Of a DNA stretch of 64,000 nucleotides, positions 1-64,000 are shown piece by piece (the stretch's first letter is position 1; each line of letters opens with the position of its first letter). The notes beneath the pieces are model-generated. The model saw only the letters and a program-made list of their open reading frames with translations, did no database searches and was not told the origin of the DNA. Source of the stretch: Bacteroidota bacterium. GTDB lineage: Bacteria > Bacteroidota > Bacteroidia > B-17B0 > Aurantibacillaceae. Made by a program: the position numbers and the translations under genes. Location: NCBI GenBank assembly GCA_947450025.1, contig CANFTW010000006.1, positions 124,001 through 188,000 of the forward strand, in the 5' to 3' direction.

Positions 1-962
1 ACATTATCCGCTAAAATAAAATCACCATGCTCCATTAACATGGCTGGAAAAATGATGCAATGAAAAACAATGTTATCTTTCCCAATAAAATGAATTAAGC
101 GAGTTTCTTTATCTTTCCAATATAATTCCCAATCATTTGGTCGTAATTCTTTAGTAGCAGAAATATAACCAATAGGTGCATCAAACCACACATACAACAC
201 TTTTCCTTCAGCTCCTTTTACAGGTACAGGTACGCCCCAATCTAAATCACGAGTCATGGCACGTGGTTGCAAACCATCTCCACTATCTAACCAACTTTTA
301 CATTGGCCATAAACATTCGTCTTCCAGTCTTTATGTTGATCTAGGTAAGCTTGAATTTTAGGTTGTAATTTATCTAATGGTAAAAACCAATTTTTTGTTT
401 CTTTTAAAATAGGCTTACTGCCACTAAGCGTTGATTTAGGATCAATTAATTCGGTAGCATTTAATGTCGAACCACACTTTTCACATTGGTCGCCGTAGGC
501 ATTTGGATTCGCACATTTAGGACAAGTTCCAGTAATATAACGATCAGCTAAAAACTGTTTAGCTTCAGCATCATAATATTGTTCAGTGATTTCTTCTGTA
601 AAAACACCTTTATCATACAATGTTTTAAAGAAGTCGGAAGCTGTTTCGTGATGAGTTTTACTGGAGGTACGAGAATAAACATCAAATGAAATCCCAAATT
701 CTTTAAAAGAATCTCCCATCATTTTATGGTATTTATTTACCACATCTTGAGGGGTGATACCTTCTTTTTTAGCTTTAATGGTAATAGGCACGCCATGTTC
801 ATCGCTACCGCATATAAACATCACGTCTTCCCCTTTGCTTCTTTTGTATCTGACAAAGATATCGGAAGGTAAGTAACAACCCGCTAAATGACCAATGTGA
901 ACAGGTCCATTAGCATAAGGTAAAGCGGAAGTAACAAGTGTTCGTTTATAAGTAGCTGACAT
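1..962 (-). CDS. metG: Methionyl-tRNA synthetase, N-terminal part (cut by window edge)
   Basis: This enzyme charges tRNA-Met with methionine in the cytoplasm. Reading the minus strand from the ATG at 962 gives about 320 codons with no stop, so the C-terminal part lies beyond base 1. The class I signature HIGH is at residues 22-25, followed by the CGSDEHG block at about 51-57. A zinc knuckle is formed by CPKC (147-150) and CEKC (160-163). The WFDAP block appears near the window edge. The KMSKS loop and anticodon-binding domain are not visible because of truncation. The gene is divergent from the HNH-like gene at 1041 across a short AT-rich gap. Identity is secure; the gene is not expected to be broken. 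Confidence 0.95.
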
Positions 963-1040
963 AGTGTTTATTAAATAGCTAAAATGTTGTAAAATTGTGT
1001 AAAGATAACATTAAACTTTATTCATTAAAAATCAAATCTT

Positions 1041-1946
1041 ATGGCATCAAATGACAAAGAAATTTGGAAGCAAGTTACCCATATTAAAGGGAAAACGAGT
1101 AAAAAATACGCCGTGTCTAATAAGGCACAATTAGCGTCCTATGATCTTAAAATAGAGGATAAGTATATCTTAAAGCAGCATTTAAATGGAGGTTTTCCGA
1201 TGGTAACCATTCATTCTAATGATAAAACGCAGGCTCTTTTTACACATCATGCTGTTGCCAATGCATTTTTAAAGAAACCGAGTTCAAAACATAAGTTTGT
1301 TCTTCATTTAGACTATAATAAAGCTAATAATGAGCCTTCAAATTTAAAATGGGCTACTAAAAAAGAACAAGTAGAACATAGTAAAAAAAGTCCTTATGTA
1401 TTGGCTGCCGCTGCGCATAAGGTATATACTGGAGCAACTTCCAAGAAATTGAATGAGAAGAAAGTCATTGCTCTTAAAACCGAGATATGGAATCCTAAAC
1501 GTAAATTAACCTTTAAGCAATTAGCGGCAAAATATGGTATTGCCGAAATGAATTTATATCGCATTAAGAATGGAGAACTATGGTTCCATGTACATGTTGA
1601 GGGCGAACCAATTTTTGATAAATACAAGGAACAATTAAAGAATATAGCTTTCCATGCTAAAAAAGAAGCAAAATTGAAATTGTCTGATGACAAACGCAAA
1701 CAACAAGAAGCTGCTAAAAAAGTGATTTTGGCGAAATTAGCTAAAAATAAAAAGCGTATTGAAGTTGAGCGCGCAGCAGTGAAACAGAAAATTGCTGTCA
1801 AAGCAAAAGAAGCAGAAAAACTGAAGAAAGAAAAAAGTCAATCTAAAAATGATTCTAAAAAGAAAACTAAAAAGAAAGACACCTTAGTTGTAAAATCAAA
1901 GAAAGACAAGAAATCAAAAAAGTCTAAAAAGAAAAATAAAAAATAA
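1041..1946 (+). CDS. NUMOD4/HNH-like DNA-binding protein with lysine-rich tail
   Basis: A 301-residue protein assembled like a free-standing homing endonuclease. Residues 7-55 resemble a NUMOD4 module (EIWK start, then VSN). Residues 68-113 resemble an HNH_3 domain: H89, D91, N96/N97, the NLKWAT block and H113 sit where that family keeps NHxDG, NN, NLEW and EH. Residues 136-184 look like the helix-turn-helix common in these enzymes (LAAKYGI, then RIKNGELW). From about 195 to the end the chain is almost all Lys, Ala and Glu, like a histone H1 tail. The residue before H89 is Leu rather than the usual Asn, so nuclease activity is uncertain. The next gene starts 1 base after the stop, suggesting cotranscription. 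It could be a domesticated homing-endonuclease derivative acting as a nucleoid protein; that role is inference. Confidence 0.6.
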   Translation: MASNDKEIWKQVTHIKGKTSKKYAVSNKAQLASYDLKIEDKYILKQHLNGGFPMVTIHSNDKTQALFTHHAVANAFLKKPSSKHKFVLHLDYNKANNEPSNLKWATKKEQVEHSKKSPYVLAAAAHKVYTGATSKKLNEKKVIALKTEIWNPKRKLTFKQLAAKYGIAEMNLYRIKNGELWFHVHVEGEPIFDKYKEQLKNIAFHAKKEAKLKLSDDKRKQQEAAKKVILAKLAKNKKRIEVERAAVKQKIAVKAKEAEKLKKEKSQSKNDSKKKTKKKDTLVVKSKKDKKSKKSKKKNKK

Positions 1947-1947
1947 T

Positions 1948-2838
1948 ATGATTTTACCTTCCTATTTAAAAAAAGGGGATACTGTTGCCATCATTGCAAC
2001 AGCTCGTAAAGTCAGTAAAGAAGAAATAGAACCAGCCGTAGTTTTTTTTGAAAGCTACGGCTTTTCTGTTGTGTTAGGTAAAAATTTATTTGAATCTCAT
2101 CATCAATATGCCGGAACCGATGCTCAAAGAGCTGAAGATTTGCAGTGGGCATTGAATGATAAACAAATTAAGGCTGTTATTATTGCACGAGGAGGATACG
2201 GATCAGTCAGGTTAATGGAATATGTTGATTTTACTGAATTTAAAAAGCATCCAAAATGGTTAGTAGGGTATAGTGATGTAACTGTTTTGCATAGTGCTAT
2301 TCATAATATTGGTATGGCAACATTACATGCAACCATGCCTTTAAATTTTTCTAAAAATCAAATTGCTACCCGAAGTTTAATTAAAGCCTTGATGGGCAAA
2401 TTAACACACATCGAGACTGAAGAAAATTATTCTAATATTCCAGGCACAGCTAAGGGAACATTGATAGGAGGTAATTTATCTTTACTCTATGCTTTATCAG
2501 GGACGCCTTATGATATTGATACCAGAGATAAAATTTTATTTATAGAAGACTTAGATGAGTATCTCTATCATTTAGATCGCATGATGATGCAACTGAAATT
2601 GTCTGGAAAACTAAGCTGTTTAAAAGGACTTATTGTGGGAGGGATGACTGATATGAAGGATAACGCCATACCATTTGGAAAGTTTCCTGAAGAAATTATT
2701 TTGGATGCCGTAAAGGATTATAATTATCCTGTATGTTTTGATTTTCCAGCAGGGCATATTGATAAAAATTTAGCGATGTATTTTGGCAGAGAAGTTGAGT
2801 TACATGTTACCGATTCGGCTATTTTAAAATTTGAATAA
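1948..2838 (+). CDS. LD-carboxypeptidase, peptidase family S66 (LdcA-like)
   Basis: S66 peptidases remove the terminal D-Ala from L,D-linked tetrapeptides during murein recycling, normally in the cytoplasm. The protein has 296 residues, typical for the family, and no signal peptide. The N-terminal domain carries RGGYG (81-85) and GYSD with the presumed nucleophile Ser109. The C-terminal domain has the IEDLDE block near 200 and the AGH block near 268, which would supply the Glu and His of the Ser-His-Glu triad. It starts one base after the HNH-like gene, and the alpha/beta hydrolase follows with one base between stop and start, so the three genes form a tight operon. Orthology to E. coli LdcA is probable but not proven from motifs alone. 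Confidence 0.88.
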   Translation: MILPSYLKKGDTVAIIATARKVSKEEIEPAVVFFESYGFSVVLGKNLFESHHQYAGTDAQRAEDLQWALNDKQIKAVIIARGGYGSVRLMEYVDFTEFKKHPKWLVGYSDVTVLHSAIHNIGMATLHATMPLNFSKNQIATRSLIKALMGKLTHIETEENYSNIPGTAKGTLIGGNLSLLYALSGTPYDIDTRDKILFIEDLDEYLYHLDRMMMQLKLSGKLSCLKGLIVGGMTDMKDNAIPFGKFPEEIILDAVKDYNYPVCFDFPAGHIDKNLAMYFGREVELHVTDSAILKFE

Positions 2839-2839
2839 T

Positions 2840-3637
2840 ATGTTTTGTAAAACAACAGATCAACTTAATATTTACTTTGAAGTTCATGGAAATGAGCAAG
2901 CAAATAAAACCCTCGTGTTTTTAAATGGATTATCACAATCTACCATTGCATGGGCATTAACCACGCCTTATTTTAAGACGGATTATAAAATTGTATTAAT
3001 TGATTTTATCTTTCAAGGTCAGAGCGATAAAACGGGCGAATGGCGAAATTTCGACACACATGCTCGTGATGTCATTGCTGTTTTGGACCATTTAAAAATT
3101 GAACAAGCTTATGTTATTGGGTTATCCTACGGGAGCTTGGTAGCTCAACATTTAGCGGTGAATCATCCCCAACGTATTTCAAAATTAATTTTAATGTCAA
3201 CGTTTGCGCATAAAACACCTTATTATGAAGCTATTGAATTATCGTGGTGGAGAGCTTTAGAATTTGGTGGATATGGTTTAATGTTAGATATTATGCTTCC
3301 AAATGTATTGAGCGAGGCTTATTTTAAAAACCCATTAATTCCAATTGATTTAATGAAACAAACTCGCCAAGAGGCAAATGAAGATAAACAAGCTTTATTT
3401 AAGTTAATGCGCGCCACAAAAGAACGTTCTGATTACCGTTCTGAATTAAAAAAAATACATACACCAACAATCGTTATTCAAGGCGAGAAAGATACGTTGT
3501 TCCCTGTTCATATGGCTAAAGAAGTCTCTGACGCTATACCTAACGCCCAATTGCAGGTAATTCCTTTTGCAGGACATACTTTAAATTTAGAGGCGGTTCC
3601 TCAAATGGTAAAAGCAATTAAGGAGTTTATAAACTAA
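2840..3637 (+). CDS. Alpha/beta-fold hydrolase
   Basis: A 265-residue soluble hydrolase resembling 3-oxoadipate enol-lactonase or RsbQ-type esterases. The oxyanion region LNGLSQS is near residue 32. The nucleophile elbow GLSYGS is near 97-102, the acid Asp lies in GEKDTLFP and the catalytic His in FAGHTLN near the C-terminus, so the triad looks complete. I chose the ATG at 2840, one base after the stop of the LD-carboxypeptidase gene; an upstream in-frame TTG at 2831 would overlap that gene and adds only three residues. The substrate cannot be told. The next 92 bases to tyrS hold a candidate promoter. Confidence 0.82.
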   Translation: MFCKTTDQLNIYFEVHGNEQANKTLVFLNGLSQSTIAWALTTPYFKTDYKIVLIDFIFQGQSDKTGEWRNFDTHARDVIAVLDHLKIEQAYVIGLSYGSLVAQHLAVNHPQRISKLILMSTFAHKTPYYEAIELSWWRALEFGGYGLMLDIMLPNVLSEAYFKNPLIPIDLMKQTRQEANEDKQALFKLMRATKERSDYRSELKKIHTPTIVIQGEKDTLFPVHMAKEVSDAIPNAQLQVIPFAGHTLNLEAVPQMVKAIKEFIN

Positions 3638-3705
3638 GCGCGAAGTGCAAAAAGCCTCAAGCCTAAAATCTCTGAAATCAGCAGGGCAAATCCACTAATT
3701 ATTTC

Positions 3706-3713
3706 TATTTTTG
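3706..3713 (+). promoter_or_regulatory. Candidate -7 promoter box of tyrS
   Basis: The octamer TATTTTTG fits the Bacteroidota sigma-A -7 consensus TAnnTTTG and lies 16 bases before the tyrS ATG. No convincing -33 TTG was found at the usual spacing, so this is a weak motif call. Confidence 0.35.
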
Positions 3714-3729
3714 GCACTCAATATTTAAA

Positions 3730-5016
3730 ATGAAAACAAATTTTATAGAAGAATTAAAATGGCGCGGCATCTTGCATGATGTGATGCCTGGCACAGAAGA
3801 ATTACTGAATAAAGAAGTGGTTACTGGATATATTGGATTTGATCCAACAGCAGATAGCTTACATGTGGGTAGTTTAGCTCAAATCATGACTTTATTGCGT
3901 TTTCAGCTAGCTGGACATAAACCATTAGCTTTGGTGGGTGGTGCAACGGGTATGGTGGGCGATCCTAGTGGAAAATCAGCAGAGCGTAATTTGTTAGATG
4001 CGGATACTTTAAATAAAAATGTAGAAGGAATTAAAAAGCAATTAAGTCAGTTTTTAGATTTTAATTGTGGGGCAAATAGCGCAGAGTTAGTAAACAATTA
4101 CGATTGGTTTAAAAATTACTCTTTTTTAGATTTTATTCGTGATGCAGGAAAACACATCACTGTAAATTACATGATGGCTAAAGATTCTGTTAAGAACAGA
4201 ATTAATGGAGATACAGGAATGTCATTTACTGAATTTAGTTACCAATTAATTCAAGGTTTTGATTTTTACCACTTATGGAAAGAAAAGAATTGTAAAATTC
4301 AAATGGGGGGTTCTGATCAGTGGGGAAATATTACAACGGGCACTGAATTTATTCGTCGTAAAGCAAGTGGCGAAGCGTTTGCTTTAACCACACAATTAAT
4401 AAAAAAATCTGACGGCACTAAGTTTGGTAAATCAGAAGGCGGAAACATCTGGTTAGACAGAGAAAAAACATCGCCTTATAAATTTTACCAATTCTGGTTA
4501 AACGTGAGCGATGATGATGCCAAATCTTATGTGCGCATTTTTACCTTATTAAATCAAGTCGAAGTAGCTGAGCTCGAAGTAAAACATTCTGCGGCACCTC
4601 ATGAGCGTCATTTACAAAAATCACTAGCAAAGGAAGTAACGACGAGAGTTCATAGCGAAGCAGATTATATACAAGCTATTGAAACGGCTGAGTTTTTATT
4701 TAAATCAAAAGCTGAAGATGTAGCTAATTTAAATCCAGATGCATTTGAAAAAATGTTAGGTGGTATTGATACTTTTGAAATAAACAAAGCGGATGTTTCT
4801 GATGGAATTAATGTAGTTGATTTGCTAGTAGAAAAAGCAGCTGTATTTCCAAGTAAAACGGAAGCACGTAAAATGTTTACTGGAAATGCCGTGAGTATTA
4901 ATAAGATAAAAGTAACAGATGTAAATTCTACGATTAATGTAGAGTCTTTTAACGGCAGTAAATATTTATTAGTTAGTAAAGGCAAGAAAGAAAATTATTT
5001 AATAAAATTGATATAA
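3730..5016 (+). CDS. tyrS: Tyrosyl-tRNA synthetase
   Basis: This enzyme activates tyrosine and attaches it to tRNA-Tyr in the cytoplasm. The 428-residue length is typical of bacterial TyrRS. The class I signature appears as HVGS at residues 45-48, the second signature as KFGKS at 231-235, and the [10 protein letters not shown] tyrosine/ATP-binding block precedes it. Residues from about 350 to the end form the S4-like RNA-binding domain (AVSINKIKV, then YLLVSKGKK). It appears to be transcribed alone, with a candidate promoter 16 bases upstream and a small hairpin overlapping the stop codon. Confidence 0.96.
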
Positions 5017-5034
5017 GAACTCTTAGAGTTCTTT
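5015..5034 (+). terminator. Weak hairpin at tyrS stop
   Basis: The arms AAGAACTC and GAGTTCTT enclose a TTA loop and are followed by only a short T run. The stem begins inside the tyrS stop codon. It may act as a weak terminator or only as a 3' stabilising hairpin. Confidence 0.35.
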
Positions 5035-5075
5035 CATAAAAACTCCGCGCACTATGCGGTTAAGTATAAAATAAG

Positions 5076-5474
5076 ATGATAAAAGATATCGTTTTTCCTG
5101 AAGTAGAAGGTATTGCAGTGGCAGTTGTGCAAGAAATTGAAGGGCTAGATGAGTATAATGTATATTTGATTAATCTCAAAAATACAGACATAAAAAATGT
5201 CTTAATTACGTCAACCGGTTATGGCGTGATAAATGATGAGCATAAAAAAACGAGCACATTGCGTCATTTTTTTGAAGAAATAAAACAGCAAGATTTTATG
5301 ACCATTGAACCCATTACTAAAGAAGTATTCGGATTAAGTAATGAGTATTGGGTAAGCTTTACCCTCAATGATCAGTTATTAGATAAAAAATTTGTGTTTT
5401 TAGCAGAAACGATTGTTGAGTCTAACTTCGTTAATGTGCCTATTATCAATAAAAGAGGTGTATTAATTAAGTAA
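5076..5474 (+). CDS. Conserved Bacteroidota protein of unknown function
   Basis: A 132-residue soluble acidic protein without signal peptide or membrane segment. I recognise the general pattern from Bacteroidota genomes: an N-terminal IVFPEVEGIAVAVVQE block, a central LRHFFEEI block, an EYWVSF block and a C-terminal INKRGV block. I know no assigned function. The alternating hydrophobic residues suggest a mostly beta fold. It lies between tyrS and the E1 dehydrogenase, all on the plus strand, and is followed by its own strong terminator. No catalytic motif is visible. Confidence 0.7.
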   Translation: MIKDIVFPEVEGIAVAVVQEIEGLDEYNVYLINLKNTDIKNVLITSTGYGVINDEHKKTSTLRHFFEEIKQQDFMTIEPITKEVFGLSNEYWVSFTLNDQLLDKKFVFLAETIVESNFVNVPIINKRGVLIK

Positions 5475-5498
5475 AAGGAGATTAAGAGTGTAAAAAAT

Positions 5499-5530
5499 AA
5501 AAAACATCTCATTTTTGGGATGTTTTTTTT
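5499..5530 (+). terminator. Rho-independent terminator
   Basis: The arms AAAAAACATC (5499-5508) and GATGTTTTTT (5519-5528) can extend by a U-G and a C-G pair and run into a T tract. It lies 25 bases after the stop of the 132-residue gene. Confidence 0.85.
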
Positions 5531-5612
5531 GTTTGGTAGGTTATTTTCCCACAGATTTTTTAAATTAGCACACTATATTTAAAGTGCATCCATAAACCTA
5601 GATTCTATTTCT

Positions 5613-7676
5613 GTGAAAGATAAAATACCAGTTGACATAATTAAAAAAGCCTATTCATTAATGTGCACTGCAAAAAGTATGGCAGAATTGTACGAGGCAA
5701 ATAAGGAAATTACGGCTAAATATGTTCATGCCACATCTCGTGGGCATGAGGCCATTCAATTAGCATTGGGATTACAATTATTACCTCAAGATTTTGTGAG
5801 CCCATATTATCGTGATGATAGCATGTTATTGGGTATAGGAATGTCTCCATTTGAATTGATGTTACAATTATTAGCAAAACGTAACGACCCATTTTCTGGA
5901 GGAAGAACATATTATTCGCATCCAAGTTTACGAAGAGATGATATGCCTAAAATTCCTCATCAATCAAGCGCTACAGGAATGCAAGCAATTCCTACTACTG
6001 GCGTGGCAATGGGATTGCAATATTTAGAATTAAATAATTTACAACAAGATTTTAAAGGTAAAAATCCAGTGGCTGTTTGTTCCTTAGGTGATGCATGCAT
6101 TACTGAAGGAGAAGTGGCTGAGGCGTTTCAAATGGCAACTTTAAAAAAGTTACCAATATTATATTTAGTGCAAGATAATGAGTGGGATATCTCAGCGCAT
6201 GCTCGCGAAATTCGTTCTCAAGATGCTACCGATTATGCAAAAGGATTTAAGGGACTAGAAACACGTACCATTGATGGTACTGATTTTAAGACATCTTATA
6301 ATACCATTAAAGAGTGTTTAGAAATCATTCGCAAAGAGCGTCGACCAATGTTGGTGCACGCAAAAGTTCCTTTACTAAATCATCATACGTCAGGTGTTCG
6401 TAAAGAATGGTATAGAGATGATTTAGAAGAATGTGCAAAAAGAGATCCGTTACCTCGTTTACGCAATCAATTAATTGTGGCTGGGGTTGATGTTTCAGAC
6501 ATTAAAAAAATGGAAGAAGATTCAGTTGCCTTTGTTGAGAGTGAATATCAAAAAGCTTTATTGGAAGAAGATCCTCGTCCAGAAGATTTATTATTACATG
6601 ATTTTGCTCCAACACCTATTACCGAAGAAAAAGGTAATAGAGCGCCAAGCGGAAAGGAGAAAACCGTTATGGTTGATAGCGCTTTATTTGCGATTCGTGA
6701 AATTATGGAGAAGCATCCAAATGCTTTATTATACGGACAAGATGTTGGGAAGCGTTTAGGTGGTGTATTTAGAGAAGCCGCGACATTGGCGCAAACATTT
6801 GGAGATAATCGGGTATTTAACACACCTATTCAAGAAGCATTTATCATTGGAAGTACCGTTGGTATGAGTGCTGTTGGGTTAAAGCCAATTGTTGAAGTTC
6901 AGTTTGCAGATTATATTTGGCCAGGCTTAAATCAATTATTTACAGAGGTCAGTCGTTCTTGTTATTTGAGTAATGGTAAATGGCCCGTAAGCTGTATTAT
7001 TCGTGTGCCAATTGGAGCATATGGTAGTGGTGGTCCATACCATTCAAGTTCTGTAGAAAGTGTATTAGCAAATATCAAAGGAATCAAAATTGCTTACCCA
7101 AGTACGGGAGCTGATTTAAAAGGCTTAATGAAATCAGCTTTTTATGATCCAAATCCTGTTGTGATTTTAGAGCATAAGGGATTGTACTGGAGTAAAATAA
7201 AAGGAACGGAAGATGCTAAAACCATTGAACCAGATGAGGATTATGTAATTCCATTTGGTAAAGGTAGAGTTGTGCAAGAAGCCTCAGAAGAAAATATATC
7301 TAAAGGTAAGTCCTTAACCGTTATAACATACGGTATGGGGGTTTATTGGGCAAAGAGTGCTGCTAAAAAATTTGAAGGTCAAATCGAAATCATTGATTTA
7401 AGAACCATTGCACCAGTTGATGAAGAATTAATGTTTGCAAGTGCTAGTAAGCATGGTAAATGTTTGGTGTTGACAGAAGAGCCTGTCTTTAACGGTTTTG
7501 CTCAAAGTATCGCCGCTCGTATATCTGAAAATTGCTTTAAGAAATTAGATGCACCAGTGAGAGTGATTGGCTCTGAAAATTTACCAGCTATCCCTTTAAA
7601 CTCAACACTAGAACATACGATGTTGCCTAATGCTGATAAGGTTGAAAAAGCTATTGAGGATTTATTGAATTATTAA
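5613..7676 (+). CDS. 2-oxoacid dehydrogenase E1, fused alpha and beta subunits
   Basis: This is the thiamine-diphosphate-dependent decarboxylating E1 component of a branched-chain 2-oxoacid dehydrogenase-type complex. Both E1 subunits lie on one 687-residue chain. The alpha half (about 1-330) holds the ThDP/magnesium motif, here GDA at 159-161 and DN at 188-189 rather than the usual GDG and NN. After a charged linker, the beta half (about 355-687) has the GQDVGK start, the QEAF block with Glu near 408, and the FADYIWP and YHSSS blocks. The start is a GTG; no nearby ATG preserves the N-terminus. A strong terminator follows that overlaps the convergent GNAT remnant. The precise substrate (branched-chain or other 2-oxoacid) cannot be fixed from sequence. 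Confidence 0.9.
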   Translation: MKDKIPVDIIKKAYSLMCTAKSMAELYEANKEITAKYVHATSRGHEAIQLALGLQLLPQDFVSPYYRDDSMLLGIGMSPFELMLQLLAKRNDPFSGGRTYYSHPSLRRDDMPKIPHQSSATGMQAIPTTGVAMGLQYLELNNLQQDFKGKNPVAVCSLGDACITEGEVAEAFQMATLKKLPILYLVQDNEWDISAHAREIRSQDATDYAKGFKGLETRTIDGTDFKTSYNTIKECLEIIRKERRPMLVHAKVPLLNHHTSGVRKEWYRDDLEECAKRDPLPRLRNQLIVAGVDVSDIKKMEEDSVAFVESEYQKALLEEDPRPEDLLLHDFAPTPITEEKGNRAPSGKEKTVMVDSALFAIREIMEKHPNALLYGQDVGKRLGGVFREAATLAQTFGDNRVFNTPIQEAFIIGSTVGMSAVGLKPIVEVQFADYIWPGLNQLFTEVSRSCYLSNGKWPVSCIIRVPIGAYGSGGPYHSSSVESVLANIKGIKIAYPSTGADLKGLMKSAFYDPNPVVILEHKGLYWSKIKGTEDAKTIEPDEDYVIPFGKGRVVQEASEENISKGKSLTVITYGMGVYWAKSAAKKFEGQIEIIDLRTIAPVDEELMFASASKHGKCLVLTEEPVFNGFAQSIAARISENCFKKLDAPVRVIGSENLPAIPLNSTLEHTMLPNADKVEKAIEDLLNY

Positions 7677-7700
7677 AGTACGGATTAAACCATGCCATAG

Positions 7701-7745
7701 GAATATCCGCTTCAAAACTATTAGTTTAAGCGGATATTCTTTTTT
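7701..7745 (+). terminator. Terminator of the E1 gene, overlapping the 3' end of the GNAT remnant
   Basis: A 12-bp perfect stem (GAATATCCGCTT at 7701-7712, AAGCGGATATTC at 7728-7739) is followed by six Ts. The right arm also encodes the last residues and stop of the convergent acetyltransferase remnant. Confidence 0.88.
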
Positions 7746-8186
7746 CAAAACGCCTCTCTATGATAAAGCCTAATTTTTGATAAAATTGAATAGCCTTTCG
7801 ATTAGATTCTCTTGTAATAAGTTCCACCCTTAAAATGTCATTTCTTTCTTCTTGGATAATGTTTAATAGAGATTGAAAAATTAATTTTCCAATTCCCTTG
7901 CCTTGATAATTAGGATCTACAGCAACGGTTAATTCGCTAAGCACATGATTAAAAACAACGGGCTCTATTTATAACAATGTATTTCTGCAATAATATGACC
8001 GTTACTTTCTACGGCTAATTGGATGCCATTTGCTTGAGATTCAGAGCATATTTTTTGAATATATGTTTCTGTAATTTCATCATTATTTCTTGCTAAGCCT
8101 CCTATATTTTGGCTTACCTTTTTATAGAGCAATAAAACTTGTTCTTTATCTGCAGCAGATGCTTTTCGAACAATAGATGTATTCAT
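7726..8186 (-). pseudogene. GNAT N-acetyltransferase, frameshifted
   Basis: Two consecutive minus-strand frames together make one GNAT acetyltransferase of about 153 residues. The first (8186 to 7965) supplies the N-terminus through AEIHCYK and then hits TAG. The second carries the LSELTVAVDP strand, the acetyl-CoA loop QGKGIGK and the ESNRKAIQFYQKLGF C-terminal block. Adding one base at the AAA run near 7967-7970 joins the frames as YKIEPVVFNHVLSEL, which is the expected family sequence. So one A appears to be missing. It may be a recent pseudogene or an assembly error; programmed -1 shifting is less likely because no good slippery heptamer is visible. Its start is one base from the stop of the DUF2147 gene, so they would be cotranscribed. 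Confidence 0.85.
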
Positions 8187-8187
8187 A

Positions 8188-8601
8188 TTATTTTATTTTT
8201 ACCCAAAAGGTAGTTCTGCCTAGCATAGAAACTCCAATGTATCCGCGTACATTTAAGTTTCCTTTTTCATCACGATTAATTTTGCAGCTATAAGTTTTGC
8301 CATTTTTAGGATCATAAATGGTTCCTTCATGCCATAAATCTTTACCATCAAATACAAAGGCTTTTAATATTTCCTTACCTGCCAGTTTATCGGTTTGTTG
8401 TTTCTTATCAGGATTATTTGAATCGAGCTTCCCAGGGGTTTTAGTCCAAATTAATTTGCCGTAATACTTATTGTCTTTTTTTGTAATCTCTACCATGCCT
8501 TCATTTTTATCGGTCATGTATGTTCCAATTATAGCATCAGCATTTTGAGAAAAAAAGTTTAGACTTATTAAAAATATACCGAGAGTTAAAATAGCTTTCA
8601 T
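8188..8601 (-). CDS. DUF2147 domain secreted protein
   Basis: A 137-residue protein with a signal peptide (MKAILTLGIFLISLNFFSQ, cleavage about residue 19) and a single small beta-rich DUF2147 domain. The domain shows IGTYMTDKNEG, YYGKLIWTK, the GTIYDPKNGKTYSC block and a C-terminal GRTTFWVKIK. Members are periplasmic or exported and their molecular function is unknown to me. It is the first gene of a two-gene unit with the broken GNAT gene, and a TATATTTG box lies 13 bases upstream of its ATG. Confidence 0.88.
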   Translation of the reverse strand: MKAILTLGIFLISLNFFSQNADAIIGTYMTDKNEGMVEITKKDNKYYGKLIWTKTPGKLDSNNPDKKQQTDKLAGKEILKAFVFDGKDLWHEGTIYDPKNGKTYSCKINRDEKGNLNVRGYIGVSMLGRTTFWVKIK

Positions 8602-8614
8602 TGTTTTTTTATTT

Positions 8615-8622
8615 CAAATATA
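8615..8622 (-). promoter_or_regulatory. Candidate -7 box of the DUF2147 gene
   Basis: On the minus strand the octamer is TATATTTG, matching TAnnTTTG, 13 bases before the start codon. The upstream -33 element is not clear. Confidence 0.35.
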
Positions 8623-8702
8623 TAAGATTTTATTAATAAACAGTTTTTCAATCAAATGGTTCAGTTTGTAATAAATGTCTATTTTTAGAAAAAATATTAA
8701 CT

Positions 8703-10580
8703 ATGCGTTTTATAATTATTTTCTGTTTTGGTTTATTTCAGTTGTTTGCAAATGCTCAAACAATTAACGAGGCTTGGGTAAAAGAACATTATACTAAAAA
8801 AGAGTATACTATTGTAATGCGCGATGGGGTAAAGCTATTTACTACCGTATACGCTCCTAAAGATAATTCCGAAAAACATCCTTTTTTAATGACAAGAACA
8901 CCGTATTCTTGCGCTCCTTATGGAGAAGAAAATTATCAGCCTCGTTTATGGAATTTCCATTGGAGAGAATATTTAAAAGAAGGATATATTTTTGTTTTTC
9001 AAGATGTTCGTGGTCGATGGATGAGTGAAGGAACATTTATGGATGTCCGTCCTTTTAATCCAAATAAAAAATCAAAAAAAGATATTGATGAAGCAAGTGA
9101 TACGTATGATGCCGTTGATTGGTTGGTAAAAAATATCCCGAACAATAATGGAAATGTGGGTGTGTTTGGAACATCTTATCCTGGCTTTTATTCCACGATG
9201 GCTGCCTTAAGCGGTCATCCGGCCATAAAAGCGGTAAGTCCTCAGGCGCCTGTAACAGAGTGGTTTAAGGGTGATGATTTTCATCACAATGGTGCATTTA
9301 TGTTATGCGATGCCTTTAATTTTTATTCAGGATTCGGTCAACCACGCCCAAAACCAACAACTATTGGACCTAAAGAATTCGAACATTATACGAATGATAT
9401 TTATAAATATTATCTAGAGGTAGGTGCTATAAAAAATTTCTCAAAATTAATGGGTGATAGCATTTTGTTTTGGAATGATTTAATGAATCATCCTAACTAT
9501 GACGAATGGTGGAAGGCGCGTGATGCCCGTGTTGGTTGTAAAAATGTAAAACCAGCTATGTTAACCGTTGGAGGCTTATTTGATGCCGAAGATTGTTTTG
9601 GCGCTTGGCGTTTATATGAGGCAATTGAGAAACAAAGTCCTGAAACAAATAATAAAATTGTGATGGGGCCATGGTTTCATGGAGGATGGAGTAAAGGTGA
9701 TGGTAGTTTTTTAGGCAATGTGCGTTTTGGAAGCAAGACATCAGAGTATTTTCAAAATACTATTGAAATTCCTTTTTTTAATTATTATCTGAAAGGAAAA
9801 GGAAGTATTGATAAGCTAGCAGAAGCATCCATCTTTTTTTCTGGAGAAAACGCTTGGAGAAACCTTTCTGCATGGCCACCAAAAGGTATGACACCAACAC
9901 CTATTTATTTTAATGATCGTGGGCTATTGTCTTTTAATAAATCAAGTTCTCAAAATAGTTTCACTAATTATATCAGCGACCCCTCTAAACCTGTTCCATT
10001 TACTGAAGATGTGTTAGATGGAAGAACAAGAGAATATATGACCGACGACCAACGTTTTGCAAGTAGACGACCAGATGTGATTACTTTTAAAACGGATGTC
10101 TTAGAAGATGATTTAACATTGGCAGGAACTGTAATTGCTGATTTAAAAGTAGCTATATCAACAACCGATGCTGATTTTGTTGTAAAGGTGATTGATGTCT
10201 TTCCAGATGGTTTTGTTTATGACACCTTAGTTTTTTCCTCAAATAAGGAGAATGATTATTTAATGGATGGATATGAAATGTTAGTTCGCGGCGAGATTAT
10301 GAGAGGGCGTTTCCGAAACAGTTTTGAAAAGCCAGAGGCATTTGACCCTAATAAAGTAACAACCGTTAAATTTGAATTGCCAGATGTGGCGCATACTTTT
10401 AAAAAAGGCCATCGTTTAATGATTCAGGTTCAAAGTTCTTGGTTCCCTTTAGCAGATAGAAATCCTCAACAATTTATAGATATTTACCATTGTGAAGATA
10501 AAGACTTTGTTAAATCAGAGGTGAAACTTTTTCATGATGCGATGAATGCATCAACGATTATTTTACCAATCTTAAAATAA
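8703..10580 (+). CDS. CocE/NonD family hydrolase (peptidase S15-like), secreted
   Basis: A 625-residue secreted hydrolase of the X-Pro dipeptidyl-peptidase / cocaine esterase / glutaryl-7-ACA acylase group. These enzymes cleave esters or amides, including some peptides. Residues 1-19 are a signal peptide ending in NAQ. The alpha/beta-hydrolase core follows, with nucleophile Ser158 in GTSYPG, the acid Asp294 in GLFDAED and His326 in WFHGGW. The C-terminal 200 residues form the jelly-roll domain typical of the family. The residues GREYMTDDQRFASRRPD-type region near 440 link the domains. It is convergent with the amidohydrolase gene; only a weak 7-bp stem separates their stops. The natural substrate is unknown. 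Confidence 0.9.
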   Translation: MRFIIIFCFGLFQLFANAQTINEAWVKEHYTKKEYTIVMRDGVKLFTTVYAPKDNSEKHPFLMTRTPYSCAPYGEENYQPRLWNFHWREYLKEGYIFVFQDVRGRWMSEGTFMDVRPFNPNKKSKKDIDEASDTYDAVDWLVKNIPNNNGNVGVFGTSYPGFYSTMAALSGHPAIKAVSPQAPVTEWFKGDDFHHNGAFMLCDAFNFYSGFGQPRPKPTTIGPKEFEHYTNDIYKYYLEVGAIKNFSKLMGDSILFWNDLMNHPNYDEWWKARDARVGCKNVKPAMLTVGGLFDAEDCFGAWRLYEAIEKQSPETNNKIVMGPWFHGGWSKGDGSFLGNVRFGSKTSEYFQNTIEIPFFNYYLKGKGSIDKLAEASIFFSGENAWRNLSAWPPKGMTPTPIYFNDRGLLSFNKSSSQNSFTNYISDPSKPVPFTEDVLDGRTREYMTDDQRFASRRPDVITFKTDVLEDDLTLAGTVIADLKVAISTTDADFVVKVIDVFPDGFVYDTLVFSSNKENDYLMDGYEMLVRGEIMRGRFRNSFEKPEAFDPNKVTTVKFELPDVAHTFKKGHRLMIQVQSSWFPLADRNPQQFIDIYHCEDKDFVKSEVKLFHDAMNASTIILPILK

Positions 10581-10595
10581 GAAGGATTTATTCTC

Positions 10596-11879
10596 TTATT
10601 CTTTAATACCCAATTTATTGGAGTATTTATGATATAATTCAGTTTGAAAATTGTTTAAAGAAATGATGCGACCATTTATAAATGCTAGGATGATATGATT
10701 CGTTCGCATATCTAAAATATCACCATCCGAAACAATGATAGAAGCTAATTTTCCTTCTTCTAAACTTCCAACTAGTTGATCTATGCCTAATATTTTTGCT
10801 GAACTCAAGGTAATACTTTGTAAGGCCTGCTCTTTAGTTAAACCATAAGCAGCTGCGGTGCCTGCTAAAAAAGGAATGTTACGAGCGTTCATAGCTTCCA
10901 TATCTCCCTGATTTTGCAAGCAAAATAACACAGAGTCTTTTTGTAAAAGATAAGGAAGTTTATAAATTAAATCTGTTTCAGCTTCAGGTAAATCTGGTAA
11001 ATCATGCAATCGATTTAACATCACGGGAATATGATTTTCCTTTAAAAGCTTGGTGATTTTATAGCTATCCTTTCCTCCAACCAATACCATTTTTTTAATG
11101 GCAAATTTTTTCGAAAAATTAATCGCTCCTATAATATCCTTTACATAGTCGGCATGTATGTATAAGTTTTTAGTTCCATCAAAAATGCCTTTCATAGCCT
11201 CAAAGCGCAAGTTTTTTTCAATCACATTGGTGGCATGGTAATAGGCTAATGCATTTTCAAAAAAGGCATTAAGATCATTTACTTGTTCAGTATACTTATT
11301 GTTTTTTTCGCTTGGTTGTGGCTCAGCCCACCATCCTTGTTTTTGAATCGATTTTGGAAAATTAAGATGTATCCCATCATCAGCCTTAATCACAGCATCC
11401 TCCCAATTCCATCCGTCTGTTGCTAAAATTGATGACATTCCGCTAATTGTGCCGTAACGAGGGGTAGACTGTGTATATAATACGCCGTTTGTTTTAACGG
11501 TTTCTAATATTTTACTTTCGGCATTATAGGCAATTAAACTTCTGATATGAGGATTATATTCACCAACCTCTGCATAGTCACTTGTTTGTCTCACAGCCTC
11601 CGCTTCTTGCAATCCCAAAATACAATTTGGAGCAATTAAACCAGGGTAAACATGCTTGCCAAATACATCAATCGTTGTATCAAACTTTGTGATATCGATT
11701 TTTATTAAACGGGCATCTGCAATAAAGTCAATTTTATTGTCTTTAATAGAGATTAAACTATTTTCAATAATTTCTCCATTACCAATATGAGCAATGCCGT
11801 TCTTCAGTAAAATATGTTTTTTATTTTGAGCCGATAGAAGTGTCGTAATTAATAAAAACGAAATCAAAAATTTTATCAT
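10596..11879 (-). CDS. Periplasmic amidohydrolase-like protein without the HxH metal site
   Basis: A 427-residue imidazolonepropionase-like amidohydrolase. I start it at the ATG at 11879, which opens a signal peptide (MIKFLISFLLITTLLSAQ); the open frame runs on to 12077 but that extension would cover the start of the divergent methyltransferase gene. The family signature at the first metal ligands, normally PGLID-HxH-G, reads PGLIAPNCILG here, so both histidines are absent. The rest keeps the family layout: NPHIRSLIAYN, a TPRYGTISGMSS block and a C-terminal GSLEEGKLASIIVSDGD strand. I recall this His-less subfamily from Bacteroidota, usually beside a second amidohydrolase; no partner is present here. 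A catalytic role is doubtful. Confidence 0.8.
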   Translation of the reverse strand: MIKFLISFLLITTLLSAQNKKHILLKNGIAHIGNGEIIENSLISIKDNKIDFIADARLIKIDITKFDTTIDVFGKHVYPGLIAPNCILGLQEAEAVRQTSDYAEVGEYNPHIRSLIAYNAESKILETVKTNGVLYTQSTPRYGTISGMSSILATDGWNWEDAVIKADDGIHLNFPKSIQKQGWWAEPQPSEKNNKYTEQVNDLNAFFENALAYYHATNVIEKNLRFEAMKGIFDGTKNLYIHADYVKDIIGAINFSKKFAIKKMVLVGGKDSYKITKLLKENHIPVMLNRLHDLPDLPEAETDLIYKLPYLLQKDSVLFCLQNQGDMEAMNARNIPFLAGTAAAYGLTKEQALQSITLSSAKILGIDQLVGSLEEGKLASIIVSDGDILDMRTNHIILAFINGRIISLNNFQTELYHKYSNKLGIKE

Positions 11880-12041
11880 GGTGAACCTATTTGGTAATAG
11901 GTAAATATAAGAAATAATCACCATTCCTAAAAAACAACACTTCTGGTTTTTATGATGAATAAACCTTTTGACAAATGGAATAATAACAAAATCAACATAT
12001 GAAAAAAATAAAGTAACTTCGAGATCTAAACTTTTGGGTTC

Positions 12042-13253
12042 ATGGGTAAAAAAATAATCAAACAAGCTAAGCCGCATCGCATACTTTTACAGGCAGTCGT
12101 TAACGCCTTACATACTATTTTTAATGATCATAAGTATGCCGATAAGGTCATTGAAAAAACATTAAAAGAAAATCCAAAATTTGGGAGCAGAGATAGACGA
12201 TTTATTGCGGAAACTACTTATGATATTGTTCGGAATTATAGATTATTGAGTTATTTAGCAGATTCTAATGATGGTTTTTGGGAAATTTTAGGTGTTTATT
12301 TTATTGTGAGACATTTGCCAATGCCGGATGAACGCGACTTTAAAAATTTAAACGAAAAAATAATTCTTGACAAGTATAAAGCAATTAAAGAACAAAAAAT
12401 TTCACAGTCATTCCCTGATTGGTTGTGGGATTTATGTGAGACTGAATTAGGAAAAGAGGTATGGGAAGAACAAGCTAAGGCGTTAAATAAACAAGCTGAG
12501 GTTGTGTTAAGAGTCAATACCTTAAAAACTAAAAAAGCCATTTTAAAACAACATTTAGCTGAACAAGAAATTGAGGTGGATTTTTTAGAAGGATATGATG
12601 ATGCCTTAATTTTAGACAAGAGACAAAATTTATTTTCTAATCCATTATTTAAATTAGGCTTATTTGAATTACAAGATGCAGGATCTCAGCATATCTCCGA
12701 ATTTTTAGGAGTTGAACCAGGTATGAGAGTGATAGATGCTTGTGCTGGTGGTGGTGGAAAAACATTACATATAGCGGCATTAATGCAAAATAAGGGCCGT
12801 ATAATATCTATGGACATTACACAATGGAAATTAGATGAATTAAAAAAACGTGCTCGCAGAGCAACAGCAAGTAATATTGAGCCTCGATTAATTGAAAGTA
12901 GTAAAACGATTAAGCGATTAGAAAATTCTGCAGATAGGTTATTATTAGATGTTCCTTGTAGTGGAACCGGTGTGATTAAACGTAATCCAGACGCGAAATG
13001 GAAACTAAATTTAGATTTTATTGAACGAACGAAAGCGATTCAACAGAAAATTTTGAGTGAATATTGTTTCATGACTAAAAAAGGAGGGCAATTAGTATAT
13101 TCTACCTGTAGTATTTTGCCGAGTGAAAATAGACATCAAGTGGATGAATTTTTAAAGAATAACAAAGATTTCGAATTGATAAAAGATAAAACAATCTTAC
13201 CAAGTGAAGGATTTGATGGTTTTTATATGGCACTTATTAAGCGTGTTGCTTAA
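12042..13253 (+). CDS. RsmB-type rRNA (cytosine-C5) methyltransferase
   Basis: A 403-residue RsmB/NOP2-family enzyme that methylates C5 of cytosine in RNA, probably 16S rRNA, using S-adenosylmethionine. An N-terminal NusB-like helical region (about 10-75) precedes the Rossmann methyltransferase domain. The SAM loop is DACAGGGGK. The two family cysteines are Cys306 in VPCSGTG and Cys356 in STCS. There is no C-terminal PUA extension. It is divergent from the amidohydrolase gene and followed by a rhodanese gene 57 bases on. The exact target base is not deducible. Confidence 0.9.
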   Translation: MGKKIIKQAKPHRILLQAVVNALHTIFNDHKYADKVIEKTLKENPKFGSRDRRFIAETTYDIVRNYRLLSYLADSNDGFWEILGVYFIVRHLPMPDERDFKNLNEKIILDKYKAIKEQKISQSFPDWLWDLCETELGKEVWEEQAKALNKQAEVVLRVNTLKTKKAILKQHLAEQEIEVDFLEGYDDALILDKRQNLFSNPLFKLGLFELQDAGSQHISEFLGVEPGMRVIDACAGGGGKTLHIAALMQNKGRIISMDITQWKLDELKKRARRATASNIEPRLIESSKTIKRLENSADRLLLDVPCSGTGVIKRNPDAKWKLNLDFIERTKAIQQKILSEYCFMTKKGGQLVYSTCSILPSENRHQVDEFLKNNKDFELIKDKTILPSEGFDGFYMALIKRVA

Positions 13254-13310
13254 ATCGTTAATCAATATAAATAGCAATAACTAGTATTAATAAATTATAT
13301 ATAAAATAGT

Positions 13311-13697
13311 ATGAAAAAAATAATTACTCTATTAGCTCTCTTTATTTCAGCCATCAGTTTTGCGCAAACTAAAATCGAAAATGTAGATGCAACAACTTTT
13401 AAAAAATTAATCGACGAAAAAAAATCGGTATTAATTGATTTAAGAACATCTGATGAATTAAAAATGAAAGGGTATATTAAGGGTTATACACAGATTGATT
13501 ATTTTCAAAATAATATTGAAGCAGTGATCACCAAGTTAGATAAGAAAAAAACGTATTTGATTTATTGCGCAGGAGGCGGTAGAAGTGGTGAATGTGCAGA
13601 GTTAATGCAAAAGCTAGGATTTACCCATGTTGTTAATTTAGAGAAAGGTTTTGACGATTGGAAGAAAAAAGGATTTGAAATAGAAAAGAAAAATTAA
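13311..13697 (+). CDS. Exported rhodanese-domain protein
   Basis: A 128-residue single-domain rhodanese with a signal peptide (cleavage after SFAQ, about residue 19), so it acts in the periplasm or outer membrane side. The active-site loop CAGGGR starts at Cys86, the persulfide-carrying cysteine of rhodaneses, and the CH2-type end of the domain is GFDDWKKKGF. Rhodaneses move sulfane sulfur or act as redox/sulfur sensors; the donor is unknown. It lies behind the RNA methyltransferase gene and ends at a strong bidirectional terminator. Confidence 0.88.
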   Translation: MKKIITLLALFISAISFAQTKIENVDATTFKKLIDEKKSVLIDLRTSDELKMKGYIKGYTQIDYFQNNIEAVITKLDKKKTYLIYCAGGGRSGECAELMQKLGFTHVVNLEKGFDDWKKKGFEIEKKN

Positions 13698-13710
13698 ACT
13701 TTAAAATAAA

Positions 13711-13739
13711 AAAGCTCATCAATTGATGAGCTTTTTTTT
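13711..13739. terminator. Bidirectional terminator, rhodanese / CtpA operon
   Basis: A perfect 24-base palindrome (arms AAAGCTCATCAA and TTGATGAGCTTT) is flanked by Ts on the plus side and by As, which read as Ts on the minus strand, on the left. It serves both convergent transcripts. Confidence 0.88.
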
Positions 13740-13744
13740 ATGAC

Positions 13745-14200
13745 TTATTTGTATCCTACCATAAACACGGCACAGCCGCTATAGGAACCTTCTTCGGAGG
13801 GAGGGATGACATAATCAATGTATACTTGTCGTGATTTAGAGACTTCAAATTCAAATTCTTTAGCAGCACCTTTATCTTTCGAAGAAAACAATAGTTTTCT
13901 GTTTTTAGACTCTTTGCTTTTATTATAAATCTGAACTTCTACTTGTTTTGGTAAAGCTTCTAGTTCAAAAATGATGCGGTATTTTTCACCAATAAATAAA
14001 GGGACTTCTATCTCTTTTATAGTTTCTTTGTTTTTATACAGAATACGAGTTAGTTCAGAACTATCATATTTATAAGGTTCAAGCGTAGCTTTTGCTTTAT
14101 CTTTTAGTTCTTTTGCGTTACATAATACATCTCCTCTTTGAAACGCCATTAATGACACTACAAGAGGGATGCTAAATAAGGGAGTAATAATTTTTTTCAT
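13745..14200 (-). CDS. Exported protein of unknown function
   Basis: A 151-residue protein. I start it at the ATG at 14200, which gives a signal peptide MKKIITPLFSIPLVVSLMAFQ; the frame stays open upstream to 14218 and would overlap the preceding gene. The mature part contains a helix-like KELKDKAKATLEPYKYDSS stretch and then beta-rich segments, with two cysteines (near residues 27 and 144) that could pair. No known domain is recognised. It is the last gene of the operon that begins with the CtpA protease, ten bases after the lipoprotein gene, so it probably works in the envelope with them. Confidence 0.7.
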   Translation of the reverse strand: MKKIITPLFSIPLVVSLMAFQRGDVLCNAKELKDKAKATLEPYKYDSSELTRILYKNKETIKEIEVPLFIGEKYRIIFELEALPKQVEVQIYNKSKESKNRKLLFSSKDKGAAKEFEFEVSKSRQVYIDYVIPPSEEGSYSGCAVFMVGYK

Positions 14201-14210
14201 AATGTAAAAT

Positions 14211-15095
14211 TTAGTCAACTATGCTAGCTCTTAACGATTTTATGGATTCAGCAATTGGTTTAAGTTCAGAATCAGTGACTGGCATTACTGAAAAATCCAT
14301 TTCTTCATCTTTTTCCATAGCCGATTTTACTGAAGCGATGTTGTTAAATTCAGAGTTTATTTTTTCAATAGCAGTAATTAGCGCTGGGATTTCAGCATCT
14401 TTTTCTTCGTATACTTTTAAAGCCTTAATAATGGTGCGAGATAAAATCAGTTGTTCCATGAGACTGATTAACACTTTTTTATTTTTATTTTTAGAATACA
14501 CCTCAAAAGCAATGTACATGCTTTCTGTCCATGCACCTGCAAAAGCAATCACAGGAATATAGTTTTGCTTGTTTTGCTCAAACATTACATCTGTTTTTAA
14601 TTGAATGTTAGACACAATTTTTATAACAGAGTCTTCACTTGCAATATTTTTATCAAAGCGTTGTGTTAAGTTTTCGCTCTCAAAAGCTTGGTTTAAGCCT
14701 AAGAATGAACCCATATCTTTACAAGCTTTTAAGTATTCTTTTGATTCTTGATATTTTTTATTGAATAAACAATACGCTAAGTCAGAACTGTAAATTCCAA
14801 AATTAGCGCCTCTTTTAAAATTACTGGTATTGTAATGACTTGCTTTAGCTTTGTTATTTAATAAATTGGGAATAAACATAGCTCCCGATTTTTTAAATAC
14901 ATAGGCAATTTGTAGCGCCGATGGCAAAGTGTAGGACACTTCACGATCATTGGAGCTCAAGTCACTATTAGTGGTTACTGAAGAATCAACACTCTCAATA
15001 GATTCTTGATTTTTTTGATCTTCATTGTTTCCCCCGCACGAAATAAGTGCGAAGAATAAGATACAACATGGGATAGCTAAAAATTTGTAACTCAT
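14211..15095 (-). CDS. Lipoprotein of unknown function
   Basis: A 294-residue protein with a lipoprotein signal: the lipobox ends at Cys20 (ALISCGG). An acidic, Ser/Asn-rich linker follows (about 22-52). The remainder is predicted from composition to be mostly helical, with a YNTSNFKRGANFGIYSSD region and a C-terminal ESIKSLRASIVD. I recall similar lipoproteins in Bacteroidota but no function. It lies 34 bases after the CtpA protease gene and 10 bases before the small exported protein gene, a three-gene envelope operon. Confidence 0.72.
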   Translation of the reverse strand: MSYKFLAIPCCILFFALISCGGNNEDQKNQESIESVDSSVTTNSDLSSNDREVSYTLPSALQIAYVFKKSGAMFIPNLLNNKAKASHYNTSNFKRGANFGIYSSDLAYCLFNKKYQESKEYLKACKDMGSFLGLNQAFESENLTQRFDKNIASEDSVIKIVSNIQLKTDVMFEQNKQNYIPVIAFAGAWTESMYIAFEVYSKNKNKKVLISLMEQLILSRTIIKALKVYEEKDAEIPALITAIEKINSEFNNIASVKSAMEKDEEMDFSVMPVTDSELKPIAESIKSLRASIVD

Positions 15096-15129
15096 AATTT
15101 ATATTTAATAATAGTAAAATTACATTTTT

Positions 15130-16758
15130 TTATTTAGATAACAACTCCACCGCTTTTAAAATACATTTATCATTTTGGTTAATGATTGGGTAGTAAGCAT
15201 CTTTATCAAACATATCTCTACCAATAAATGCTTTTAAATAAGGATTAAGTGCTTCATTTATTTTTGTTTTAGCTATATTGTCTATCATTAATTTTTGTTT
15301 AGAACAGTAATCGTAAAATTCGGTTAATATATCAGGGCTAATTTCAAATTTTTCAATATAATTCTTAGAGTTGCCGAAGGCTTTGAGTTGGGTTCTGTTT
15401 TTATCGGCATATTCAAAAGCAAAGGCGTTAATCGCGCCAGAATAAAATATTTTATTTAAATAGGAATTCGTTTTAGCGGTATCCAAAGGCACAAAGACAT
15501 CTGGCATAATTCCGCCGCCACCATAAACTATTTTTCCTTCGGGTGTTCTGTACTGTTTAGTTTTGTCTAATTTCACGCTATCTTGGTGCAATAGTTCGCC
15601 AGATGCATAACGATCATATTCTTCATTATAATATTGATTCTTATCGTCGGAGTATGGTTTTTGAATACATCGTCCGGTTGGTGTATAATAGCGCGCAATC
15701 GTTAATCGAATGGCTGAACCGTCAGGTAATTGTAATTGGTCTTGAACTAAGCCTTTCCCAAAACTTCTTCTTCCTATGATGGTTCCTCTATCGTTATCTT
15801 GAATGGCTCCAGCTACAATTTCACTAGCACTTGCAGAACCTTCATCAATTAAAACAACTAAAGGATTATTTTCAAAACTTCCATGCTCGGTAGCTTTATA
15901 CATTTTTTTTGGATTTGCTCGACCTTGAGTATATACTATCTGTAAGCCATTGGTTAAAAATTCATCTGATATATCCACTGCTGCATTTAAATAGCCGCCT
16001 GGGTTACCTCTTAAATCCAAGATTAATTTTTTCATCCCTAATTGACTTAATTGATTAAAGGCTTTTAGGTATTCTTGATAGGTAGTTGCTGCAAATTTAC
16101 TAATCTTAATATATCCGACATTCGGAGTAACCATATAAGAAGCATCTAGGCTATAAAGCGGAATAGCATCTCGGGTAATTTTAAAATCTAATGGTTTTGA
16201 AAAGCCATGGCGCATAATGGTGATATTAACTTTTGTACCACTTTTTCCTCTTAATTGATCAAATACTTCTTTGTTGGTGATTTTAACTCCTGCTACTTTT
16301 TTACTTTCTACTTTAATAATTTTGTCACCTGCTCTAATTCCAACTTTTTCAGATGGTCCACCTTCTATTGGCACAATCACTCTAATGGTATCTTTTATAA
16401 TGTTAAATTCCACACCAATGCCATCAAAATTCCCTTCTAGGGGCTCATTAACGGTTTCAAATTCACTTGCAGGAATATAACTCGAATGTGGGTCTAAACT
16501 TTGTAACATTGATGTAACTGTTTTTTCTACTAAGTCCTTTTTGTTAATCGTATCAACATATTGGTATTCGATATAATCTATCAAACTGTTAATTTTATCA
16601 ATACTTGCCTCATGATAGCCTAAGTTTTTTTCTGCCCCTGAATCGATGCGTTTATTTAAAAAATAACCCAACCAAATACCAAGGACTAGTACAAAAGACA
16701 ATATGATTGGTAAAAAAACGTTATACTTTTTTGGAGGTGTAGATGGGTCAATGTCCAT
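15130..16758 (-). CDS. C-terminal processing peptidase, family S41 (CtpA)
   Basis: A 542-residue membrane-anchored periplasmic serine protease that trims or degrades envelope proteins from their C-termini. Residues 14-35 form the membrane anchor. An S41 N-terminal region is followed by a PDZ domain at about 108-190 (GIGVEF, then IEGGPSEKVGIRAGD). The catalytic core has the strand LDLRGNPGG, the nucleophile serine within GSASAS (307-312) and the general base Lys335 in SFGKG. A C-terminal region of about 200 residues follows. A TACCTTTG box lies 23 bases upstream, and the two downstream genes are probably cotranscribed. Confidence 0.94.
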   Translation of the reverse strand: MDIDPSTPPKKYNVFLPIILSFVLVLGIWLGYFLNKRIDSGAEKNLGYHEASIDKINSLIDYIEYQYVDTINKKDLVEKTVTSMLQSLDPHSSYIPASEFETVNEPLEGNFDGIGVEFNIIKDTIRVIVPIEGGPSEKVGIRAGDKIIKVESKKVAGVKITNKEVFDQLRGKSGTKVNITIMRHGFSKPLDFKITRDAIPLYSLDASYMVTPNVGYIKISKFAATTYQEYLKAFNQLSQLGMKKLILDLRGNPGGYLNAAVDISDEFLTNGLQIVYTQGRANPKKMYKATEHGSFENNPLVVLIDEGSASASEIVAGAIQDNDRGTIIGRRSFGKGLVQDQLQLPDGSAIRLTIARYYTPTGRCIQKPYSDDKNQYYNEEYDRYASGELLHQDSVKLDKTKQYRTPEGKIVYGGGGIMPDVFVPLDTAKTNSYLNKIFYSGAINAFAFEYADKNRTQLKAFGNSKNYIEKFEISPDILTEFYDYCSKQKLMIDNIAKTKINEALNPYLKAFIGRDMFDKDAYYPIINQNDKCILKAVELLSK

Positions 16759-16781
16759 ATGAAAAGATTATATTTGTAGTG

Positions 16782-16789
16782 CAAAGGTA
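16782..16789 (-). promoter_or_regulatory. Candidate -7 box of the CtpA operon
   Basis: The minus-strand octamer TACCTTTG matches TAnnTTTG and lies 23 bases from the CtpA start. No clear -33 TTG is visible. Confidence 0.38.
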
Positions 16790-16814
16790 TCTCTTTAACT
16801 TATTATTTTGAGGA

Positions 16815-17264
16815 ATGTTTAGAAAAATTAGCATATTCATACTTGTGGCTTTCATCAGCCTTTTTTCTGCATGTAAAAAGAAAAGTAAAACTGTTCAGGA
16901 CAACATCCCGTATCAAACAGTAAATCTGACACTTTATCCAAATGACCCTTTAAATTTTAAAATTCAGGTGGTTGGCGGTTGGATGTACGTGAATGGAGGT
17001 ATTAATGGCATTATTGTGTATCGAAAAACAGCCACAAATTCACCAACTGATTTTGTGGCGATAGAGCGCACTTCAACGTCGTTACCAGATGATCCTTATG
17101 CCAAAGTGAAGGTTCAGTCGGATAATTTTACCTTAAAAGACACCATTAGTGGTTCAAAATGGCAAATTATTGATGGGGCTTTGATTTCAGGGCCTGCCAC
17201 TCAAAGTTTACGACAATATAGTGCGGTTTTTGATGGAGTAAATACTTTAACCATTCGGAATTAA
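16815..17264 (+). CDS. Lipoprotein with a Rieske-like fold lacking all cluster ligands
   Basis: A 149-residue lipoprotein with Cys20 in the lipobox LFSAC. The mature part follows a Bacteroidota Rieske-like pattern: GGWMYVNGGINGIIVYRK, then AIERTSTS, then SGSKWQIIDGALISGPATQSLRQY and a final LTIRN strand. In Rieske proteins the same places hold Cys-x-His and Cys-x2-His, and the GSRFxLxDGxxxxGPAxxPLxxY frame is the second cluster loop. Here AIERTSTS and TISGSKW have no Cys or His, and no cysteine remains in the mature chain. So the iron-sulfur cluster cannot form. The family assignment rests on pattern memory; the function is unknown. Confidence 0.6.
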   Translation: MFRKISIFILVAFISLFSACKKKSKTVQDNIPYQTVNLTLYPNDPLNFKIQVVGGWMYVNGGINGIIVYRKTATNSPTDFVAIERTSTSLPDDPYAKVKVQSDNFTLKDTISGSKWQIIDGALISGPATQSLRQYSAVFDGVNTLTIRN

Positions 17265-17268
17265 GCAT

Positions 17269-17297
17269 AAAAAAATCCCCACTATTTCTAGCAGGGA
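17269..17297 (-). terminator. Terminator of the RRM gene
   Basis: On the minus strand, TCCCTGCTA pairs with TAGTGGGGA (two G-U pairs, GAAA loop) and is followed by seven Ts. Confidence 0.75.
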
Positions 17298-17320
17298 CCG
17301 TTCTTCATTTATGTTGGTTT

Positions 17321-17575
17321 TTATGCGTTCTCTGGTTTTCCTTTTGCTTGCGAAACAACAATGGCACGTTCATAGTGTTCAGTTCCGTTTAACGAATCAA
17401 TGGCTTTTTGACCATCTTCATCATTTGCCATTTCAACAAAGCCAAAGCCGCGGCTTCGTTTTGTTTCTTTATCTTTAATAATTCTTACCGAGGTAACCTC
17501 GCCGTACTGAGAAAAAAGTTCACTAAGTGCTTGTTCTCTTACCTTAAAGCTGATGTTGCTTACAAAAATATTCAT
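17321..17575 (-). CDS. RNA-binding protein with a single RRM
   Basis: An 84-residue protein that is nearly all one RNA recognition motif. RNP2 is IFVSNI (3-8) and RNP1 is RGFGFVEM (42-49) with the aromatic residues needed for RNA stacking. Such small glycine-poor RRM proteins occur in cyanobacteria and Bacteroidota and bind single-stranded RNA, acting post-transcriptionally. The gene stands alone, with an AT-rich leader of over 100 bases that could be a regulatory 5' UTR, and its own terminator. The target RNAs are unknown. Confidence 0.93.
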   Translation of the reverse strand: MNIFVSNISFKVREQALSELFSQYGEVTSVRIIKDKETKRSRGFGFVEMANDEDGQKAIDSLNGTEHYERAIVVSQAKGKPENA

Positions 17576-17732
17576 AACATTATTAATTTAGTTATAGTAA
17601 AATTAAAACAAAAAAATTAATAAACAAATCTTTTTCAATATTTTTTTCGGTGAATAATAGATTTTGTTCTACGAGTGACTATTTTTTATCTTTTAATGTA
17701 AAGGCTAATTCCGAGTTTTTTAGAGGTTTGCT

Positions 17733-17775
17733 CAAAAAATAAAGGTTTTAAGCGTTATGAATGCTTAAAACCTTT
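17733..17775 (-). terminator. Terminator of ridA
   Basis: The 13-bp arms AAAGGTTTTAAGC (17741-17753) and GCTTAAAACCTTT (17763-17775) are followed on the minus strand by ATTTTTTG. It lies 30 bases after the ridA stop. Confidence 0.85.
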
Positions 17776-17804
17776 GTAAATGGTATAATATGACTTGTTT
17801 GTTA

Positions 17805-18185
17805 TTAAAACACTTTAGCTTCAACACTAATTTCCACATTAGCATCTTTAGGCAGTCTATCCGCTTGAATGGTTGCTCTTGCAGGAAAATCGCCTTTAAA
17901 ATAACTACTATAAACTTCATTGACATGAACAAAATTATTCATGTCTGATAGGAAAATAGTGCTTTTCACGATGTTATCGTATGTTAAGCCAGCTTCTTTT
18001 AACACAGCTCCTAAATAATCCATCACGATTTTTGTTTCATCTTTGATGGTTGTTTTAATTAACTGTTTAGACTCCAAATCCATAGCAATTGTACCAGATA
18101 CATATACACAATCGCCAACTTGTACCGCTTGATTATATGGTCCTATAGGAGCAGGTGCTTGAGAGGTTTTAATGATTTTTTTCAT
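17805..18185 (-). CDS. RidA family reactive-enamine deaminase
   Basis: A 126-residue member of the YjgF/YER057c/UK114 family. RidA hydrolyses reactive 2-aminoacrylate and related enamines or imines released by PLP enzymes, in the cytoplasm, as a trimer. The family landmarks are present: APAPIGPYNQAV at the N-terminus, YVSGTIAMD, and the ARATIQADRLPKDANVEI block with the active-site arginine. It is a single-gene unit with a candidate promoter box 33 bases upstream and a strong terminator downstream. Confidence 0.93.
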   Translation of the reverse strand: MKKIIKTSQAPAPIGPYNQAVQVGDCVYVSGTIAMDLESKQLIKTTIKDETKIVMDYLGAVLKEAGLTYDNIVKSTIFLSDMNNFVHVNEVYSSYFKGDFPARATIQADRLPKDANVEISVEAKVF

Positions 18186-18218
18186 ATGAGATATTTAATG
18201 AATGTTTAGTTAGTGTGA

Positions 18219-18226
18219 CAAAAGTA
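18219..18226 (-). promoter_or_regulatory. Candidate -7 box of ridA
   Basis: The minus-strand octamer TACTTTTG matches TAnnTTTG and lies 33 bases before the ridA start. No clear -33 element. Confidence 0.33.
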
Positions 18227-18331
18227 GTAAAAAAACCTAAAGAATGTTAAGCATAGAATTCAACATGCTTGTTTTAGTAAATAACTTAATTTCCGTCTGA
18301 GAATGACGATAAAAACAATAGATTTACCACG

Positions 18332-19102
18332 ATGCAACAAAAACCTCTCATACTAGTAACTAACGACGATGGTGTTAGCGCACCAGGTATTTTACACTTA
18401 TCTTCCATTGCTAAAAAATTTGGCGATGTATATGTGGTAGCACCTGATAAACCTCAATCGGGAATGGGGCATGCCATTACAATTAATTCTACTTTAAGAA
18501 TTCAAAAAACACATCATCATGAAGGAGTCAGTAGCGAATATAGTTGCACCGGCACCCCTGTTGATTGCGTGAAAATGGCCGTCACTAAATTATTACCTCG
18601 TAAGCCTGATTTAGTGTTATCTGGCATTAACCATGGCAGTAATAGTTCTATTAATGTGATTTATTCAGGTACGATGAGTGCTGCCATTGAAGGCTCTTTA
18701 GAAAAAACATCGTCTGTTGGTTTTAGTTTGTGTGATTATGATATTAATGCCGATTTTACTCCTACAACTCATTTTATTGAAAAAATAATAACCTCTTGTT
18801 TAAAAGATCCTTTACCACAAGGCGTTTGTTTAAACGTTAATTTTCCTAAGCTAAAAGCTGATGAAATCAATGGTTTAAAAATATGCCGACAAGCTAAAGC
18901 TAATTGGGTAGAAGATTTTGAAGAGCGTCAGGATCCTTATGGTCGATCGTATTATTGGTTAACAGGTAAATTTGTGAATTTTGAGCCTGAAGCAAAAGAT
19001 ACGGATGAATGGGCTTTGCAAAATGGCTATGTTTCAGTTGTTCCAATTATGCATGATTTAACGGCGCATAATTATATTACTCACCTTCAAAACACGTTAT
19101 AA
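18332..19102 (+). CDS. surE: 5'-nucleotidase SurE
   Basis: SurE is a cytoplasmic metal-dependent phosphatase acting on nucleoside 5'-monophosphates. The 256-residue protein begins with the metal site ILVTNDDGV (Asp12 and Asp13). Further family blocks are VAPDKPQSGMGHAIT, the TGTPVDCVK block, the SGINHGSN metal/phosphate loop and YSGTMSAAIEG. A small membrane-protein gene starts one base after its stop, and lpxB follows, giving a likely three- or four-gene unit. Confidence 0.95.
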   Translation: MQQKPLILVTNDDGVSAPGILHLSSIAKKFGDVYVVAPDKPQSGMGHAITINSTLRIQKTHHHEGVSSEYSCTGTPVDCVKMAVTKLLPRKPDLVLSGINHGSNSSINVIYSGTMSAAIEGSLEKTSSVGFSLCDYDINADFTPTTHFIEKIITSCLKDPLPQGVCLNVNFPKLKADEINGLKICRQAKANWVEDFEERQDPYGRSYYWLTGKFVNFEPEAKDTDEWALQNGYVSVVPIMHDLTAHNYITHLQNTL

Positions 19103-19103
19103 A

Positions 19104-19397
19104 ATGCTTGATAAAATTAATAAACAATGGATTGGGTTTGTGTTTGGAATCGTTTTTCCGGCATTTTGTTTTTTTTGTTATTGGTTGTTTTTACACAATC
19201 AATTAAATTTTCCGAACGGATTTATACGTTATTTAAGAAACGGTAATATGTTACAAGAGGTTGCAATAGCTTGTATTATTGCAAGCTTAGTGGTGTTTTA
19301 TATTTCATTAAATAAAAAAATATTTGATTTCGGACGAGGATTAATTATTGCTGCATTTTTATACGTTGGGCTTGTCTTATATATTTCATTACTCTAA
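19104..19397 (+). CDS. Small membrane protein of unknown function
   Basis: A 97-residue protein with three hydrophobic segments (about 10-30, 50-68 and 76-96), separated by a short loop with NFPNGFIRYLRNG and a basic SLNKKIFDFGRG turn. No family is recognised. It begins one base after the surE stop and precedes lpxB by 89 bases, so it may be cotranscribed with them and act in the inner membrane. Confidence 0.75.
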   Translation: MLDKINKQWIGFVFGIVFPAFCFFCYWLFLHNQLNFPNGFIRYLRNGNMLQEVAIACIIASLVVFYISLNKKIFDFGRGLIIAAFLYVGLVLYISLL

Positions 19398-19486
19398 TAA
19401 TTATAACGTGTTCCTTTGTTCCTTTTTCAATAAGAACACACATCACTGTAAACCCCATAAACACTAAAATACAACCATTTCTAACT

Positions 19487-20617
19487 ATGAAATATTACGT
19501 AATAGCAGGAGAGCCATCAGGCGATTTACATGCCTCTAATATGATGAAGGAGTTGTTATTACTCGATCCAACCATTGAATTTAGATTTTGGGGTGGCGAT
19601 TTAATGGAGAATGTGGTTCATCAAAAACCAAGAAAACACATTAAGGATTTAGCCTTTATGGGCTTTGTAGAAGTGGCTAAAAATATCAGAACCATTTTTA
19701 AAAACATTGCATTTTGTAAACAAGATATTTTAGAGTTTAAGCCAGAAATTTTAATTTTAGTGGATTACCCTGGCTTTAATTTACGAATTGCTGATTGGGC
19801 AAAAACACAAGGTATAAGAGTCTTTTATTATATCTCTCCAACCATTTGGGCATGGAAAGAAAACAGAGTGGAGATCGTTAAACGCAGTGTTGAAAAAATG
19901 TTTGTGATATTACCCTTTGAAGTAGCGGTGTATAAAAAGCATCATTACCAAGCAGATTACGCTGGCCATCCTTTATTGGATGCAATTGAGCAAGAGAAAT
20001 CCTCTCTACCTGATAGAGCCACTTTTGCCTCAAAAAATAAGTTAGATGATCGGCCAATTATTGCTGTGCTTCCAGGAAGCAGAAAGCAAGAAATAGAAAG
20101 GATGTTTTCTATTATGTTAGATGTTGTGAATGACTTTAAAGGGTATCAATTTGTCATTGCAGGCACCACTAATCTACCAAAAGAAGCCTATCAAATGGCG
20201 CTTGATAAAAATTTAAAAGTTGTATTTAATCAAACATACGCCTTAATGCATAATGCCCATGCGGGTATTATAAAGTCAGGGACCTCTACGTTAGAAAGTG
20301 CTTTATTTCGTTTACCCCAAGTTGTTTGTTATAAAGGTGGAGCGGTTTCTTATTCTATTGCAAGAATGGTGGTAGGTGACAGAGTGAAATACATTTCATT
20401 GCCCAATTTAATATTAGATAAGCCTGTTGTGAAGGAATTAATTCAATCTGATTTAACGGCTAAAAATTTATCACACGAATTGTCTAAGATTGTTTCAGGT
20501 CCTGCAAGAGAAGAGATGTTATCAGAATATGATGGCTTAATAAAATTATTAGGAAATAGTGGCGCTTCCAAAAAAGTAGCTGAATTAATGTATGCCCATA
20601 TTCATGCAAAAAAGTAG
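19487..20617 (+). CDS. lpxB: Lipid-A-disaccharide synthase
   Basis: LpxB joins UDP-2,3-diacylglucosamine and lipid X to form the lipid A disaccharide at the inner membrane. The 376-residue length is typical. Landmarks are the N-terminal AGEPSGDLHAS, the GFVEV block, YISPTIWAWKENR, the GHPLLD block, LPGSRKQEI and the C-terminal GTSTLESAL sugar-nucleotide region. The following SpoIID gene overlaps its 3' end. A lipid A gene confirms a Gram-negative outer membrane. Confidence 0.96.
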   Translation: MKYYVIAGEPSGDLHASNMMKELLLLDPTIEFRFWGGDLMENVVHQKPRKHIKDLAFMGFVEVAKNIRTIFKNIAFCKQDILEFKPEILILVDYPGFNLRIADWAKTQGIRVFYYISPTIWAWKENRVEIVKRSVEKMFVILPFEVAVYKKHHYQADYAGHPLLDAIEQEKSSLPDRATFASKNKLDDRPIIAVLPGSRKQEIERMFSIMLDVVNDFKGYQFVIAGTTNLPKEAYQMALDKNLKVVFNQTYALMHNAHAGIIKSGTSTLESALFRLPQVVCYKGGAVSYSIARMVVGDRVKYISLPNLILDKPVVKELIQSDLTAKNLSHELSKIVSGPAREEMLSEYDGLIKLLGNSGASKKVAELMYAHIHAKK

Positions 20618-21848
20618 GTTCATTTTTATCATCGGCGTTTTGTTTTTACTCGTTTCTTGGCAAGTAACTGATGTGTTAGTAAAGGCAAGTTATAAAAACG
20701 TTAGTCTTGAAAAGCCACAATCTTTTAATGTAAAGTATTATTCAGATGAGTTAGTTAATATTAGAATTTATTCTCAAACAAAAATTCAATCACTAACCAT
20801 TAGTTCTGAAGTTGGATTTTATAGTGTGTGGTCAAATGGGGTTGAAGTTACCAATACAACCAAGTTTCCTTTGATAAAATTTACTTATGTGAACGACTCT
20901 GTAGAAGTAAAAACATTTGAAAATGTGATCGGGAAATTTAAACGTGTCAAGTTATCTAGCCCTGATATTATCAAATCATTTCGAATCAAGTTAATTTTAC
21001 CAGAAAGAAAACCTCGGTTTTATGATGATAATTTATACATCACAGCCGAACAAGGCGAACTAAAATGCATCAATGAAATTGCTCTAGATGATTACATTGC
21101 GGGGGTGGTGCAAGCTGAATCAGGACGAAGAGCATTTCAAGAATTTTATAAAGTTCAAGCAATTTTAGCGCGTACCTTTGCTTTGTCGCACCTTCAAAAG
21201 CATGCACTTGAAGGGTTTAATTTATGTGATCACACGCATTGTCAAGCGTATTTTGGTAAAACATCAGAATTAGATATTATGAAGGCGGTAACTGATACAC
21301 GCGGAAAAGTAGTTGTGGACGAAAATTTAAATTTAATTGATGCGGCATTTCATAGTAATAGTGGCGGACAAACTGTTAATTCTGAAGATGTATGGGGGAG
21401 TAAATTGCCTTATTTGAGAAGTGTAAATGATTCCTTTAGTGTTAAAATGCCTAATGCTAAATGGGAACGTAAAATGGCGAAAGAAGATTGGTTAAGTTAT
21501 TTGCAATTAAAACACAATTATCCTATTCAAGATTCATCGGCGAGACGATTAGCGTTTTCATTTAAACAAGAGAGTCGGAAACCCTTTTTAGAAGCCAATA
21601 ATGTGAAGGTGCCTTTAAAAAATGTGCGAATGGATTTGCAATTAAAATCAACCTTTTTTAGTATTGTGGACCAAGGGGATACCATTGTGTTTAAAGGGAA
21701 AGGTTTTGGCCATGGAGTAGGCATGTGCCAAGAAGGTGCCATGCGCATGGCGAAGTTAGGCTATAAATATCCTGATGTGATTAATTTTTACTACCAAAAA
21801 ACACAATTAGTTGACTTGCATAAACTAAGTTTTTTTAAAGACGAATAG
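20592..21848 (+). CDS. SpoIID/LytB domain protein
   Basis: A 418-residue exported protein of the SpoIID family, lytic transglycosylases or amidase enhancers that act on peptidoglycan strands. The hydrophobic segment at about 10-25 is a signal or anchor. The SpoIID core starts at about residue 165: DYIAGVVQAESG with the catalytic-type Glu, the VQAILARTFAL block, the Cys pair in CDHTHCQ, then HSNSGGQT and the C-terminal GFGHGVGMCQEGA. The gene overlaps lpxB by 26 bases; an ATG at 20604 is an equally good start. A cell-wall role is inferred from the family. Confidence 0.88.
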   Translation: MPIFMQKSRFIFIIGVLFLLVSWQVTDVLVKASYKNVSLEKPQSFNVKYYSDELVNIRIYSQTKIQSLTISSEVGFYSVWSNGVEVTNTTKFPLIKFTYVNDSVEVKTFENVIGKFKRVKLSSPDIIKSFRIKLILPERKPRFYDDNLYITAEQGELKCINEIALDDYIAGVVQAESGRRAFQEFYKVQAILARTFALSHLQKHALEGFNLCDHTHCQAYFGKTSELDIMKAVTDTRGKVVVDENLNLIDAAFHSNSGGQTVNSEDVWGSKLPYLRSVNDSFSVKMPNAKWERKMAKEDWLSYLQLKHNYPIQDSSARRLAFSFKQESRKPFLEANNVKVPLKNVRMDLQLKSTFFSIVDQGDTIVFKGKGFGHGVGMCQEGAMRMAKLGYKYPDVINFYYQKTQLVDLHKLSFFKDE

Positions 21849-21876
21849 GGTAATATAACGGTTTAGTAACTGATGT

Positions 21877-22227
21877 TTATTGAAGCATTAATTGTAGTTT
21901 TTTTGGCAAGCTACACGCCACTAAATCATAGCTATCATCTACCCATTTTAAGATTTGAGCATCAGCAACAGTGCCATCGCAAACAATGGTATTCCAATGT
22001 TTTTTATTCATATGATATCCAGGTTTAACGCATGGATAATTTGCGCGTAATTCCAAGGCAATTTCAGGATCGCATTTTACATTCATTTCCATAGGTATGG
22101 AATCAATGCCCGATAGTAAAAACATTTTACCTAATACTTTAAAAACTAAAGTATCATTTCCAAAAGGCATGGTTTCTTCCACTCCTTTTTTTAACAAACA
22201 ATAGATTCTCAAATCCTCTAAATACAT
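21877..22227 (-). CDS. MmcQ/YjbR family protein
   Basis: A 116-residue single-domain protein with the CyaY-like YjbR fold. Recognisable features are the N-terminal GVEETMPFGNDTLVFKV, the SIPMEMNVKCDP strand, PCVKPGYHMNKKHWNTI and a C-terminal SYDLVACSLPKK. Members are annotated as DNA-binding or double-stranded DNA-mimic proteins, but the role is not settled. It is divergent from the giant T9SS gene, sharing a 180-base intergenic region. Confidence 0.9.
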   Translation of the reverse strand: MYLEDLRIYCLLKKGVEETMPFGNDTLVFKVLGKMFLLSGIDSIPMEMNVKCDPEIALELRANYPCVKPGYHMNKKHWNTIVCDGTVADAQILKWVDDSYDLVACSLPKKLQLMLQ

Positions 22228-22352
22228 TTTATAAAGCTAATTATTTTTCCATACTTTGGAATCTAAAATTTTAGATTGTTAAATCTGTAATGTTTTAGGA
22301 TAAGAATCTAATATTTTCGACAAAAAGGGTTACTGAATCGTTAATATTTCGT

Positions 22353-22360
22353 TAAATTTG
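22353..22360 (+). promoter_or_regulatory. Candidate -7 box of the giant T9SS protein gene
   Basis: The octamer TAAATTTG matches TAnnTTTG, 46 bases before the preferred ATG at 22407. An ACTG at 22332-22335 sits near the -33 position with about 17 bases between, an imperfect match. Confidence 0.38.
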
Positions 22361-22406
22361 GTGAAATAAATTAAACAGACACAATATGTATTTCAAATTT
22401 ACAAGA

Positions 22407-25400
22407 ATGAAAAAAAGCAATTGGCTCTTAGCCTTGACTTTTTTCGCTGTTGTCTTTACTGGCAACTTGATGGCGCAGGTAGATGTGACTTCCTCGGGAG
22501 GAACGGCTACGGCATCGTACACCACATTGAAAGCGTCTTTTGATGCGATTAATGCAGGTACGCACACTGGTACAATTGCTATCAGTATTTCTGCAAGTAC
22601 AACCGAAACAGCTTCAGCAGTTTTAAATGCGAACGGTTCAGGTAGTGCTAGTTTTGCAAACGTTTCAATCAGTCCTAGTGGAGGTGCTGCAAGAACCATT
22701 ACAGGTTCAGTTGTTGGCCCATTAGTTGATTTTAATGGAGCAAGTAATGTAACCATCAATGGTTTAAATACCGGAGGTAACGCATTAACTATTTCGAATA
22801 CAGCTACTGGAGCTTCGAGTACAATTCGTTATTATAATGATGCGTCTAACAACACGGTTACTAATTGTACATTATTAGGTTCATCAACTACTTTAGGAGT
22901 TGTGTATTTTGGAACAAGTACTGGTACATTAGGTAACTTGTCTAATACAGTGTCTAATAACAATATTGCTGCAGCTGGTGCAAATAGCCCTTTAACAGGC
23001 ATTTATTCTGTTGGTCAAAGTGCTTTAATTGTAAACAGTGCAACAGTTTCTTCAAATAATATTTACGATTATTTTAATGCTGCCGCTTCTACAAGTGGTA
23101 TTTTTATTGGTGGTAATAATAATGCTTGGACGATTACTGATAATAAATTATACCAATCTGCAACAAGAACGTATACAACTGCTAATACACATTATGGTAT
23201 TAACATTACATCTGGTGCAGGCTATGTAATTACAGGAAATACCATTGGTTATGCTAATAACAGTGGAACAGGTACAACAAATGTTGTTGGTAACTCAGTT
23301 GCTTTAGCTGGTTTCCCAGGAGCATATGCAACTACTGGTACAGCAAATGCGACACGTTATGTCGGTATTAATGCGGCTTTTACGGCGGCTGGCTCAACTT
23401 CTTCTATCCAAAATAATAAAGTGGCTAACATTGCAATTTATACATCAAGTGGTGCAACTACCACTAATGGTATTTTAGCTGGTATTGTGGTAACAAGTGG
23501 TAATGTTAACATTGGTACAGTGCAAGGGAATACGATTGGTGCTACAACTGGTAATGGTTCATTATACTCTGCTTCTTCAACAGCTGGAGGTTTAATTTCC
23601 GGTATTTATGTTACTTCTTCTAATACCGTTACTATTAAAAACAATACAGTAGGTGCTATTGATGCAACTGGTAATACTTTAACGACTTTATCAGGAAGTA
23701 TTAGAGGGATTGATGTAACAGGAATAGGTAACTTCTTAATTACGAATAATACCATTGGTAATTCTACAGCAAATAACTTAAGAATGGGTAACCTTTATAC
23801 TGGGGTATCTTTATCTAATGCAGGAACCACTTTTACAACGTCTACAGGTGCTAGTGTATTTGTTGGGATAAACAGTTCAGTAAGTGGAACTATTACTATT
23901 GGTACAGTTGCTGAACCTAATACGATTAGAAATGTATTTGTGAATTCAAATAGTGCTAGTGCTTTATTTAAAGGTATTGCTTCTAGTTCAGGTGTTTCAA
24001 ATATTTCTGGTAATAATATTAGTAATATTAATTCAAATAGTGCTTCTGTTTCTACAGGCAGTGGGGTTTTATCTGGATTAGGTATTTATTTAAGTGGTGG
24101 TACTAATCCAGTGATTAGTTCAAATACCATTTCTAATTTAGCTTTATTAAACACTGGAACAGGTGGTTTTACTTTAGGAGGTATTAGTTATACATTCCCA
24201 ACGACCTCTATTACGATTACTAAAAATAAAATTTACGGATTAACATCTGCAGGTACAGGAACTACTGTTACTGCTCCTCCTACTGTATCAGGTATTTTTG
24301 TGCGTGATGGTGGCGGCGCAACTGCTAATATTAGTAATAACATGATCTCTTTAGGGAATGGTCAAGCAACTAATACAACCTTTATGGGGCTTTGGTTGCA
24401 ATATTCATTCTCTACTGTAACAACCATGAATATTTTACATAATTCCATCAATATTGAGGGAACTGTAACAGCAGGGGCTTTACCAACTTTTGGTTTATAC
24501 AGAGGAGATTTCTCTGCTACTGCGGTAACTACTTATGTGATGAATGTAAAAAATAACGTTTTCAGTAATACACGTAGTGCTGGTACAGGTACTCACGTGT
24601 GTATTGCTAATAACTATGGTGCAACGGCTAGTGCAACTAACTGGGGTACTAATGCATCCGATTACAACTTTTATAATACCGTAACAGGTAATCCTAACAT
24701 TGGTTACTGGACATCTGCTCAAACTTTTGCAGGTTGGAAAACAGCCTCTTTAAGTGATGCAAACTCTCCAACAGCCTCTACTAGCGCTAACCCTTTCCCA
24801 TTATTTAATGCTTCTGCTACTGGTGATTTACATGTTAATCCGTCTGTGGCAACAGTGATTGAATCCGGTGGGGTGAGTGGATTAATAACTTCTGATGATA
24901 TTGACGGTAATATTCGTCAAGGATTTGCAGGCTATACTGGTGCAGGTTCAGCACCAGATTTAGGAGCTGATGAATTTGCAGGGATTAGCCCAGCGCCAGT
25001 AATTAATGGTGTTGCTATTTCTCCATTAGGTAGTTCATGTTCAGCTATCTCTCGTTTAATTTCTGCAACTGTAACTCCAGGTGCAGCGTCTTTAACATCG
25101 GTAACTTTAAATTATTCATTTAATGGAGTGGCTCAAACACCAATCACAATGGCTGGTGGTAACTTAGCGGCTGGTTCAACATGGACAGCGACTATTCCAG
25201 CAGCTGTTCCTACAAATGCTAGTGTGGCTTGGTATGTTACTACTACTGATGGAACATATAGTAAAGCGTCTAATACATCATCTTATTCTGATGCAACTGC
25301 CCTTAATTATGTGGCAACAGCTTCAGTAACTCCAAACCCTGTTTGTGAGGGCGGTGTTGTAACTCTACAATATAATTTACTAGGAACTAGTACAGCTACT

Positions 25401-28400
25401 TATTGTGCGATAGCAGCGGCTACTTCAGCATTATCTTATTTTGATGCCTTTACCACAACCGGTGCGGTTTCAAATATTAATAATACAGCTACTGGATTTT
25501 CAGTGGGTGGTTATGCAAACTACACTAACTTAACTGTTTCTCAAAAATTAGGACAAGCAGTTAGCTTTAATACCTTACTACAAGGTACAACAGTTGGTGT
25601 GGCTATTTGGGTAGATTGGAATCAAGATGGAATATTTGATCCTTCAGAAAGAATGTACAATACGACAGGATATGTTTCAACAGCAGCAGGTACTTTTACT
25701 GTTCCTGCAACAGCGAAGTTAGGAACAACTCGTATGAGAATTTTAATGGATTATAATGCGTCTAATCCAGCAGCACCTTGTGGTCCATTTGCTTCTGGTG
25801 GAAGAGGTGAAGCGGAAGATTATACCTTCTTAGTCTTGCCTTCAACAGTTTCTTATGCTTGGACAGATGGTGTCACAACATTCACTGCAGCAACTAATTC
25901 ATCAACTTTAACTGTAAATACTTCTGCAACTTATACTGCAACAGCATATTTAGATGGATGTCCTTTAGCAACAACAGTTCAAGTAAATGTAACACCATTA
26001 CCTTCGTTACCAATTGTAACGAATATTGGTCAATGTGGTTTGGGAGTTTCTCCTTCAAATGTAGTGGGTGGTGCATCTTATAATTGGTATGCAACGCCAA
26101 CTTCAACAACGGTATTACAAAGTGGTGCAAGTTCGACCTATACAACTGCGGTTGGTGCAACCACTACTTGGTATGTGACCTCAGTAAATGGTGCTTGCGA
26201 AAGTTCACCAAGAGTAGCGGTTACTGCTTCAGTGACTTTACCAGATGCAGTTAATGCAGCATCTAGTGCTTCTTTATTATGTGTGGGTGGTTCAAATGCT
26301 ATTACCTTAACAGCGAATCAAGTTGGAACAAATAACGCTTATAGCTTTACTTGGACAGCAACTCCAGCTGTAGGTAGTGGTATGGCAACTTCAGTAACAG
26401 GTCAATCAGTAGTGATTACTCCAACAACGGTTGGTACTTATACTTATAACGTCATAGCATCTGATGCAGTATGTACGACTTTATCAAGTGTAGTCGTTAC
26501 CTTAAATGCTTTACCTCAACTGTTAACTTCAGCAACTCCTTCAGTAGTATGTTCTGGTGCTAGCGTGAATTTAAATGCTACTAACGCTGTTATTGCTCCA
26601 GGAACTGCCACAAGTGGTAATGGAACTTCATTGACTTCAGCTTATGGTTATCCAACAGCTTTTGGTAATTACTGGTACCAAACATGGCAACAGTATTTAT
26701 TTACAGCGGCAGAATTAAATGCCATGGGTATTACAGCTGGTAACATTACATCTTTATCATTTAGTATTGCAGCTCTTCCAATTCCAAATCAAGCGATTAC
26801 AGATTACAATATAAAAATCGGATCTACAGGAAATACAGCTTTATCAGCTTTTGTAACAGCTGGTTTAACTAATGTATTTGGACCTGCTACAAAAACAGCG
26901 GTATTAGGTTTAAATACCATTACATTATCAACGCCATATTATTGGAACGGAACATCGAATTTGGTAATTGATTTAAGACAAACCGAATTTTATGGCAGTG
27001 GTAACGCAACGACGTATTATACGACAACTCCAAATAACTCGGTATTGTATGCTTATGCAACGACTTCAAATGCTAACTATTGGACATCTAGTCCAGCGCC
27101 TACTGCTTCAACTAGCCGTCCAAATATTATTTTTGGTGCTCAGATTCAAACTCAAGGCGCTGGTAATTTAGTATGGCAATGGAATCCAGGTGCAATTAAC
27201 AGTAACACAGCAACGGTAGTAGTTACTAATACAACTGCCACGGCGGCAACTCAAGTATTTACTGTTACAGGAACTAATACCTTAACTGGATGTTCAAATA
27301 CTGGCACAACAAGTGTGGTAGTTAATGCTATACCCACAACTCCAGTAGCAGCCAACTCTATTCAATGTGGTATAGGTGTTCCTACAGCATCAGTGAGTGG
27401 CGGTACCTTATATAATTGGTATGCAACACCAACTTCTACAACTGTATTGCAAACTGGTTCAGTAGCTAATTTTACCACATCTATTAATTCAACCACTACT
27501 TGGTACGTTGAGTCTGTGAGTCCAGAAGGATGTTCTAGTCCAAGAGCTGCAGTAACAGAAACAGTGAACATTCCTAATTTAGTGACTGCAAGTACAAGTT
27601 CATCATCACTTTGTGTGGGTGGTGCTAACGCGATTACGTTAACAGCTAATCAAACTGGTTCAACAAATAACTACAATTTCACGTGGACAGCAACTCCTTC
27701 AGTAGGAAGTGGTATTACAACTTCTGTTAATGGACGAACAGTATCTATTACTCCAACAACGGTAGGAACATACACTTATAATGTAACTGCTATTGATGGT
27801 ATTTGTACAACTTTATCAAGTGTGGTTGTGAGGTTAAATGATCTTCCTCAAATCATTGCTTCTTCAAACCCATCTGTGGTTTGTTCAGGCTCTAGCGTTA
27901 ATTTAACAGCTACGAATGCTGTTATTGCTCCTGGGCCTGCAGCAGTTGGTACAGGAACAGCGCTTACTTTATCATATAGTTATCCAACAGCTTTTGGTAA
28001 CTACTGGTACCAAACATGGCAACAGTATTTATTTACAGCAGCTGAGTTAAATGCGATGGGTATGACTGCAGGTAACATTACATCTTTATCATTCAGTATT
28101 TCAGCTTTACCAAATCCAAATACTCCAATAACGGATTATAACATTCAAATTGCTCCAACAAGCAACACTGCTTTATCAGCTTTTGTAACAACTGGTTTAA
28201 GTAACGTATTTGGACCTACAACTGTAACAGCAGCAGCTGGTTTAAATACCATTACTTTAGCAACGCCTTACAATTGGGATGGTGTATCTAACTTAGTAAT
28301 TGATTTAAGACAAACAGAATTTTATGGTAATGGAAATGCAACAACGTATTATACCACTACTCCAAATAACTCTGTATTGTATGCTTATGCAACGACTTCA

Positions 28401-31400
28401 AATGCTAACTATTGGACATCTAATCCAATACCAACTACTTCTACTAGTCGTCCAAATATTATTTTTGGTGCGCAAATTCAAACACAAGGAGCTGGTGGTA
28501 TTTCATGGCAATGGAATCCAGGTGCAGTCAATAGTAATACAGCTACTGCTGTAGTTACAAATACAACTGGTACTGCAACTACTCAAGTGTTTACAGTAAC
28601 AGGCACTAGTACAGTGACAGGTTGTGTTAATACTGCTACGACTAGCGTATTAGTAAATGTAGTTCCTAATACAGCCATAGCAACTAACTCTACTCAATGT
28701 GGTTTAGGTGTTCCAACAGCTTTTGTAACAGGTGGCACATCATACAATTGGTATGCAACACCAACGTCTACAACTATTGTTCAAGCAGGTCCTTTTAATC
28801 ATATTACAAGTCCAATTAACACAACCACAACTTGGTATGTGAATACATTTAATGGATTATGTGAAAGTTTAATTAGAACAGCTGTGACTCAAACGGTTGT
28901 TGTGCCAGATGGAGTTACTGCAGTAACAACATCATCAGCAGTATGTCCAGGTACAACCTATACATTATCTTCAGCTAACACTGGTACAACAAATGTGTAT
29001 GCGTATTCTTGGTCAGCATCTCCATCTGTAGGAAGTGGAATTTCTTCTACAACTCCAGGTGCAAACGTAGTTTTAACTCCAAATACGCCAGGAACTTATG
29101 TATATAATGTGACGGCAACAGATGGTTTCTGTACAACCACTAAAACAGTAAGTGTATTAGTAAATGCAGTTCCTGATTTAGTAGCAACAGCAAGTCCTTC
29201 TATTATTTGTTCAGGTACATCGGTGAATTTAAATGTACAAGCAAACAATGCTACTCCAGGTTTGGCAACTGTTGGTTTCCAAGGTGGTTCAACAACTATT
29301 AATGGTTCTCCATACAGACAAGGTGCTGGAACAACATTAGAGCAAAAAGCACAATACTTATTTACAGCAGCTGAGTTAAATGCTTATGGTATTTACCAAG
29401 GTAACATTACAGATATCAGTATTAACGCTTTAACAGCAGGTAGCGGACAAATGGATAACTTCATTATTAAAATGGGCGCAACAACGGCTAGTTCTTTAGG
29501 AACAACCTATAGTTCTGCAGCATCAACTTTAGTATATGGTCCTTATTCATACTCTGTTACTGCAGGTCAAAATACACACACCTTTGATACACCATTCTTC
29601 TGGGATGGTAACTCAAACGTTGTGATTGAAATTTGTCATGATGCTGTGAATCCATTAGGAGTAAGTAGTAATGTTGTTATTGAAACAACATCTAATAAAG
29701 TAATTACTTCTACTATTTTAGGAGCTTGTTCAGCAACTGTTGGGACTGCAACTACTAACCGTCCACAAATTACATTTGGTGCTCAAGTTGGTTCTGATAT
29801 CACAGGTTCTATGAATATTTTATGGAATCCAGGTGCAATCACCACCAATACAGCATTAGTAACGCCATTAAATACAGGTTCTGTTGTCTCTACTCAAGTG
29901 TATACAGTATCGGTTAATAATCCAGCTACGACATGTTCTAGTATTAAAACAGTAGCAGTAGTGATTAATCCAATCCCTACTACACCAGTAGCTGTAAACT
30001 CTGCACAATGTGGTGTGGCTGTTCCAACAGCATCAGTGTCAGGTGGTACAGTTTACAATTGGTATGCAACGCCAACAGCTACAACCGTATTACAAACAGG
30101 TTCAAGTTCTCACTACACAACCGCAATTAATAGTACAACATCTTGGTATGTGACTTCTATGAATACAGCAGGTTGCGAAAGTCCTAGAGCTACTGTAACA
30201 ACTTCAGTAACTGTTCCAGATGCAGTATCAGCATCAGTAGCATCAGCTTCTGTTTGTCCAGGTACTAACGCAACTTTAATTGCAACTCAAACAGGTTCAA
30301 CTAATGTATATGTATTTACTTGGACAGCATCTTCAGCTACAGGAAGTGGTATTTCAACTTCAGTAGTTGGTAGTTCAGTAAACATTACACCAAGTACATC
30401 TGGTAACTATAACTATACGTTAACAGCATCAGATGCTGCAGGTTGTATAGCAATTAGCACCACATCATTAAATGTGTTTGTAACGCCTACATTAACAGCA
30501 ATTTCAGCTGCTCCAACAACATTATGTTCTGGTAATACAGCAACTTTATCAATCTCTGCAATTTCTCCGGGAACTGTAGCAGTAGGTACTGGTGTAACAA
30601 CACAAGGCGGTTCTGGTCTTTCTCCTTATGCTCAATTCTGGGAAGGTCAAAGAACACAGTATTTATTTACAGCGAGTGAATTATCAGCAATGGGCTTAAG
30701 TTCAGGAAATATGTCAGCGATATCATTTAATGTGACATCTGCTCCAGCAACCTTACAGTTTACAAATTACGCTATCAAAATGTACCATACTTCAGCAACT
30801 GATTTAGTAGCATCGTATGCGTCACCTAGTAGCGCGGTAGTAAACGTATTTGGTCCAGTAAACTTAGCGCCTCCTGCAGTTGGTTTAAGTACTCATAACT
30901 TTACTAATGCCTTTACATGGGATGGTGTATCGAATGTAATCATTGACGTATGTTTCGAAAATGACCCATTAAGTACAGCTGTCTTATATACAAGTAATGA
31001 TATTGTTGCTGCAACAACGGTAACTGGTTTCACATCAGTGAGAGGGGATTATCAAGATAACTCTTCTTTATGTAATACAGCGAACGTTGGTATTTCAGCA
31101 ACAAGTACAATTAGACCAAATGTGATTTTCTTAGGAAATACCATGACAGGTTCAAATGTAGTGAACTGGTCTGCAGGGACAACACCAGCAGGAACAGGTT
31201 ATACCATTACATCGACACCACCAGTAACATCGGTTTATACAGCAACGTTAACAGATTCTCATTCTTGTGCAGTTGTATCTAGCCCTGTAACATTAACAGT
31301 TAATGCTACTCCAACAATTACAGCGGTTGCTTCTAGCCCTTCTGTTTGTGCTGGATCAACAGCAACGTTAACAGCTACTGGTGCAACTAACTATACTTGG

Positions 31401-33230
31401 ACTTCGGGTGGAACAACTTCTACAGAAGTTGTGACTCCTTCAACAGCATCTGTTTATACAGTAACTGGTGCTAGTTTAGGTTGTGTAAGTTCAACCACTG
31501 TTGGAGTTGGTTATAATGTTATTCCTACAGTGGCTGTAAATAGTGGTTCTATTTGTTCAGGAAACAACTTTACCATTACTCCAACTGGAGCATCTTCCTA
31601 TTCATATTCTGGTGGTTCAGATGTAGTGTCTCCATTAACAACTACAGATTATACGGTTACAGGTACAACAGCAGGATGTTCATCAACTGCAGTGTCAAGT
31701 GTATCAGTTAGTACAACACCTACTATTAGTTTATTGTCAGGAGGTATTTGCCCAGGTGATTCTTATACAATTACAGCATCAGGAGCAGATACTTATACAT
31801 ACTCTAGTGGTTCAGCTGTGGTTACTCCAGTTGCTACAACATCTTATTCCGTTACTGGTTCAAATTTAGATGGTTGTATCGGTAATACTGCCGTCACAAC
31901 AGTAACTGTGTCTTCTGTATTAATATTTAATGTTAATAGTGGAGCAGTTTGTGCAGGTAATTCATTTACTATGTCACCTGTTGGAGCAGCAACTTATACA
32001 TACTCTAGTGGATCAGCAGTAGTAACACCAAGCGCATCCTCAGTATATACAATTACTGGAGCAAGTGCTTCAGGTTGTTTAGGTACCGCTACAAGTTCTG
32101 TAACAGTTAATGCTTACCCTGTCGTAACTGTAAATAGTGGTGCTATTTGTTCTGGAAACAGCTTTACAATGATACCATCAGGTGCAACAACTTATTCTTA
32201 CTCTAGTGGTTCTGATATTGTTTCTCCAACTGCAACCACTTCATACACTGTAACAGGTGAAACGGCAGGATGTGCAACAGACGCTGTAAGTTCAGTAACT
32301 GTTATTGCTCTTCCAGTTGTAACAGCAGCTTCTTCAAATACATCCATTTGTATTGGTAATTCAGCAACTTTAACTGCAGCGGGTGCAACTAACTATACTT
32401 GGACTTCAGGTGGAACTGCTTCTACGGAAACAGTAACTCCAACAAGTGCTTCAGTTTACACGGTAACTGGTGAATCTAATGGATGTTCTAACATTGCTAC
32501 AGTGGCAGTCAATGTTTCTACAGTGATACCTACAGTAACCGCAGTTTCTTCAAGTTCAGCAGTTTGTGCTGGTTCATCAGCAACTTTAACTGCAGGTGGA
32601 GCTAACGCTTATACTTGGTCAACTGGAGGAAATGCAACCACTGAAGTAGTTACTCCTTCAACACCTTCTTCTTACACTGTGACAGGTGATTTAAATGGAT
32701 GTACTAACACTGCAATTGTTTCGGTTGGTGTTAATCAAGGGCCTACAGTTACAGCATCAGCATCACAATCTACGTTATGTTTAGATGGAAGTAATGGCCC
32801 TTCAATTTTAACAGCATCTACAACAGCTAGTGCTTATACATGGTCAAATGGAGCTAACACGTTAACAACTTCAGTAACACCTACATTAACTACAACATAC
32901 ACAGTAACTGCTACACAGGCTGGTTGTTCAAGTAATGCACTTGTTACAGTAACTGTATTTGATTGTACAGGTATTAAAGAGTTAACAAATGATAACATTA
33001 GCATCTTCCCTAATCCAACAAATGGTATTGTAAACATCTCTATCTCTTATGAGTTAGCTGGTAATACCTCAATCGAAGTTTACGATGCAATTGGTAAATT
33101 AGTGATTAAAGAAAACTTAACGAATAATACAAGTACAATTAACTTATCAAAAGTTGAAGATGGTATGTATGTATTCAAAATTATTAACAACAACCGCGCA
33201 ATTAAAATTGGTAAAGTTGTTAAACAATAA
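22407..33230 (+). CDS. Giant T9SS-secreted modular surface protein
   Basis: One uninterrupted frame of about 3607 residues. I prefer the ATG at 22407 because it begins the signal peptide MKKSNWLLALTFF, ending in MAQ; an ATG at 22386 is also in frame. Order of parts: a repetitive N/S/T-rich parallel beta-helix region (about 22530-24960, ending in the DLGADEF block); an Ig-like region; a GEVED domain (about 25401-25830, ending GEAEDYTF); four tandem modules of about 440 residues from 26031; eight Ig-like repeats of 65-72 residues (31309-32963); and a type A sorting tail (FPNPTNG, then the VYDAIGKLV and DGMYVFKI blocks). The tail predicts export by T9SS and attachment or release at the cell surface. 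It is likely an adhesin or matrix protein; ligand unknown. The gene is monocistronic. Confidence 0.9.
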   Translation: MKKSNWLLALTFFAVVFTGNLMAQVDVTSSGGTATASYTTLKASFDAINAGTHTGTIAISISASTTETASAVLNANGSGSASFANVSISPSGGAARTITGSVVGPLVDFNGASNVTINGLNTGGNALTISNTATGASSTIRYYNDASNNTVTNCTLLGSSTTLGVVYFGTSTGTLGNLSNTVSNNNIAAAGANSPLTGIYSVGQSALIVNSATVSSNNIYDYFNAAASTSGIFIGGNNNAWTITDNKLYQSATRTYTTANTHYGINITSGAGYVITGNTIGYANNSGTGTTNVVGNSVALAGFPGAYATTGTANATRYVGINAAFTAAGSTSSIQNNKVANIAIYTSSGATTTNGILAGIVVTSGNVNIGTVQGNTIGATTGNGSLYSASSTAGGLISGIYVTSSNTVTIKNNTVGAIDATGNTLTTLSGSIRGIDVTGIGNFLITNNTIGNSTANNLRMGNLYTGVSLSNAGTTFTTSTGASVFVGINSSVSGTITIGTVAEPNTIRNVFVNSNSASALFKGIASSSGVSNISGNNISNINSNSASVSTGSGVLSGLGIYLSGGTNPVISSNTISNLALLNTGTGGFTLGGISYTFPTTSITITKNKIYGLTSAGTGTTVTAPPTVSGIFVRDGGGATANISNNMISLGNGQATNTTFMGLWLQYSFSTVTTMNILHNSINIEGTVTAGALPTFGLYRGDFSATAVTTYVMNVKNNVFSNTRSAGTGTHVCIANNYGATASATNWGTNASDYNFYNTVTGNPNIGYWTSAQTFAGWKTASLSDANSPTASTSANPFPLFNASATGDLHVNPSVATVIESGGVSGLITSDDIDGNIRQGFAGYTGAGSAPDLGADEFAGISPAPVINGVAISPLGSSCSAISRLISATVTPGAASLTSVTLNYSFNGVAQTPITMAGGNLAAGSTWTATIPAAVPTNASVAWYVTTTDGTYSKASNTSSYSDATALNYVATASVTPNPVCEGGVVTLQYNLLGTSTATYCAIAAATSALSYFDAFTTTGAVSNINNTATGFSVGGYANYTNLTVSQKLGQAVSFNTLLQGTTVGVAIWVDWNQDGIFDPSERMYNTTGYVSTAAGTFTVPATAKLGTTRMRILMDYNASNPAAPCGPFASGGRGEAEDYTFLVLPSTVSYAWTDGVTTFTAATNSSTLTVNTSATYTATAYLDGCPLATTVQVNVTPLPSLPIVTNIGQCGLGVSPSNVVGGASYNWYATPTSTTVLQSGASSTYTTAVGATTTWYVTSVNGACESSPRVAVTASVTLPDAVNAASSASLLCVGGSNAITLTANQVGTNNAYSFTWTATPAVGSGMATSVTGQSVVITPTTVGTYTYNVIASDAVCTTLSSVVVTLNALPQLLTSATPSVVCSGASVNLNATNAVIAPGTATSGNGTSLTSAYGYPTAFGNYWYQTWQQYLFTAAELNAMGITAGNITSLSFSIAALPIPNQAITDYNIKIGSTGNTALSAFVTAGLTNVFGPATKTAVLGLNTITLSTPYYWNGTSNLVIDLRQTEFYGSGNATTYYTTTPNNSVLYAYATTSNANYWTSSPAPTASTSRPNIIFGAQIQTQGAGNLVWQWNPGAINSNTATVVVTNTTATAATQVFTVTGTNTLTGCSNTGTTSVVVNAIPTTPVAANSIQCGIGVPTASVSGGTLYNWYATPTSTTVLQTGSVANFTTSINSTTTWYVESVSPEGCSSPRAAVTETVNIPNLVTASTSSSSLCVGGANAITLTANQTGSTNNYNFTWTATPSVGSGITTSVNGRTVSITPTTVGTYTYNVTAIDGICTTLSSVVVRLNDLPQIIASSNPSVVCSGSSVNLTATNAVIAPGPAAVGTGTALTLSYSYPTAFGNYWYQTWQQYLFTAAELNAMGMTAGNITSLSFSISALPNPNTPITDYNIQIAPTSNTALSAFVTTGLSNVFGPTTVTAAAGLNTITLATPYNWDGVSNLVIDLRQTEFYGNGNATTYYTTTPNNSVLYAYATTSNANYWTSNPIPTTSTSRPNIIFGAQIQTQGAGGISWQWNPGAVNSNTATAVVTNTTGTATTQVFTVTGTSTVTGCVNTATTSVLVNVVPNTAIATNSTQCGLGVPTAFVTGGTSYNWYATPTSTTIVQAGPFNHITSPINTTTTWYVNTFNGLCESLIRTAVTQTVVVPDGVTAVTTSSAVCPGTTYTLSSANTGTTNVYAYSWSASPSVGSGISSTTPGANVVLTPNTPGTYVYNVTATDGFCTTTKTVSVLVNAVPDLVATASPSIICSGTSVNLNVQANNATPGLATVGFQGGSTTINGSPYRQGAGTTLEQKAQYLFTAAELNAYGIYQGNITDISINALTAGSGQMDNFIIKMGATTASSLGTTYSSAASTLVYGPYSYSVTAGQNTHTFDTPFFWDGNSNVVIEICHDAVNPLGVSSNVVIETTSNKVITSTILGACSATVGTATTNRPQITFGAQVGSDITGSMNILWNPGAITTNTALVTPLNTGSVVSTQVYTVSVNNPATTCSSIKTVAVVINPIPTTPVAVNSAQCGVAVPTASVSGGTVYNWYATPTATTVLQTGSSSHYTTAINSTTSWYVTSMNTAGCESPRATVTTSVTVPDAVSASVASASVCPGTNATLIATQTGSTNVYVFTWTASSATGSGISTSVVGSSVNITPSTSGNYNYTLTASDAAGCIAISTTSLNVFVTPTLTAISAAPTTLCSGNTATLSISAISPGTVAVGTGVTTQGGSGLSPYAQFWEGQRTQYLFTASELSAMGLSSGNMSAISFNVTSAPATLQFTNYAIKMYHTSATDLVASYASPSSAVVNVFGPVNLAPPAVGLSTHNFTNAFTWDGVSNVIIDVCFENDPLSTAVLYTSNDIVAATTVTGFTSVRGDYQDNSSLCNTANVGISATSTIRPNVIFLGNTMTGSNVVNWSAGTTPAGTGYTITSTPPVTSVYTATLTDSHSCAVVSSPVTLTVNATPTITAVASSPSVCAGSTATLTATGATNYTWTSGGTTSTEVVTPSTASVYTVTGASLGCVSSTTVGVGYNVIPTVAVNSGSICSGNNFTITPTGASSYSYSGGSDVVSPLTTTDYTVTGTTAGCSSTAVSSVSVSTTPTISLLSGGICPGDSYTITASGADTYTYSSGSAVVTPVATTSYSVTGSNLDGCIGNTAVTTVTVSSVLIFNVNSGAVCAGNSFTMSPVGAATYTYSSGSAVVTPSASSVYTITGASASGCLGTATSSVTVNAYPVVTVNSGAICSGNSFTMIPSGATTYSYSSGSDIVSPTATTSYTVTGETAGCATDAVSSVTVIALPVVTAASSNTSICIGNSATLTAAGATNYTWTSGGTASTETVTPTSASVYTVTGESNGCSNIATVAVNVSTVIPTVTAVSSSSAVCAGSSATLTAGGANAYTWSTGGNATTEVVTPSTPSSYTVTGDLNGCTNTAIVSVGVNQGPTVTASASQSTLCLDGSNGPSILTASTTASAYTWSNGANTLTTSVTPTLTTTYTVTATQAGCSSNALVTVTVFDCTGIKELTNDNISIFPNPTNGIVNISISYELAGNTSIEVYDAIGKLVIKENLTNNTSTINLSKVEDGMYVFKIINNNRAIKIGKVVKQ
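26031..31300 (+). repeat. Four tandem 444-residue modules within the giant protein
   Basis: The marker CAATGTGG recurs at 26031, 27363, 28695 and 30005. The first two intervals are exactly 1332 bp and the third is 1310. Copies 1 and 2 share long identical runs, for example 49 identical bases at 27042-27090 and 28374-28422. Each module holds two Ig-like domains, a third Ig-like domain opened at its first strand, and a roughly 190-residue insert with YLFTAAELNA and a WDG/WNG-type block. Confidence 0.9.
31309..32963 (+). repeat. Eight short Ig-like repeats within the giant protein
   Basis: Each copy of about 65-72 residues reads roughly as P-T-V, a Cys, a G-N-S-x-T-x-T-x-x-G-A motif, Y-T-W/Y-S-x-G, V-T-P-x, Y-T-V-T-G and a second Cys. 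The two cysteines are phased so that one disulfide per repeat is likely. Confidence 0.88.
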
Positions 33231-33249
33231 TTAAGTTTAACTTATACTT

Positions 33250-33282
33250 AAAAAGGCTACCTCATTGAGGTAGCCTTTTTTA
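33250..33282 (+). terminator. Terminator of the giant gene
   Basis: The stem GGCTACCTCA / TGAGGTAGCC (33255-33264, 33266-33275) has A-T pairs extending it and a T run. It lies 20 bases after the stop. Confidence 0.9.
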
Positions 33283-33317
33283 TTGGAAATAAATTTAAAA
33301 ATATATCCGTCAAAGCT

Positions 33318-33325
33318 TATCTTTG
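33318..33325 (+). promoter_or_regulatory. Candidate -7 box of hemL
   Basis: The octamer TATCTTTG matches TAnnTTTG, 16 bases before the hemL ATG and just after the preceding terminator. No clear -33 element. Confidence 0.4.
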
Positions 33326-33341
33326 AAATAAATTTACAACA

Positions 33342-34619
33342 ATGAATCTTTCAGTATCAGCTCAATTATTTGAAAAAGCAAAATCTTTTTTTCCAGGGGG
33401 AGTTAATTCGCCCGTTCGTGCCTTTAGAAGTGTAGGAGGAACGCCAATATTTATTGATAAAGGAAAGGGCTCACATGTTTGGGATGCTGATGGTAATGAA
33501 TATATAGATTATTGCGCGAGTTGGGGCCCATTAATTTTAGGACACGCGAATGACAACGTTTTAAATGCTGTTGAAAAAACGATGCGTAACGGAACATCGT
33601 TTGGTGCGCCAACACGTTTAGAAAATGAACTAGCTGAATTAATTTTAACAAACAACCCTTATATCGAAAAAATTCGTTTCGTGAGTAGTGGAACTGAAGC
33701 TGTCATGAGTGCTATTCGTTTAGCGAGAGGCTTTACGGGAAGAAATAAAATTTTAAAATTCGAAGGTTGTTATCATGGCCATTCAGATTCTTTATTAGTA
33801 AAGGCAGGTTCAGGATTGGTAACATTTGGTGAAACATCATCAGCAGGTGTTCCCGAAAGTTTTGTTAAAGAAACCATTGTTGTTCCTTTAAATAATCAAG
33901 CAGCCGTTGAACAAGCATTTGCTCAATTTAAAGATGAAATTGCTTGTGTGATTATTGAACCCATTCCTGCAAATAATGGATTGTTATTACAAGAGAAGGC
34001 ATATTTACAGTTTTTAAGAGACATATGTACAACTAATAAAACATTATTATTATTTGATGAGGTGATTAGTGGTTTTAGAGTTGGATTTTGTGGTGCGGCT
34101 GGATATTATGATATCAAACCAGATATCATTACTTATGGTAAAATTATTGGTGGAGGATTTCCTGTTGGCGCTTATGGAGCTAGTAAAGAAATCATGTCTT
34201 CTATTTCACCAGAAGGAAATGTGTATCAAGCTGGTACCTTAAGTGGTAATCCAGTAGCAATGACAGCAGGAATTGCTCAATTAACAGAATGTTTAAAGCC
34301 TAATTTTTATAAAGACTTAGAGTCGAAAACACAATTATTAATAGAAGGATTAAGTAAAAATACCAAACATCATTTTAAAATATTTACAGTTGGTTCTATT
34401 TTTTGGTTAGCGTTTACAGAAAAGGATGCGATTAGATGTGCTGAAGATATTGATGCGGATAGCATGAAACATTTTAAAATATTATACCATGCTTTATTAG
34501 CAAATGGCATATATTCTGGTCCTTCTGGATATGAAGTAGGGTTTATGAGTGAGGCACATACCCATGAAGATATCCAAAAAACCATTAAAGCGTTTGAAAT
34601 GGCCTTTCAATCCCTTTAA
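33342..34619 (+). CDS. hemL: Glutamate-1-semialdehyde 2,1-aminomutase
   Basis: HemL converts glutamate-1-semialdehyde into 5-aminolevulinate in the C5 route to heme, in the cytoplasm with PLP. The 425 residues match the family length. The N-terminus has the FPGGVNSPVRAF signature. The cofactor region shows SSGTEAVMSAIRLAR and the Schiff-base Lys267 in TYGKIIGGG; the GTLSGNP block follows. It is followed by adenine deaminase 57 bases on and may be cotranscribed with it. Other heme genes are not in the window. Confidence 0.95.
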   Translation: MNLSVSAQLFEKAKSFFPGGVNSPVRAFRSVGGTPIFIDKGKGSHVWDADGNEYIDYCASWGPLILGHANDNVLNAVEKTMRNGTSFGAPTRLENELAELILTNNPYIEKIRFVSSGTEAVMSAIRLARGFTGRNKILKFEGCYHGHSDSLLVKAGSGLVTFGETSSAGVPESFVKETIVVPLNNQAAVEQAFAQFKDEIACVIIEPIPANNGLLLQEKAYLQFLRDICTTNKTLLLFDEVISGFRVGFCGAAGYYDIKPDIITYGKIIGGGFPVGAYGASKEIMSSISPEGNVYQAGTLSGNPVAMTAGIAQLTECLKPNFYKDLESKTQLLIEGLSKNTKHHFKIFTVGSIFWLAFTEKDAIRCAEDIDADSMKHFKILYHALLANGIYSGPSGYEVGFMSEAHTHEDIQKTIKAFEMAFQSL

Positions 34620-34676
34620 TGGTCAGGTGATTAAATGCATTAATCAATTATATTTATGAGAGGATTTAAAACAAAT

Positions 34677-36305
34677 ATGAATTTTACAATCAAATCAAAT
34701 CTCATAGATTTAGTATCCAATGATATTTATGCTGCTGAAGTGGTTATTGAAAATAATATCATTGCATCAATTCGTAGAATCGATGAAACATTAAATACGT
34801 TTATTCTTCCTGGATTTATCGATGCTCATGTACATATTGAAAGTAGTATGTTGGTCCCTTCTGAATTTGCTCGAATTGCTGTCACTCATGGAACCATTGG
34901 AACCATATCAGATCCACATGAAATCGCAAATGTGTTAGGGATAGAAGGTGTTGATTATATGGTGAACAATGCCAATCAGATTCCGTTTTATTTATACTTT
35001 GGCGCTCCTTCCTGTGTGCCGGCAACTCATTTTGAAACAGCTGGTGCCATCATCGATTCTAAAGGTATTGATGAACTTTTATCTCGTAAAGAAATCGTGT
35101 ATTTAGCAGAGATGATGAATTTCCCTGGAGTGATTTATAAAGATGAGGAAGTCTTAAGGAAAATCTCAGCAGCTAAAAAACATAACAAACCCATTGATGG
35201 TCATGCGCCTGGATTAATGGGCGAAGACATGAAAGCTTATTTCAGTGCAGGCATTTCGACTGATCATGAATGTTTTAAATATGATGAGGCTTTAGAAAAA
35301 TTAAAACAAGGCGTTCATATCTTAATTAGAGAAGGAAGTGCTGCGAAGAATTTTGACACCCTGATCCCTTTAATAGAGAGCTATCCGAAGCAGATTATGT
35401 TTTGTTGTGATGACAAGCATCCTGATAATTTGATGGAAGGCCACATTAACCAACACGTGAAACGCGCTTTAACTAAAGGATATAATCTGTTTGATGTTCT
35501 TCGTGCGTCATCCTACAATGTGGTTAAACATTATCAACTTCCAATTGGTTTATTGCAGGTTGGTGATACAGCTGATTTTATAGAAATTGATAATCTGACG
35601 GAATTTAATATTTTAAAAACGTTTATCAACGGAGCTATTGTGGCAGAAAGAGGAACCTCATATATTTCAATTTTAGATGCGCCAATCGTTAATAATTTTA
35701 ATTGTAGTTTAAAGAAGCCTGTTGATTTTGAATTAAAAGCAAGTAGTGAACATATTCGAGTGATAGAAGCTTTAGAAGGCCAGTTAATTACCAATGAAAT
35801 ACGTGCTAACGGAATCTTAAACAATGGCTTTATAGAATCGGATTTAGAAAATGATATTTTAAAAATAGCGGTCGTTAATCGTTATCACGATGCGCCTATA
35901 TCTACAGGATTTATTAAAAATATTGGTTTAAAGCAAGGAGCCATTGCTAGTTGCGTGGCTCATGATTGTCATAATATTGTAGTGGTTGGAGCAAATACCA
36001 CAGACATGGCTCATGCCGTGAACTTAATTATTAAAGCCAAAGGTGGTATTTCGTTATCCAATGGAAGTGAGGAAATGGTTCTTGAATTGCCAATAGCTGG
36101 TATTATGACGAATAAGCCAGCAGAAGAAGTTGCGGAGTTGTATACAGCGATTGACAAACGAGCAAAAGAATTAGGAAGTAAATTAAAAGCCCCTTACATG
36201 ACTTTATCATTTATGGCCTTATTAGTGATTCCTCATTTAAAGTTAAGCGATAAAGGATTGTTTAATGGTAAGCGATTTGAATTCACAGATGTGTTTATAA
36301 ATTAG
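34677..36305 (+). CDS. ade: Adenine deaminase
   Basis: This amidohydrolase converts adenine to hypoxanthine and ammonia in purine salvage. Starting at the ATG at 34677 gives 542 residues; an in-frame ATG at 34656 adds seven residues that do not look conserved. Metal-binding landmarks are all present: DAHVHIESSML, SDPHEIANVLG, DGHAPG and CCDDKHPDN. The C-terminal half has the VAHDCHNIVVVGAN block typical of bacterial Ade. The next hydrolase gene begins one base after its stop, so they are probably one transcript. Confidence 0.92.
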   Translation: MNFTIKSNLIDLVSNDIYAAEVVIENNIIASIRRIDETLNTFILPGFIDAHVHIESSMLVPSEFARIAVTHGTIGTISDPHEIANVLGIEGVDYMVNNANQIPFYLYFGAPSCVPATHFETAGAIIDSKGIDELLSRKEIVYLAEMMNFPGVIYKDEEVLRKISAAKKHNKPIDGHAPGLMGEDMKAYFSAGISTDHECFKYDEALEKLKQGVHILIREGSAAKNFDTLIPLIESYPKQIMFCCDDKHPDNLMEGHINQHVKRALTKGYNLFDVLRASSYNVVKHYQLPIGLLQVGDTADFIEIDNLTEFNILKTFINGAIVAERGTSYISILDAPIVNNFNCSLKKPVDFELKASSEHIRVIEALEGQLITNEIRANGILNNGFIESDLENDILKIAVVNRYHDAPISTGFIKNIGLKQGAIASCVAHDCHNIVVVGANTTDMAHAVNLIIKAKGGISLSNGSEEMVLELPIAGIMTNKPAEEVAELYTAIDKRAKELGSKLKAPYMTLSFMALLVIPHLKLSDKGLFNGKRFEFTDVFIN

Positions 36306-36306
36306 T

Positions 36307-37170
36307 ATGAAAATAATTTTAAAAATAACTTTGGTATTTCTTACAGTAGTAGGCATTTCTTCATGGATTTTTTATGAGGGAGATCAAGGACATTTTGTGT
36401 ATTTGAATGGTAAAAAACAATATGTATTAGTTGAAGGATCTGGACAACCCACCATTGTTTTTTTAACTGGCAAAGGTTGTGCTCAAACAGATTTTAAAAA
36501 AGTTTATCAACAAATAAAAAACACCAATCAAATATTTTCATACGATAGAGCGGGTTTAGGGCAATCTGAAGCGATTAGAAATGATCGACGAGTCGATACC
36601 ATGGCTTTTGAATTACATGAATTATTGATAAAAGAAAATATTAAACCTCCTTATGTTTTAGTTGGTCATTCATTAGGTGGGTATATTATGCGTTGTTTCG
36701 TGAATCAATACCCCCAATTAGTATCAGGAATGGTGTTTGTTGAGCCGTCTCATGAATATGAATTTTCAAATGGCATCGCCATTAGAACAGATTCTGATCA
36801 AGTAGTTTTTAAAAATGATTTCAAAAGTTTTTTAAAAATGGAAGGTCGATTCAAGGCTGACAAACAAGAATCAAAATTTTCATTTGATTTTGATAGCTTA
36901 GGTTTTTCAACTAATCAGAGAATCGTAAAAGGTCTAAAAATTCCTGATCAAATTCCTATTACGGTTTTAATCGCTAAAAAGGTTGACGTTGATAATGATT
37001 ACATTGACAAAGAAATGGAATACAAAATTCAATATTTTGAACATTGGAAAGAAATCAATCCTAAAGTAAAGGTAATGACCACTTTAAAGAGTGGATATTT
37101 TATACAAAAAGAAAATCCTGAGTTAGTGATTCATGAGATCTATGAATTATTAAACAAGATAGGGCAATAA
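36307..37170 (+). CDS. Alpha/beta hydrolase-fold protein with His-to-Tyr at the catalytic site
   Basis: A 287-residue protein with an N-terminal hydrophobic segment (about 4-20), probably a membrane anchor or signal. The alpha/beta-hydrolase core has the strand QPTIVFLTGKG, the YDRAGLGQSE block and the nucleophile Ser122 in GHSLGG. Family members end with a SGH(F/Y)IQ-x-x-x-PELV block that supplies the catalytic His. Here it reads SGYFIQKENPELV, so residue 264 is Tyr (codon TAT at 37096-37098). The rest of the block is intact. The protein may be inactive, or another residue may serve. It starts one base after adenine deaminase and ends directly against the convergent tdk gene. Confidence 0.85.
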   Translation: MKIILKITLVFLTVVGISSWIFYEGDQGHFVYLNGKKQYVLVEGSGQPTIVFLTGKGCAQTDFKKVYQQIKNTNQIFSYDRAGLGQSEAIRNDRRVDTMAFELHELLIKENIKPPYVLVGHSLGGYIMRCFVNQYPQLVSGMVFVEPSHEYEFSNGIAIRTDSDQVVFKNDFKSFLKMEGRFKADKQESKFSFDFDSLGFSTNQRIVKGLKIPDQIPITVLIAKKVDVDNDYIDKEMEYKIQYFEHWKEINPKVKVMTTLKSGYFIQKENPELVIHEIYELLNKIGQ

Positions 37171-37752
37171 TTATTTTCCTCTATTTGCTAAATTGTAACA
37201 ATCTCTGCATAAGGGCTCATAACTATCTGTTTCGCCTAATAATACCAAACTAGTTTCTTGTGTAGTTCGATGCGATATATGAGCTAAACTGCCGCAGTGC
37301 ATACATATTGCATGAACTTTGGTAACATACTCGGCGCATGCTAATAAAGCTGGCATAGGGCCAAATGGTTGACCTTTAAAATCCATATCTAATCCGGCAA
37401 TAATGACACGAACACCACTGTCTGCTAATTGATTACAAACATTTACTAATTCCATATCAAAAAACTGTGCTTCATCAATGCCTACCACGTCAACATCATT
37501 CGCTAATAATAAAATATTAGCAGAGGCTGGAACTGGCGTACTATGAATTTCATTTCCCTGATGAGAAACAACTTTTTCTTCATGGTAGCGTGTGTCTATT
37601 TGTGGTTTAAAAATTTCTACTTTTTGTTTAGCAAATTGTGCACGTTTTAAACGACGGATTAACTCTTCTGTTTTGCCAGAAAACATGGAGCCGCAAACAA
37701 CTTCAATCCATCCTTTGCGGCCAGTACTATGTTTAATGTTTTCTAAAAACAT
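37171..37752 (-). CDS. tdk: Thymidine kinase
   Basis: Type II thymidine kinase phosphorylates thymidine to dTMP with ATP in pyrimidine salvage. The 193-residue protein shows the P-loop GSMFSGKT (21-28), the Walker B-like DEAQFFD, and a zinc-binding lasso region with CMHC and CRDC near the C-terminus. Its stop directly abuts the stop of the plus-strand hydrolase gene with no spacer and no evident terminator between them. It is divergent from the gene at 37837. Confidence 0.95.
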
Positions 37753-37836
37753 GTTTATTATATATTAATAACAAAATCTAAAAATAAACTAAGTATCCAT
37801 AAAATGAAGTATTTTTAATTTTTAATTATTCACATT

Positions 37837-38487
37837 ATGCAAACGGATATTTTACAGAAGCAACTTCAAACGTCTTTAAATGAATTAAAAACGGCGATCG
37901 ATAAATTTGAGAAACATCCATCTCCTAGTGCAGAGTACACTGAAAAATTACATATAGCCATGCAGCATAGCCATAAGCTTGTATCTGCTTATTTAGTTTA
38001 TAAAGAGCATAATGATGTATCTCCTGATTTAGAGATGCATGTGAAGATTATGAATGCGCCTTCTGTTGAAGAAAAAGCAGTTATTATTGAGCCAATTAAA
38101 GAAACTAAAGTTGCTGACCCTGTTCCTATTTGGATAAAGCAAGAAGCGAAACAGGAAGAGTCTGTTATAGAGCCAATTAAAGAAACTATAATTGAAAAGG
38201 ATATAGAGCCTGTTATTGAAAAAGAAGCTCCAGTCATTGAAATCAAATCAGAAAAACATGACTTGCCAAAAATCATGATTAGTATCAATGATAAATTTCG
38301 ATTTATCAATGAGTTATTTGCTTCTAATGCCGTGGAATATAATATTGCTATTGAACAAATTAATTCAGCTTCTTCGTTACAAGATTTAACTAATTATTTA
38401 AATGGATTAAAGCAAATTTATGCCTGGAAAGAAGAGCATGAAGTTGTAAAAAATTTATATGCATTAGCTCAAAAACGTTTTTCTTAA
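37837..38487 (+). CDS. Unknown two-domain protein with a Glu/Pro/Ile-rich linker
   Basis: A 216-residue soluble protein. Residues 1-75 look helical. The middle (about 80-148) is a low-complexity linker of imperfect EPIKET / EPVIEKE units, including a 19-base direct repeat near 38089 and 38170. The C-terminal 65 residues (ISINDKFRFINELF, then LTNYLNGLKQIY) are compact and recalled from other Bacteroidota proteins of unknown function. No enzyme motif is visible. It stands between tdk (divergent) and an M28 peptidase gene. Confidence 0.72.
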   Translation: MQTDILQKQLQTSLNELKTAIDKFEKHPSPSAEYTEKLHIAMQHSHKLVSAYLVYKEHNDVSPDLEMHVKIMNAPSVEEKAVIIEPIKETKVADPVPIWIKQEAKQEESVIEPIKETIIEKDIEPVIEKEAPVIEIKSEKHDLPKIMISINDKFRFINELFASNAVEYNIAIEQINSASSLQDLTNYLNGLKQIYAWKEEHEVVKNLYALAQKRFS

Positions 38488-38546
38488 ACATGCGATTGTT
38501 TTCTTTATCATCCTTTGAACATAGTTAACATCACATTTTTAAATTC

Positions 38547-39695
38547 ATGAAACCATTCTTCTTTATTTTTATAACATTACTGTGGATTAATTCCTTTGGG
38601 CAAGATACCGTATATGCCCGTCAAGTTATTAAGAAACTGACATCTAAAGAATTTTTAGGCAGGGGCTATGTCAATAATGGAGTGAATAAGGCAGCAAGTT
38701 ATTTGGTAAAAGAATTAAAAAGTATTGGCGTATCTAAATTCGAAAAATCCTATTCGCAATTTTATACATTTCCAGTAAATACATTTCCAAACAACCTATC
38801 AGTTGTTTTAAATGGAAAACTTTTGGTAGCAGGGAAACATTATTTAATAGAACCAACATCAAAAACCATAAAGCAAGGTTTTCAATTATTCAAAACAGAC
38901 AGCGTCACTTATCAAGCTATTGATGGAAATAAGCCAGCTGCATTGCAGATTAAATTAAAAAAGAAATTAACCTATACCGTTGCGACTTCTTTATCTAATC
39001 AAACCATCATAGAATTATTGAAGGATTCTTTTCCTTATGATTTAAAAACCATGGATGTTATTTTTGAAAATAAATTCATTTCACAGTTTAGTTGCCAAAA
39101 TATAGCAGGATTTATCAAAGGGACTCAACAACCTGATAGCTTTATCGTGTATACTGCTCATTATGACCATTTGGGAGCGATTGGTAAAGATGCTTATTTT
39201 CCAGGGGCTAATGATAATGCCAGCGGAGTAAGTGTATTATTAAATTTAGCAAAGTATTATAAAGCACATCCAGCGAAATATTCGATTGCCTTTGTTTTTT
39301 TTAGCGGCGAAGAAGCAGGATTGTTAGGTTCTAAATACTATTCGGAACATCCTATGTTTTCCTTATCCAAAATTAAGTTTTTAACCAATCTTGATTTATT
39401 AGGAACAGGCGATGAAGGGATTATGGTGGTGAATGCAACGGTGTTTAAAAATCAGTTTGATAAGTTAAATCAGATTAATCTTGAGCAACAGTATTTAAAA
39501 CAAATTAAGCAACGTGGAAAAGCTGCCAATAGTGATCATTATTGGTTTACGGAGAAGGGGGTGCCTAGTTTTTTTATTTATACAATGGGAGGCATACAAG
39601 CTTATCACGACATTTACGATATTGAAAAAACACTTCCTTTGACCAAGTATCTGGAGGTCTGCAAACTCTTAATTGACTTTAATAGTAAGCTGTAA
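38547..39695 (+). CDS. Secreted zinc aminopeptidase, family M28
   Basis: A 382-residue exported metallopeptidase with a signal peptide ending near SFGQ (residue 19). The M28 two-zinc site is complete: His205 and Asp207 in AHYDHLG, Asp223 in GANDNASG, the catalytic Glu pair 255-256 in SGEEAGLLGS, Asp283 in NLDLLG and a final His in AYHDIYD. These enzymes release N-terminal amino acids in the periplasm or outside the cell. The approximately 180 residues before the catalytic domain contain a protease-associated-like region. A bidirectional terminator follows. Confidence 0.93.
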   Translation: MKPFFFIFITLLWINSFGQDTVYARQVIKKLTSKEFLGRGYVNNGVNKAASYLVKELKSIGVSKFEKSYSQFYTFPVNTFPNNLSVVLNGKLLVAGKHYLIEPTSKTIKQGFQLFKTDSVTYQAIDGNKPAALQIKLKKKLTYTVATSLSNQTIIELLKDSFPYDLKTMDVIFENKFISQFSCQNIAGFIKGTQQPDSFIVYTAHYDHLGAIGKDAYFPGANDNASGVSVLLNLAKYYKAHPAKYSIAFVFFSGEEAGLLGSKYYSEHPMFSLSKIKFLTNLDLLGTGDEGIMVVNATVFKNQFDKLNQINLEQQYLKQIKQRGKAANSDHYWFTEKGVPSFFIYTMGGIQAYHDIYDIEKTLPLTKYLEVCKLLIDFNSKL

Positions 39696-39711
39696 TTATA
39701 TTTTTGATTAA

Positions 39712-39742
39712 AAAATGGCGATAAATATTATCGCCATTTTAT
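39712..39742. terminator. Bidirectional terminator, M28 peptidase / acyl-CoA carboxylase
   Basis: The arms AAAATGGCGATA (39712-39723) and TATCGCCATTTT (39729-39740) have T-rich flanks on both strands and separate two convergent genes. Confidence 0.87.
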
Positions 39743-41287
39743 TTATAAAGGGATATTACCGTGTTTTTTCTTAGGTAATTTATCCGATTTATTTTCTAAC
39801 ATTTTAAAAGCACGAATTAATTTTTCTCGGGTTTGATCAGGTCTAATGACTTCATCAATAAATCCTCTTTCTGCTGCACGGTATGGGTTAGCAAACATGG
39901 TTTGATATTCAGCTTCTTTTTCTTTCCATTTCTCATCCTTGTTAGTTGCTGCCGATATTTCATTTTTAAAAATAATTTCTGCAGCTCCTTTAGCGCCCAT
40001 AACAGCAATTTCAGCACTTGGCCAAGCATAATTCATATCAGCACCAATGTGTTTACTGTTCATCACGTCATAAGCGCCACCGTATGCTTTACGAGTAATC
40101 ACAGTAATTCTTGGAACAGTTGCTTCACTAAATGCATATAATAATTTAGCTCCGTTTGTAATAATGGCATTCCATTCTTGGTCTGTTCCTGGTAAAAATC
40201 CGGGCACATCTTCAAACACTAATAATGGAATATTAAAGCAATCACAGAATCTTACAAAACGCGCAGCTTTCGTAGATGAATGGATATCTAAAACACCCGC
40301 TAATACAGCTGGTTGATTTGCTACTATACCAATGGAACGCCCTGCTAAACGAGCAAAGCCAACAACGATGTTTTCAGCAAAATGTTTATGTATTTCTAAA
40401 AAGCTTTGATCATCAATTACTTTTTCAATCACTTCTCTGATATCGTAAGGTTGATTAGCGTTTTCTGGGATTATAGTATTTAATTCTGGTCTTGATTCAG
40501 AGCCTGAACTTTCGTATGGAATACTAGGAGCATCTTCCTCACAGTTTTGAGGAACATAACTTAATATTTGTTTGATATTATTAATAGCTTCAATTTCGTT
40601 TGCACATGCAAAATGAGTGACACCACTTTTACTAGCATGTGTCATTGCTCCGCCTAATTCTTCTGAGGTGACCTCTTCATGAGTAACAGTTTTCACAACG
40701 TTAGGTCCAGTCACAAACATGTAACTTGTATTCTCAACCATTAAAATAAAGTCAGTCATGGCAGGGCTATATACAGCACCTCCAGCGCATGGCCCCATAA
40801 TTCCAGATAACTGAGGAATCACCCCACTTGCTCTTACATTACGATAAAATATATCGGCATAACCTCCCAAAGACACAACACCTTCTTGGATACGAGCTCC
40901 ACCACTATCATTTAATCCAATAAAAGGTGCGCCATTTTTCATGGCTAAGTCCATCACTTTACAGATTTTCTCTGCATGAGTTTCTGATAAAGAACCACCA
41001 AATACGGTGAAGTCTTGAGAGAAGACATACACTAAACGACCATTAACGGTTCCGTATCCAGTCACAACCCCATCTCCTAAATACTGTTCTTTTTCTAAAC
41101 CAAAATCTTTACTACGATGGGTAACCATCATCCCAATTTCTTCAAAGCTTCCTTCATCCAATAAAAAATGTAAACGCTCGCGGGCAGTTAACTTTCCTTT
41201 TTTGTGCTGAGAATCAATTCGCTTTTGTCCCCCACCTAAAAGCGCTTCTGCTTGTTTTTGTTCTAATAGGGCTATTTTTGAGTCCAT
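39743..41287 (-). CDS. Acyl-CoA carboxylase beta subunit (propionyl-CoA carboxylase type)
   Basis: The carboxyltransferase subunit moves CO2 from carboxybiotin to an acyl-CoA, most likely propionyl-CoA giving methylmalonyl-CoA. The 514-residue protein has the N-terminal [17 protein letters not shown], the two crotonase-like halves with [11 protein letters not shown], the oxyanion GGARIQEGV and [12 protein letters not shown] blocks, and the C-terminal [11 protein letters not shown] and [14 protein letters not shown] blocks. No biotin-carboxylase or biotin-carrier gene lies beside it. Substrate is by family resemblance only. Confidence 0.92.
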
Positions 41288-41365
41288 AATATTTAGTTTA
41301 ATCTCTAATATTGGAGATGATTGATTTAAGTATTTAAGGTTTAAATATACAATTTTGTGTTTTAA

Positions 41366-42610
41366 TTATGTTTTTTTTGGCGCATGAAATGGCTTTTTCT
41401 TAAAGCCAGGTTTTGATTTATTTCCAGACGGACGAGGCTTGTCAAATTTCTTTTTAGCCGCATCAGGGTTGTATTCAGGCCCTTTTCCAAACTCTTCGGG
41501 AATTGGCATTTTTATCACGTCAATTCCCATTAAAGCTTCAATTTGCGCAAAACGCGGTTGGTCTTTTTCGTTAATAAATGTGATGGCTACTCCTTCTTTG
41601 GCAGCACGAGCGGTTCGTCCAATTCGGTGGATATAATCTTCTGGATCAGGTGGAGCATCATAGTTTACTACTAATGAAATGCCGTCCACATCAATCCCAC
41701 GAGATAAAATGTCAGTGCCAATTAAGATTCTTAATTTACGAGCTTTGAAATTTCGCATAATTTCTTCACGCTCGGTTTGCTCTAAATCTGAAGAAAAACC
41801 TTGAACAGAATATTTTAAAGCTTTAAATGTTTGCGCGAGTTCTTTAACTTTTTCTTTAGTTGAAGAGAAAATAATCACCGAAGAAAAATCTTCATTCTTT
41901 AGAATCTCTTTTAATAATTTTTCTTTTTGTCCATCGTAAACTACATACGCTTGTTGAACGATACCCGCAGCTGGCTTAGAAATGGCAATATTAATCGACT
42001 CCGGGTTTTGTAATAAATGTCCAGCAAGTACTCTTATTTTTGGAGCCATCGTTGCTGAGAACATAACCGTTTGTCTTTTTTCAGGAACGTACTTTAAAAT
42101 AGTTTTAATATCATCGGCAAAACCCATATCTAACATGCGATCAGCTTCATCTAAAATTAAATGTTCGATGGTATCAAATTTTACATCTCCGGATTGTAAT
42201 AAAGCAATTAAACGGCCTGGGGTTGCAATCACGATATCCACACCTTCGCGTAAAGCTCTTGCTTGGCGTTCCCAAGTTACACCATCATTACCTCCATAAA
42301 TACCTATAGAGCTAACTCCGCAAAAATAAGCCATGCCCTCAATTTGTTGGTCAATTTGTAAAACTAATTCACGCGTAGGGGCAATGATTAGTGTGTTGAT
42401 GCCACCTTTTTTTGTTTTGATAATTTTATCTAAAATGGGCAATACAAAGGCAGCTGTTTTTCCTGTTCCTGTTTGTGCGCAAGCAATTAAATCTTTTCCA
42501 GCTTGAATGACAGGAATCGCTTGTTGCTGAATAGGAGTTGGTAGTTTGTATCCCATGGATTGCAAACCGTCTATTAATGATTGATCGAAATTAAAATCGT
42601 TGAATGTCAA
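41366..42610 (-). CDS. DEAD-box RNA helicase (RhlE-like)
   Basis: A 414-residue ATP-dependent RNA helicase. The Q motif (FDQ, then PTPIQQQAIP), motif I AQTGTGKT (45-52), the DEAD box, SAT, and motif VI HRIGRTAR are all present, with a short basic C-terminal tail (KPRPSGNKSKPGFKKK). RhlE-like enzymes remodel rRNA or help RNA decay. The start is a TTG; no in-frame ATG lies between the upstream stop and the conserved N-terminus, so a non-ATG start is required. It is divergent from pgeF. Confidence 0.93.
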   Translation of the reverse strand: MTFNDFNFDQSLIDGLQSMGYKLPTPIQQQAIPVIQAGKDLIACAQTGTGKTAAFVLPILDKIIKTKKGGINTLIIAPTRELVLQIDQQIEGMAYFCGVSSIGIYGGNDGVTWERQARALREGVDIVIATPGRLIALLQSGDVKFDTIEHLILDEADRMLDMGFADDIKTILKYVPEKRQTVMFSATMAPKIRVLAGHLLQNPESINIAISKPAAGIVQQAYVVYDGQKEKLLKEILKNEDFSSVIIFSSTKEKVKELAQTFKALKYSVQGFSSDLEQTEREEIMRNFKARKLRILIGTDILSRGIDVDGISLVVNYDAPPDPEDYIHRIGRTARAAKEGVAITFINEKDQPRFAQIEALMGIDVIKMPIPEEFGKGPEYNPDAAKKKFDKPRPSGNKSKPGFKKKPFHAPKKT

Positions 42611-42680
42611 AAGAATATGTATTTATTTAGTTAATTTTCAAAGGCCTAATTTACTAATTTTATAGCGAAAAGACGATTAA

Positions 42681-43388
42681 ATGTATTGGATAAAAACGGA
42701 CTCTATTAACACTATTCATGGCTTTTCTACCAGACATGGTGGCGTGTCTTCTATGCCTTTTTCAAGTTTAAATCTAGGTGGCACGGAGGATTTATTAGAG
42801 CACATAGCCGAAAATCGAAAGCGTGCCTTAAGTGCCTTAGGCATAGATATGAATCAAGTATCTTATCTTAATCAAATCCATAGTAATATTGTTTGCCAGG
42901 CAAGTGCAGGGAAACAAACCGGCGATGCTTTGGTAACCCGTCAAAAAAACTTAGCGATAGCTGTGGGGGCTGCGGATTGTTATCCAGTATTATTTTATGA
43001 TGAAAAAAATCAAGTGATTGGAGCTGCTCATTGCGGATGGAAAGGAACTGTTTATAAGATAGTTAATAACACCATTCAAGAAATGGTAAATTTAGGTGCT
43101 GAGCTAGAACATATTAAAGTTGCCATTGGTCAAGGGATTTGTAAAGCAAATTATCAAGTGAGTGAAGATGTTATCAAACAATTTTCGGATGCTGGTTTTT
43201 CAGATGATTGTTGGACTGGAAGACAATTAGATTTATTACAAGCAAACAAATTTATAGCTCTACAATGTGGAATTAAACCAGAGCATATTTGGTGTATGAA
43301 TCGTTGTACAACTGAAGATGATTTCTTTTCATATAGACGAGATCAAGGAAAAACAGGAAGAATGTGGGCAGTTATTATGTTGAAATAA
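42681..43388 (+). CDS. pgeF: Peptidoglycan editing factor / multicopper-like laccase-domain protein
   Basis: A 235-residue YfiH/PgeF family protein. Members have been described as editing misincorporated residues from murein precursors and as purine nucleoside phosphorylase-like enzymes. Landmarks are the QIHSN motif with His, AADCYPVLFYD, the HCGWKGTV motif and the C-terminal CTTEDDFFSYRRD block. The metal-binding His and Cys residues are retained. It is cytoplasmic with no signal peptide. The small membrane-protein gene begins 16 bases later. Confidence 0.9.
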   Translation: MYWIKTDSINTIHGFSTRHGGVSSMPFSSLNLGGTEDLLEHIAENRKRALSALGIDMNQVSYLNQIHSNIVCQASAGKQTGDALVTRQKNLAIAVGAADCYPVLFYDEKNQVIGAAHCGWKGTVYKIVNNTIQEMVNLGAELEHIKVAIGQGICKANYQVSEDVIKQFSDAGFSDDCWTGRQLDLLQANKFIALQCGIKPEHIWCMNRCTTEDDFFSYRRDQGKTGRMWAVIMLK

Positions 43389-43404
43389 TTATTAAATTTG
43401 TATT

Positions 43405-43665
43405 GTGAAAAAATACTATTTTGTAATATTTATCCTTTTGGTTTTGCTTTCATGGCCAACCCTAACAGAGGCACAATGTGCTATGTGTAAAGCAACAGTT
43501 GAAAGCAGTCAAGGTCAAAAAAACTCAGTGGCTGGTGGTATCAATCAAGGAATCATTTATTTGATGTTGATTCCTTATGTATTAATGGCCTTTATTTTCA
43601 GAAAACAAATTGCAGCCGTTTGGAAATTAGTTAGAGGTAAACGCGTTTCCGACGACGATTTGTAG
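43405..43665 (+). CDS. Small membrane protein with a CxxC motif
   Basis: An 86-residue protein with a GTG start. A signal or anchor segment (about 5-22) is followed by CAMCKATVE and then a second hydrophobic segment (about 48-64), ending in a basic and acidic tail. The CxxC pair just after the first segment would sit on the periplasmic side and could be redox-active or bind metal; that is inference. I recall this type near pgeF in other Bacteroidota, but not its function. It is convergent with bshC with three bases between. Confidence 0.72.
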   Translation: MKKYYFVIFILLVLLSWPTLTEAQCAMCKATVESSQGQKNSVAGGINQGIIYLMLIPYVLMAFIFRKQIAAVWKLVRGKRVSDDDL

Positions 43666-43668
43666 ATT

Positions 43669-45270
43669 TTATTTTTCTATTAAAGCACTATACTCAAATT
43701 TTTCTAAGTCATAAGTCAGAGTTTCCATTACGCTCGTTATAAAATCTTTTCCGTATTTAGTATAATACATGCCAACATTATCATATCGTTCTTGCGGAGT
43801 TCCTTTAGGAAATAATTTTTCTTTAATGCTCCAAATTTGATTGATGTCTGTTTCCGATTTTTGTTTTAAAGCTCTATTAATTTTTTGCTCAATCATAGAA
43901 ATGCCATTGACAGCTTTTTGTTTTTCGGCTTCAGTTGTGCCTACCAATGTTTTATCAATACGATTTACGGTTTCAATGATTGACGCATAAAGTTCAGTTA
44001 ATTGCTTTTTTGCTTCTTCTAAATGAATATCGTTGTGTTGTGTTTTAATAAACTGTTTTACTAAATCTTCACCGTTTTTAAATGTATCATTAATTGATAA
44101 GTTAAGCTTTTGCAATTTGTTTAGTGTGCCTTTATCAAGTAGCATTACAAAATGACGAGGCATTAAAATTGGTAAATGAATATTGAATGCTTCAAACATT
44201 GTTTTGTATTCCAGCCAATAAGCAAGTTCACCTGGACCGCCAACATAAGCAATATTTGGTAATATTTTTTGCTGATATAATGGACGCAGCACCACATTTG
44301 GACTTAATTTTTCTGGAGAAATTTGAATAATACTTTCAATTTCTTCTTTTGAAAAACTAATCTTTGTATTTAAAACGACAAAACGTTCGCCTTGTTTTTC
44401 GATGCGCTCTCTTAATCCTTTTTCTTTATAAAAAATATTAATTTCTCGAGGAGTAACTTGAGCTGAATAGTTTTTTTGGAGTTCGGTAATGGTGTTTGAT
44501 ACTAATTTATAACATGTATTTTCGAAAATATCTTTTTTAAATTCTTCTTTAAATAATTGTTTTAGTTCAGAATCGTTCCCGTCTAAAATTACAATACCAT
44601 GTTCTCCAAAAAGCTCATTTACTAGGTAACGTGTGGCATCTGCTAAATTGCTATGTTTCAAGTATGCTGTTTCAAATACCGTTAGTATTTCATTTGCTTT
44701 TTCACTTTCACCTAAAATAGTTTTTAATTCAGTAATCACTTCTTGCAATCCTTCAGTGCTAAATTCTCCAACACTGCCTTTTTGACTACTATTCCAAACT
44801 ACTTTTTTGCCAAACACATTTGCATGATTAATTTCTTCAAAATCATGGTCTTCGCTTGCCATCCAATATACTGGTACAAAATTTTTATCTGAAAAATTTT
44901 CTTTTAATGCCTTACATAAATTGATGGTACTTGCTATTTTATAAATAAAATATAATGGCCCTGTAAATAAACATAATTGATGCCCTGTTGCAACGGTAAA
45001 GGTTTGACTAGACGCTAATGAGTTAATGTTTTCAATTGAAACAGATGTCGAGTTGTGACTTAGTTGAGATTGTTTGAGTAAAGCTGAAACAAGAACACTT
45101 CTATTTAAGGTGTCATATTTTGTATTATCAAAGTAATTCGAAAAATCTTGTTTGCTAATATGATGATGATAAAATGGCGTTACTTGATTAGATTGAGATA
45201 TATAATCTTCAAATAATGAAGAAAATAAGCCTGTGTCTTTTAGTGCGATATTTTGTTTGTTAAATAACAT
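43669..45270 (-). CDS. bshC: Bacillithiol biosynthesis protein BshC
   Basis: BshC is the putative cysteine-adding enzyme of bacillithiol synthesis, the low-molecular-weight thiol of Firmicutes and many Bacteroidota. The 533-residue length is typical. Landmarks are PFYHHHI near the N-terminus, TGHQLCLFTGPLYFIYK, PVYWMASEDHDFEEI and the GGPGELAYWLEYK region, with a coiled-coil segment at about 400-470. The bshA and bshB partners are not in this window. It starts 22 bases after fhs stops, so the two may be cotranscribed. Confidence 0.93.
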   Translation of the reverse strand: MLFNKQNIALKDTGLFSSLFEDYISQSNQVTPFYHHHISKQDFSNYFDNTKYDTLNRSVLVSALLKQSQLSHNSTSVSIENINSLASSQTFTVATGHQLCLFTGPLYFIYKIASTINLCKALKENFSDKNFVPVYWMASEDHDFEEINHANVFGKKVVWNSSQKGSVGEFSTEGLQEVITELKTILGESEKANEILTVFETAYLKHSNLADATRYLVNELFGEHGIVILDGNDSELKQLFKEEFKKDIFENTCYKLVSNTITELQKNYSAQVTPREINIFYKEKGLRERIEKQGERFVVLNTKISFSKEEIESIIQISPEKLSPNVVLRPLYQQKILPNIAYVGGPGELAYWLEYKTMFEAFNIHLPILMPRHFVMLLDKGTLNKLQKLNLSINDTFKNGEDLVKQFIKTQHNDIHLEEAKKQLTELYASIIETVNRIDKTLVGTTEAEKQKAVNGISMIEQKINRALKQKSETDINQIWSIKEKLFPKGTPQERYDNVGMYYTKYGKDFITSVMETLTYDLEKFEYSALIEK

Positions 45271-45292
45271 AAGTTAAAGATATCATTTTTGA

Positions 45293-46963
45293 TTAAGACA
45301 ACCCGCTAATTATTCCTTGATCATCAATACTCATTCCTTCAGATGCTGGAATAGAAGGCAAGCCTGGCATTCGCATCATATTACCTAATATCGGAATGAT
45401 AAAACCAGCGCCAGCTGCTAATTCAAATTCACGAACGGTTACGATGAAATTTGTTGGTCGGCCAATTAATTTTTCATTATCCGAAAACGATTTTTGTGTT
45501 TTTGCCATGCAAATTGGTAAATGTGATAATCCTAATTTTTCAATACGTTTCAAATCTTGTTCAGCTTTTGTGTTGTATTCCACATCCTCAGCTCCGTATA
45601 TTTCCTTAGCAATCGTTTCTATTTTTTGCTTGATATTTGAATTCCAATCGTATAGTGGTTTAAAATTTGAACTGTTGTTTTTTTCAATTGCTTCAACAAC
45701 TGCTTTGGATAAATCCTTAGTACCATCACCTCCTAATAACCATCCTTTACTTAAAACAGCTTTGATGTTTAATTGAGCACAAAGGTCAATTAAGGCATTA
45801 ATTTCCTCATCAGTATCTTTTACAAAATGGTTAATTGCAATGACAGGAGTGATGCCAAATTTTTGGATGTTTTCAATATGTTTTTCTAAGTTGCAAAAAC
45901 CTTTTTTAAGTTTCTCAACAGATGGTGTATTGAGCTCATTTGCTAAAGCACCACCATGGTGTTTTAGTGCGCGAATGGTTGCAACAATCACCACTATACT
46001 TGGTTTTAATTTTCCATATCCACACTTAATATCTAAAAATTTTTCTGCCCCTAAATCTGCCCCAAATCCAGCCTCAGTAACCACATAGTCGCCCAGAGAT
46101 AATCCCATTTTAGTAGCTAAAATCGAATTGGTTCCTTGAGCAATATTTGCAAATGGCCCACCGTGAATAATGGCAGGGTTCCCTTCCAATGTTTGAACTA
46201 GGTTAGGTTGAATCGCATCTTTTAATAAGATGGTCATCGCATTTTCAGCCTTTAAATCTCTAGCGTAAACGGGTTCGTTGTTATAAGTAAAACCTACAAA
46301 TATATTCCCTAATTTTTCTTTCAAATCGGATAAACTATTTGACAAACATAAAATAGCCATGATTTCAGATGCTGCAGTAATATTAAAACCATCTTGTCTC
46401 ATCACTCCGTTTGCTTTTCCTCCAATACCAATGATGATATTTCGCAAGCTTCGGTCATTCATATCAATCACACGTTTCCATACGATAGTTCTGGGATCAA
46501 GTTTAATGGGATGTTCATGGTTTTGAATCACGTTATCGATGATTGCTGCCAAAAAATTGTTGGCTTTTTCAATAGCCGAAAAATCTCCAGTGAAATGAAG
46601 ATTAATATCCTCCATCGGGATAACTTGCGAACGCCCTCCTCCAGCAGCCCCTCCTTTAATACCAAATACCGGCCCTAAAGATGGCTCGCGCAAAACCACA
46701 ATACTTTTTTTGCCAATTTTATTTAACCCTTCATTCAACCCAATTGATACCGTTGTTTTACCTTCTCCAGCAGGAGTAGGCGTGAGCGCGGTGACTAAAA
46801 TTAATTTGGATGATTTTATTCTTTCTTCATTAATTAATGAAAGTGGTAATTTGGCTTTATATTTTCCGTATAATTCTAAGTCATCTTCACTGATATTTAA
46901 TTTTTCAGCAATTTTTTTGATATGAATTGGAGTAATGGATTGAGCAATTTCGATGTCGGTCAT
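45293..46963 (-). CDS. fhs: Formate--tetrahydrofolate ligase
   Basis: The enzyme makes 10-formyltetrahydrofolate from formate, THF and ATP in one-carbon metabolism. The 556-residue protein has the P-loop TPAGEGKTT, the GIKGGAAGGGRSQVIPMEDINLHF-type substrate region (cited by its first and last residues, about 107-130), and the C-terminal GAGFIIP and MPGLP blocks that match this family. A TAGCTTTG box lies 19 bases upstream of its ATG. It is probably the first gene of a unit with bshC and is divergent from the SMC-like cassette. Confidence 0.95.
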   Translation of the reverse strand: MTDIEIAQSITPIHIKKIAEKLNISEDDLELYGKYKAKLPLSLINEERIKSSKLILVTALTPTPAGEGKTTVSIGLNEGLNKIGKKSIVVLREPSLGPVFGIKGGAAGGGRSQVIPMEDINLHFTGDFSAIEKANNFLAAIIDNVIQNHEHPIKLDPRTIVWKRVIDMNDRSLRNIIIGIGGKANGVMRQDGFNITAASEIMAILCLSNSLSDLKEKLGNIFVGFTYNNEPVYARDLKAENAMTILLKDAIQPNLVQTLEGNPAIIHGGPFANIAQGTNSILATKMGLSLGDYVVTEAGFGADLGAEKFLDIKCGYGKLKPSIVVIVATIRALKHHGGALANELNTPSVEKLKKGFCNLEKHIENIQKFGITPVIAINHFVKDTDEEINALIDLCAQLNIKAVLSKGWLLGGDGTKDLSKAVVEAIEKNNSSNFKPLYDWNSNIKQKIETIAKEIYGAEDVEYNTKAEQDLKRIEKLGLSHLPICMAKTQKSFSDNEKLIGRPTNFIVTVREFELAAGAGFIIPILGNMMRMPGLPSIPASEGMSIDDQGIISGLS

Positions 46964-46982
46964 AAACTGTTGTTTTGCAAGA

Positions 46983-46990
46983 CAAAGCTA
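46983..46990 (-). promoter_or_regulatory. Candidate -7 box of fhs
   Basis: The minus-strand octamer TAGCTTTG matches TAnnTTTG and is 19 bases from the fhs start. The -33 element is not clear. Confidence 0.4.
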
Positions 46991-47244
46991 TCACCTATTT
47001 TTAAAAATCGACGATTTCTACTTGAATATATTTCTTCTATTAGTGTAGGGGAAAATTTAATAATGAGGATTAATAGGGATTTCATTCCGTTATCAACGGC
47101 TAATTAACATTAAAAAACCTATATATCAAGTACTTACATAATCAAAGTAACCTCTTTCGTTAATTACCCATGATTTTGTTAATAAACCAAATTCATTAGG
47201 GGGTAAAGCCTTTGTATTTTTATATGTCAAACAGAACTATTTTA
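46991..47244. other. Divergent intergenic region, fhs / SMC-like cassette
   Basis: This AT-rich stretch of about 250 bases should hold the promoter of the SMC-like cassette on the plus strand. A TAAAGCCTTTG at about 47205-47215 is an imperfect match to the -7 consensus. I see no tRNA-like, attachment-site or repeat structure. Confidence 0.4.
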
Positions 47245-48489
47245 ATGAGTTTACAAGTTAATGTTAAAGATTTGCTATCAAATCTATACTACAATCGTGG
47301 TGTAGTAGAATTGCTATTTGGTCAACGAGACCATATAACAGTAAACGAATTATTGAGCAGAGATGATATTACGGAAGAGCAATACCGTAAATTAGTGTCC
47401 CTAGATATTCTTTACGAATACGAAAATGTGGTAAGCTTAAACGATGCCGTTGTTGCCATGTTCGAAGATTTTATGGAGATTGGTGAAGTAACACCAGGCT
47501 TCATTAATGATTACATCAACGAATTAAAACGTCATATAAAATTCTATCAAGAAGCACGCGAAATGCGATTCTTGCGAAGTATTAAAAAATATTTAAAGCG
47601 TATTAACTCTACTTTAACACGCGAAATTATTAAGCTTCAAAAAAATGTAGATGATACTTACAAAAACGAAAGTAACTACCGCATAAAATTACAAAAGCTA
47701 GAAGATTATCGAGAGAAACGTGATACAATCATTGAATTTATTAAACAAACCAATGCCATCGTTGATGAGACACGTGTGTTGTTTAATATTACTAACGATA
47801 CCGAGTTATTTGGAATTGTATCGTCATTAAAATCAAGTTTAATAGAGAACCTCGATTTCTTAATTGAGATTCAAACAGACATTACAGATTTCATTAATAA
47901 AATTCAGTATCAGTTAGACGTTTACAAAAAAGCACAACGTTTAAAAGAAGTGAAAGATCATGGAACGCTTCACTTTAAAACAAACTTTAGAGAGATTGTT
48001 TCAAACATTAATACCTTAAAGCATAACGGACATAAAACACCTAAAACAAAAATTCCAATTGACTTTTTATACAGTGATGATGGACATGTGTTATGTAAAC
48101 GTATTGCTGAAAAGTATAAGATTACACGTTTAATGGTGCGTGGACTTGCTGATAAAATGGCAGGTAACTTTAAAGAAAAAGGTCTTGAGCAACAAATAAA
48201 ATTAGATACTGAAAAATTAGTTGAACGTTTTTTAACTCAAACAAAATTAAATTTGTTTGAATATTTAATGGAATACAAATTTCCAAAAGCTATTGGAACA
48301 GTGTCGTTTGAAGAACGACTATCCTTATTTGTGGAAATTGCGATGGAATATCAAAATCAGTTGGATTTTAAATATCGTTTACAATATCATGATTATGTAG
48401 AAGCGGTAACAGATATTAAAAAGCGATTAGGATACACCTTGATTCTCCCTTTGAAAGATAAACCAAAAAAAGAAAAAGCAACTAAATAG
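47245..48489 (+). CDS. SMC-associated subunit, MksF/JetA-like (kleisin-type)
   Basis: A 414-residue soluble protein from the ATG at 47245; an ATG at 47224 and a TTG at 47212 are also in frame. The N-terminal 75 residues look like a winged helix (ELLSRDDITEEQYRKLVSLDIL, then a VVSLNDAV wing). Residues 90-250 are long charged helices likely to coil. The C-terminal 130 residues include ITRLMVRGLADKMAGNF and end in a Lys-rich tail. This layout matches kleisin-type partners of MukB/MksB/JetC ATPases, though I see no diagnostic motif. It is the first of three closely spaced genes, the third being the SMC-like ATPase. The assignment leans on size, fold pattern and context. Confidence 0.65.
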   Translation: MSLQVNVKDLLSNLYYNRGVVELLFGQRDHITVNELLSRDDITEEQYRKLVSLDILYEYENVVSLNDAVVAMFEDFMEIGEVTPGFINDYINELKRHIKFYQEAREMRFLRSIKKYLKRINSTLTREIIKLQKNVDDTYKNESNYRIKLQKLEDYREKRDTIIEFIKQTNAIVDETRVLFNITNDTELFGIVSSLKSSLIENLDFLIEIQTDITDFINKIQYQLDVYKKAQRLKEVKDHGTLHFKTNFREIVSNINTLKHNGHKTPKTKIPIDFLYSDDGHVLCKRIAEKYKITRLMVRGLADKMAGNFKEKGLEQQIKLDTEKLVERFLTQTKLNLFEYLMEYKFPKAIGTVSFEERLSLFVEIAMEYQNQLDFKYRLQYHDYVEAVTDIKKRLGYTLILPLKDKPKKEKATK

Positions 48490-48501
48490 AAATTATATAA
48501 C

Positions 48502-49110
48502 ATGGAAGAAACAACCAGTTTTAATTTACCAAAACAAACACATGATATTTTTTCTGTCATGGCTCGTGGAAATTTTATTTCTAGTAATGGAAGTAGAGAT
48601 GGGATGAATCGTTTGTATGATGTGATTAATAATCCTGAAAATTTTGATAGACTTCAGGCTTATTTTAATGTGATTAGATATAACATTGAAAGAGGAAATA
48701 ATTTTTTCTATTTTTCAAAATTAAGTGAACCAAATTCTGAATTAGAGAAGAAACTAGAACGTTTTGAACGTTATATTGATATTATAGATTTGTTTGCTAG
48801 TATGGATAATAAAATTGGTATTGGTAGTCGTTTTCGCCCTAGTGAAATTGCTGAAGAATGTAATGCAAATGTGCGTTTAAAGCAAAAGCTTCAAAAAATT
48901 CCTTTATATCGTTCAGAAACATTACATAATAAAGTTCGAGAAATTTGTGATTTAATGAGCAGAGATTCTTTTTTGGAATTAGAAGATGAAAAATCAGAAT
49001 CTTATAAAGTGTTAGATTCTTATAATTATTTATTGGATGTTATTAATTCAGTAGCGATTTATGAAGATAGTAGTTCTTCGGATGATTCTCAAGCAATCAT
49101 TTACAACTAA
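48502..49110 (+). CDS. SMC-associated small subunit, MksE/JetB-like
   Basis: A 202-residue acidic soluble protein. The N-terminus holds HDIFSVMARGNFISSNG, followed by RLYDVINN and YFNVIRYNIERGNNFFYF, a pattern recalled from MksE/MukE-type winged-helix subunits. Helical segments follow, with an acidic tail (YEDSSSSDDSQ). It begins 12 bases after the kleisin-like gene and ends 57 bases before the ATPase gene. In MukBEF and Wadjet systems the small subunit binds the kleisin and DNA. The call is by size, order and motif resemblance. Confidence 0.62.
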   Translation: MEETTSFNLPKQTHDIFSVMARGNFISSNGSRDGMNRLYDVINNPENFDRLQAYFNVIRYNIERGNNFFYFSKLSEPNSELEKKLERFERYIDIIDLFASMDNKIGIGSRFRPSEIAEECNANVRLKQKLQKIPLYRSETLHNKVREICDLMSRDSFLELEDEKSESYKVLDSYNYLLDVINSVAIYEDSSSSDDSQAIIYN

Positions 49111-49167
49111 TTTATTAAAAATATTAAAGACGTGCGGCCTGTAACAGACAGGATAAATAGATAAAAC

Positions 49168-52100
49168 ATGGAAAATAACTGTAGAATATTAAATAGAATT
49201 GTGCAAATTAACATTGCCAATGTTAAGTATACCGACTTGGAACTTAGTGGTAACACCTGTTTTGTTGGTACAAATAACTTTGGTAAAACATCATTGCAAC
49301 GTGCCATTTTGTTTTTTTATAGCGCTAATACAAGAGGCTTAGGTATTTCGGCCTCACAAAAACCATTTGAAGAGCATTATTTTAAATATGAAAACTCATA
49401 TTTAATTTACGAAATTCAAACTGAAAGTAAACCGTTTTTTGTGATTGTATACCGTCATAATAAATTGGTGTTTCGTTTTGTGGATGCTGAATACAATCCC
49501 GATTATTTCTTTAATGAAAATGATGAGGCGATTAAAATCAAAGAAGTGATTTCTGGATTTGATAAACGTGGTATTTTTGTTTCTCAACAAATTGACACAT
49601 TTGAGCGTTACCGTAATATTTTATACGGTACAGAAACAGATAAGCAATTAACGAGATTTCATTTATTAAAAGGTAACGAAAAATACCAAAACATTCCCAA
49701 ATCAATTACAAATGTATTTTTAAGTTCTAAAAGTAGTATTGATAGTCGTTTCATTAAAGATTTTATTGCTAATTCATTAACTACAGAAAATAGTAGTATT
49801 AAGTTAGAGCAAGTAGATCGCCAGTTACGTCAGTTCAACGAAAAGTATTCGGATATTGAAACATACTTAAAGAAAGAATCTCAACAATTAATTGAGTTTA
49901 TTGATAAAAAGTATGACCAAGTGCATATGTTAAAAGGTGCACAAATGGAAATGGCTGATAAATTGGGAAGTAGCTTACGCTATGCTGAAACTCAAAATGA
50001 AGCGGTTATTAAAGCTTCTCAAGAAAAACAAGAGGAGTTAGATAAATTAACAGAAGCGAACGAAGAGCAAAAAACCTTATTAGAAGAAAAACAAAAAGAT
50101 GTTCGCGAAGAAATTGGATACTATGATAGAACGATTCGTGAGGCTAACAAGAAATTAAAAGAGTACAAAGAAAAAAATATTGAGCAAGCGGTTGAGAAAA
50201 ATGCAGAGAGAGATAAATTGCAAGTTGATTATAATATCGCACGTCGTGAGTATGAATCTTTAACTTCCAATGTTCAAAGTATTGAGATGAAATATTCATC
50301 TTTAATCGAGCAACTGCGCAACGATAAAACAGCTTATGTTAATAAAATCAATTCTCGTACAAGTGAAATTTTTAATCACTATAATGAATTACAATTATTA
50401 CAGAAAAACGAGTTTAATAAGAAAGATGCTGAATTAAAACAAAAGCGTGAAGAAGCTTTAACTGAGTTGAATTCAGAAGTCACTTCAAAGCAAATTGAAT
50501 TTAATGAGTTAAAAGCGGAAGAAAAAGTTATTCGTAATACGCGTTTTTATGAAACTGAAATTAAAGCTCAAGAAACGGAGTTAGCAGATTTAAGAGCCAT
50601 TAATTATAAAAACAAATCTGAATTAGCGATTAAAACTAATTTGGTTCAAACCAACCAAAAAGAGTGGGAAGGTTTAGAGTCAAAATTAAAATTATCCTTA
50701 TCTAATCAAATACAAAAAACCAATAACGAAATCATTCGTGTTAAAACGGAGATTAAATCGATTGAAGAAAAATTAAACGTTCAACACGATGCCTTATATG
50801 GTTATTTAGAAAAGAACGTTAAAGATTGGCATAATACTATTGGTAAGGTTGTAAACGAAGATTTATTATTCCGTACAGATTTAAATCCAACACTGACTGA
50901 TGATAAAGGATTATCGTTATTTGGTATTTCTTTAAAATTAGATGATGTTCAAGTGGTTTCTAAATCTATTGAAGTTTATCAATTTGAAAAGAATGAGCGT
51001 TTAGCGATTATTAGAGATTTGGAAGAGTCGATGACTCAGTTCCAAACAGCTAACAACGAAGAAAAAATGTTGGCTGCTGATAAATACGGCAAGCAATTAG
51101 GAGAGTTAAAAGAAGATTTAAAAGTATTAACTTACTCATTAGAGTTAGCAGAAAAACGTGAAAAGAAATTAATATTAGAATTAGAAGACTGGAAGCAACG
51201 CGCAAGCACAGAAATCGAGCAATCTTTATCTGGTAACCGTCAAAAATTAAATATTATTGAAGAAGAGTTAGCGATCTTAAATAAAAAGAAAAATAATTTA
51301 TTAAATGATTTCAATACTCAATTCGATAAATTAAAAGCTTTTAATGATGAGCGTTTAGCTGATTTAAAATCTCGTCAAGAAACGGAGATTTCTGAATTAG
51401 AAGTTGAGAAAAAAAATCAAGTAAAAGAATACGAAGAAAAAGAAGTTCAGTTAAGTAACGAAAAAGAAACAAACTTCAAAGCTAAGGGTGTAGATAGTAA
51501 AGAGATTAAAAAAATTGACGCTCGGATTAAAGAATTACAAGAAGCTTTAAAAGAGATTGATCAGTATTCACAGATAGTGAGCGATTACTTAAAAGATAAA
51601 CGTGAAATTTTTGATAAACTTCCTGATTTAATTCAGAAAAAAGAAGAGTACGTAAAATCTGCCAATGATTTAAGTGCTGAGATAGAAGAGGTGTCTCGTA
51701 AGTTTAATATTAAACGCATGGAGTTGAATAAACAAAAACGTGCGTTTGAAGAAGAGCTAATTGAGTTTAATAATGGTATTAATTACTTTACGAAAAATTT
51801 CCGTGAAACTCCTGTATTCAATAAGTATGCAGATATCATTGATAGAGCAGAACCAAAGAAAACGAATTATAGCGTGATGGATTTGTGTACACAACTCCTT
51901 AAAAATGATTCTCACTTTAATGAGGAGTATACAGCTTTCCAACGTTATGTAAATGAGTTCGCCGGTAAATTTAGATTAGAGAATCACTTTAACTTCATCA
52001 TTCGTAATGATGCAACTCAAGGCGAATACGAACGTTTTGCACAAAACTTACGTTCATTTATTAATGAAGCGAAAATCGAATTATCAATCGCAGAAACAGC

Positions 52101-52854
52101 TACTCAAATTGGCTTAGTAACAGATAGTATTGCCACCAAAGTGCGTGAGTTAAGTGGACAAAAAGATAAGATTCAACATATTATTACTTTAATTGCAGAA
52201 GACTTTAAAAAAGCGGAGTTTGAAGAGTCGAAATTAATTGAGTTCATTAAAATTCGTCTAGAGGATTCTGATAATAAAGTTTACAAATTATTAAAACGTA
52301 TCCAGGAGTTTCGTGAAGAAAATGGCCTGGTATATAACGAAGGATTATTTAACACTGATTTTGCAACACATAAAAATCGTGAGATAAGTAATCGTGCTGT
52401 TAAATTATTAGATCAGTTACGCACTGCAATTAAAGAACAAGAGCAAGAAGAAATTCGTTTACAAGATTTATTTGAATTGAAATTCAACATCAAAGAAGGT
52501 TTAAATGAAACTGGTTGGACACACAAAATAGATAGTATTGGTAGTACAGGAACAGATATCCTTGTAAAAGCAATTATCTATATTACGTTGTTACATGTAT
52601 TTATAAAAGAGTCTTCTCATCGTGGTAGTTCTGATTTTAAAGTACATTGTATTATAGATGAGGTAGGTCAAATTTCGGCGCATTACTTGCGTGAATTATT
52701 ACGTTTTGCGAAAAACAGAAACATTATGATGATTAATGGTTTACCAAATAAATCAGGCTTGGAGGCACATTATAAATACACATATCAATTTAGAAGAGAA
52801 GAAAATAACAACGTTCGTATCTTCCCAAGTATTGTAACTGAAGTAGAGGCTTAA
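49168..52854 (+). CDS. SMC-like coiled-coil ATPase (MksB/JetC type)
   Basis: A 1228-residue DNA-translocating ATPase with SMC layout. The N-lobe of the head has Walker A GTNNFGKTS at 34-42. The first coiled-coil arm runs about 250-540. A small globular element at about 543-604 (LYGYLEKN, then VVNEDLLF and LFGISLKLDD) should be the hinge. The second arm runs about 605-870. The C-lobe contains an ABC-signature-like SIGSTGTDI near 1123 and Walker B with CIIDE (Asp1164, Glu1165). Such ATPases form dimers with kleisin and small subunits and extrude DNA loops, in condensins or in plasmid-cleaving Wadjet defence. No JetD-like nuclease follows; a strong terminator and a convergent transporter do. Whether it acts in chromosome upkeep or defence is open. 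Confidence 0.85.
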   Translation: MENNCRILNRIVQINIANVKYTDLELSGNTCFVGTNNFGKTSLQRAILFFYSANTRGLGISASQKPFEEHYFKYENSYLIYEIQTESKPFFVIVYRHNKLVFRFVDAEYNPDYFFNENDEAIKIKEVISGFDKRGIFVSQQIDTFERYRNILYGTETDKQLTRFHLLKGNEKYQNIPKSITNVFLSSKSSIDSRFIKDFIANSLTTENSSIKLEQVDRQLRQFNEKYSDIETYLKKESQQLIEFIDKKYDQVHMLKGAQMEMADKLGSSLRYAETQNEAVIKASQEKQEELDKLTEANEEQKTLLEEKQKDVREEIGYYDRTIREANKKLKEYKEKNIEQAVEKNAERDKLQVDYNIARREYESLTSNVQSIEMKYSSLIEQLRNDKTAYVNKINSRTSEIFNHYNELQLLQKNEFNKKDAELKQKREEALTELNSEVTSKQIEFNELKAEEKVIRNTRFYETEIKAQETELADLRAINYKNKSELAIKTNLVQTNQKEWEGLESKLKLSLSNQIQKTNNEIIRVKTEIKSIEEKLNVQHDALYGYLEKNVKDWHNTIGKVVNEDLLFRTDLNPTLTDDKGLSLFGISLKLDDVQVVSKSIEVYQFEKNERLAIIRDLEESMTQFQTANNEEKMLAADKYGKQLGELKEDLKVLTYSLELAEKREKKLILELEDWKQRASTEIEQSLSGNRQKLNIIEEELAILNKKKNNLLNDFNTQFDKLKAFNDERLADLKSRQETEISELEVEKKNQVKEYEEKEVQLSNEKETNFKAKGVDSKEIKKIDARIKELQEALKEIDQYSQIVSDYLKDKREIFDKLPDLIQKKEEYVKSANDLSAEIEEVSRKFNIKRMELNKQKRAFEEELIEFNNGINYFTKNFRETPVFNKYADIIDRAEPKKTNYSVMDLCTQLLKNDSHFNEEYTAFQRYVNEFAGKFRLENHFNFIIRNDATQGEYERFAQNLRSFINEAKIELSIAETATQIGLVTDSIATKVRELSGQKDKIQHIITLIAEDFKKAEFEESKLIEFIKIRLEDSDNKVYKLLKRIQEFREENGLVYNEGLFNTDFATHKNREISNRAVKLLDQLRTAIKEQEQEEIRLQDLFELKFNIKEGLNETGWTHKIDSIGSTGTDILVKAIIYITLLHVFIKESSHRGSSDFKVHCIIDEVGQISAHYLRELLRFAKNRNIMMINGLPNKSGLEAHYKYTYQFRREENNNVRIFPSIVTEVEA

Positions 52855-52870
52855 TTTATCCAAAATCTAA

Positions 52871-52911
52871 AAAAGCCTGCTCAATACACATTGGGCAGGC
52901 TTTTTTTATAA
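52871..52911 (+). terminator. Terminator of the SMC-like cassette
   Basis: A 15-bp stem (52871-52885 with 52890-52904, one T-G pair) has loop ACAC and a run of seven Ts. It starts 16 bases after the ATPase stop. Confidence 0.9.
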
Positions 52912-53706
52912 ATAGATAGTGACGACGTCGTATCCATATTTTAAAATCATGATGGATACGATTACTAAAAATATGATGCGAAGAAATCCATTTCCTTTTC
53001 TAAGCGCTAAATGGCTTCCAATAAAACTTCCTGAAATATTAAATATAGCTAGTAGTATAGCTAAGTGTAAAATATAATGCCCTTCCTTAATAAAAACAAT
53101 GAGTGCTGATATATTGGTAACACAATTTACAATTTTAGCATAAGCAGAGGCTTTTACAAATTCAAATCCCAATATTACCACAAATCCTAATACAAAAAAA
53201 CTACCAGTGCCTGGGCCAAAAAAGCCATCGTAAAACCCAACAATTAAACCAATGATAGAGCCATATAACATTTGTTTGTTTAATGGTAGTTCTTTGGTTT
53301 CAATAGCCCCCAAATCTTTTTTTATAAAAGTATAAATGGCAATAACAATAAGAATAATTAGGATAAGAGGTTTTAATAAATTACTATCAATATGATTGAT
53401 AATTTGTGCGCCTAAATAAGAGGATATAAAACAACTCAATGCAATGACAAATAGTAATCTGTAATTAAAGGTTATTTTTTTTGCGTACTTGAATGCTGCA
53501 ATGGATGTGCCAGCCAGCGCTGCAATTTTATTTGTCCCAAATAAAATAGGTAATGGCATTTTAGGAAATGTAATAAGTAAAAAAGGAGTTTGAATTAAAC
53601 CTCCGCCTCCAACCACTGCATCTATAAATCCAGCTGTAAATGCAGACAGAGCAAGTAACATCATGGTGATAATGCCGTACTCGTTATACAAACTAACAAT
53701 ATTCAT
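52906..53706 (-). CDS. TauE/SafE (TSUP) family membrane transporter
   Basis: A 266-residue integral membrane protein with about eight hydrophobic segments, the usual TSUP topology. The family signature halves are visible: FTAGFIDAVVGGGGLIQTP near the N-terminus and GFYDGFFGPGTGSF in the middle. TSUP proteins export sulfite, sulfonates or related organosulfur anions; the substrate here is unknown. The gene stop lies inside the right flank of the preceding terminator. It has its own upstream region and is divergent from nothing, following the ppiD terminator. Confidence 0.92.
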   Translation of the reverse strand: MNIVSLYNEYGIITMMLLALSAFTAGFIDAVVGGGGLIQTPFLLITFPKMPLPILFGTNKIAALAGTSIAAFKYAKKITFNYRLLFVIALSCFISSYLGAQIINHIDSNLLKPLILIILIVIAIYTFIKKDLGAIETKELPLNKQMLYGSIIGLIVGFYDGFFGPGTGSFFVLGFVVILGFEFVKASAYAKIVNCVTNISALIVFIKEGHYILHLAILLAIFNISGSFIGSHLALRKGNGFLRIIFLVIVSIMILKYGYDVVTIYL

Positions 53707-53730
53707 GTTTATATTAAATCAGTATTATAA

Positions 53731-53763
53731 ATAAAAAGCCCGTTTGACATGTCAAACGGGCTT
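53731..53763 (-). terminator. Terminator of the ppiD-like gene
   Basis: A perfect 14-bp palindromic stem (53736-53763; arms AAGCCCGTTTGACA and TGTCAAACGGGCTT) is followed on the minus strand by TTTTTAT. It lies 18 bases after the ppiD-like stop. Confidence 0.9.
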
Positions 53764-53781
53764 AATTTTTTTAATAAGGTT

Positions 53782-55938
53782 TTAGAAATCAAATTTACCT
53801 CTGTGGTCTTCAATGCCTGCTTTTTCTTTTAAAGCATCAAACATTTCATAATCCACACGGCCATTATTCATTCTTTCAATTTCTTGTTGTTTACCTTTAA
53901 AATCTGTAGGTAAAACAGCCTCTGTAACAGATACTACATTCACTATAAATACGCCATTATCGCCTTTGATAGCTTTGCTGGTTGTACCTGTTTTCATTGC
54001 TGAAGCAGTTCCAATTAATGCATCTTCTCTTCCGATTGCGGCTACATTGAATGCAGAGAAATTTAAATTATCTGCTTTTTCGGCAGTTAAACCCATTTTT
54101 GCTGCGATATCATCAATAGATTTTGAAGAACCTGCTTTCGTTTCAAATTCTTTGATAAACATTTCCGCCTTTTTATCACGAATTGCTTTTGCAGTTACAT
54201 CATCTCTTACATCTTCTTTATCAGCAATTCCTTTTTCTTTAATTGCAGCTAATTGAGCTACAACAAATCGATCTTTAAATTCAAATACTGGTGAGATATC
54301 TCCTTTTTTAGATTTATAAACCCAACGTACTAAATCTTTTGCCATATCTAAACCCGGTAAAGTTTTGTCGCCTTCTTTAATGTTTTCTGCAATACGTTTA
54401 TTTAATTTTTCAGTTTCAACACTTTTATTGAATGCATCAGCTGTTTGGTTTTTACCAGCAAAATCACTTGCAACTTTATAGTATTCTTGAGTTGTTTCTC
54501 CACTAGGAGCAATTAATTTGCTAATTTGTGCAACTGTATAAGAGTTGTGACGTGTTTTAGAAACATTTAATACTTCAATAATATGGTATCCAAATTGAGT
54601 TTGAACAACTGTAATGTTACCAACAGTTCCTTGTAATCCTGCATTTTTAAATGGATCAACAAATCCTTTGTTCTCATCAAACCAGCCGTAATCTCCACCT
54701 TTAGCAATAGAACCCATGTCATCAGACATTGTTTTTACTAGGGTATCAAACTTAACTTGTTTAGTTTTGATTAAGGTTAATAAACTATCTGCAATACGTT
54801 TTGCGACTTCAGGAGTGCGCTGCGTTTGTGTTTTTTGACTTTGTAATCCAATTAAGATGTGACGAACTTTAGCCGAATCTGCAATAGATTTAATATCAGT
54901 TAATTTATAAATTTTGAAAAATGTTCCCTCTGTGTAAGGACCAAATACTGAGCCTTTAGCTGCTGTATAAACAGTTGAATCAGAGATAATCATGTTTTTC
55001 TTACCATAATTAGAAATACTAACCACAGCGCCTTCACTTTCTTGAGCTATAAAAGATGAATCTTCTTTTGCCGCCTTAGTTTTAAACTCATCCGTCGCAC
55101 GTTGCGCATCCTTTAGTAAAATTTCATAGTCTCCTTTAGATGGCATGACATCATAAGCAATGTATTCAATTTTACGAGATGTTTCAGAAATTTTATAATC
55201 GTTTTGGTGTTTTTTGTAATAAGCTGATATTTCATCTTCGCTAACTTTTACAGTTGAATCTGCTACATCTGAATAGCGTTTCATTACAAACGATGTATTC
55301 ACTTGTTTGTTTTGAGCGATAAAAACGTCTTTTGCTTCAGCTGAAGTAACATATAATCCTTTTTTAATTAAGTTATTATACTTTTCTGCAGCACGAACTT
55401 CTAAAATAGATTTCTCTAATTGCTTCCAAAATTTTTCTTGTTCAGCATTAGTTTGACCTACCCATTTATTTAATTTAGCTAAATCTAATGTTCCATCAGG
55501 TGTTGCAAATCCTTCATATATTTTGCCAGTTTGTTGGTCAGTTAATTGCTGAATAACGTAGGGATGAGGATGAACTAACATCAAGTCATACAATTCATCT
55601 TCCGATACAGTAATTCCTAATTTTTTATATTGAACCTTAATCACTTTTTCATTGATTAATTGACTCCAAACAGATTCAATAATCTGTTCTTTCATCTTAT
55701 CGTCAATTTGTGCATTCGGATTTTGTTTTTGTATTTGCGCAATTTGCTCATTTACTTTTGCACTAAAAGCAGGATACTCAATTTGGTCTCCAGCAATTTT
55801 ACCAACTTCTAAATCTTGTCCAGAAAACAACGCTCCACCAGAGCCTAATAAACTTTCTAAAATAAAGATAATCAAGGCTAAACCAACGATTCCAACTAAA
55901 AGACCTGTTTTGCTACGTATTTTTTCTAAAACGCTCAT
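53782..55938 (-). CDS. Membrane-anchored peptidyl-prolyl isomerase / chaperone (PpiD-like)
   Basis: A 718-residue envelope chaperone. A single membrane anchor lies at about 12-33. A SurA-type N-terminal chaperone region follows (about 40-250, with SVWSQLINEKVI). The parvulin domain runs about 355-460 (AKVRHILIG, GGDYGWF, FGYHIIEV). The C-terminal 250 residues hold a second, degenerate rotamase-like region. It would help outer-membrane proteins fold in the periplasm. A TATCTTTG box 22 bases upstream suggests its own promoter behind the FAD-binding protein gene. Confidence 0.9.
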   Translation of the reverse strand: MSVLEKIRSKTGLLVGIVGLALIIFILESLLGSGGALFSGQDLEVGKIAGDQIEYPAFSAKVNEQIAQIQKQNPNAQIDDKMKEQIIESVWSQLINEKVIKVQYKKLGITVSEDELYDLMLVHPHPYVIQQLTDQQTGKIYEGFATPDGTLDLAKLNKWVGQTNAEQEKFWKQLEKSILEVRAAEKYNNLIKKGLYVTSAEAKDVFIAQNKQVNTSFVMKRYSDVADSTVKVSEDEISAYYKKHQNDYKISETSRKIEYIAYDVMPSKGDYEILLKDAQRATDEFKTKAAKEDSSFIAQESEGAVVSISNYGKKNMIISDSTVYTAAKGSVFGPYTEGTFFKIYKLTDIKSIADSAKVRHILIGLQSQKTQTQRTPEVAKRIADSLLTLIKTKQVKFDTLVKTMSDDMGSIAKGGDYGWFDENKGFVDPFKNAGLQGTVGNITVVQTQFGYHIIEVLNVSKTRHNSYTVAQISKLIAPSGETTQEYYKVASDFAGKNQTADAFNKSVETEKLNKRIAENIKEGDKTLPGLDMAKDLVRWVYKSKKGDISPVFEFKDRFVVAQLAAIKEKGIADKEDVRDDVTAKAIRDKKAEMFIKEFETKAGSSKSIDDIAAKMGLTAEKADNLNFSAFNVAAIGREDALIGTASAMKTGTTSKAIKGDNGVFIVNVVSVTEAVLPTDFKGKQQEIERMNNGRVDYEMFDALKEKAGIEDHRGKFDF

Positions 55939-55960
55939 ATTTATTATAATTTAAGGAATG

Positions 55961-55968
55961 CAAAGATA
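55961..55968 (-). promoter_or_regulatory. Candidate -7 box of the ppiD-like gene
   Basis: The minus-strand octamer TATCTTTG matches TAnnTTTG and lies 22 bases from the start codon. The -33 element is not clear. Confidence 0.4.
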
Positions 55969-55992
55969 AAATTATTGCTGAAAAACGAAAAA

Positions 55993-57324
55993 TTAATCGC
56001 AAATAATTTTAAAGGCTAAATTGGCGGCTTGAACTCTAATTTCGGGCACCGCAACGCTTTCCCATAAAACACCCTTTAAGGGCGGCCCAAGGGTGTATAG
56101 ATTTTTAGCCAAACAGCCTTCTCTTGAGGCATTTAACCCGTAATTTAAGCTATCTGCGGAAATCAATTTGTCGCTAACAAGTTGTTGTATAAGAGGAGAT
56201 TTTAGTTTAGTGTAATCAGATTCAGGTCCGGTACAATTCACAATAAGGTCTGTTTTTAGCATTTTTTGTTGATTTTCTGGTTCTAAATAACTGATTTCGA
56301 AGCCTAACTTATCGGATTTGATGTCTTTTATTCGACCTTTTATTAGGAATAATTGCCCTGAGGATTGCAGTTCTTTAAAGATAGCCATGCTTTGAGATGG
56401 CGCTCGATGTCTGGCAACTCCCCATTTATGTCTTAAATGTCTCAAAAATTGTTTCTTGTCATCAATTGAAAAGTTAAACCAAATATCTTGTAAATATGGA
56501 CGCATAACATCAACAACACTATGTGTATTTAAATGATGTTTTTTAGCTTGTTTTAACTCTTTATTTACAATACTAAGTAATTCGGTCAAACCATATATTC
56601 TTTCCCTTTCAATAAATGGAGAAATTGAAGGAAGAGGGTTTTCTTGATGAGCTTCAGGAATATACGCATGAGGAGAAATAACCTGTACTTTTCCTTTGAA
56701 ATCATAATGCGCTAAACTGATCACCAAATCAATCATAGTTAGACCAGAACCAATAATAGTAATATTATGACAAAGTGCAAGGTGTTGCATTAAATGAACG
56801 TTAAACGCATTTTGAAAATAATGTTTCGATGTGATAAAATCTTTTGTAATAGAAGAGGGGTGGGCTGGTAAAAAATTCCCGAACGCTAAAACAATTTTTT
56901 GAGCTTGAAAGGTTTGATTTGAAGTTAAAGTATAACCCTCATTTGTTTGATGAATAGATTTTACTTCTTCTGCTATTTGAAAAATTGAAATGAAAGGGTT
57001 TGAATGCCTTAAGTTTTCAAATGTATCATGCACATACTCACCATATATTTTTCTTGGCACAAAATCCGTTGATGAATAATGAGCATATTTATTAGTTAAC
57101 CAATTAATAAAATGCTGAGGGTCATCTGTAAAAATAGACATATTATTAGCCCTAACATTAAGAAGGTGATTCTCGTCAAATGTATGATATGCATAGCCTT
57201 TACAAAAAATGTTTTGAGAATCAAACCAAAAAATAGTGAGTGCGGTTTTACATTGTTTAATAAGTTGTAAAACTGTTAATGTGCCGCTAATCCCGCCGCC
57301 AACTATGGCAATGGTTTGTGTCAT
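55993..57324 (-). CDS. FAD/NAD(P)-binding protein
   Basis: A 443-residue flavoprotein-like protein. The N-terminus is a dinucleotide-binding loop, AIVGGGISGTLT. A second Rossmann-type GSGLTMIDLV lies near residue 190. The HLLNVRANNMSIF block and the NCTGPESDYT block are those of the FAD-NAD(P)-binding PF13454-like family, which includes YdhS-type proteins. The reaction is unknown. Its ATG overlaps the stop of the small membrane-protein gene by four bases, so it is translationally coupled to the lptC region. I would have expected a CNNM/HlyC-type transporter at this place in other Bacteroidota, so this gene may be an insertion. Confidence 0.83.
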   Translation of the reverse strand: MTQTIAIVGGGISGTLTVLQLIKQCKTALTIFWFDSQNIFCKGYAYHTFDENHLLNVRANNMSIFTDDPQHFINWLTNKYAHYSSTDFVPRKIYGEYVHDTFENLRHSNPFISIFQIAEEVKSIHQTNEGYTLTSNQTFQAQKIVLAFGNFLPAHPSSITKDFITSKHYFQNAFNVHLMQHLALCHNITIIGSGLTMIDLVISLAHYDFKGKVQVISPHAYIPEAHQENPLPSISPFIERERIYGLTELLSIVNKELKQAKKHHLNTHSVVDVMRPYLQDIWFNFSIDDKKQFLRHLRHKWGVARHRAPSQSMAIFKELQSSGQLFLIKGRIKDIKSDKLGFEISYLEPENQQKMLKTDLIVNCTGPESDYTKLKSPLIQQLVSDKLISADSLNYGLNASREGCLAKNLYTLGPPLKGVLWESVAVPEIRVQAANLAFKIICD

Positions 57325-57530
57325 TTTCTTGGTTCGTTATTATTTAATCGATCCTGATTTTTTCTCTGATACCTTCTTAAGAGGAACATGATGGCGGAAA
57401 TAATAAATACAAATACAAAATACAGCGCACTGTCAGTGTCTTTAATAATTAAAAAATAAACAGTAATACCTGCACATCCTATTGCAGTTAATAGCCATAT
57501 AATTTCTAAAATTTTAAAAAATTTACTCAT
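57321..57530 (-). CDS. Small two-TM membrane protein
   Basis: A 69-residue protein with two hydrophobic segments (about 8-27 and 35-52) and a basic tail rich in Arg, Lys and Asn. No family is recognised. It begins one base after the lptC stop and overlaps the start of the FAD-binding protein gene by four bases, so it is part of the same operon. Confidence 0.75.
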   Translation of the reverse strand: MSKFFKILEIIWLLTAIGCAGITVYFLIIKDTDSALYFVFVFIISAIMFLLRRYQRKNQDRLNNNEPRK

Positions 57531-57531
57531 A

Positions 57532-58098
57532 TTATAATTGATTGTCCTCTATTCTGATAGAGCCTGTTATTTCTTTAATTTCGTATTGCGTAAAGTCTTG
57601 ATTAGCTTCCAATCCTTTACCCATAATAATTTCCTTAGCAGTGGTAATTTTTACAAAGGCATCAGAAATAATTTTTTTCTTTTCTTCATCCCATACTAAA
57701 TGTTCTGTATTTAATTTTTCACCATTCGCATTTACAACTTCTACATTATATTTTACTTCCATACGCTTACTAGTTTCGTACCTTACACCATAATCAGCTT
57801 TTAATGTTGTTGATTCTTTTCCTTTTGCATCATAAAAAATAACAAATAACCCTTTAGGCATTATGGTTAAAGGTTCTTTAACACCTTTTTCATATTTAAG
57901 CATTTGAGGTGTTAGTAGTTTTATTTTCAGAATCGTTGAATCTGAGTATAACATAGTCACCTCCTTGCCTGTTAAATCTGGAACAATGGATTTCTTTCCA
58001 ATGGCCATAATTTCATCTCGATTAGTTTCACATGAAATAAATGCCAATGCACTTACCATTAAAATAAAAAGGATACTTCTATTTTTTAATGAAAGCAT
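57532..58098 (-). CDS. lptC: LptC-like lipopolysaccharide export protein
   Basis: LptC passes lipopolysaccharide from the inner-membrane LptBFG complex to the periplasmic bridge. This 188-residue protein has a lipobox ending in Cys23 (LAFISC), whereas E. coli LptC is anchored by a membrane helix; a lipid anchor is common in Bacteroidota. The beta-jellyroll repeat pattern shows LKADYGVRYETSKRMEVKYNVEVVN and LNTEHLVWDEEKKKI. It lies 10 bases after the outer-membrane protein gene. The call rests on fold pattern and conserved context. Confidence 0.85.
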   Translation of the reverse strand: MLSLKNRSILFILMVSALAFISCETNRDEIMAIGKKSIVPDLTGKEVTMLYSDSTILKIKLLTPQMLKYEKGVKEPLTIMPKGLFVIFYDAKGKESTTLKADYGVRYETSKRMEVKYNVEVVNANGEKLNTEHLVWDEEKKKIISDAFVKITTAKEIIMGKGLEANQDFTQYEIKEITGSIRIEDNQL

Positions 58099-58108
58099 GT
58101 TTGTTGGA

Positions 58109-59572
58109 TTAGTCGAATTTGTATTTAATAAACCAACGTTTATTAAATGTAAAGCCTAATACTAGGCGCACATAATTTTCTTCTAATAAATTATTTGTCA
58201 GAGTACCTGTTTTGCCAAATTGCGCAGATATGTTTACAACAGCAATATCATCAAATCTACCAAGCCCAACAGGTAAACCTAATCCAGCTGAAACAAAATA
58301 ATTGCTAATCGTTTTATTTTTCAAATCTAAATATCCGCTTGAGTATGAAGCGCCTAAACGGTATTGAACGCGTTTAATGTAGTTTGAAGAACCGTATGCT
58401 AGTTTGTTAGGAACATAATTTAAACCAGCCGAAAGACGGTAACTGTTTTTAAACTCGGCTGTAGGGGCGTCAAAATATTTAAAAGTATTCCAGTTAGTTG
58501 TAGCCGCATCAAGAAGTACCGTTAGCTTTTCCCCTTTTTTTATTGATAATCCAAGCCCCATTTCTAAAGGCAAACGAATAGTTCCTTGGTTGTTTTGAGA
58601 GTTAATTAAAGTGTCTTTTGGTTTTTCTAATCCGTACCCATCAATAGCATAATTGTAAACAATATTATTTTGTTTGGCATTGATTGATGTAGGTGTGTTT
58701 ATGAAAAATCCTAACCCAACATTTATTTTTTGTTTTAGTATTCGGCGATGCCCATGTGATTTGATTGAATCAATTGTAAAGTGTGTTTGAACTCCAGCAT
58801 TAAAAGTAAAATCTGAAACCTGCATAGATCGCTGTCTTTTGACGTTGAAATAGGAAATACTTCCAGGATAAATAACATCAGTCACTTGATTAATAGTTCC
58901 AAATAAATAATTTGCTGTTACACCAACTGAAAGTTCAGATAATAATTGTTTAGTAAATTTCTTTCGCTTATAGGTATTTGTTTTTTGATATTTAATTAAA
59001 GTGTCCGCTAAGTTCGAACTATAAAATCTCGAAGATTGTTTTCTAAATGGTTTAACACCAGCCCCAATAAAAGCCTTATTAATTCCGCCATCACCATTAA
59101 AAATATAAGTCATGGTGCCTATGGACGCTTCCTGTTCTGTTGCTGTAATTTTATATCCAACCGTACTATATGGCATAATCCCAAAGGCAGCACCCCCAAA
59201 ACGTTTTAATGGAAATCCTACAGACCCATATGAGAAATTTGTATTTTTCTTTTTAATAGAGGTTGTTTCACTACTAATTTTTGTAAATTGAGATTGGCCA
59301 CCTAGCTCAAAAACACTTAATCGAATACTAGCTAGGCCAGCAGGATTTGCAGCATTAATAAAAAATGGCGCAATCGAATCTTGATGATAAGCAATAAAAG
59401 ATCCTCCCATGGCAGCAGGAGTTGCAAATGTTTGGTTATTGAATTCACCTAATCCATATCTTGAATATGGACTTGAGGTTAATATTTGAGCAAACGAAAA
59501 TGCGCTTATGCTAATAAAAGCAATCGTTAAGAATGTTGATTTCAAAAATGAAGTATGTTTAATTATTTTCAA
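58109..59572 (-). CDS. Outer-membrane protein of unknown function (Bacteroidota type)
   Basis: A 487-residue protein with a signal peptide ending in FSFAQ (about residue 29). The mature part starts with SPYSRYGLGEFNNQTF and is rich in alternating hydrophobic residues and Gly/Tyr, consistent with an outer-membrane beta-barrel. Many Bacteroidota carry this type beside coaX and lptC. Residues such as AAMGGSFIAYHQDS and NAANPAGLASI are family-like. The exact transport or assembly role is unknown. It overlaps the coaX 3' end by 14 bases. Confidence 0.8.
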   Translation of the reverse strand: MKIIKHTSFLKSTFLTIAFISISAFSFAQILTSSPYSRYGLGEFNNQTFATPAAMGGSFIAYHQDSIAPFFINAANPAGLASIRLSVFELGGQSQFTKISSETTSIKKKNTNFSYGSVGFPLKRFGGAAFGIMPYSTVGYKITATEQEASIGTMTYIFNGDGGINKAFIGAGVKPFRKQSSRFYSSNLADTLIKYQKTNTYKRKKFTKQLLSELSVGVTANYLFGTINQVTDVIYPGSISYFNVKRQRSMQVSDFTFNAGVQTHFTIDSIKSHGHRRILKQKINVGLGFFINTPTSINAKQNNIVYNYAIDGYGLEKPKDTLINSQNNQGTIRLPLEMGLGLSIKKGEKLTVLLDAATTNWNTFKYFDAPTAEFKNSYRLSAGLNYVPNKLAYGSSNYIKRVQYRLGASYSSGYLDLKNKTISNYFVSAGLGLPVGLGRFDDIAVVNISAQFGKTGTLTNNLLEENYVRLVLGFTFNKRWFIKYKFD

Positions 59573-60287
59573 GATTATAATTTAAAATATCGTTAAGGCC
59601 TTTTAAAACTAAATTTTGGTGGGTAAAGATGCTATTTTTTAACCGTTTTGCCAAGTATTCGCTATCACCACCAGTTAAAATACAAATCAAGTTATGGTAA
59701 CACGATTTATATTGATTAATGATGCCATCAATTTCCGTCAGTGAACCATTTAAAACCCCTGATAGTATTGAACTTTCTGTATTTGTACCTATTAAATCAA
59801 CGTCATTATTTAGTGGGCGAACTAAGGGTAGTTTACTTGTAAATTGGTGTAAAGCCTTAAATTTCATTTGTATACCAGGCGAAATGCCTCCGCCTAAGTA
59901 TTGATTTTCAAAATTTGTAAAATTATATTTTATACAAGTTCCAGCATCAATAACTAAAACATTGTTATTAGGATGAAGGAAATAGGCTCCAATGGAAGCC
60001 GCTAGTCGGTCGGAACCAAGCGTTGCAGCTGTTTGATACAAATTAGTAATTGGAATTTTTGTATCGACATTAAAAACTAAGGTTGGGATTATTGAATTAA
60101 GATTCGTGTAAAAAACATCTAAATCATTAATAACACTGCCGATAATGGCATGTTGAGCCTGACTGATGAATTTGGTATCATTGAATAAATCCTGCTCAGA
60201 ATTGTAAATTTCAAATCCAACGATTTGGTTGTTTTGAAACAATGCCGCTTTAATGCGTGTATTACCTATGTCTATAACTAAATTCAA
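59559..60287 (-). CDS. coaX: Type III pantothenate kinase
   Basis: CoaX phosphorylates pantothenate, the first step to coenzyme A. The 242-residue protein has the ASKHA-type DIGNTRIKAAL N-terminus, the GSDRLAA block, VIDAGTCIKYNF and GGGISPGIQM, all characteristic of CoaX. It is the first gene of a run with the outer-membrane protein, lptC, the small membrane protein and the FAD protein. It is divergent from the tRNA-Phe unit. Confidence 0.94.
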   Translation of the reverse strand: MNLVIDIGNTRIKAALFQNNQIVGFEIYNSEQDLFNDTKFISQAQHAIIGSVINDLDVFYTNLNSIIPTLVFNVDTKIPITNLYQTAATLGSDRLAASIGAYFLHPNNNVLVIDAGTCIKYNFTNFENQYLGGGISPGIQMKFKALHQFTSKLPLVRPLNNDVDLIGTNTESSILSGVLNGSLTEIDGIINQYKSCYHNLICILTGGDSEYLAKRLKNSIFTHQNLVLKGLNDILNYNLENN

Positions 60288-60350
60288 TGCTTATAAAAGT
60301 AAGTAAATACTAGATATCTTGAATTCTATTTAAGTTTTTTTAATATTTCT

Positions 60351-60380
60351 TTTGAAGTATAAATATTTCTATTAAATTTG
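60351..60380 (+). promoter_or_regulatory. Promoter of tRNA-Phe
   Basis: A -33 TTTG at 60351-60354 and a -7 TAAATTTG at 60373-60380 are separated by 18 bases, matching the Bacteroidota sigma-A consensus (TTTG, then TAnnTTTG). The tRNA begins 15 bases downstream. Confidence 0.75.
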
Positions 60381-60395
60381 CAGCCCGAATATGTT

Positions 60396-60468
60396 GGTAC
60401 CTTAGCTCAGTCGGTAGAGCAACAGACTGAAAATCTGTGTGTCCCTGGTTCGATTCCTGGAGGTACCA
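60396..60468 (+). tRNA. tRNA-Phe (anticodon GAA)
   Basis: The 73-base sequence folds as a standard cloverleaf. The acceptor stem is GGTACCT with AGGTACC. The D arm is AGCTCAGTCGGTAGAGC, the anticodon stem ACAGA / TCTGT encloses CTGAAAA with anticodon GAA, and the T arm CCTGG-TTCGATT-CCTGG is complete. The 3' CCA is not encoded. It stands alone, with its own promoter and terminator. Confidence 0.97.
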
Positions 60469-60473
60469 CTCAC

Positions 60474-60501
60474 AAAAGCCCTTGATTTTCAAGGGCTTTT
60501 T
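60474..60501 (+). terminator. Terminator of tRNA-Phe
   Basis: The arms AAAAGCCCTTGA (60474-60485) and TCAAGGGCTTTT (60489-60500) end in a T run. The glycosyltransferase gene begins 11 bases further on. Confidence 0.88.
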
Positions 60502-60511
60502 GTATTATTGA

Positions 60512-61756
60512 ATGGTACACGCACAACATATACTCATTATTGGAACAGTTTGGCCTGAGCCAAATTCTTCAGCCGCTGGTAGCAGAACCATGCAGTTAAT
60601 TGAACAATTTCAAAAAATAAATTGGAAAGTCACCTTTGCTTGCGCTGCTTCCGACAGTGATTTCATGGTTAATCTTGAAGACTATGGTATTGATAAAGTG
60701 AAAATCACTTTAAATGATAGTAGTTTTGATGAGTTTATCAAAAATCTTCAACCAGATATTGTTTTATTTGACCGTTTTATGATCGAAGAGCAATTTGGAT
60801 GGCGCGTTGCTGAAAGTTGTCCTAAATCTGTAAGGATATTGGATACCATTGATTTACATTGTTTACGATTAGCCAGGCAGCAAGCGTTTAAAGAAAAAAG
60901 AGCGTTTTCATCAGAAGATTTATTTAGTGATATTGCTAAACGTGAAATAGCAAGTATTTATCGTTGTGATTGTACTTTAATGATTTCAACTTATGAAATG
61001 AACTTATTGCAAAATCATTTTCAAATAGATTCTCGTTTACTGCATTACACACCCTTTTTATTAAATAGTATTAGTAATCATCAAATTCAAGTTTGGCCTT
61101 CATTTCAAGAAAGAAAGCACTTTGTCACTATTGGCAATTTTATTCATGAGCCAAATTGGAATGCAGTATTATATCTAAAAGAAGAGATATGGCCACTAAT
61201 TAGAAAACAATTGCCCGAAGTTGAATTGCATGTTTATGGTGCATATGCATCTTCTAAGGTCAATCAATTGCATCAGCCAAAAGATGGGTTTTTAATAAAA
61301 GGCAGAGCAGATAGTGCGCAAGATGTGATGCTCAAGGCAAAAGTCTGCCTTGCACCATTACGTTTTGGTGCTGGATTAAAGGGAAAATTAATTGATGCCA
61401 TGGAATGTGGCACTCCAAATGTAACTACTACAATTGGTGCTGAAGGCATGCATGGAAAATTAGACTGGGGAGGTAAAATTGCAGATGAAACTATTGAGTT
61501 TGCAAACGCTTCAGTTCAACTATATTCTGATGAAGTCAGTTGGTTAAATGCACAACAAAATGGCGCTAAAATAATTAACCAAGTGTTTGATAAGGAACTT
61601 CATTCGAAAGTATTAGTAGATAAAATCAAGGAATTACAAATAACGATTCTGCAGCATCGCGCTAAAAACTTCATAGGTTCTATATTAATGCATCATACTA
61701 TTTCAGGTACAAAATATATGTCAAAGTGGATAGAAGAAAAAAACAAAAAGCCCTAG
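60512..61756 (+). CDS. Glycosyltransferase (GT4-like)
   Basis: A 414-residue GT-B fold protein. The N-terminal domain has ILIIGTVWPEPNSSAAGSRT, and the C-terminal domain has IGNFIHEPNWNAVLYL, the KGRADSAQDVM block, then APLRFGAGLKGKLIDAMECGTPNVTT. This matches group-1 family glycosyltransferases that use nucleotide sugars for polysaccharide, lipopolysaccharide or glycoprotein chains. The acceptor is unknown and no biosynthetic cluster adjoins it. Its stop codon TAG lies inside the left arm of its own terminator. Confidence 0.85.
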   Translation: MVHAQHILIIGTVWPEPNSSAAGSRTMQLIEQFQKINWKVTFACAASDSDFMVNLEDYGIDKVKITLNDSSFDEFIKNLQPDIVLFDRFMIEEQFGWRVAESCPKSVRILDTIDLHCLRLARQQAFKEKRAFSSEDLFSDIAKREIASIYRCDCTLMISTYEMNLLQNHFQIDSRLLHYTPFLLNSISNHQIQVWPSFQERKHFVTIGNFIHEPNWNAVLYLKEEIWPLIRKQLPEVELHVYGAYASSKVNQLHQPKDGFLIKGRADSAQDVMLKAKVCLAPLRFGAGLKGKLIDAMECGTPNVTTTIGAEGMHGKLDWGGKIADETIEFANASVQLYSDEVSWLNAQQNGAKIINQVFDKELHSKVLVDKIKELQITILQHRAKNFIGSILMHHTISGTKYMSKWIEEKNKKP

Positions 61757-61774
61757 TCATACTAGGGCTTTTTT
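61745..61774 (+). terminator. Terminator of the glycosyltransferase gene, overlapping its stop codon
   Basis: The arms AAAAAGCCCTAGT (61745-61757) and ACTAGGGCTTTTT (61761-61773), with loop CAT and a T run, form a strong hairpin. The TAG stop (61754-61756) is inside the left arm. Confidence 0.88.
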
Positions 61775-61790
61775 AATGATCAAGATTTGA

Positions 61791-62528
61791 TTAGTCTCTT
61801 TTTCCAAATAAGCGGAGTAAAGATAAAAACAAGTTAATAAAATCAAGATATAAAGTTAATGCACCCATTACACCTATTTTTTTGAAGTCTGATGATCCAT
61901 CATTAGCTTGAGCTAATTCTTTTATTTTTTGAACGTCATAAGCTGTTAATCCAGTGAATACAATAACACTAATGATACTAATAATATAGCCCATTGTTCC
62001 ACTGTGCATAAACATATTAATTAATGAAGCAATGATAATTCCAATTAAACCTATCATTAATAAGGAACCCATTTTAGTTAAATCTGCCTTAGTTGTATAT
62101 CCTGCAACAGCCATAATGCCAAATAGAGCGCATGTGCTTGCAAACACTACACCAATAGAGTCTAAGCTATAAACCATAAATATTGAACTTAAACTAATGC
62201 CCATTAATGCAGAAAATCCGAAAAATATGCCCATTAAAGCCACAAATGATAATTTATTGAATGCGAAATTCATCACCATCACTAAGCCAAGTGGAGCAAG
62301 CATCACAATCCAACCAATCATGGATGTGCCAATGCGATTGCCTAATTCATCATATTTATAAAGTAACTGTCCTAAATCAGGATTGTAGGCAAATAATAAT
62401 GAGCAAATGGTAGTTACTCCAAGCGCTAAAAACATCCATGTAAATACGGATGCAAAAAGCGAACGCTCCTTAATAATTGTAGCACTCTCAATATTATTTA
62501 AGTTTGTATTTCTAAAGTTTGTTTCCAT
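61791..62528 (-). CDS. Bax inhibitor-1/YccA family membrane protein
   Basis: A 245-residue protein with seven predicted membrane segments. Family features include the FMWLALG-like first helix (FTWMFLALG near residue 28), the middle TKADLTKMGSLL turn and the C-terminal LTAYDVQKIKE followed by LYLDFINLFLSLLRLFG. Members are pH-sensitive channels or FtsH-associated modulators in bacteria. The gene is convergent with the glycosyltransferase and follows the TonB receptor gene on the same strand at a distance of 68 bases. Confidence 0.93.
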   Translation of the reverse strand: METNFRNTNLNNIESATIIKERSLFASVFTWMFLALGVTTICSLLFAYNPDLGQLLYKYDELGNRIGTSMIGWIVMLAPLGLVMVMNFAFNKLSFVALMGIFFGFSALMGISLSSIFMVYSLDSIGVVFASTCALFGIMAVAGYTTKADLTKMGSLLMIGLIGIIIASLINMFMHSGTMGYIISIISVIVFTGLTAYDVQKIKELAQANDGSSDFKKIGVMGALTLYLDFINLFLSLLRLFGKRD

Positions 62529-62596
62529 GTGTTATTTTTTGTGTAAAGGTACTCATTTTATAAACCTATGTTTTATAAAAATTGCTAAAAAATAAT

Positions 62597-64000
62597 TTAG
62601 ATTCTGATCATTAGTTGAAATAAAAACATGCGCGGTGGTCTAATATCACCTGGCCTTAAACTGTATTCGGCATTAAAAACATTATTTACAATAAACGAAG
62701 CTTTTAGTTCTTTAGACACTTGATACGAGATTCTAGCATCATGCACCCAATCTCCATGAGCATGCTTTTCTCTATACTCCTTTAATCCTGGTAAGATGTA
62801 AGTAGATGGGATAGCATCCCAATTAATTCCATTTTGAGGTTCGTTATATTCATGCAATACACTTTGAATAAAACGTCTATCAATATTTTCCATAAAGCTA
62901 TAATATCTTGTACTCCATCCTACAGATAATTTTTTATAATCTAATTGAAGATCTGCTTTGAATAAATGACGATTTCTATACTTTAATATTTTTAAACCTT
63001 CAATACCTAATGTATCTCTTTTAGAGTCGTAATTCAAGTAAATTGGATTTGTATAGGTATATCCAATTAATGTTGTTGCATTAACTCGCCCAATTTTTCC
63101 TGTTCCTGTAATAGAAGCATCAATACCATTAATTCTGGCACTTCCTACGTTTTGAGATTTAAATCCAGCATATTGTCGGTCTAAGTAAAATTTCCCAGTC
63201 TTTGGACCATAAATATCAAACGCAAACTCAACCATATCTTTGTACTCTGTCCAAAAACCAGCAATATCCAGGAAACCTTTGAAGTTTGAAATTTTAAAAC
63301 CTTGCTTAATACCTATTTCTGCACTCCATCCTCTTTCTGGTTGCAAGTTGTTATTAGGATATATTTGTAAAGCACTGACACTTGTACTCACATATTTTTC
63401 GGCAATAGTAGGGAAACGATATCCTTGACCAAACGATGCTCTTAAGAATGTGTATTCAAGTAAATGGTAATTTAAGCCAGCTCTAAATACTGGTTGAAAT
63501 GGTAGCTTATTTAATTTAGGGCTTAAATATCCTCTTGTATATGATGTGTCAATTCGGTTATATTCCCCTCGTATTCCGAAAGAAGTGGTTAGTTTTTTGT
63601 ATTTATAATCAAATTGAGCATAGCCTGCGTAGTTTTTACCTGTGTGTCTGCCGTATAAAGAATCCGCAATCACTTGTTGCTCCATATAGACAGCACCATA
63701 AGTCATGGTGAAATTATTTTTAAAACGTTTTTGATATTGGAATTCGTTATAGTATAATTCAGCTCTCGAACCTTGATCTTTATCATTGGTGTTGTTAGTT
63801 AAATAATATCTTGAACGAAGGCTATATTTCCCCCCCTTTTTGCTGAAATAGGTAATATATGGATCAATATTTAAACGTTGATTGGAATATTTTTGAATAG
63901 TTAATCCTTGAGGAACATAGGCAGAGTCTGCATTTTGCCATAAGAAAAATAAACCACCTCTTGTTTCCATCATGTTGGTATTTACTCCTATAGATAATCC
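62597..64000 (-). CDS. TonB-dependent receptor, C-terminal part (cut by window edge)
   Basis: At least 467 residues of an outer-membrane receptor that imports a large ligand with TonB energy. The frame stays open past the ATG at 63973 to base 64000, so the plug and N-terminus lie outside. The visible part is a run of about 20 beta strands with aromatic girdles, the FRASFGQGYRFPTIAEKY block, PERGWSAEIGIKQGF and FVDSIFNLEYS-like NNVFNAEYSLRPGD near the end, typical of the barrel of TonB receptors. It ends in QLMIRI. The ligand is unknown. Confidence 0.92.
   Translation of the reverse strand, partial: GLSIGVNTNMMETRGGLFFLWQNADSAYVPQGLTIQKYSNQRLNIDPYITYFSKKGGKYSLRSRYYLTNNTNDKDQGSRAELYYNEFQYQKRFKNNFTMTYGAVYMEQQVIADSLYGRHTGKNYAGYAQFDYKYKKLTTSFGIRGEYNRIDTSYTRGYLSPKLNKLPFQPVFRAGLNYHLLEYTFLRASFGQGYRFPTIAEKYVSTSVSALQIYPNNNLQPERGWSAEIGIKQGFKISNFKGFLDIAGFWTEYKDMVEFAFDIYGPKTGKFYLDRQYAGFKSQNVGSARINGIDASITGTGKIGRVNATTLIGYTYTNPIYLNYDSKRDTLGIEGLKILKYRNRHLFKADLQLDYKKLSVGWSTRYYSFMENIDRRFIQSVLHEYNEPQNGINWDAIPSTYILPGLKEYREKHAHGDWVHDARISYQVSKELKASFIVNNVFNAEYSLRPGDIRPPRMFLFQLMIRI

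Follow-up and report, generated by a model that had tools for sequence, protein, structure and literature searches.

We found that a gene in the window, the 64,000-nucleotide stretch of Bacteroidota DNA analysed here, encodes a member of a conserved Bacteroidota lipoprotein family that is, by fold and by a bridge of intermediate sequences, a descendant of Rieske [2Fe-2S] electron carriers. The loss of the iron–sulfur ligands is older than the window protein, and its own lineage lost two later disulfide-like cysteine pairs. It is reasonably probable that the gene encodes a lipoprotein whose Rieske domain no longer has a cofactor and which goes back to Tat-exported [2Fe-2S] Rieske lipoproteins of Bacteroidota, that disulfides replaced the cluster and were then lost, and that the product acts as a docking module in the envelope. 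Fold, descent, lack of ligands, purifying selection and the concerted change of the cysteine pairs were computed; the identity of the disulfides, the holding of the loops by serines and an Arg–Asp contact, and docking are what we infer.

A conserved lipoprotein family

The gene (16815–17264, + strand, as are all its features below) is an open reading frame of 149 amino acids and the sole match to the family in its own genome. It begins with a lipoprotein signal peptide (16815–16874) that carries the lipobox LFSA/C, Cys20 being encoded at 16872–16874, and that has no twin arginine and is hence taken to be of the Sec type. The mature residues 21–149 (129 amino acids) contain no cysteine, as the preliminary description had claimed, and no histidine. 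A cysteine-free stretch of 129 residues is not rare in itself; the telling point is rather that a protein shown to be a Rieske homologue has no ligand residue at any of the aligned positions.

When 60 genomes were searched, 53 were matched, the window's own included, representing 29 of 33 genera, with one weak match (L057) being a canonical Rieske protein. A family profile matched 250 of the 295 genomes of the class, which is an upper bound because weak matches, some near E 1e-5, may be canonical Rieske proteins; in a sample of the phylum 60 of 118 genomes gave a match, which outside the class was in many cases weak. For the counts below we used 184 family rows, that is, the non-redundant open reading frames at E≤1e-3 in the fetched loci (197 rows minus 13 canonical Rieske proteins), among which the window's own family is over-represented and which come from the matches listed, including all but the 34 weakest of 64 listed places. 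The 13 canonical rows are those that the profile of relatives (A1, below) also found among the PF00355 loci, together with L057. No PF00355 Rieske protein was found in the window's own genome, which is 99.96% complete, compared with one in 40 of the 60 sampled genomes. Genome G042 carries three family copies and one canonical Rieske protein, L160, and at locus L179 two family open reading frames form a near-tandem pair (2953 and 3467, − strand).

The four motifs named in the preliminary description (GGWxYVNGG, GSKW, DGxxxxGPA and LRQY) were all found in the window protein, with GSKW at residues 113–116, but only part of them belongs to a Rieske frame. DGALISGPA (residues 120–128) and LRQY (132–135) make up a retained Rieske C-terminal frame (residues 120–135; 17172–17219), as judged from conservation in the family and the canonical proteins: Gly121 is shared by 180 of the 184 family rows and all 13 canonical ones, and Tyr135 by 183 of the 184 family rows. 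GGWMYVNGG (residues 54–62; 16974–17000), by contrast, is a signature of the family and not a Rieske motif, since all 184 family rows have Gly62 whereas all 13 canonical rows have a gap there. Gly65 (183/184) and Arg85 (178/184) are likewise conserved, and the window protein has the lipobox, Gly62, Gly65, Arg85 and Tyr135.

Predicted fold and sequence bridge to Rieske proteins

The structure of the window protein was predicted with AlphaFold2 from an alignment of the protein and 44 relatives (45 sequences), giving a model with pLDDT 89.3 and pTM 0.76. Foldseek placed the Rieske protein 8hn2 first (E 6.8e-5), ahead of dioxygenase ferredoxins, arsenite oxidase AioB, the bc1 and b6f complexes and NirD (4aiv); judged by title, each of the 50 matches listed is a Rieske protein or a subunit of a complex that contains one, and three reach E≤0.001. 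VIA-align superposed the model on PetC3 (5cxm_A) over 99 residues with Z 11.6 and rmsd 2.6, and by title all 50 VIA matches listed were again Rieske proteins or Rieske-complex subunits. Structure prediction and fold search, which the preliminary description had proposed, returned the Rieske fold, and the predicted Rieske beta domain spans residues 33–149 (16911–17261; AlphaFold2 and VIA). The plain Ig-like sandwich, named there as the opposing outcome, was ruled out by the Foldseek and VIA lists, which are Rieske throughout.

Sequence comparison connected the family to the same proteins. Profile A1, built from 55 relatives collected in the 60-genome search, detected among PDB sequences the Rieske proteins 5cxm (E 2.2e-5, the best match) and 8hn2 (E 1.2e-4). 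Eight of the 55 relatives matched PF00355 at E≤1, and the relative L050 scored above the cut-off of that model (31.5 versus 20.3 bits); five matched PF13806 (Rieske_2) at E≤1, and the window protein did not match it. When A4, the 45-row alignment of the window clade, was compared with nine canonical short Rieske proteins using hhalign, the probability was 97.4% and E 1.6e-11, over a stretch to which the lipobox contributes and in which box II is mostly gapped. BLASTP aligned the window protein with L160 at E 2e-6, and among the 13 canonical rows L160 has the highest A1 profile score (70.8 bits).

Taken singly, the window protein had no Pfam match at E≤10, no NCBIfam model above cut-off and no match to a Rieske PDB sequence, and the A4 clade profile found no Rieske chain among PDB sequences. 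The NCBIfam model for EexN lipoproteins was rejected, being sub-threshold (14.8 bits versus a cut-off of 33) and covering the signal peptide only. The profile search against Rieske families that had been suggested earlier therefore succeeds with the A1 profile and fails with the window protein alone and with A4; since these direct matches are absent, descent rests on the intermediates and the fold. Together, the fold, the A1 profile and the alignment support the preliminary description in its claims of Rieske ancestry and loss of all four ligands.

Empty ligand positions and paired cysteines

The former ligand positions were located by comparing the family profile with solved Rieske proteins and by multiple alignment. 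In the ex-box I loop (residues 85–95; 17067–17099), which starts at Arg85, Cys-1 corresponds to Ser87 and His-1 to Ser89; in the ex-box II loop (residues 109–116; 17139–17162), which ends at Trp116, Cys-2 corresponds to Asp109, the box II disulfide cysteine to Ile111 and His-2 to Ser112. The alignment thus places the former ligand positions in the two loops, AIERTSTS and TISGSKW, to which they had been assigned before.

Across the 184 family rows His-2 was never found, and His-1 was kept in 11, with tyrosine at that position in 122; the Cys-2 position holds cysteine in 37 rows and aspartate in 146. The commonest type, with 59 rows, has four cysteines, namely Cys-1, both cysteines of the classical Rieske disulfide and a cysteine in place of His-2. 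A further 28 rows have these four and Cys-2, making five box cysteines, and 52 rows have none, where 'none' refers to the five box positions: beyond the lipobox, 36 of the 52 contain no cysteine at all, and the other 16 contain one outside those positions. The 44 near relatives used for the AlphaFold alignment have no box cysteine.

We found that these cysteines occur in pairs. Cys-1 and the cysteine at His-2 were both present in 112 rows and both absent in 72, with no discordant row, and the classical disulfide cysteines were both present in 105 and both absent in 72, with seven discordant rows, some of which have the second cysteine shifted by an insertion. For cysteines from different pairs phi was 0.52–0.54. 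The classical pair is gone and the other kept in 17 rows, the reverse holds in another 17, and all of these lack Cys-2; the window protein and 51 other rows have neither pair. Serine occupies both first-pair positions in 61 of the 72 rows missing that pair.

These counts answer the survey of cysteine presence in orthologues that had been proposed earlier: 52 of the 184 family rows, the window protein included, have no box cysteine, and many relatives carry one or two cysteine pairs. All four ligands are gone from what had been described as a redox fold turned into a ligand-free binding protein, but the loss predates the window protein (His-2 in no family row, Cys-2 in 37), and the 'binding' part was an inference for which no ligand or partner was found.

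Five box cysteines are carried by distant members (L210, L223–L226, L228, L230, L233, L234, L237, L240–L242, L245, L247–L249 and similar), in which a CG...CC insertion separates Cys-2 from the CC pair. The odd fifth cysteine in these distant members could belong to a metal site or be a free thiol.

Export route

Most bacterial Rieske proteins are described as being inserted by the Tat system, which carries proteins with their cofactor bound in the cytoplasm (PMC7317946). An RR signal was found in eight of the nine short canonical Rieske proteins, and a simple rule detected a lipobox in all nine. By the same rule 183 of the 184 family rows have a lipobox, Cys20 being invariant across the 55 rows of the A1 alignment, and an RRx-hydrophobic motif occurs in only 2 of 183. 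From this difference, export in the family appears to have shifted from Tat to Sec. TatC is encoded in the window's genome.

Changes of the cysteine pairs and their proposed order

An IQ-TREE tree of 193 rows was calculated with the two box regions excluded, and a FastTree and a mixture-model tree served as comparisons; four long FAD-Rieske-like proteins had been removed from the 13 canonical rows, leaving the nine short ones. The two members of the first pair (Cys-1 and the cysteine at His-2) always changed on the same branch (10/10 changes on the IQ-TREE tree, 12/12 with FastTree and 12/12 on the mixture-model tree). The members of the classical pair changed 14 and 15 times with 13 changes shared (IQ-TREE), 14 and 15 times with 11 shared (FastTree), and 15 and 16 times with 14 shared (mixture model). 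Changes common to both pairs numbered 0, 0 and 1 on the three trees, on which the 52 rows without box cysteine formed one group with support of 93, 99 and 94. The event numbers are rough because deep branches are poorly supported, but the pattern is the same on all three trees; of the independent pairs listed, only one to four per trait lie on starred branches. Loss of the classical pair with retention of the other is seen in ten family codes, including the window's own, f1, and the f1 genera g5, g7, g9 and g10, which keep the new pair, suggest that within f1 loss of the classical pair preceded that of the new one.

We propose that the cluster was lost and that its two loops would then have been held by two disulfides, the classical Rieske one and a new one linking Cys-1 to the cysteine in place of His-2. 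In the window lineage, the classical pair would have been dropped first and the new pair then swapped for Ser87 and Ser112, with a putative Arg85–Asp109 contact perhaps helping to hold the loops. The resulting lipid-tethered rigid domain, most likely serving in binding or assembly, may dock a protein or other envelope partner via its ex-cluster tip, and would no longer carry electrons. The relatives apparently show a cluster being lost stepwise, disulfide bridges standing in for it before vanishing too. We lean towards reading them as an ordered natural series from an Fe–S site to a covalent cross-link to nothing, in which a cysteine ligand recruited a cysteine at the histidine position, export passed from Tat to Sec, several lineages lost the two disulfides independently of each other, and the fold came to serve a cofactor-free role in a widespread Bacteroidota family.

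Two disulfides do not account for the 37 rows with Cys-2, 28 of which hold it as a fifth box cysteine, an odd number for disulfides. These rows speak for a rival reading in which the relatives' cysteines are metal ligands, for zinc or for a reshaped Fe–S centre with Cys/Tyr/Asp, and the window clade lost that metal site; a Rieske protein crystallised in a zinc-containing form without the cluster is on record (PMC10492824). We consider this unlikely, however: a four-ligand site should go whole, whereas the cysteines change as two separate pairs with almost no changes shared between them, the 17 and 17 rows that keep a single pair are all without Cys-2, and the family is exported without the RR motif.

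Selection on the window clade

In the A4 alignment Arg85, Ser87, Asp109 and Trp116 are each present in 45 of 45 rows and Ser112 in 43 of 45. The median dN/dS was 0.068 (range 0.016–0.303) over 11 clade pairs with dS under 1.2, none of which includes the window protein, whose synonymous sites proved saturated in 13 of 14 comparisons with relatives; the remaining comparison gave a dN/dS of 0.068 at a dS of 1.8. Internal stops were absent from every listed match of the 60-genome search. The window clade is thus under purifying selection with Ser87, Asp109 and Ser112 kept, and the low dN/dS together with the near-fixed residues indicates that both the clade protein and its ex-cluster tip are maintained.

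The same near-fixation of Ser87, Asp109 and Ser112 is what one would expect if the window protein still bound a metal or small ligand at the old site through these residues. We regard this as improbable, since a Ser/Ser pair is an ordinary near-isosteric swap for a cysteine pair and occurs as well where the other pair is retained (for example in L031), and since the mature protein offers no histidine or cysteine. A functionless gene in decay is hardly credible: every ligand of the ancestral activity is gone, but the clade dN/dS, on which a pseudogene reading was rejected, the lack of stops in the listed matches and the presence of the family in 29 of 33 genera all speak against decay. Just as implausible is another small beta sandwich that resembles Rieske proteins by chance, as the missing direct matches of the single protein and the A4 profile might suggest, because the Foldseek and VIA matches listed, 50 each, are all Rieske-related and the family supplies a sequence bridge.

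Genomic neighbourhood

The immediate neighbours in the window are a divergent gene for an S41 C-terminal processing protease with a PDZ domain (15130–16758, − strand; PF03572, E 2.4e-54) and a convergent gene for an RRM RNA-binding protein (17321–17575, − strand; PF00076, E 1.5e-23). Neighbours were counted over 182 loci and the window, and the counts are lower bounds, many loci having only 1–1.5 kb of flank. A divergent upstream homologue of the S41 protease was found in at least 58 loci, the window counted, and all the family-coded ones among these are f1; other common neighbours were adenosylhomocysteinase (at least 39), a probable TonB-dependent receptor, identified by eye alone (at least 36), and GldD (at least 24). 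No fixed operon partner was found among these loci; the commonest neighbours vary by lineage and lie mostly on the opposite strand. For the docking function that we favour, no supporting partner, operon or ligand was found in the genome context.

Other arrangements were seen in passing. Among the near relatives, L103 (whose gldD matches TIGR03512) and 23 further loci have gldD in tail-to-tail orientation with the gene, and an ssb-like gene comes next in 20 loci (by eye). In some distant families (L049, L056, L222, L224, L225, L227 and L231–L233) the gene directly follows a 3-hydroxybutyryl-CoA dehydrogenase look-alike, also recognised by eye. In the window, two adjacent proteins (14211–15095 and 13745–14218, − strand) begin with what by eye resembles a signal peptide, the first also having a lipobox-like cysteine; neither has a Pfam match at E≤0.001. 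A repetitive 3614-residue open reading frame (22386–33230) has a C-terminus that resembles a type 9 secretion sorting domain, both features being judged by eye.

Comparison with known systems

Ligand loss in Rieske folds is already known from scattered cases. Here, one related set preserves canonical stages and stages with five, four, two and no box cysteines, so that one can read and test in which order the cofactor was lost, disulfides were gained and the export route was switched, and a likely fold and history are given to a common envelope lipoprotein for which, in the case of the window protein, no Pfam or NCBIfam model scores above cut-off. No report of this family, or of one in which a disulfide takes over from the cluster and is itself lost later, was found in a literature search that covered few subscription journals.

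NirD, the small subunit of assimilatory nitrite reductase (PF13806), is the partner of an enzyme and not a lipoprotein. It resembles the window protein in having a Rieske fold, the M. tuberculosis structure 4aiv being in the Foldseek list, and in the substituted ligands of some members, such as that of B. bataviensis, in which one cysteine and one histidine are reported to be substituted (PMC3475470). The window protein differs from it in being a lipoprotein without a PF13806 match; the genes next to its own encode an S41 protease and an RRM protein. The arsenite oxidase subunit AioB of NT-26 is described as a working Rieske protein without the classical disulfide, with Phe and Gly in its place, that still has the 2Fe-2S cluster and the motif binding it (PMC3758308). 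AioB and the window protein thus both lack the classical disulfide, and AioB is a precedent for losing that pair, but AioB keeps the cluster, which the window protein is not predicted to do.

The short Tat-exported Rieske lipoproteins L160 and L057 of related bacteria share with the window protein the lipobox CKK, the VNFTIDITQPAYSAL...GGYVY start and the Rieske core, but unlike it they keep CTHAGC, CPCHG and an RR signal. Compared with the Rieske [2Fe-2S] proteins of the cytochrome b6f/bc1 type (PF00355; PetC3, 5cxm), the window protein shares the predicted fold over about 99 residues, the C-terminal frame G.v..GPA..L..Y and the positions of the loops, and it lacks the Cys/His ligands (replaced by Ser87, Ser89, Asp109 and Ser112), the classical disulfide, the Tat motif and a Pfam match. 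By its defining features, it is not a Rieske iron–sulfur protein but a Rieske-fold descendant.

Follow-up and report, generated by a model that had tools for sequence, protein, structure and literature searches.

MksBEF has been described as a sporadic complex that usually accompanies Smc-ScpAB or MukBEF (PMC7485682, PMC12153180), and in P. aeruginosa it takes part in organising the chromosome (PMC7485682, PMC10586767). Hi-C work on gut bacteria found no known condensin in two Bacteroidetes, caecimuris and M. intestinale, and led to the proposal of unidentified SMC complexes (PMC10197239). Our literature search, which did not reach the 2011 paper that named MksBEF, found no paper that describes Bacteroidota with MksBEF as their only condensin.

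The locus analysed here lies in the window, a stretch of 64,000 nucleotides of Bacteroidota DNA, in which positions 47245-52854 hold three forward-strand genes, in the order F-E-B, for a kleisin, a KITE protein and an SMC ATPase. The first, mksF (47245..48489), whose ATG start was fixed by alignment with relatives, encodes a 414-aa MukF-like kleisin with an N-terminal winged helix, long helices and a C-terminal winged-helix region; mksE (48502..49110) encodes a 202-aa MukE/JetB-like KITE protein, and mksB (49168..52854) a 1228-aa MukB/JetC-like SMC-type ATPase. The intergenic gaps are 12 and 57 bases, and the ORF coordinates agree with the compact three-gene cassette noticed in a sequence-only reading of this DNA. 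The Walker A motif GTNNFGKTS (MksB residues 34-42; 49267..49293) and the Walker B motif VHCIIDEV (residues 1159-1166; 52642..52665) were found where that reading had placed them; G39, K40, D1164 and E1165 do not vary among 16 diverse MksB sequences, and neither do S1126, G1128 and T1129 of a signature-like motif, IGSTGTD (residues 1124-1130; 52537..52557). The hinge-like element, earlier drawn at residues 543-604, was located on sequence grounds only at about residues 536-600 (50773..50967), between two charged coiled-coil arms; it carries fewer charged residues than the arms, and is conserved between the window clade and its nuclease-bearing relatives. Downstream, an intrinsic terminator with a 17-pair stem and A/T flanks (52869..52906; fold -23.3 kcal/mol, z -8.5) is common to the cassette and to a convergent TauE/SafE gene (TauE 164 bits), and upstream lie the divergent fhs (formate-THF ligase; FTHFS 851 bits) and BshC genes. 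Fold energy and profile matches are in accord with the earlier description of a strong terminator and of flanks in which no nuclease gene adjoins the cassette. A promoter scan returned 33 sites against 32.4 expected by chance, a chance-level result, as would be expected of a consensus unsuited to Bacteroidota. Elsewhere in the window, an ORF of 3614 aa occupies positions 22386-33230.

Pfam DUF3584 matched MksB end to end (residues 23-1195, 217.5 bits) and Pfam MksE matched the KITE protein (108.6 bits), while MksF had no Pfam match. When searched against the PDB, a profile of the 16 diverse MksB sequences matched MukB (9gm6, E 7e-9) and also the isolated MukB head (3euj); single-sequence searches with MksB and MksF gave nothing useful, and profile searches with MksF and MksE found no useful match among PDB sequences. 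An AlphaFold2 model of MksF of moderate quality (pLDDT 72.6, pTM 0.39) had as its best PDB matches the MukF chains 9gm7, 7nz2, 1t98 and 3euh (best E 1.2e-4), with Wadjet JetA (8as8, 8dk2) also within the top ten; this assignment follows the ranking of matches rather than superposition, and the low TM-scores may reflect the extended shape of the chains. The MksE model best matched MukE and Wadjet JetB (9gmb, 8as8, 7nyw, 8dk1). The window cassette accordingly combines an SMC ATPase of the DUF3584/MukB kind with a MukE-type KITE protein and, by its predicted model, a MukF-type winged-helix kleisin. This fits the MksBEF-like condensin proposed in the sequence-only reading, and places the ATPase with DUF3584/MukB, not in an unrelated coiled-coil family, the outcome that the reading had offered as evidence against itself. 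PADLOC Jet models gave no significant match to the window proteins (JetB E 0.0097, JetC E 0.062, none for JetA), and a phage collection contained no relative of the cassette.

Compared with known systems, the window complex resembles P. aeruginosa MksBEF as a three-part MukF/MukE/MukB-like complex that lacks a nuclease and is thought to act on the chromosome; that MksBEF, however, is a second condensin beside Smc-ScpAB, which is absent here, and belongs to another sequence group. With E. coli MukBEF it shares the F-E-B gene order, the kleisin and KITE folds and the replacement of Smc-ScpAB, but sequence similarity is very low and the window ATPase is shorter (1228 versus about 1480 residues). 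Wadjet JetABCD/MksBEFG has the same three structural subunits and includes the nearest sequence relatives (~29% identity); unlike Wadjet, which is sporadic, the window type is a core gene set, and neither the window locus nor its 62 named relatives have the Toprim nuclease JetD/MksG in the operon. Smc-ScpAB presumably has the same cellular role, but its ATPase, kleisin and KITE proteins are of other families than those matched by the window proteins, and it is missing from the window lineage, no ScpA or ScpB being found in the genome.

Window-type MksB was detected in 36 of 37 genomes searched in the family, almost all of them metagenome-assembled, at 59-99% identity, and the single genome that lacks it is 76% complete. 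By contrast, profile searches of the same 37 genomes found ScpA and ScpB in none and no full-length Smc, the SMC_N matches being only RecF- and RecN-sized proteins. A 939-aa ATPase match on contig C1 was considered as a Smc-sized candidate and rejected because it resembles UvrA in sequence. The ScpA, ScpB and SMC_N profiles score 110-190 bits in other families of the class, and four class members with ScpAB have an Smc of about 1180-1200 aa. As judged by profile search, MksBEF is the only detectable condensin of the family, and the earlier suggestion of a second condensin beside Smc-ScpAB was not borne out.

A scan of named genomes retrieved 62 window-type loci, nearly all from uncultured Bacteroidota; the window relative in UBA5697 (NCBI lineage 'unclassified Bacteroidota') is 99% identical. 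None of these 62 loci was matched by any of three JetD-type profiles, so that the lack of a neighbouring nuclease, first noted at the window locus, extends to the neighbourhoods of its relatives. The F-E-B order is kept in window-type loci, with other genes sometimes intervening, and in one genome (G027) ~93 kb of a single contig separates mksE from mksB; the family keeps all three genes despite changing flanks and this occasional separation. At eight loci in genus relatives an ORF of ~335 aa lies between mksE and mksB, where the window genome has only its 57-base gap. It was considered as a nuclease and rejected, having no nuclease profile match and a signal-peptide-like start. In the closest pair (window versus UBA5697), dN/dS was 0.0095 for MksB, 0.015 for MksF and 0.036 for MksE, against 0.105, 0.082 and 0.046 for the neighbours BshC, PpiD and TauE, and in a second pair (L240) it was 0.019 for MksB and 0.063 for Fhs; these ratios are rough because dS is near or above 1, and protein identities rank the genes in the same order. 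On these sequence comparisons, MksBEF shows the profile of a core gene under extreme purifying selection.

The genome contains one other MksB-type protein and no more: an ATPase at C6:3242-6913, 29-30% identical to window MksB and encoded in an operon of four genes together with an MksF-like protein, an MksE (135.8 bits) and a 285-aa JetD-like protein (JetD_C 22.7 bits, DUF7281 38 bits). By its predicted gene content, this is a complete Wadjet-type JetABCD operon. Within the surrounding region (C6:1-14000), the operon is preceded by AbiE-like genes and followed by genes for a large serine recombinase and tRNA-Leu, and it probably sits on an integrative element. The short JetD_C/DUF7281 nuclease of this operon has weak scores with standard defence models. 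An armed-type, nuclease-bearing operon in another genome (G026) has a broken ATPase gene, and an intact window-type set lies elsewhere in that genome.

These observations bear directly on whether the window complex might serve in defence, still recognising small circular DNA but either silencing it with no cut or relying on a nuclease gene located elsewhere. Such a role would suit the fact that outside the family its nearest relatives are nuclease-bearing operons of the Wadjet type, and a JetD-like gene is present in the genome. That gene, however, the only one found, belongs to a separate operon that has ABC genes of its own, which argues against reliance of the window set on a distant nuclease, as the sequence-only reading had entertained; of the contrary evidence that the reading had named, a JetD-like nuclease encoded elsewhere, the gene itself is there, but with a separate operon and motor. 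JetD_C is above cut-off in just 3 of the 37 family genomes; it is a weak detector of the C6-type nuclease and missed the example in G026, and therefore a lone divergent nuclease could escape detection. Nevertheless, near-universal presence and a dN/dS of ~0.01 are unlike a defence gene, and the PADLOC Jet models barely score, so that we regard a defence role as quite unlikely. It could also be argued that the window complex is a specialised second condensin beside a main condensin that escaped detection, since MksBEF usually co-occurs with Smc-ScpAB or MukBEF (PMC7485682). Against this, the profiles that perform well elsewhere in the class find no Smc-ScpAB in the family, and the only other MksB-type protein of the genome belongs to the Wadjet operon; this arrangement is considered very unlikely.

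The window MksBEF is very probably the resident, MukBEF-like housekeeping condensin of the chromosome in this family, because it is near-universal there, Smc-ScpAB is absent, dN/dS is low, the ATPase motifs are intact, no nuclease adjoins and the folds are MukF- and MukE-like; these bacteria probably have no other chromosome organiser. The class survey described below, in which nuclease-free MksBEF and ScpB do not coincide, and the precedent of P. aeruginosa MksBEF point the same way. By homology to MukBEF/MksBEF, MksB dimers would be joined by MksF and MksE, and the assembly would entrap and extrude loops of chromosomal DNA at the expense of ATP. The chromosome would in this way be organised and segregated without DNA cutting, MksBEF filling the role that Smc-ScpAB plays in most bacteria and MukBEF in E. 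coli.

Regarding the origin of the complex, the phylogenetic tree recovered the window clade as a single group (100/100) adjoining a nuclease-bearing group, to which the closest relatives outside the family belong; the tree does not give the ancestral state. A placement of the window clade within the nuclease-bearing one was not obtained, as the tree leaves the two as neighbours. Nested loss of the nuclease was seen only in other lineages: a nuclease-free locus (G163) falls together with a nuclease-bearing one from Phocaeicola (100/100), with Parabacteroides distasonis as the next neighbour (100/99), and from these groupings the loss appears clearer in the G163/Phocaeicola lineage than in the window clade. 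The Parabacteroides distasonis locus (NZ_OY725754.1, 44130-55729) encodes nuclease-free MksF, MksE (148.7 bits) and MksB (199.5 bits), with a convergent NAD synthase gene coming next. Its contig is labelled a plasmid, yet carries gcvT and glutamine synthetase, core metabolic genes, and is therefore probably chromosomal. Persicobacter psychrovividus has one nuclease-free and one nuclease-bearing version.

The survey was extended to a class sample of 296 genomes, in which the neighbourhoods of about 100 loci were read; MksE was above cut-off in 92 genomes, ScpB in 74 and JetD_C in 17. At least one locus without an adjacent nuclease was found in 63 genomes of 13 families, and ScpB in none of these 63 (expected ~16), as against 8 of the 20 genomes that have only nuclease-bearing loci. 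The mutual exclusion of nuclease-free MksBEF and ScpB has a Fisher p of 1e-9 by genome, the genomes not being independent, and of 0.02-0.03 when counted by family (0 of 13 with ScpB); some of it may be due to common ancestry. Left out of this test were six MksE-positive genomes whose loci are cut or unclear, along with three genomes of family f2; with f2 included p is 2e-6. The f2 genomes carry ScpB together with MksB-like proteins that have degenerate ATPase motifs, and their MksF is short or was not found. It is to be noted that loci were assigned by HMMs built from the same surveyed loci, and therefore divergent nucleases could be missed. Neither MksBEF nor Smc-ScpAB was detected in about half of the sample (roughly 140-150 genomes), where a broad MksB profile, with two candidates scored per genome, also found no MksB; thus, a condensin may be dispensable in these bacteria, or divergent ones may have been missed.

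The MksB sequences of the class fall into a window-plus-Wadjet cluster, a short group (880-900 aa, B-F-E order), a third group (1056-1287 aa, with one entry cut at 825), the classical type I JetC and some small groups, and nuclease-bearing and nuclease-free loci are both present in each of the first three. Among six short-group loci, a few genomes have a JetD-like gene between mksB and mksF, which departs from the FEB-G order usually seen. As a broader proposal, toward which we lean only somewhat, Smc-ScpAB is gone across several Bacteroidota families and has been replaced by nuclease-free Wadjet relatives, domesticated more than once, that would be the missing condensins of the phylum, with domesticated and armed versions together in the present genome.

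Set against the sporadic occurrence described for MksBEF, the nuclease-free version analysed here is found in nearly every genome searched of a family from which Smc-ScpAB is absent. The MksBEF groups offer concrete candidates for part of the condensin gap in Bacteroidetes (PMC10197239), and since a nuclease-free locus occurs in the culturable Parabacteroides distasonis, the question is testable. The presence in one genome of a core, nuclease-free complex and a nuclease-bearing one, probably on an integrative element, provides a natural pair for comparison, which bears on how an SMC motor switches between housekeeping and DNA destruction.
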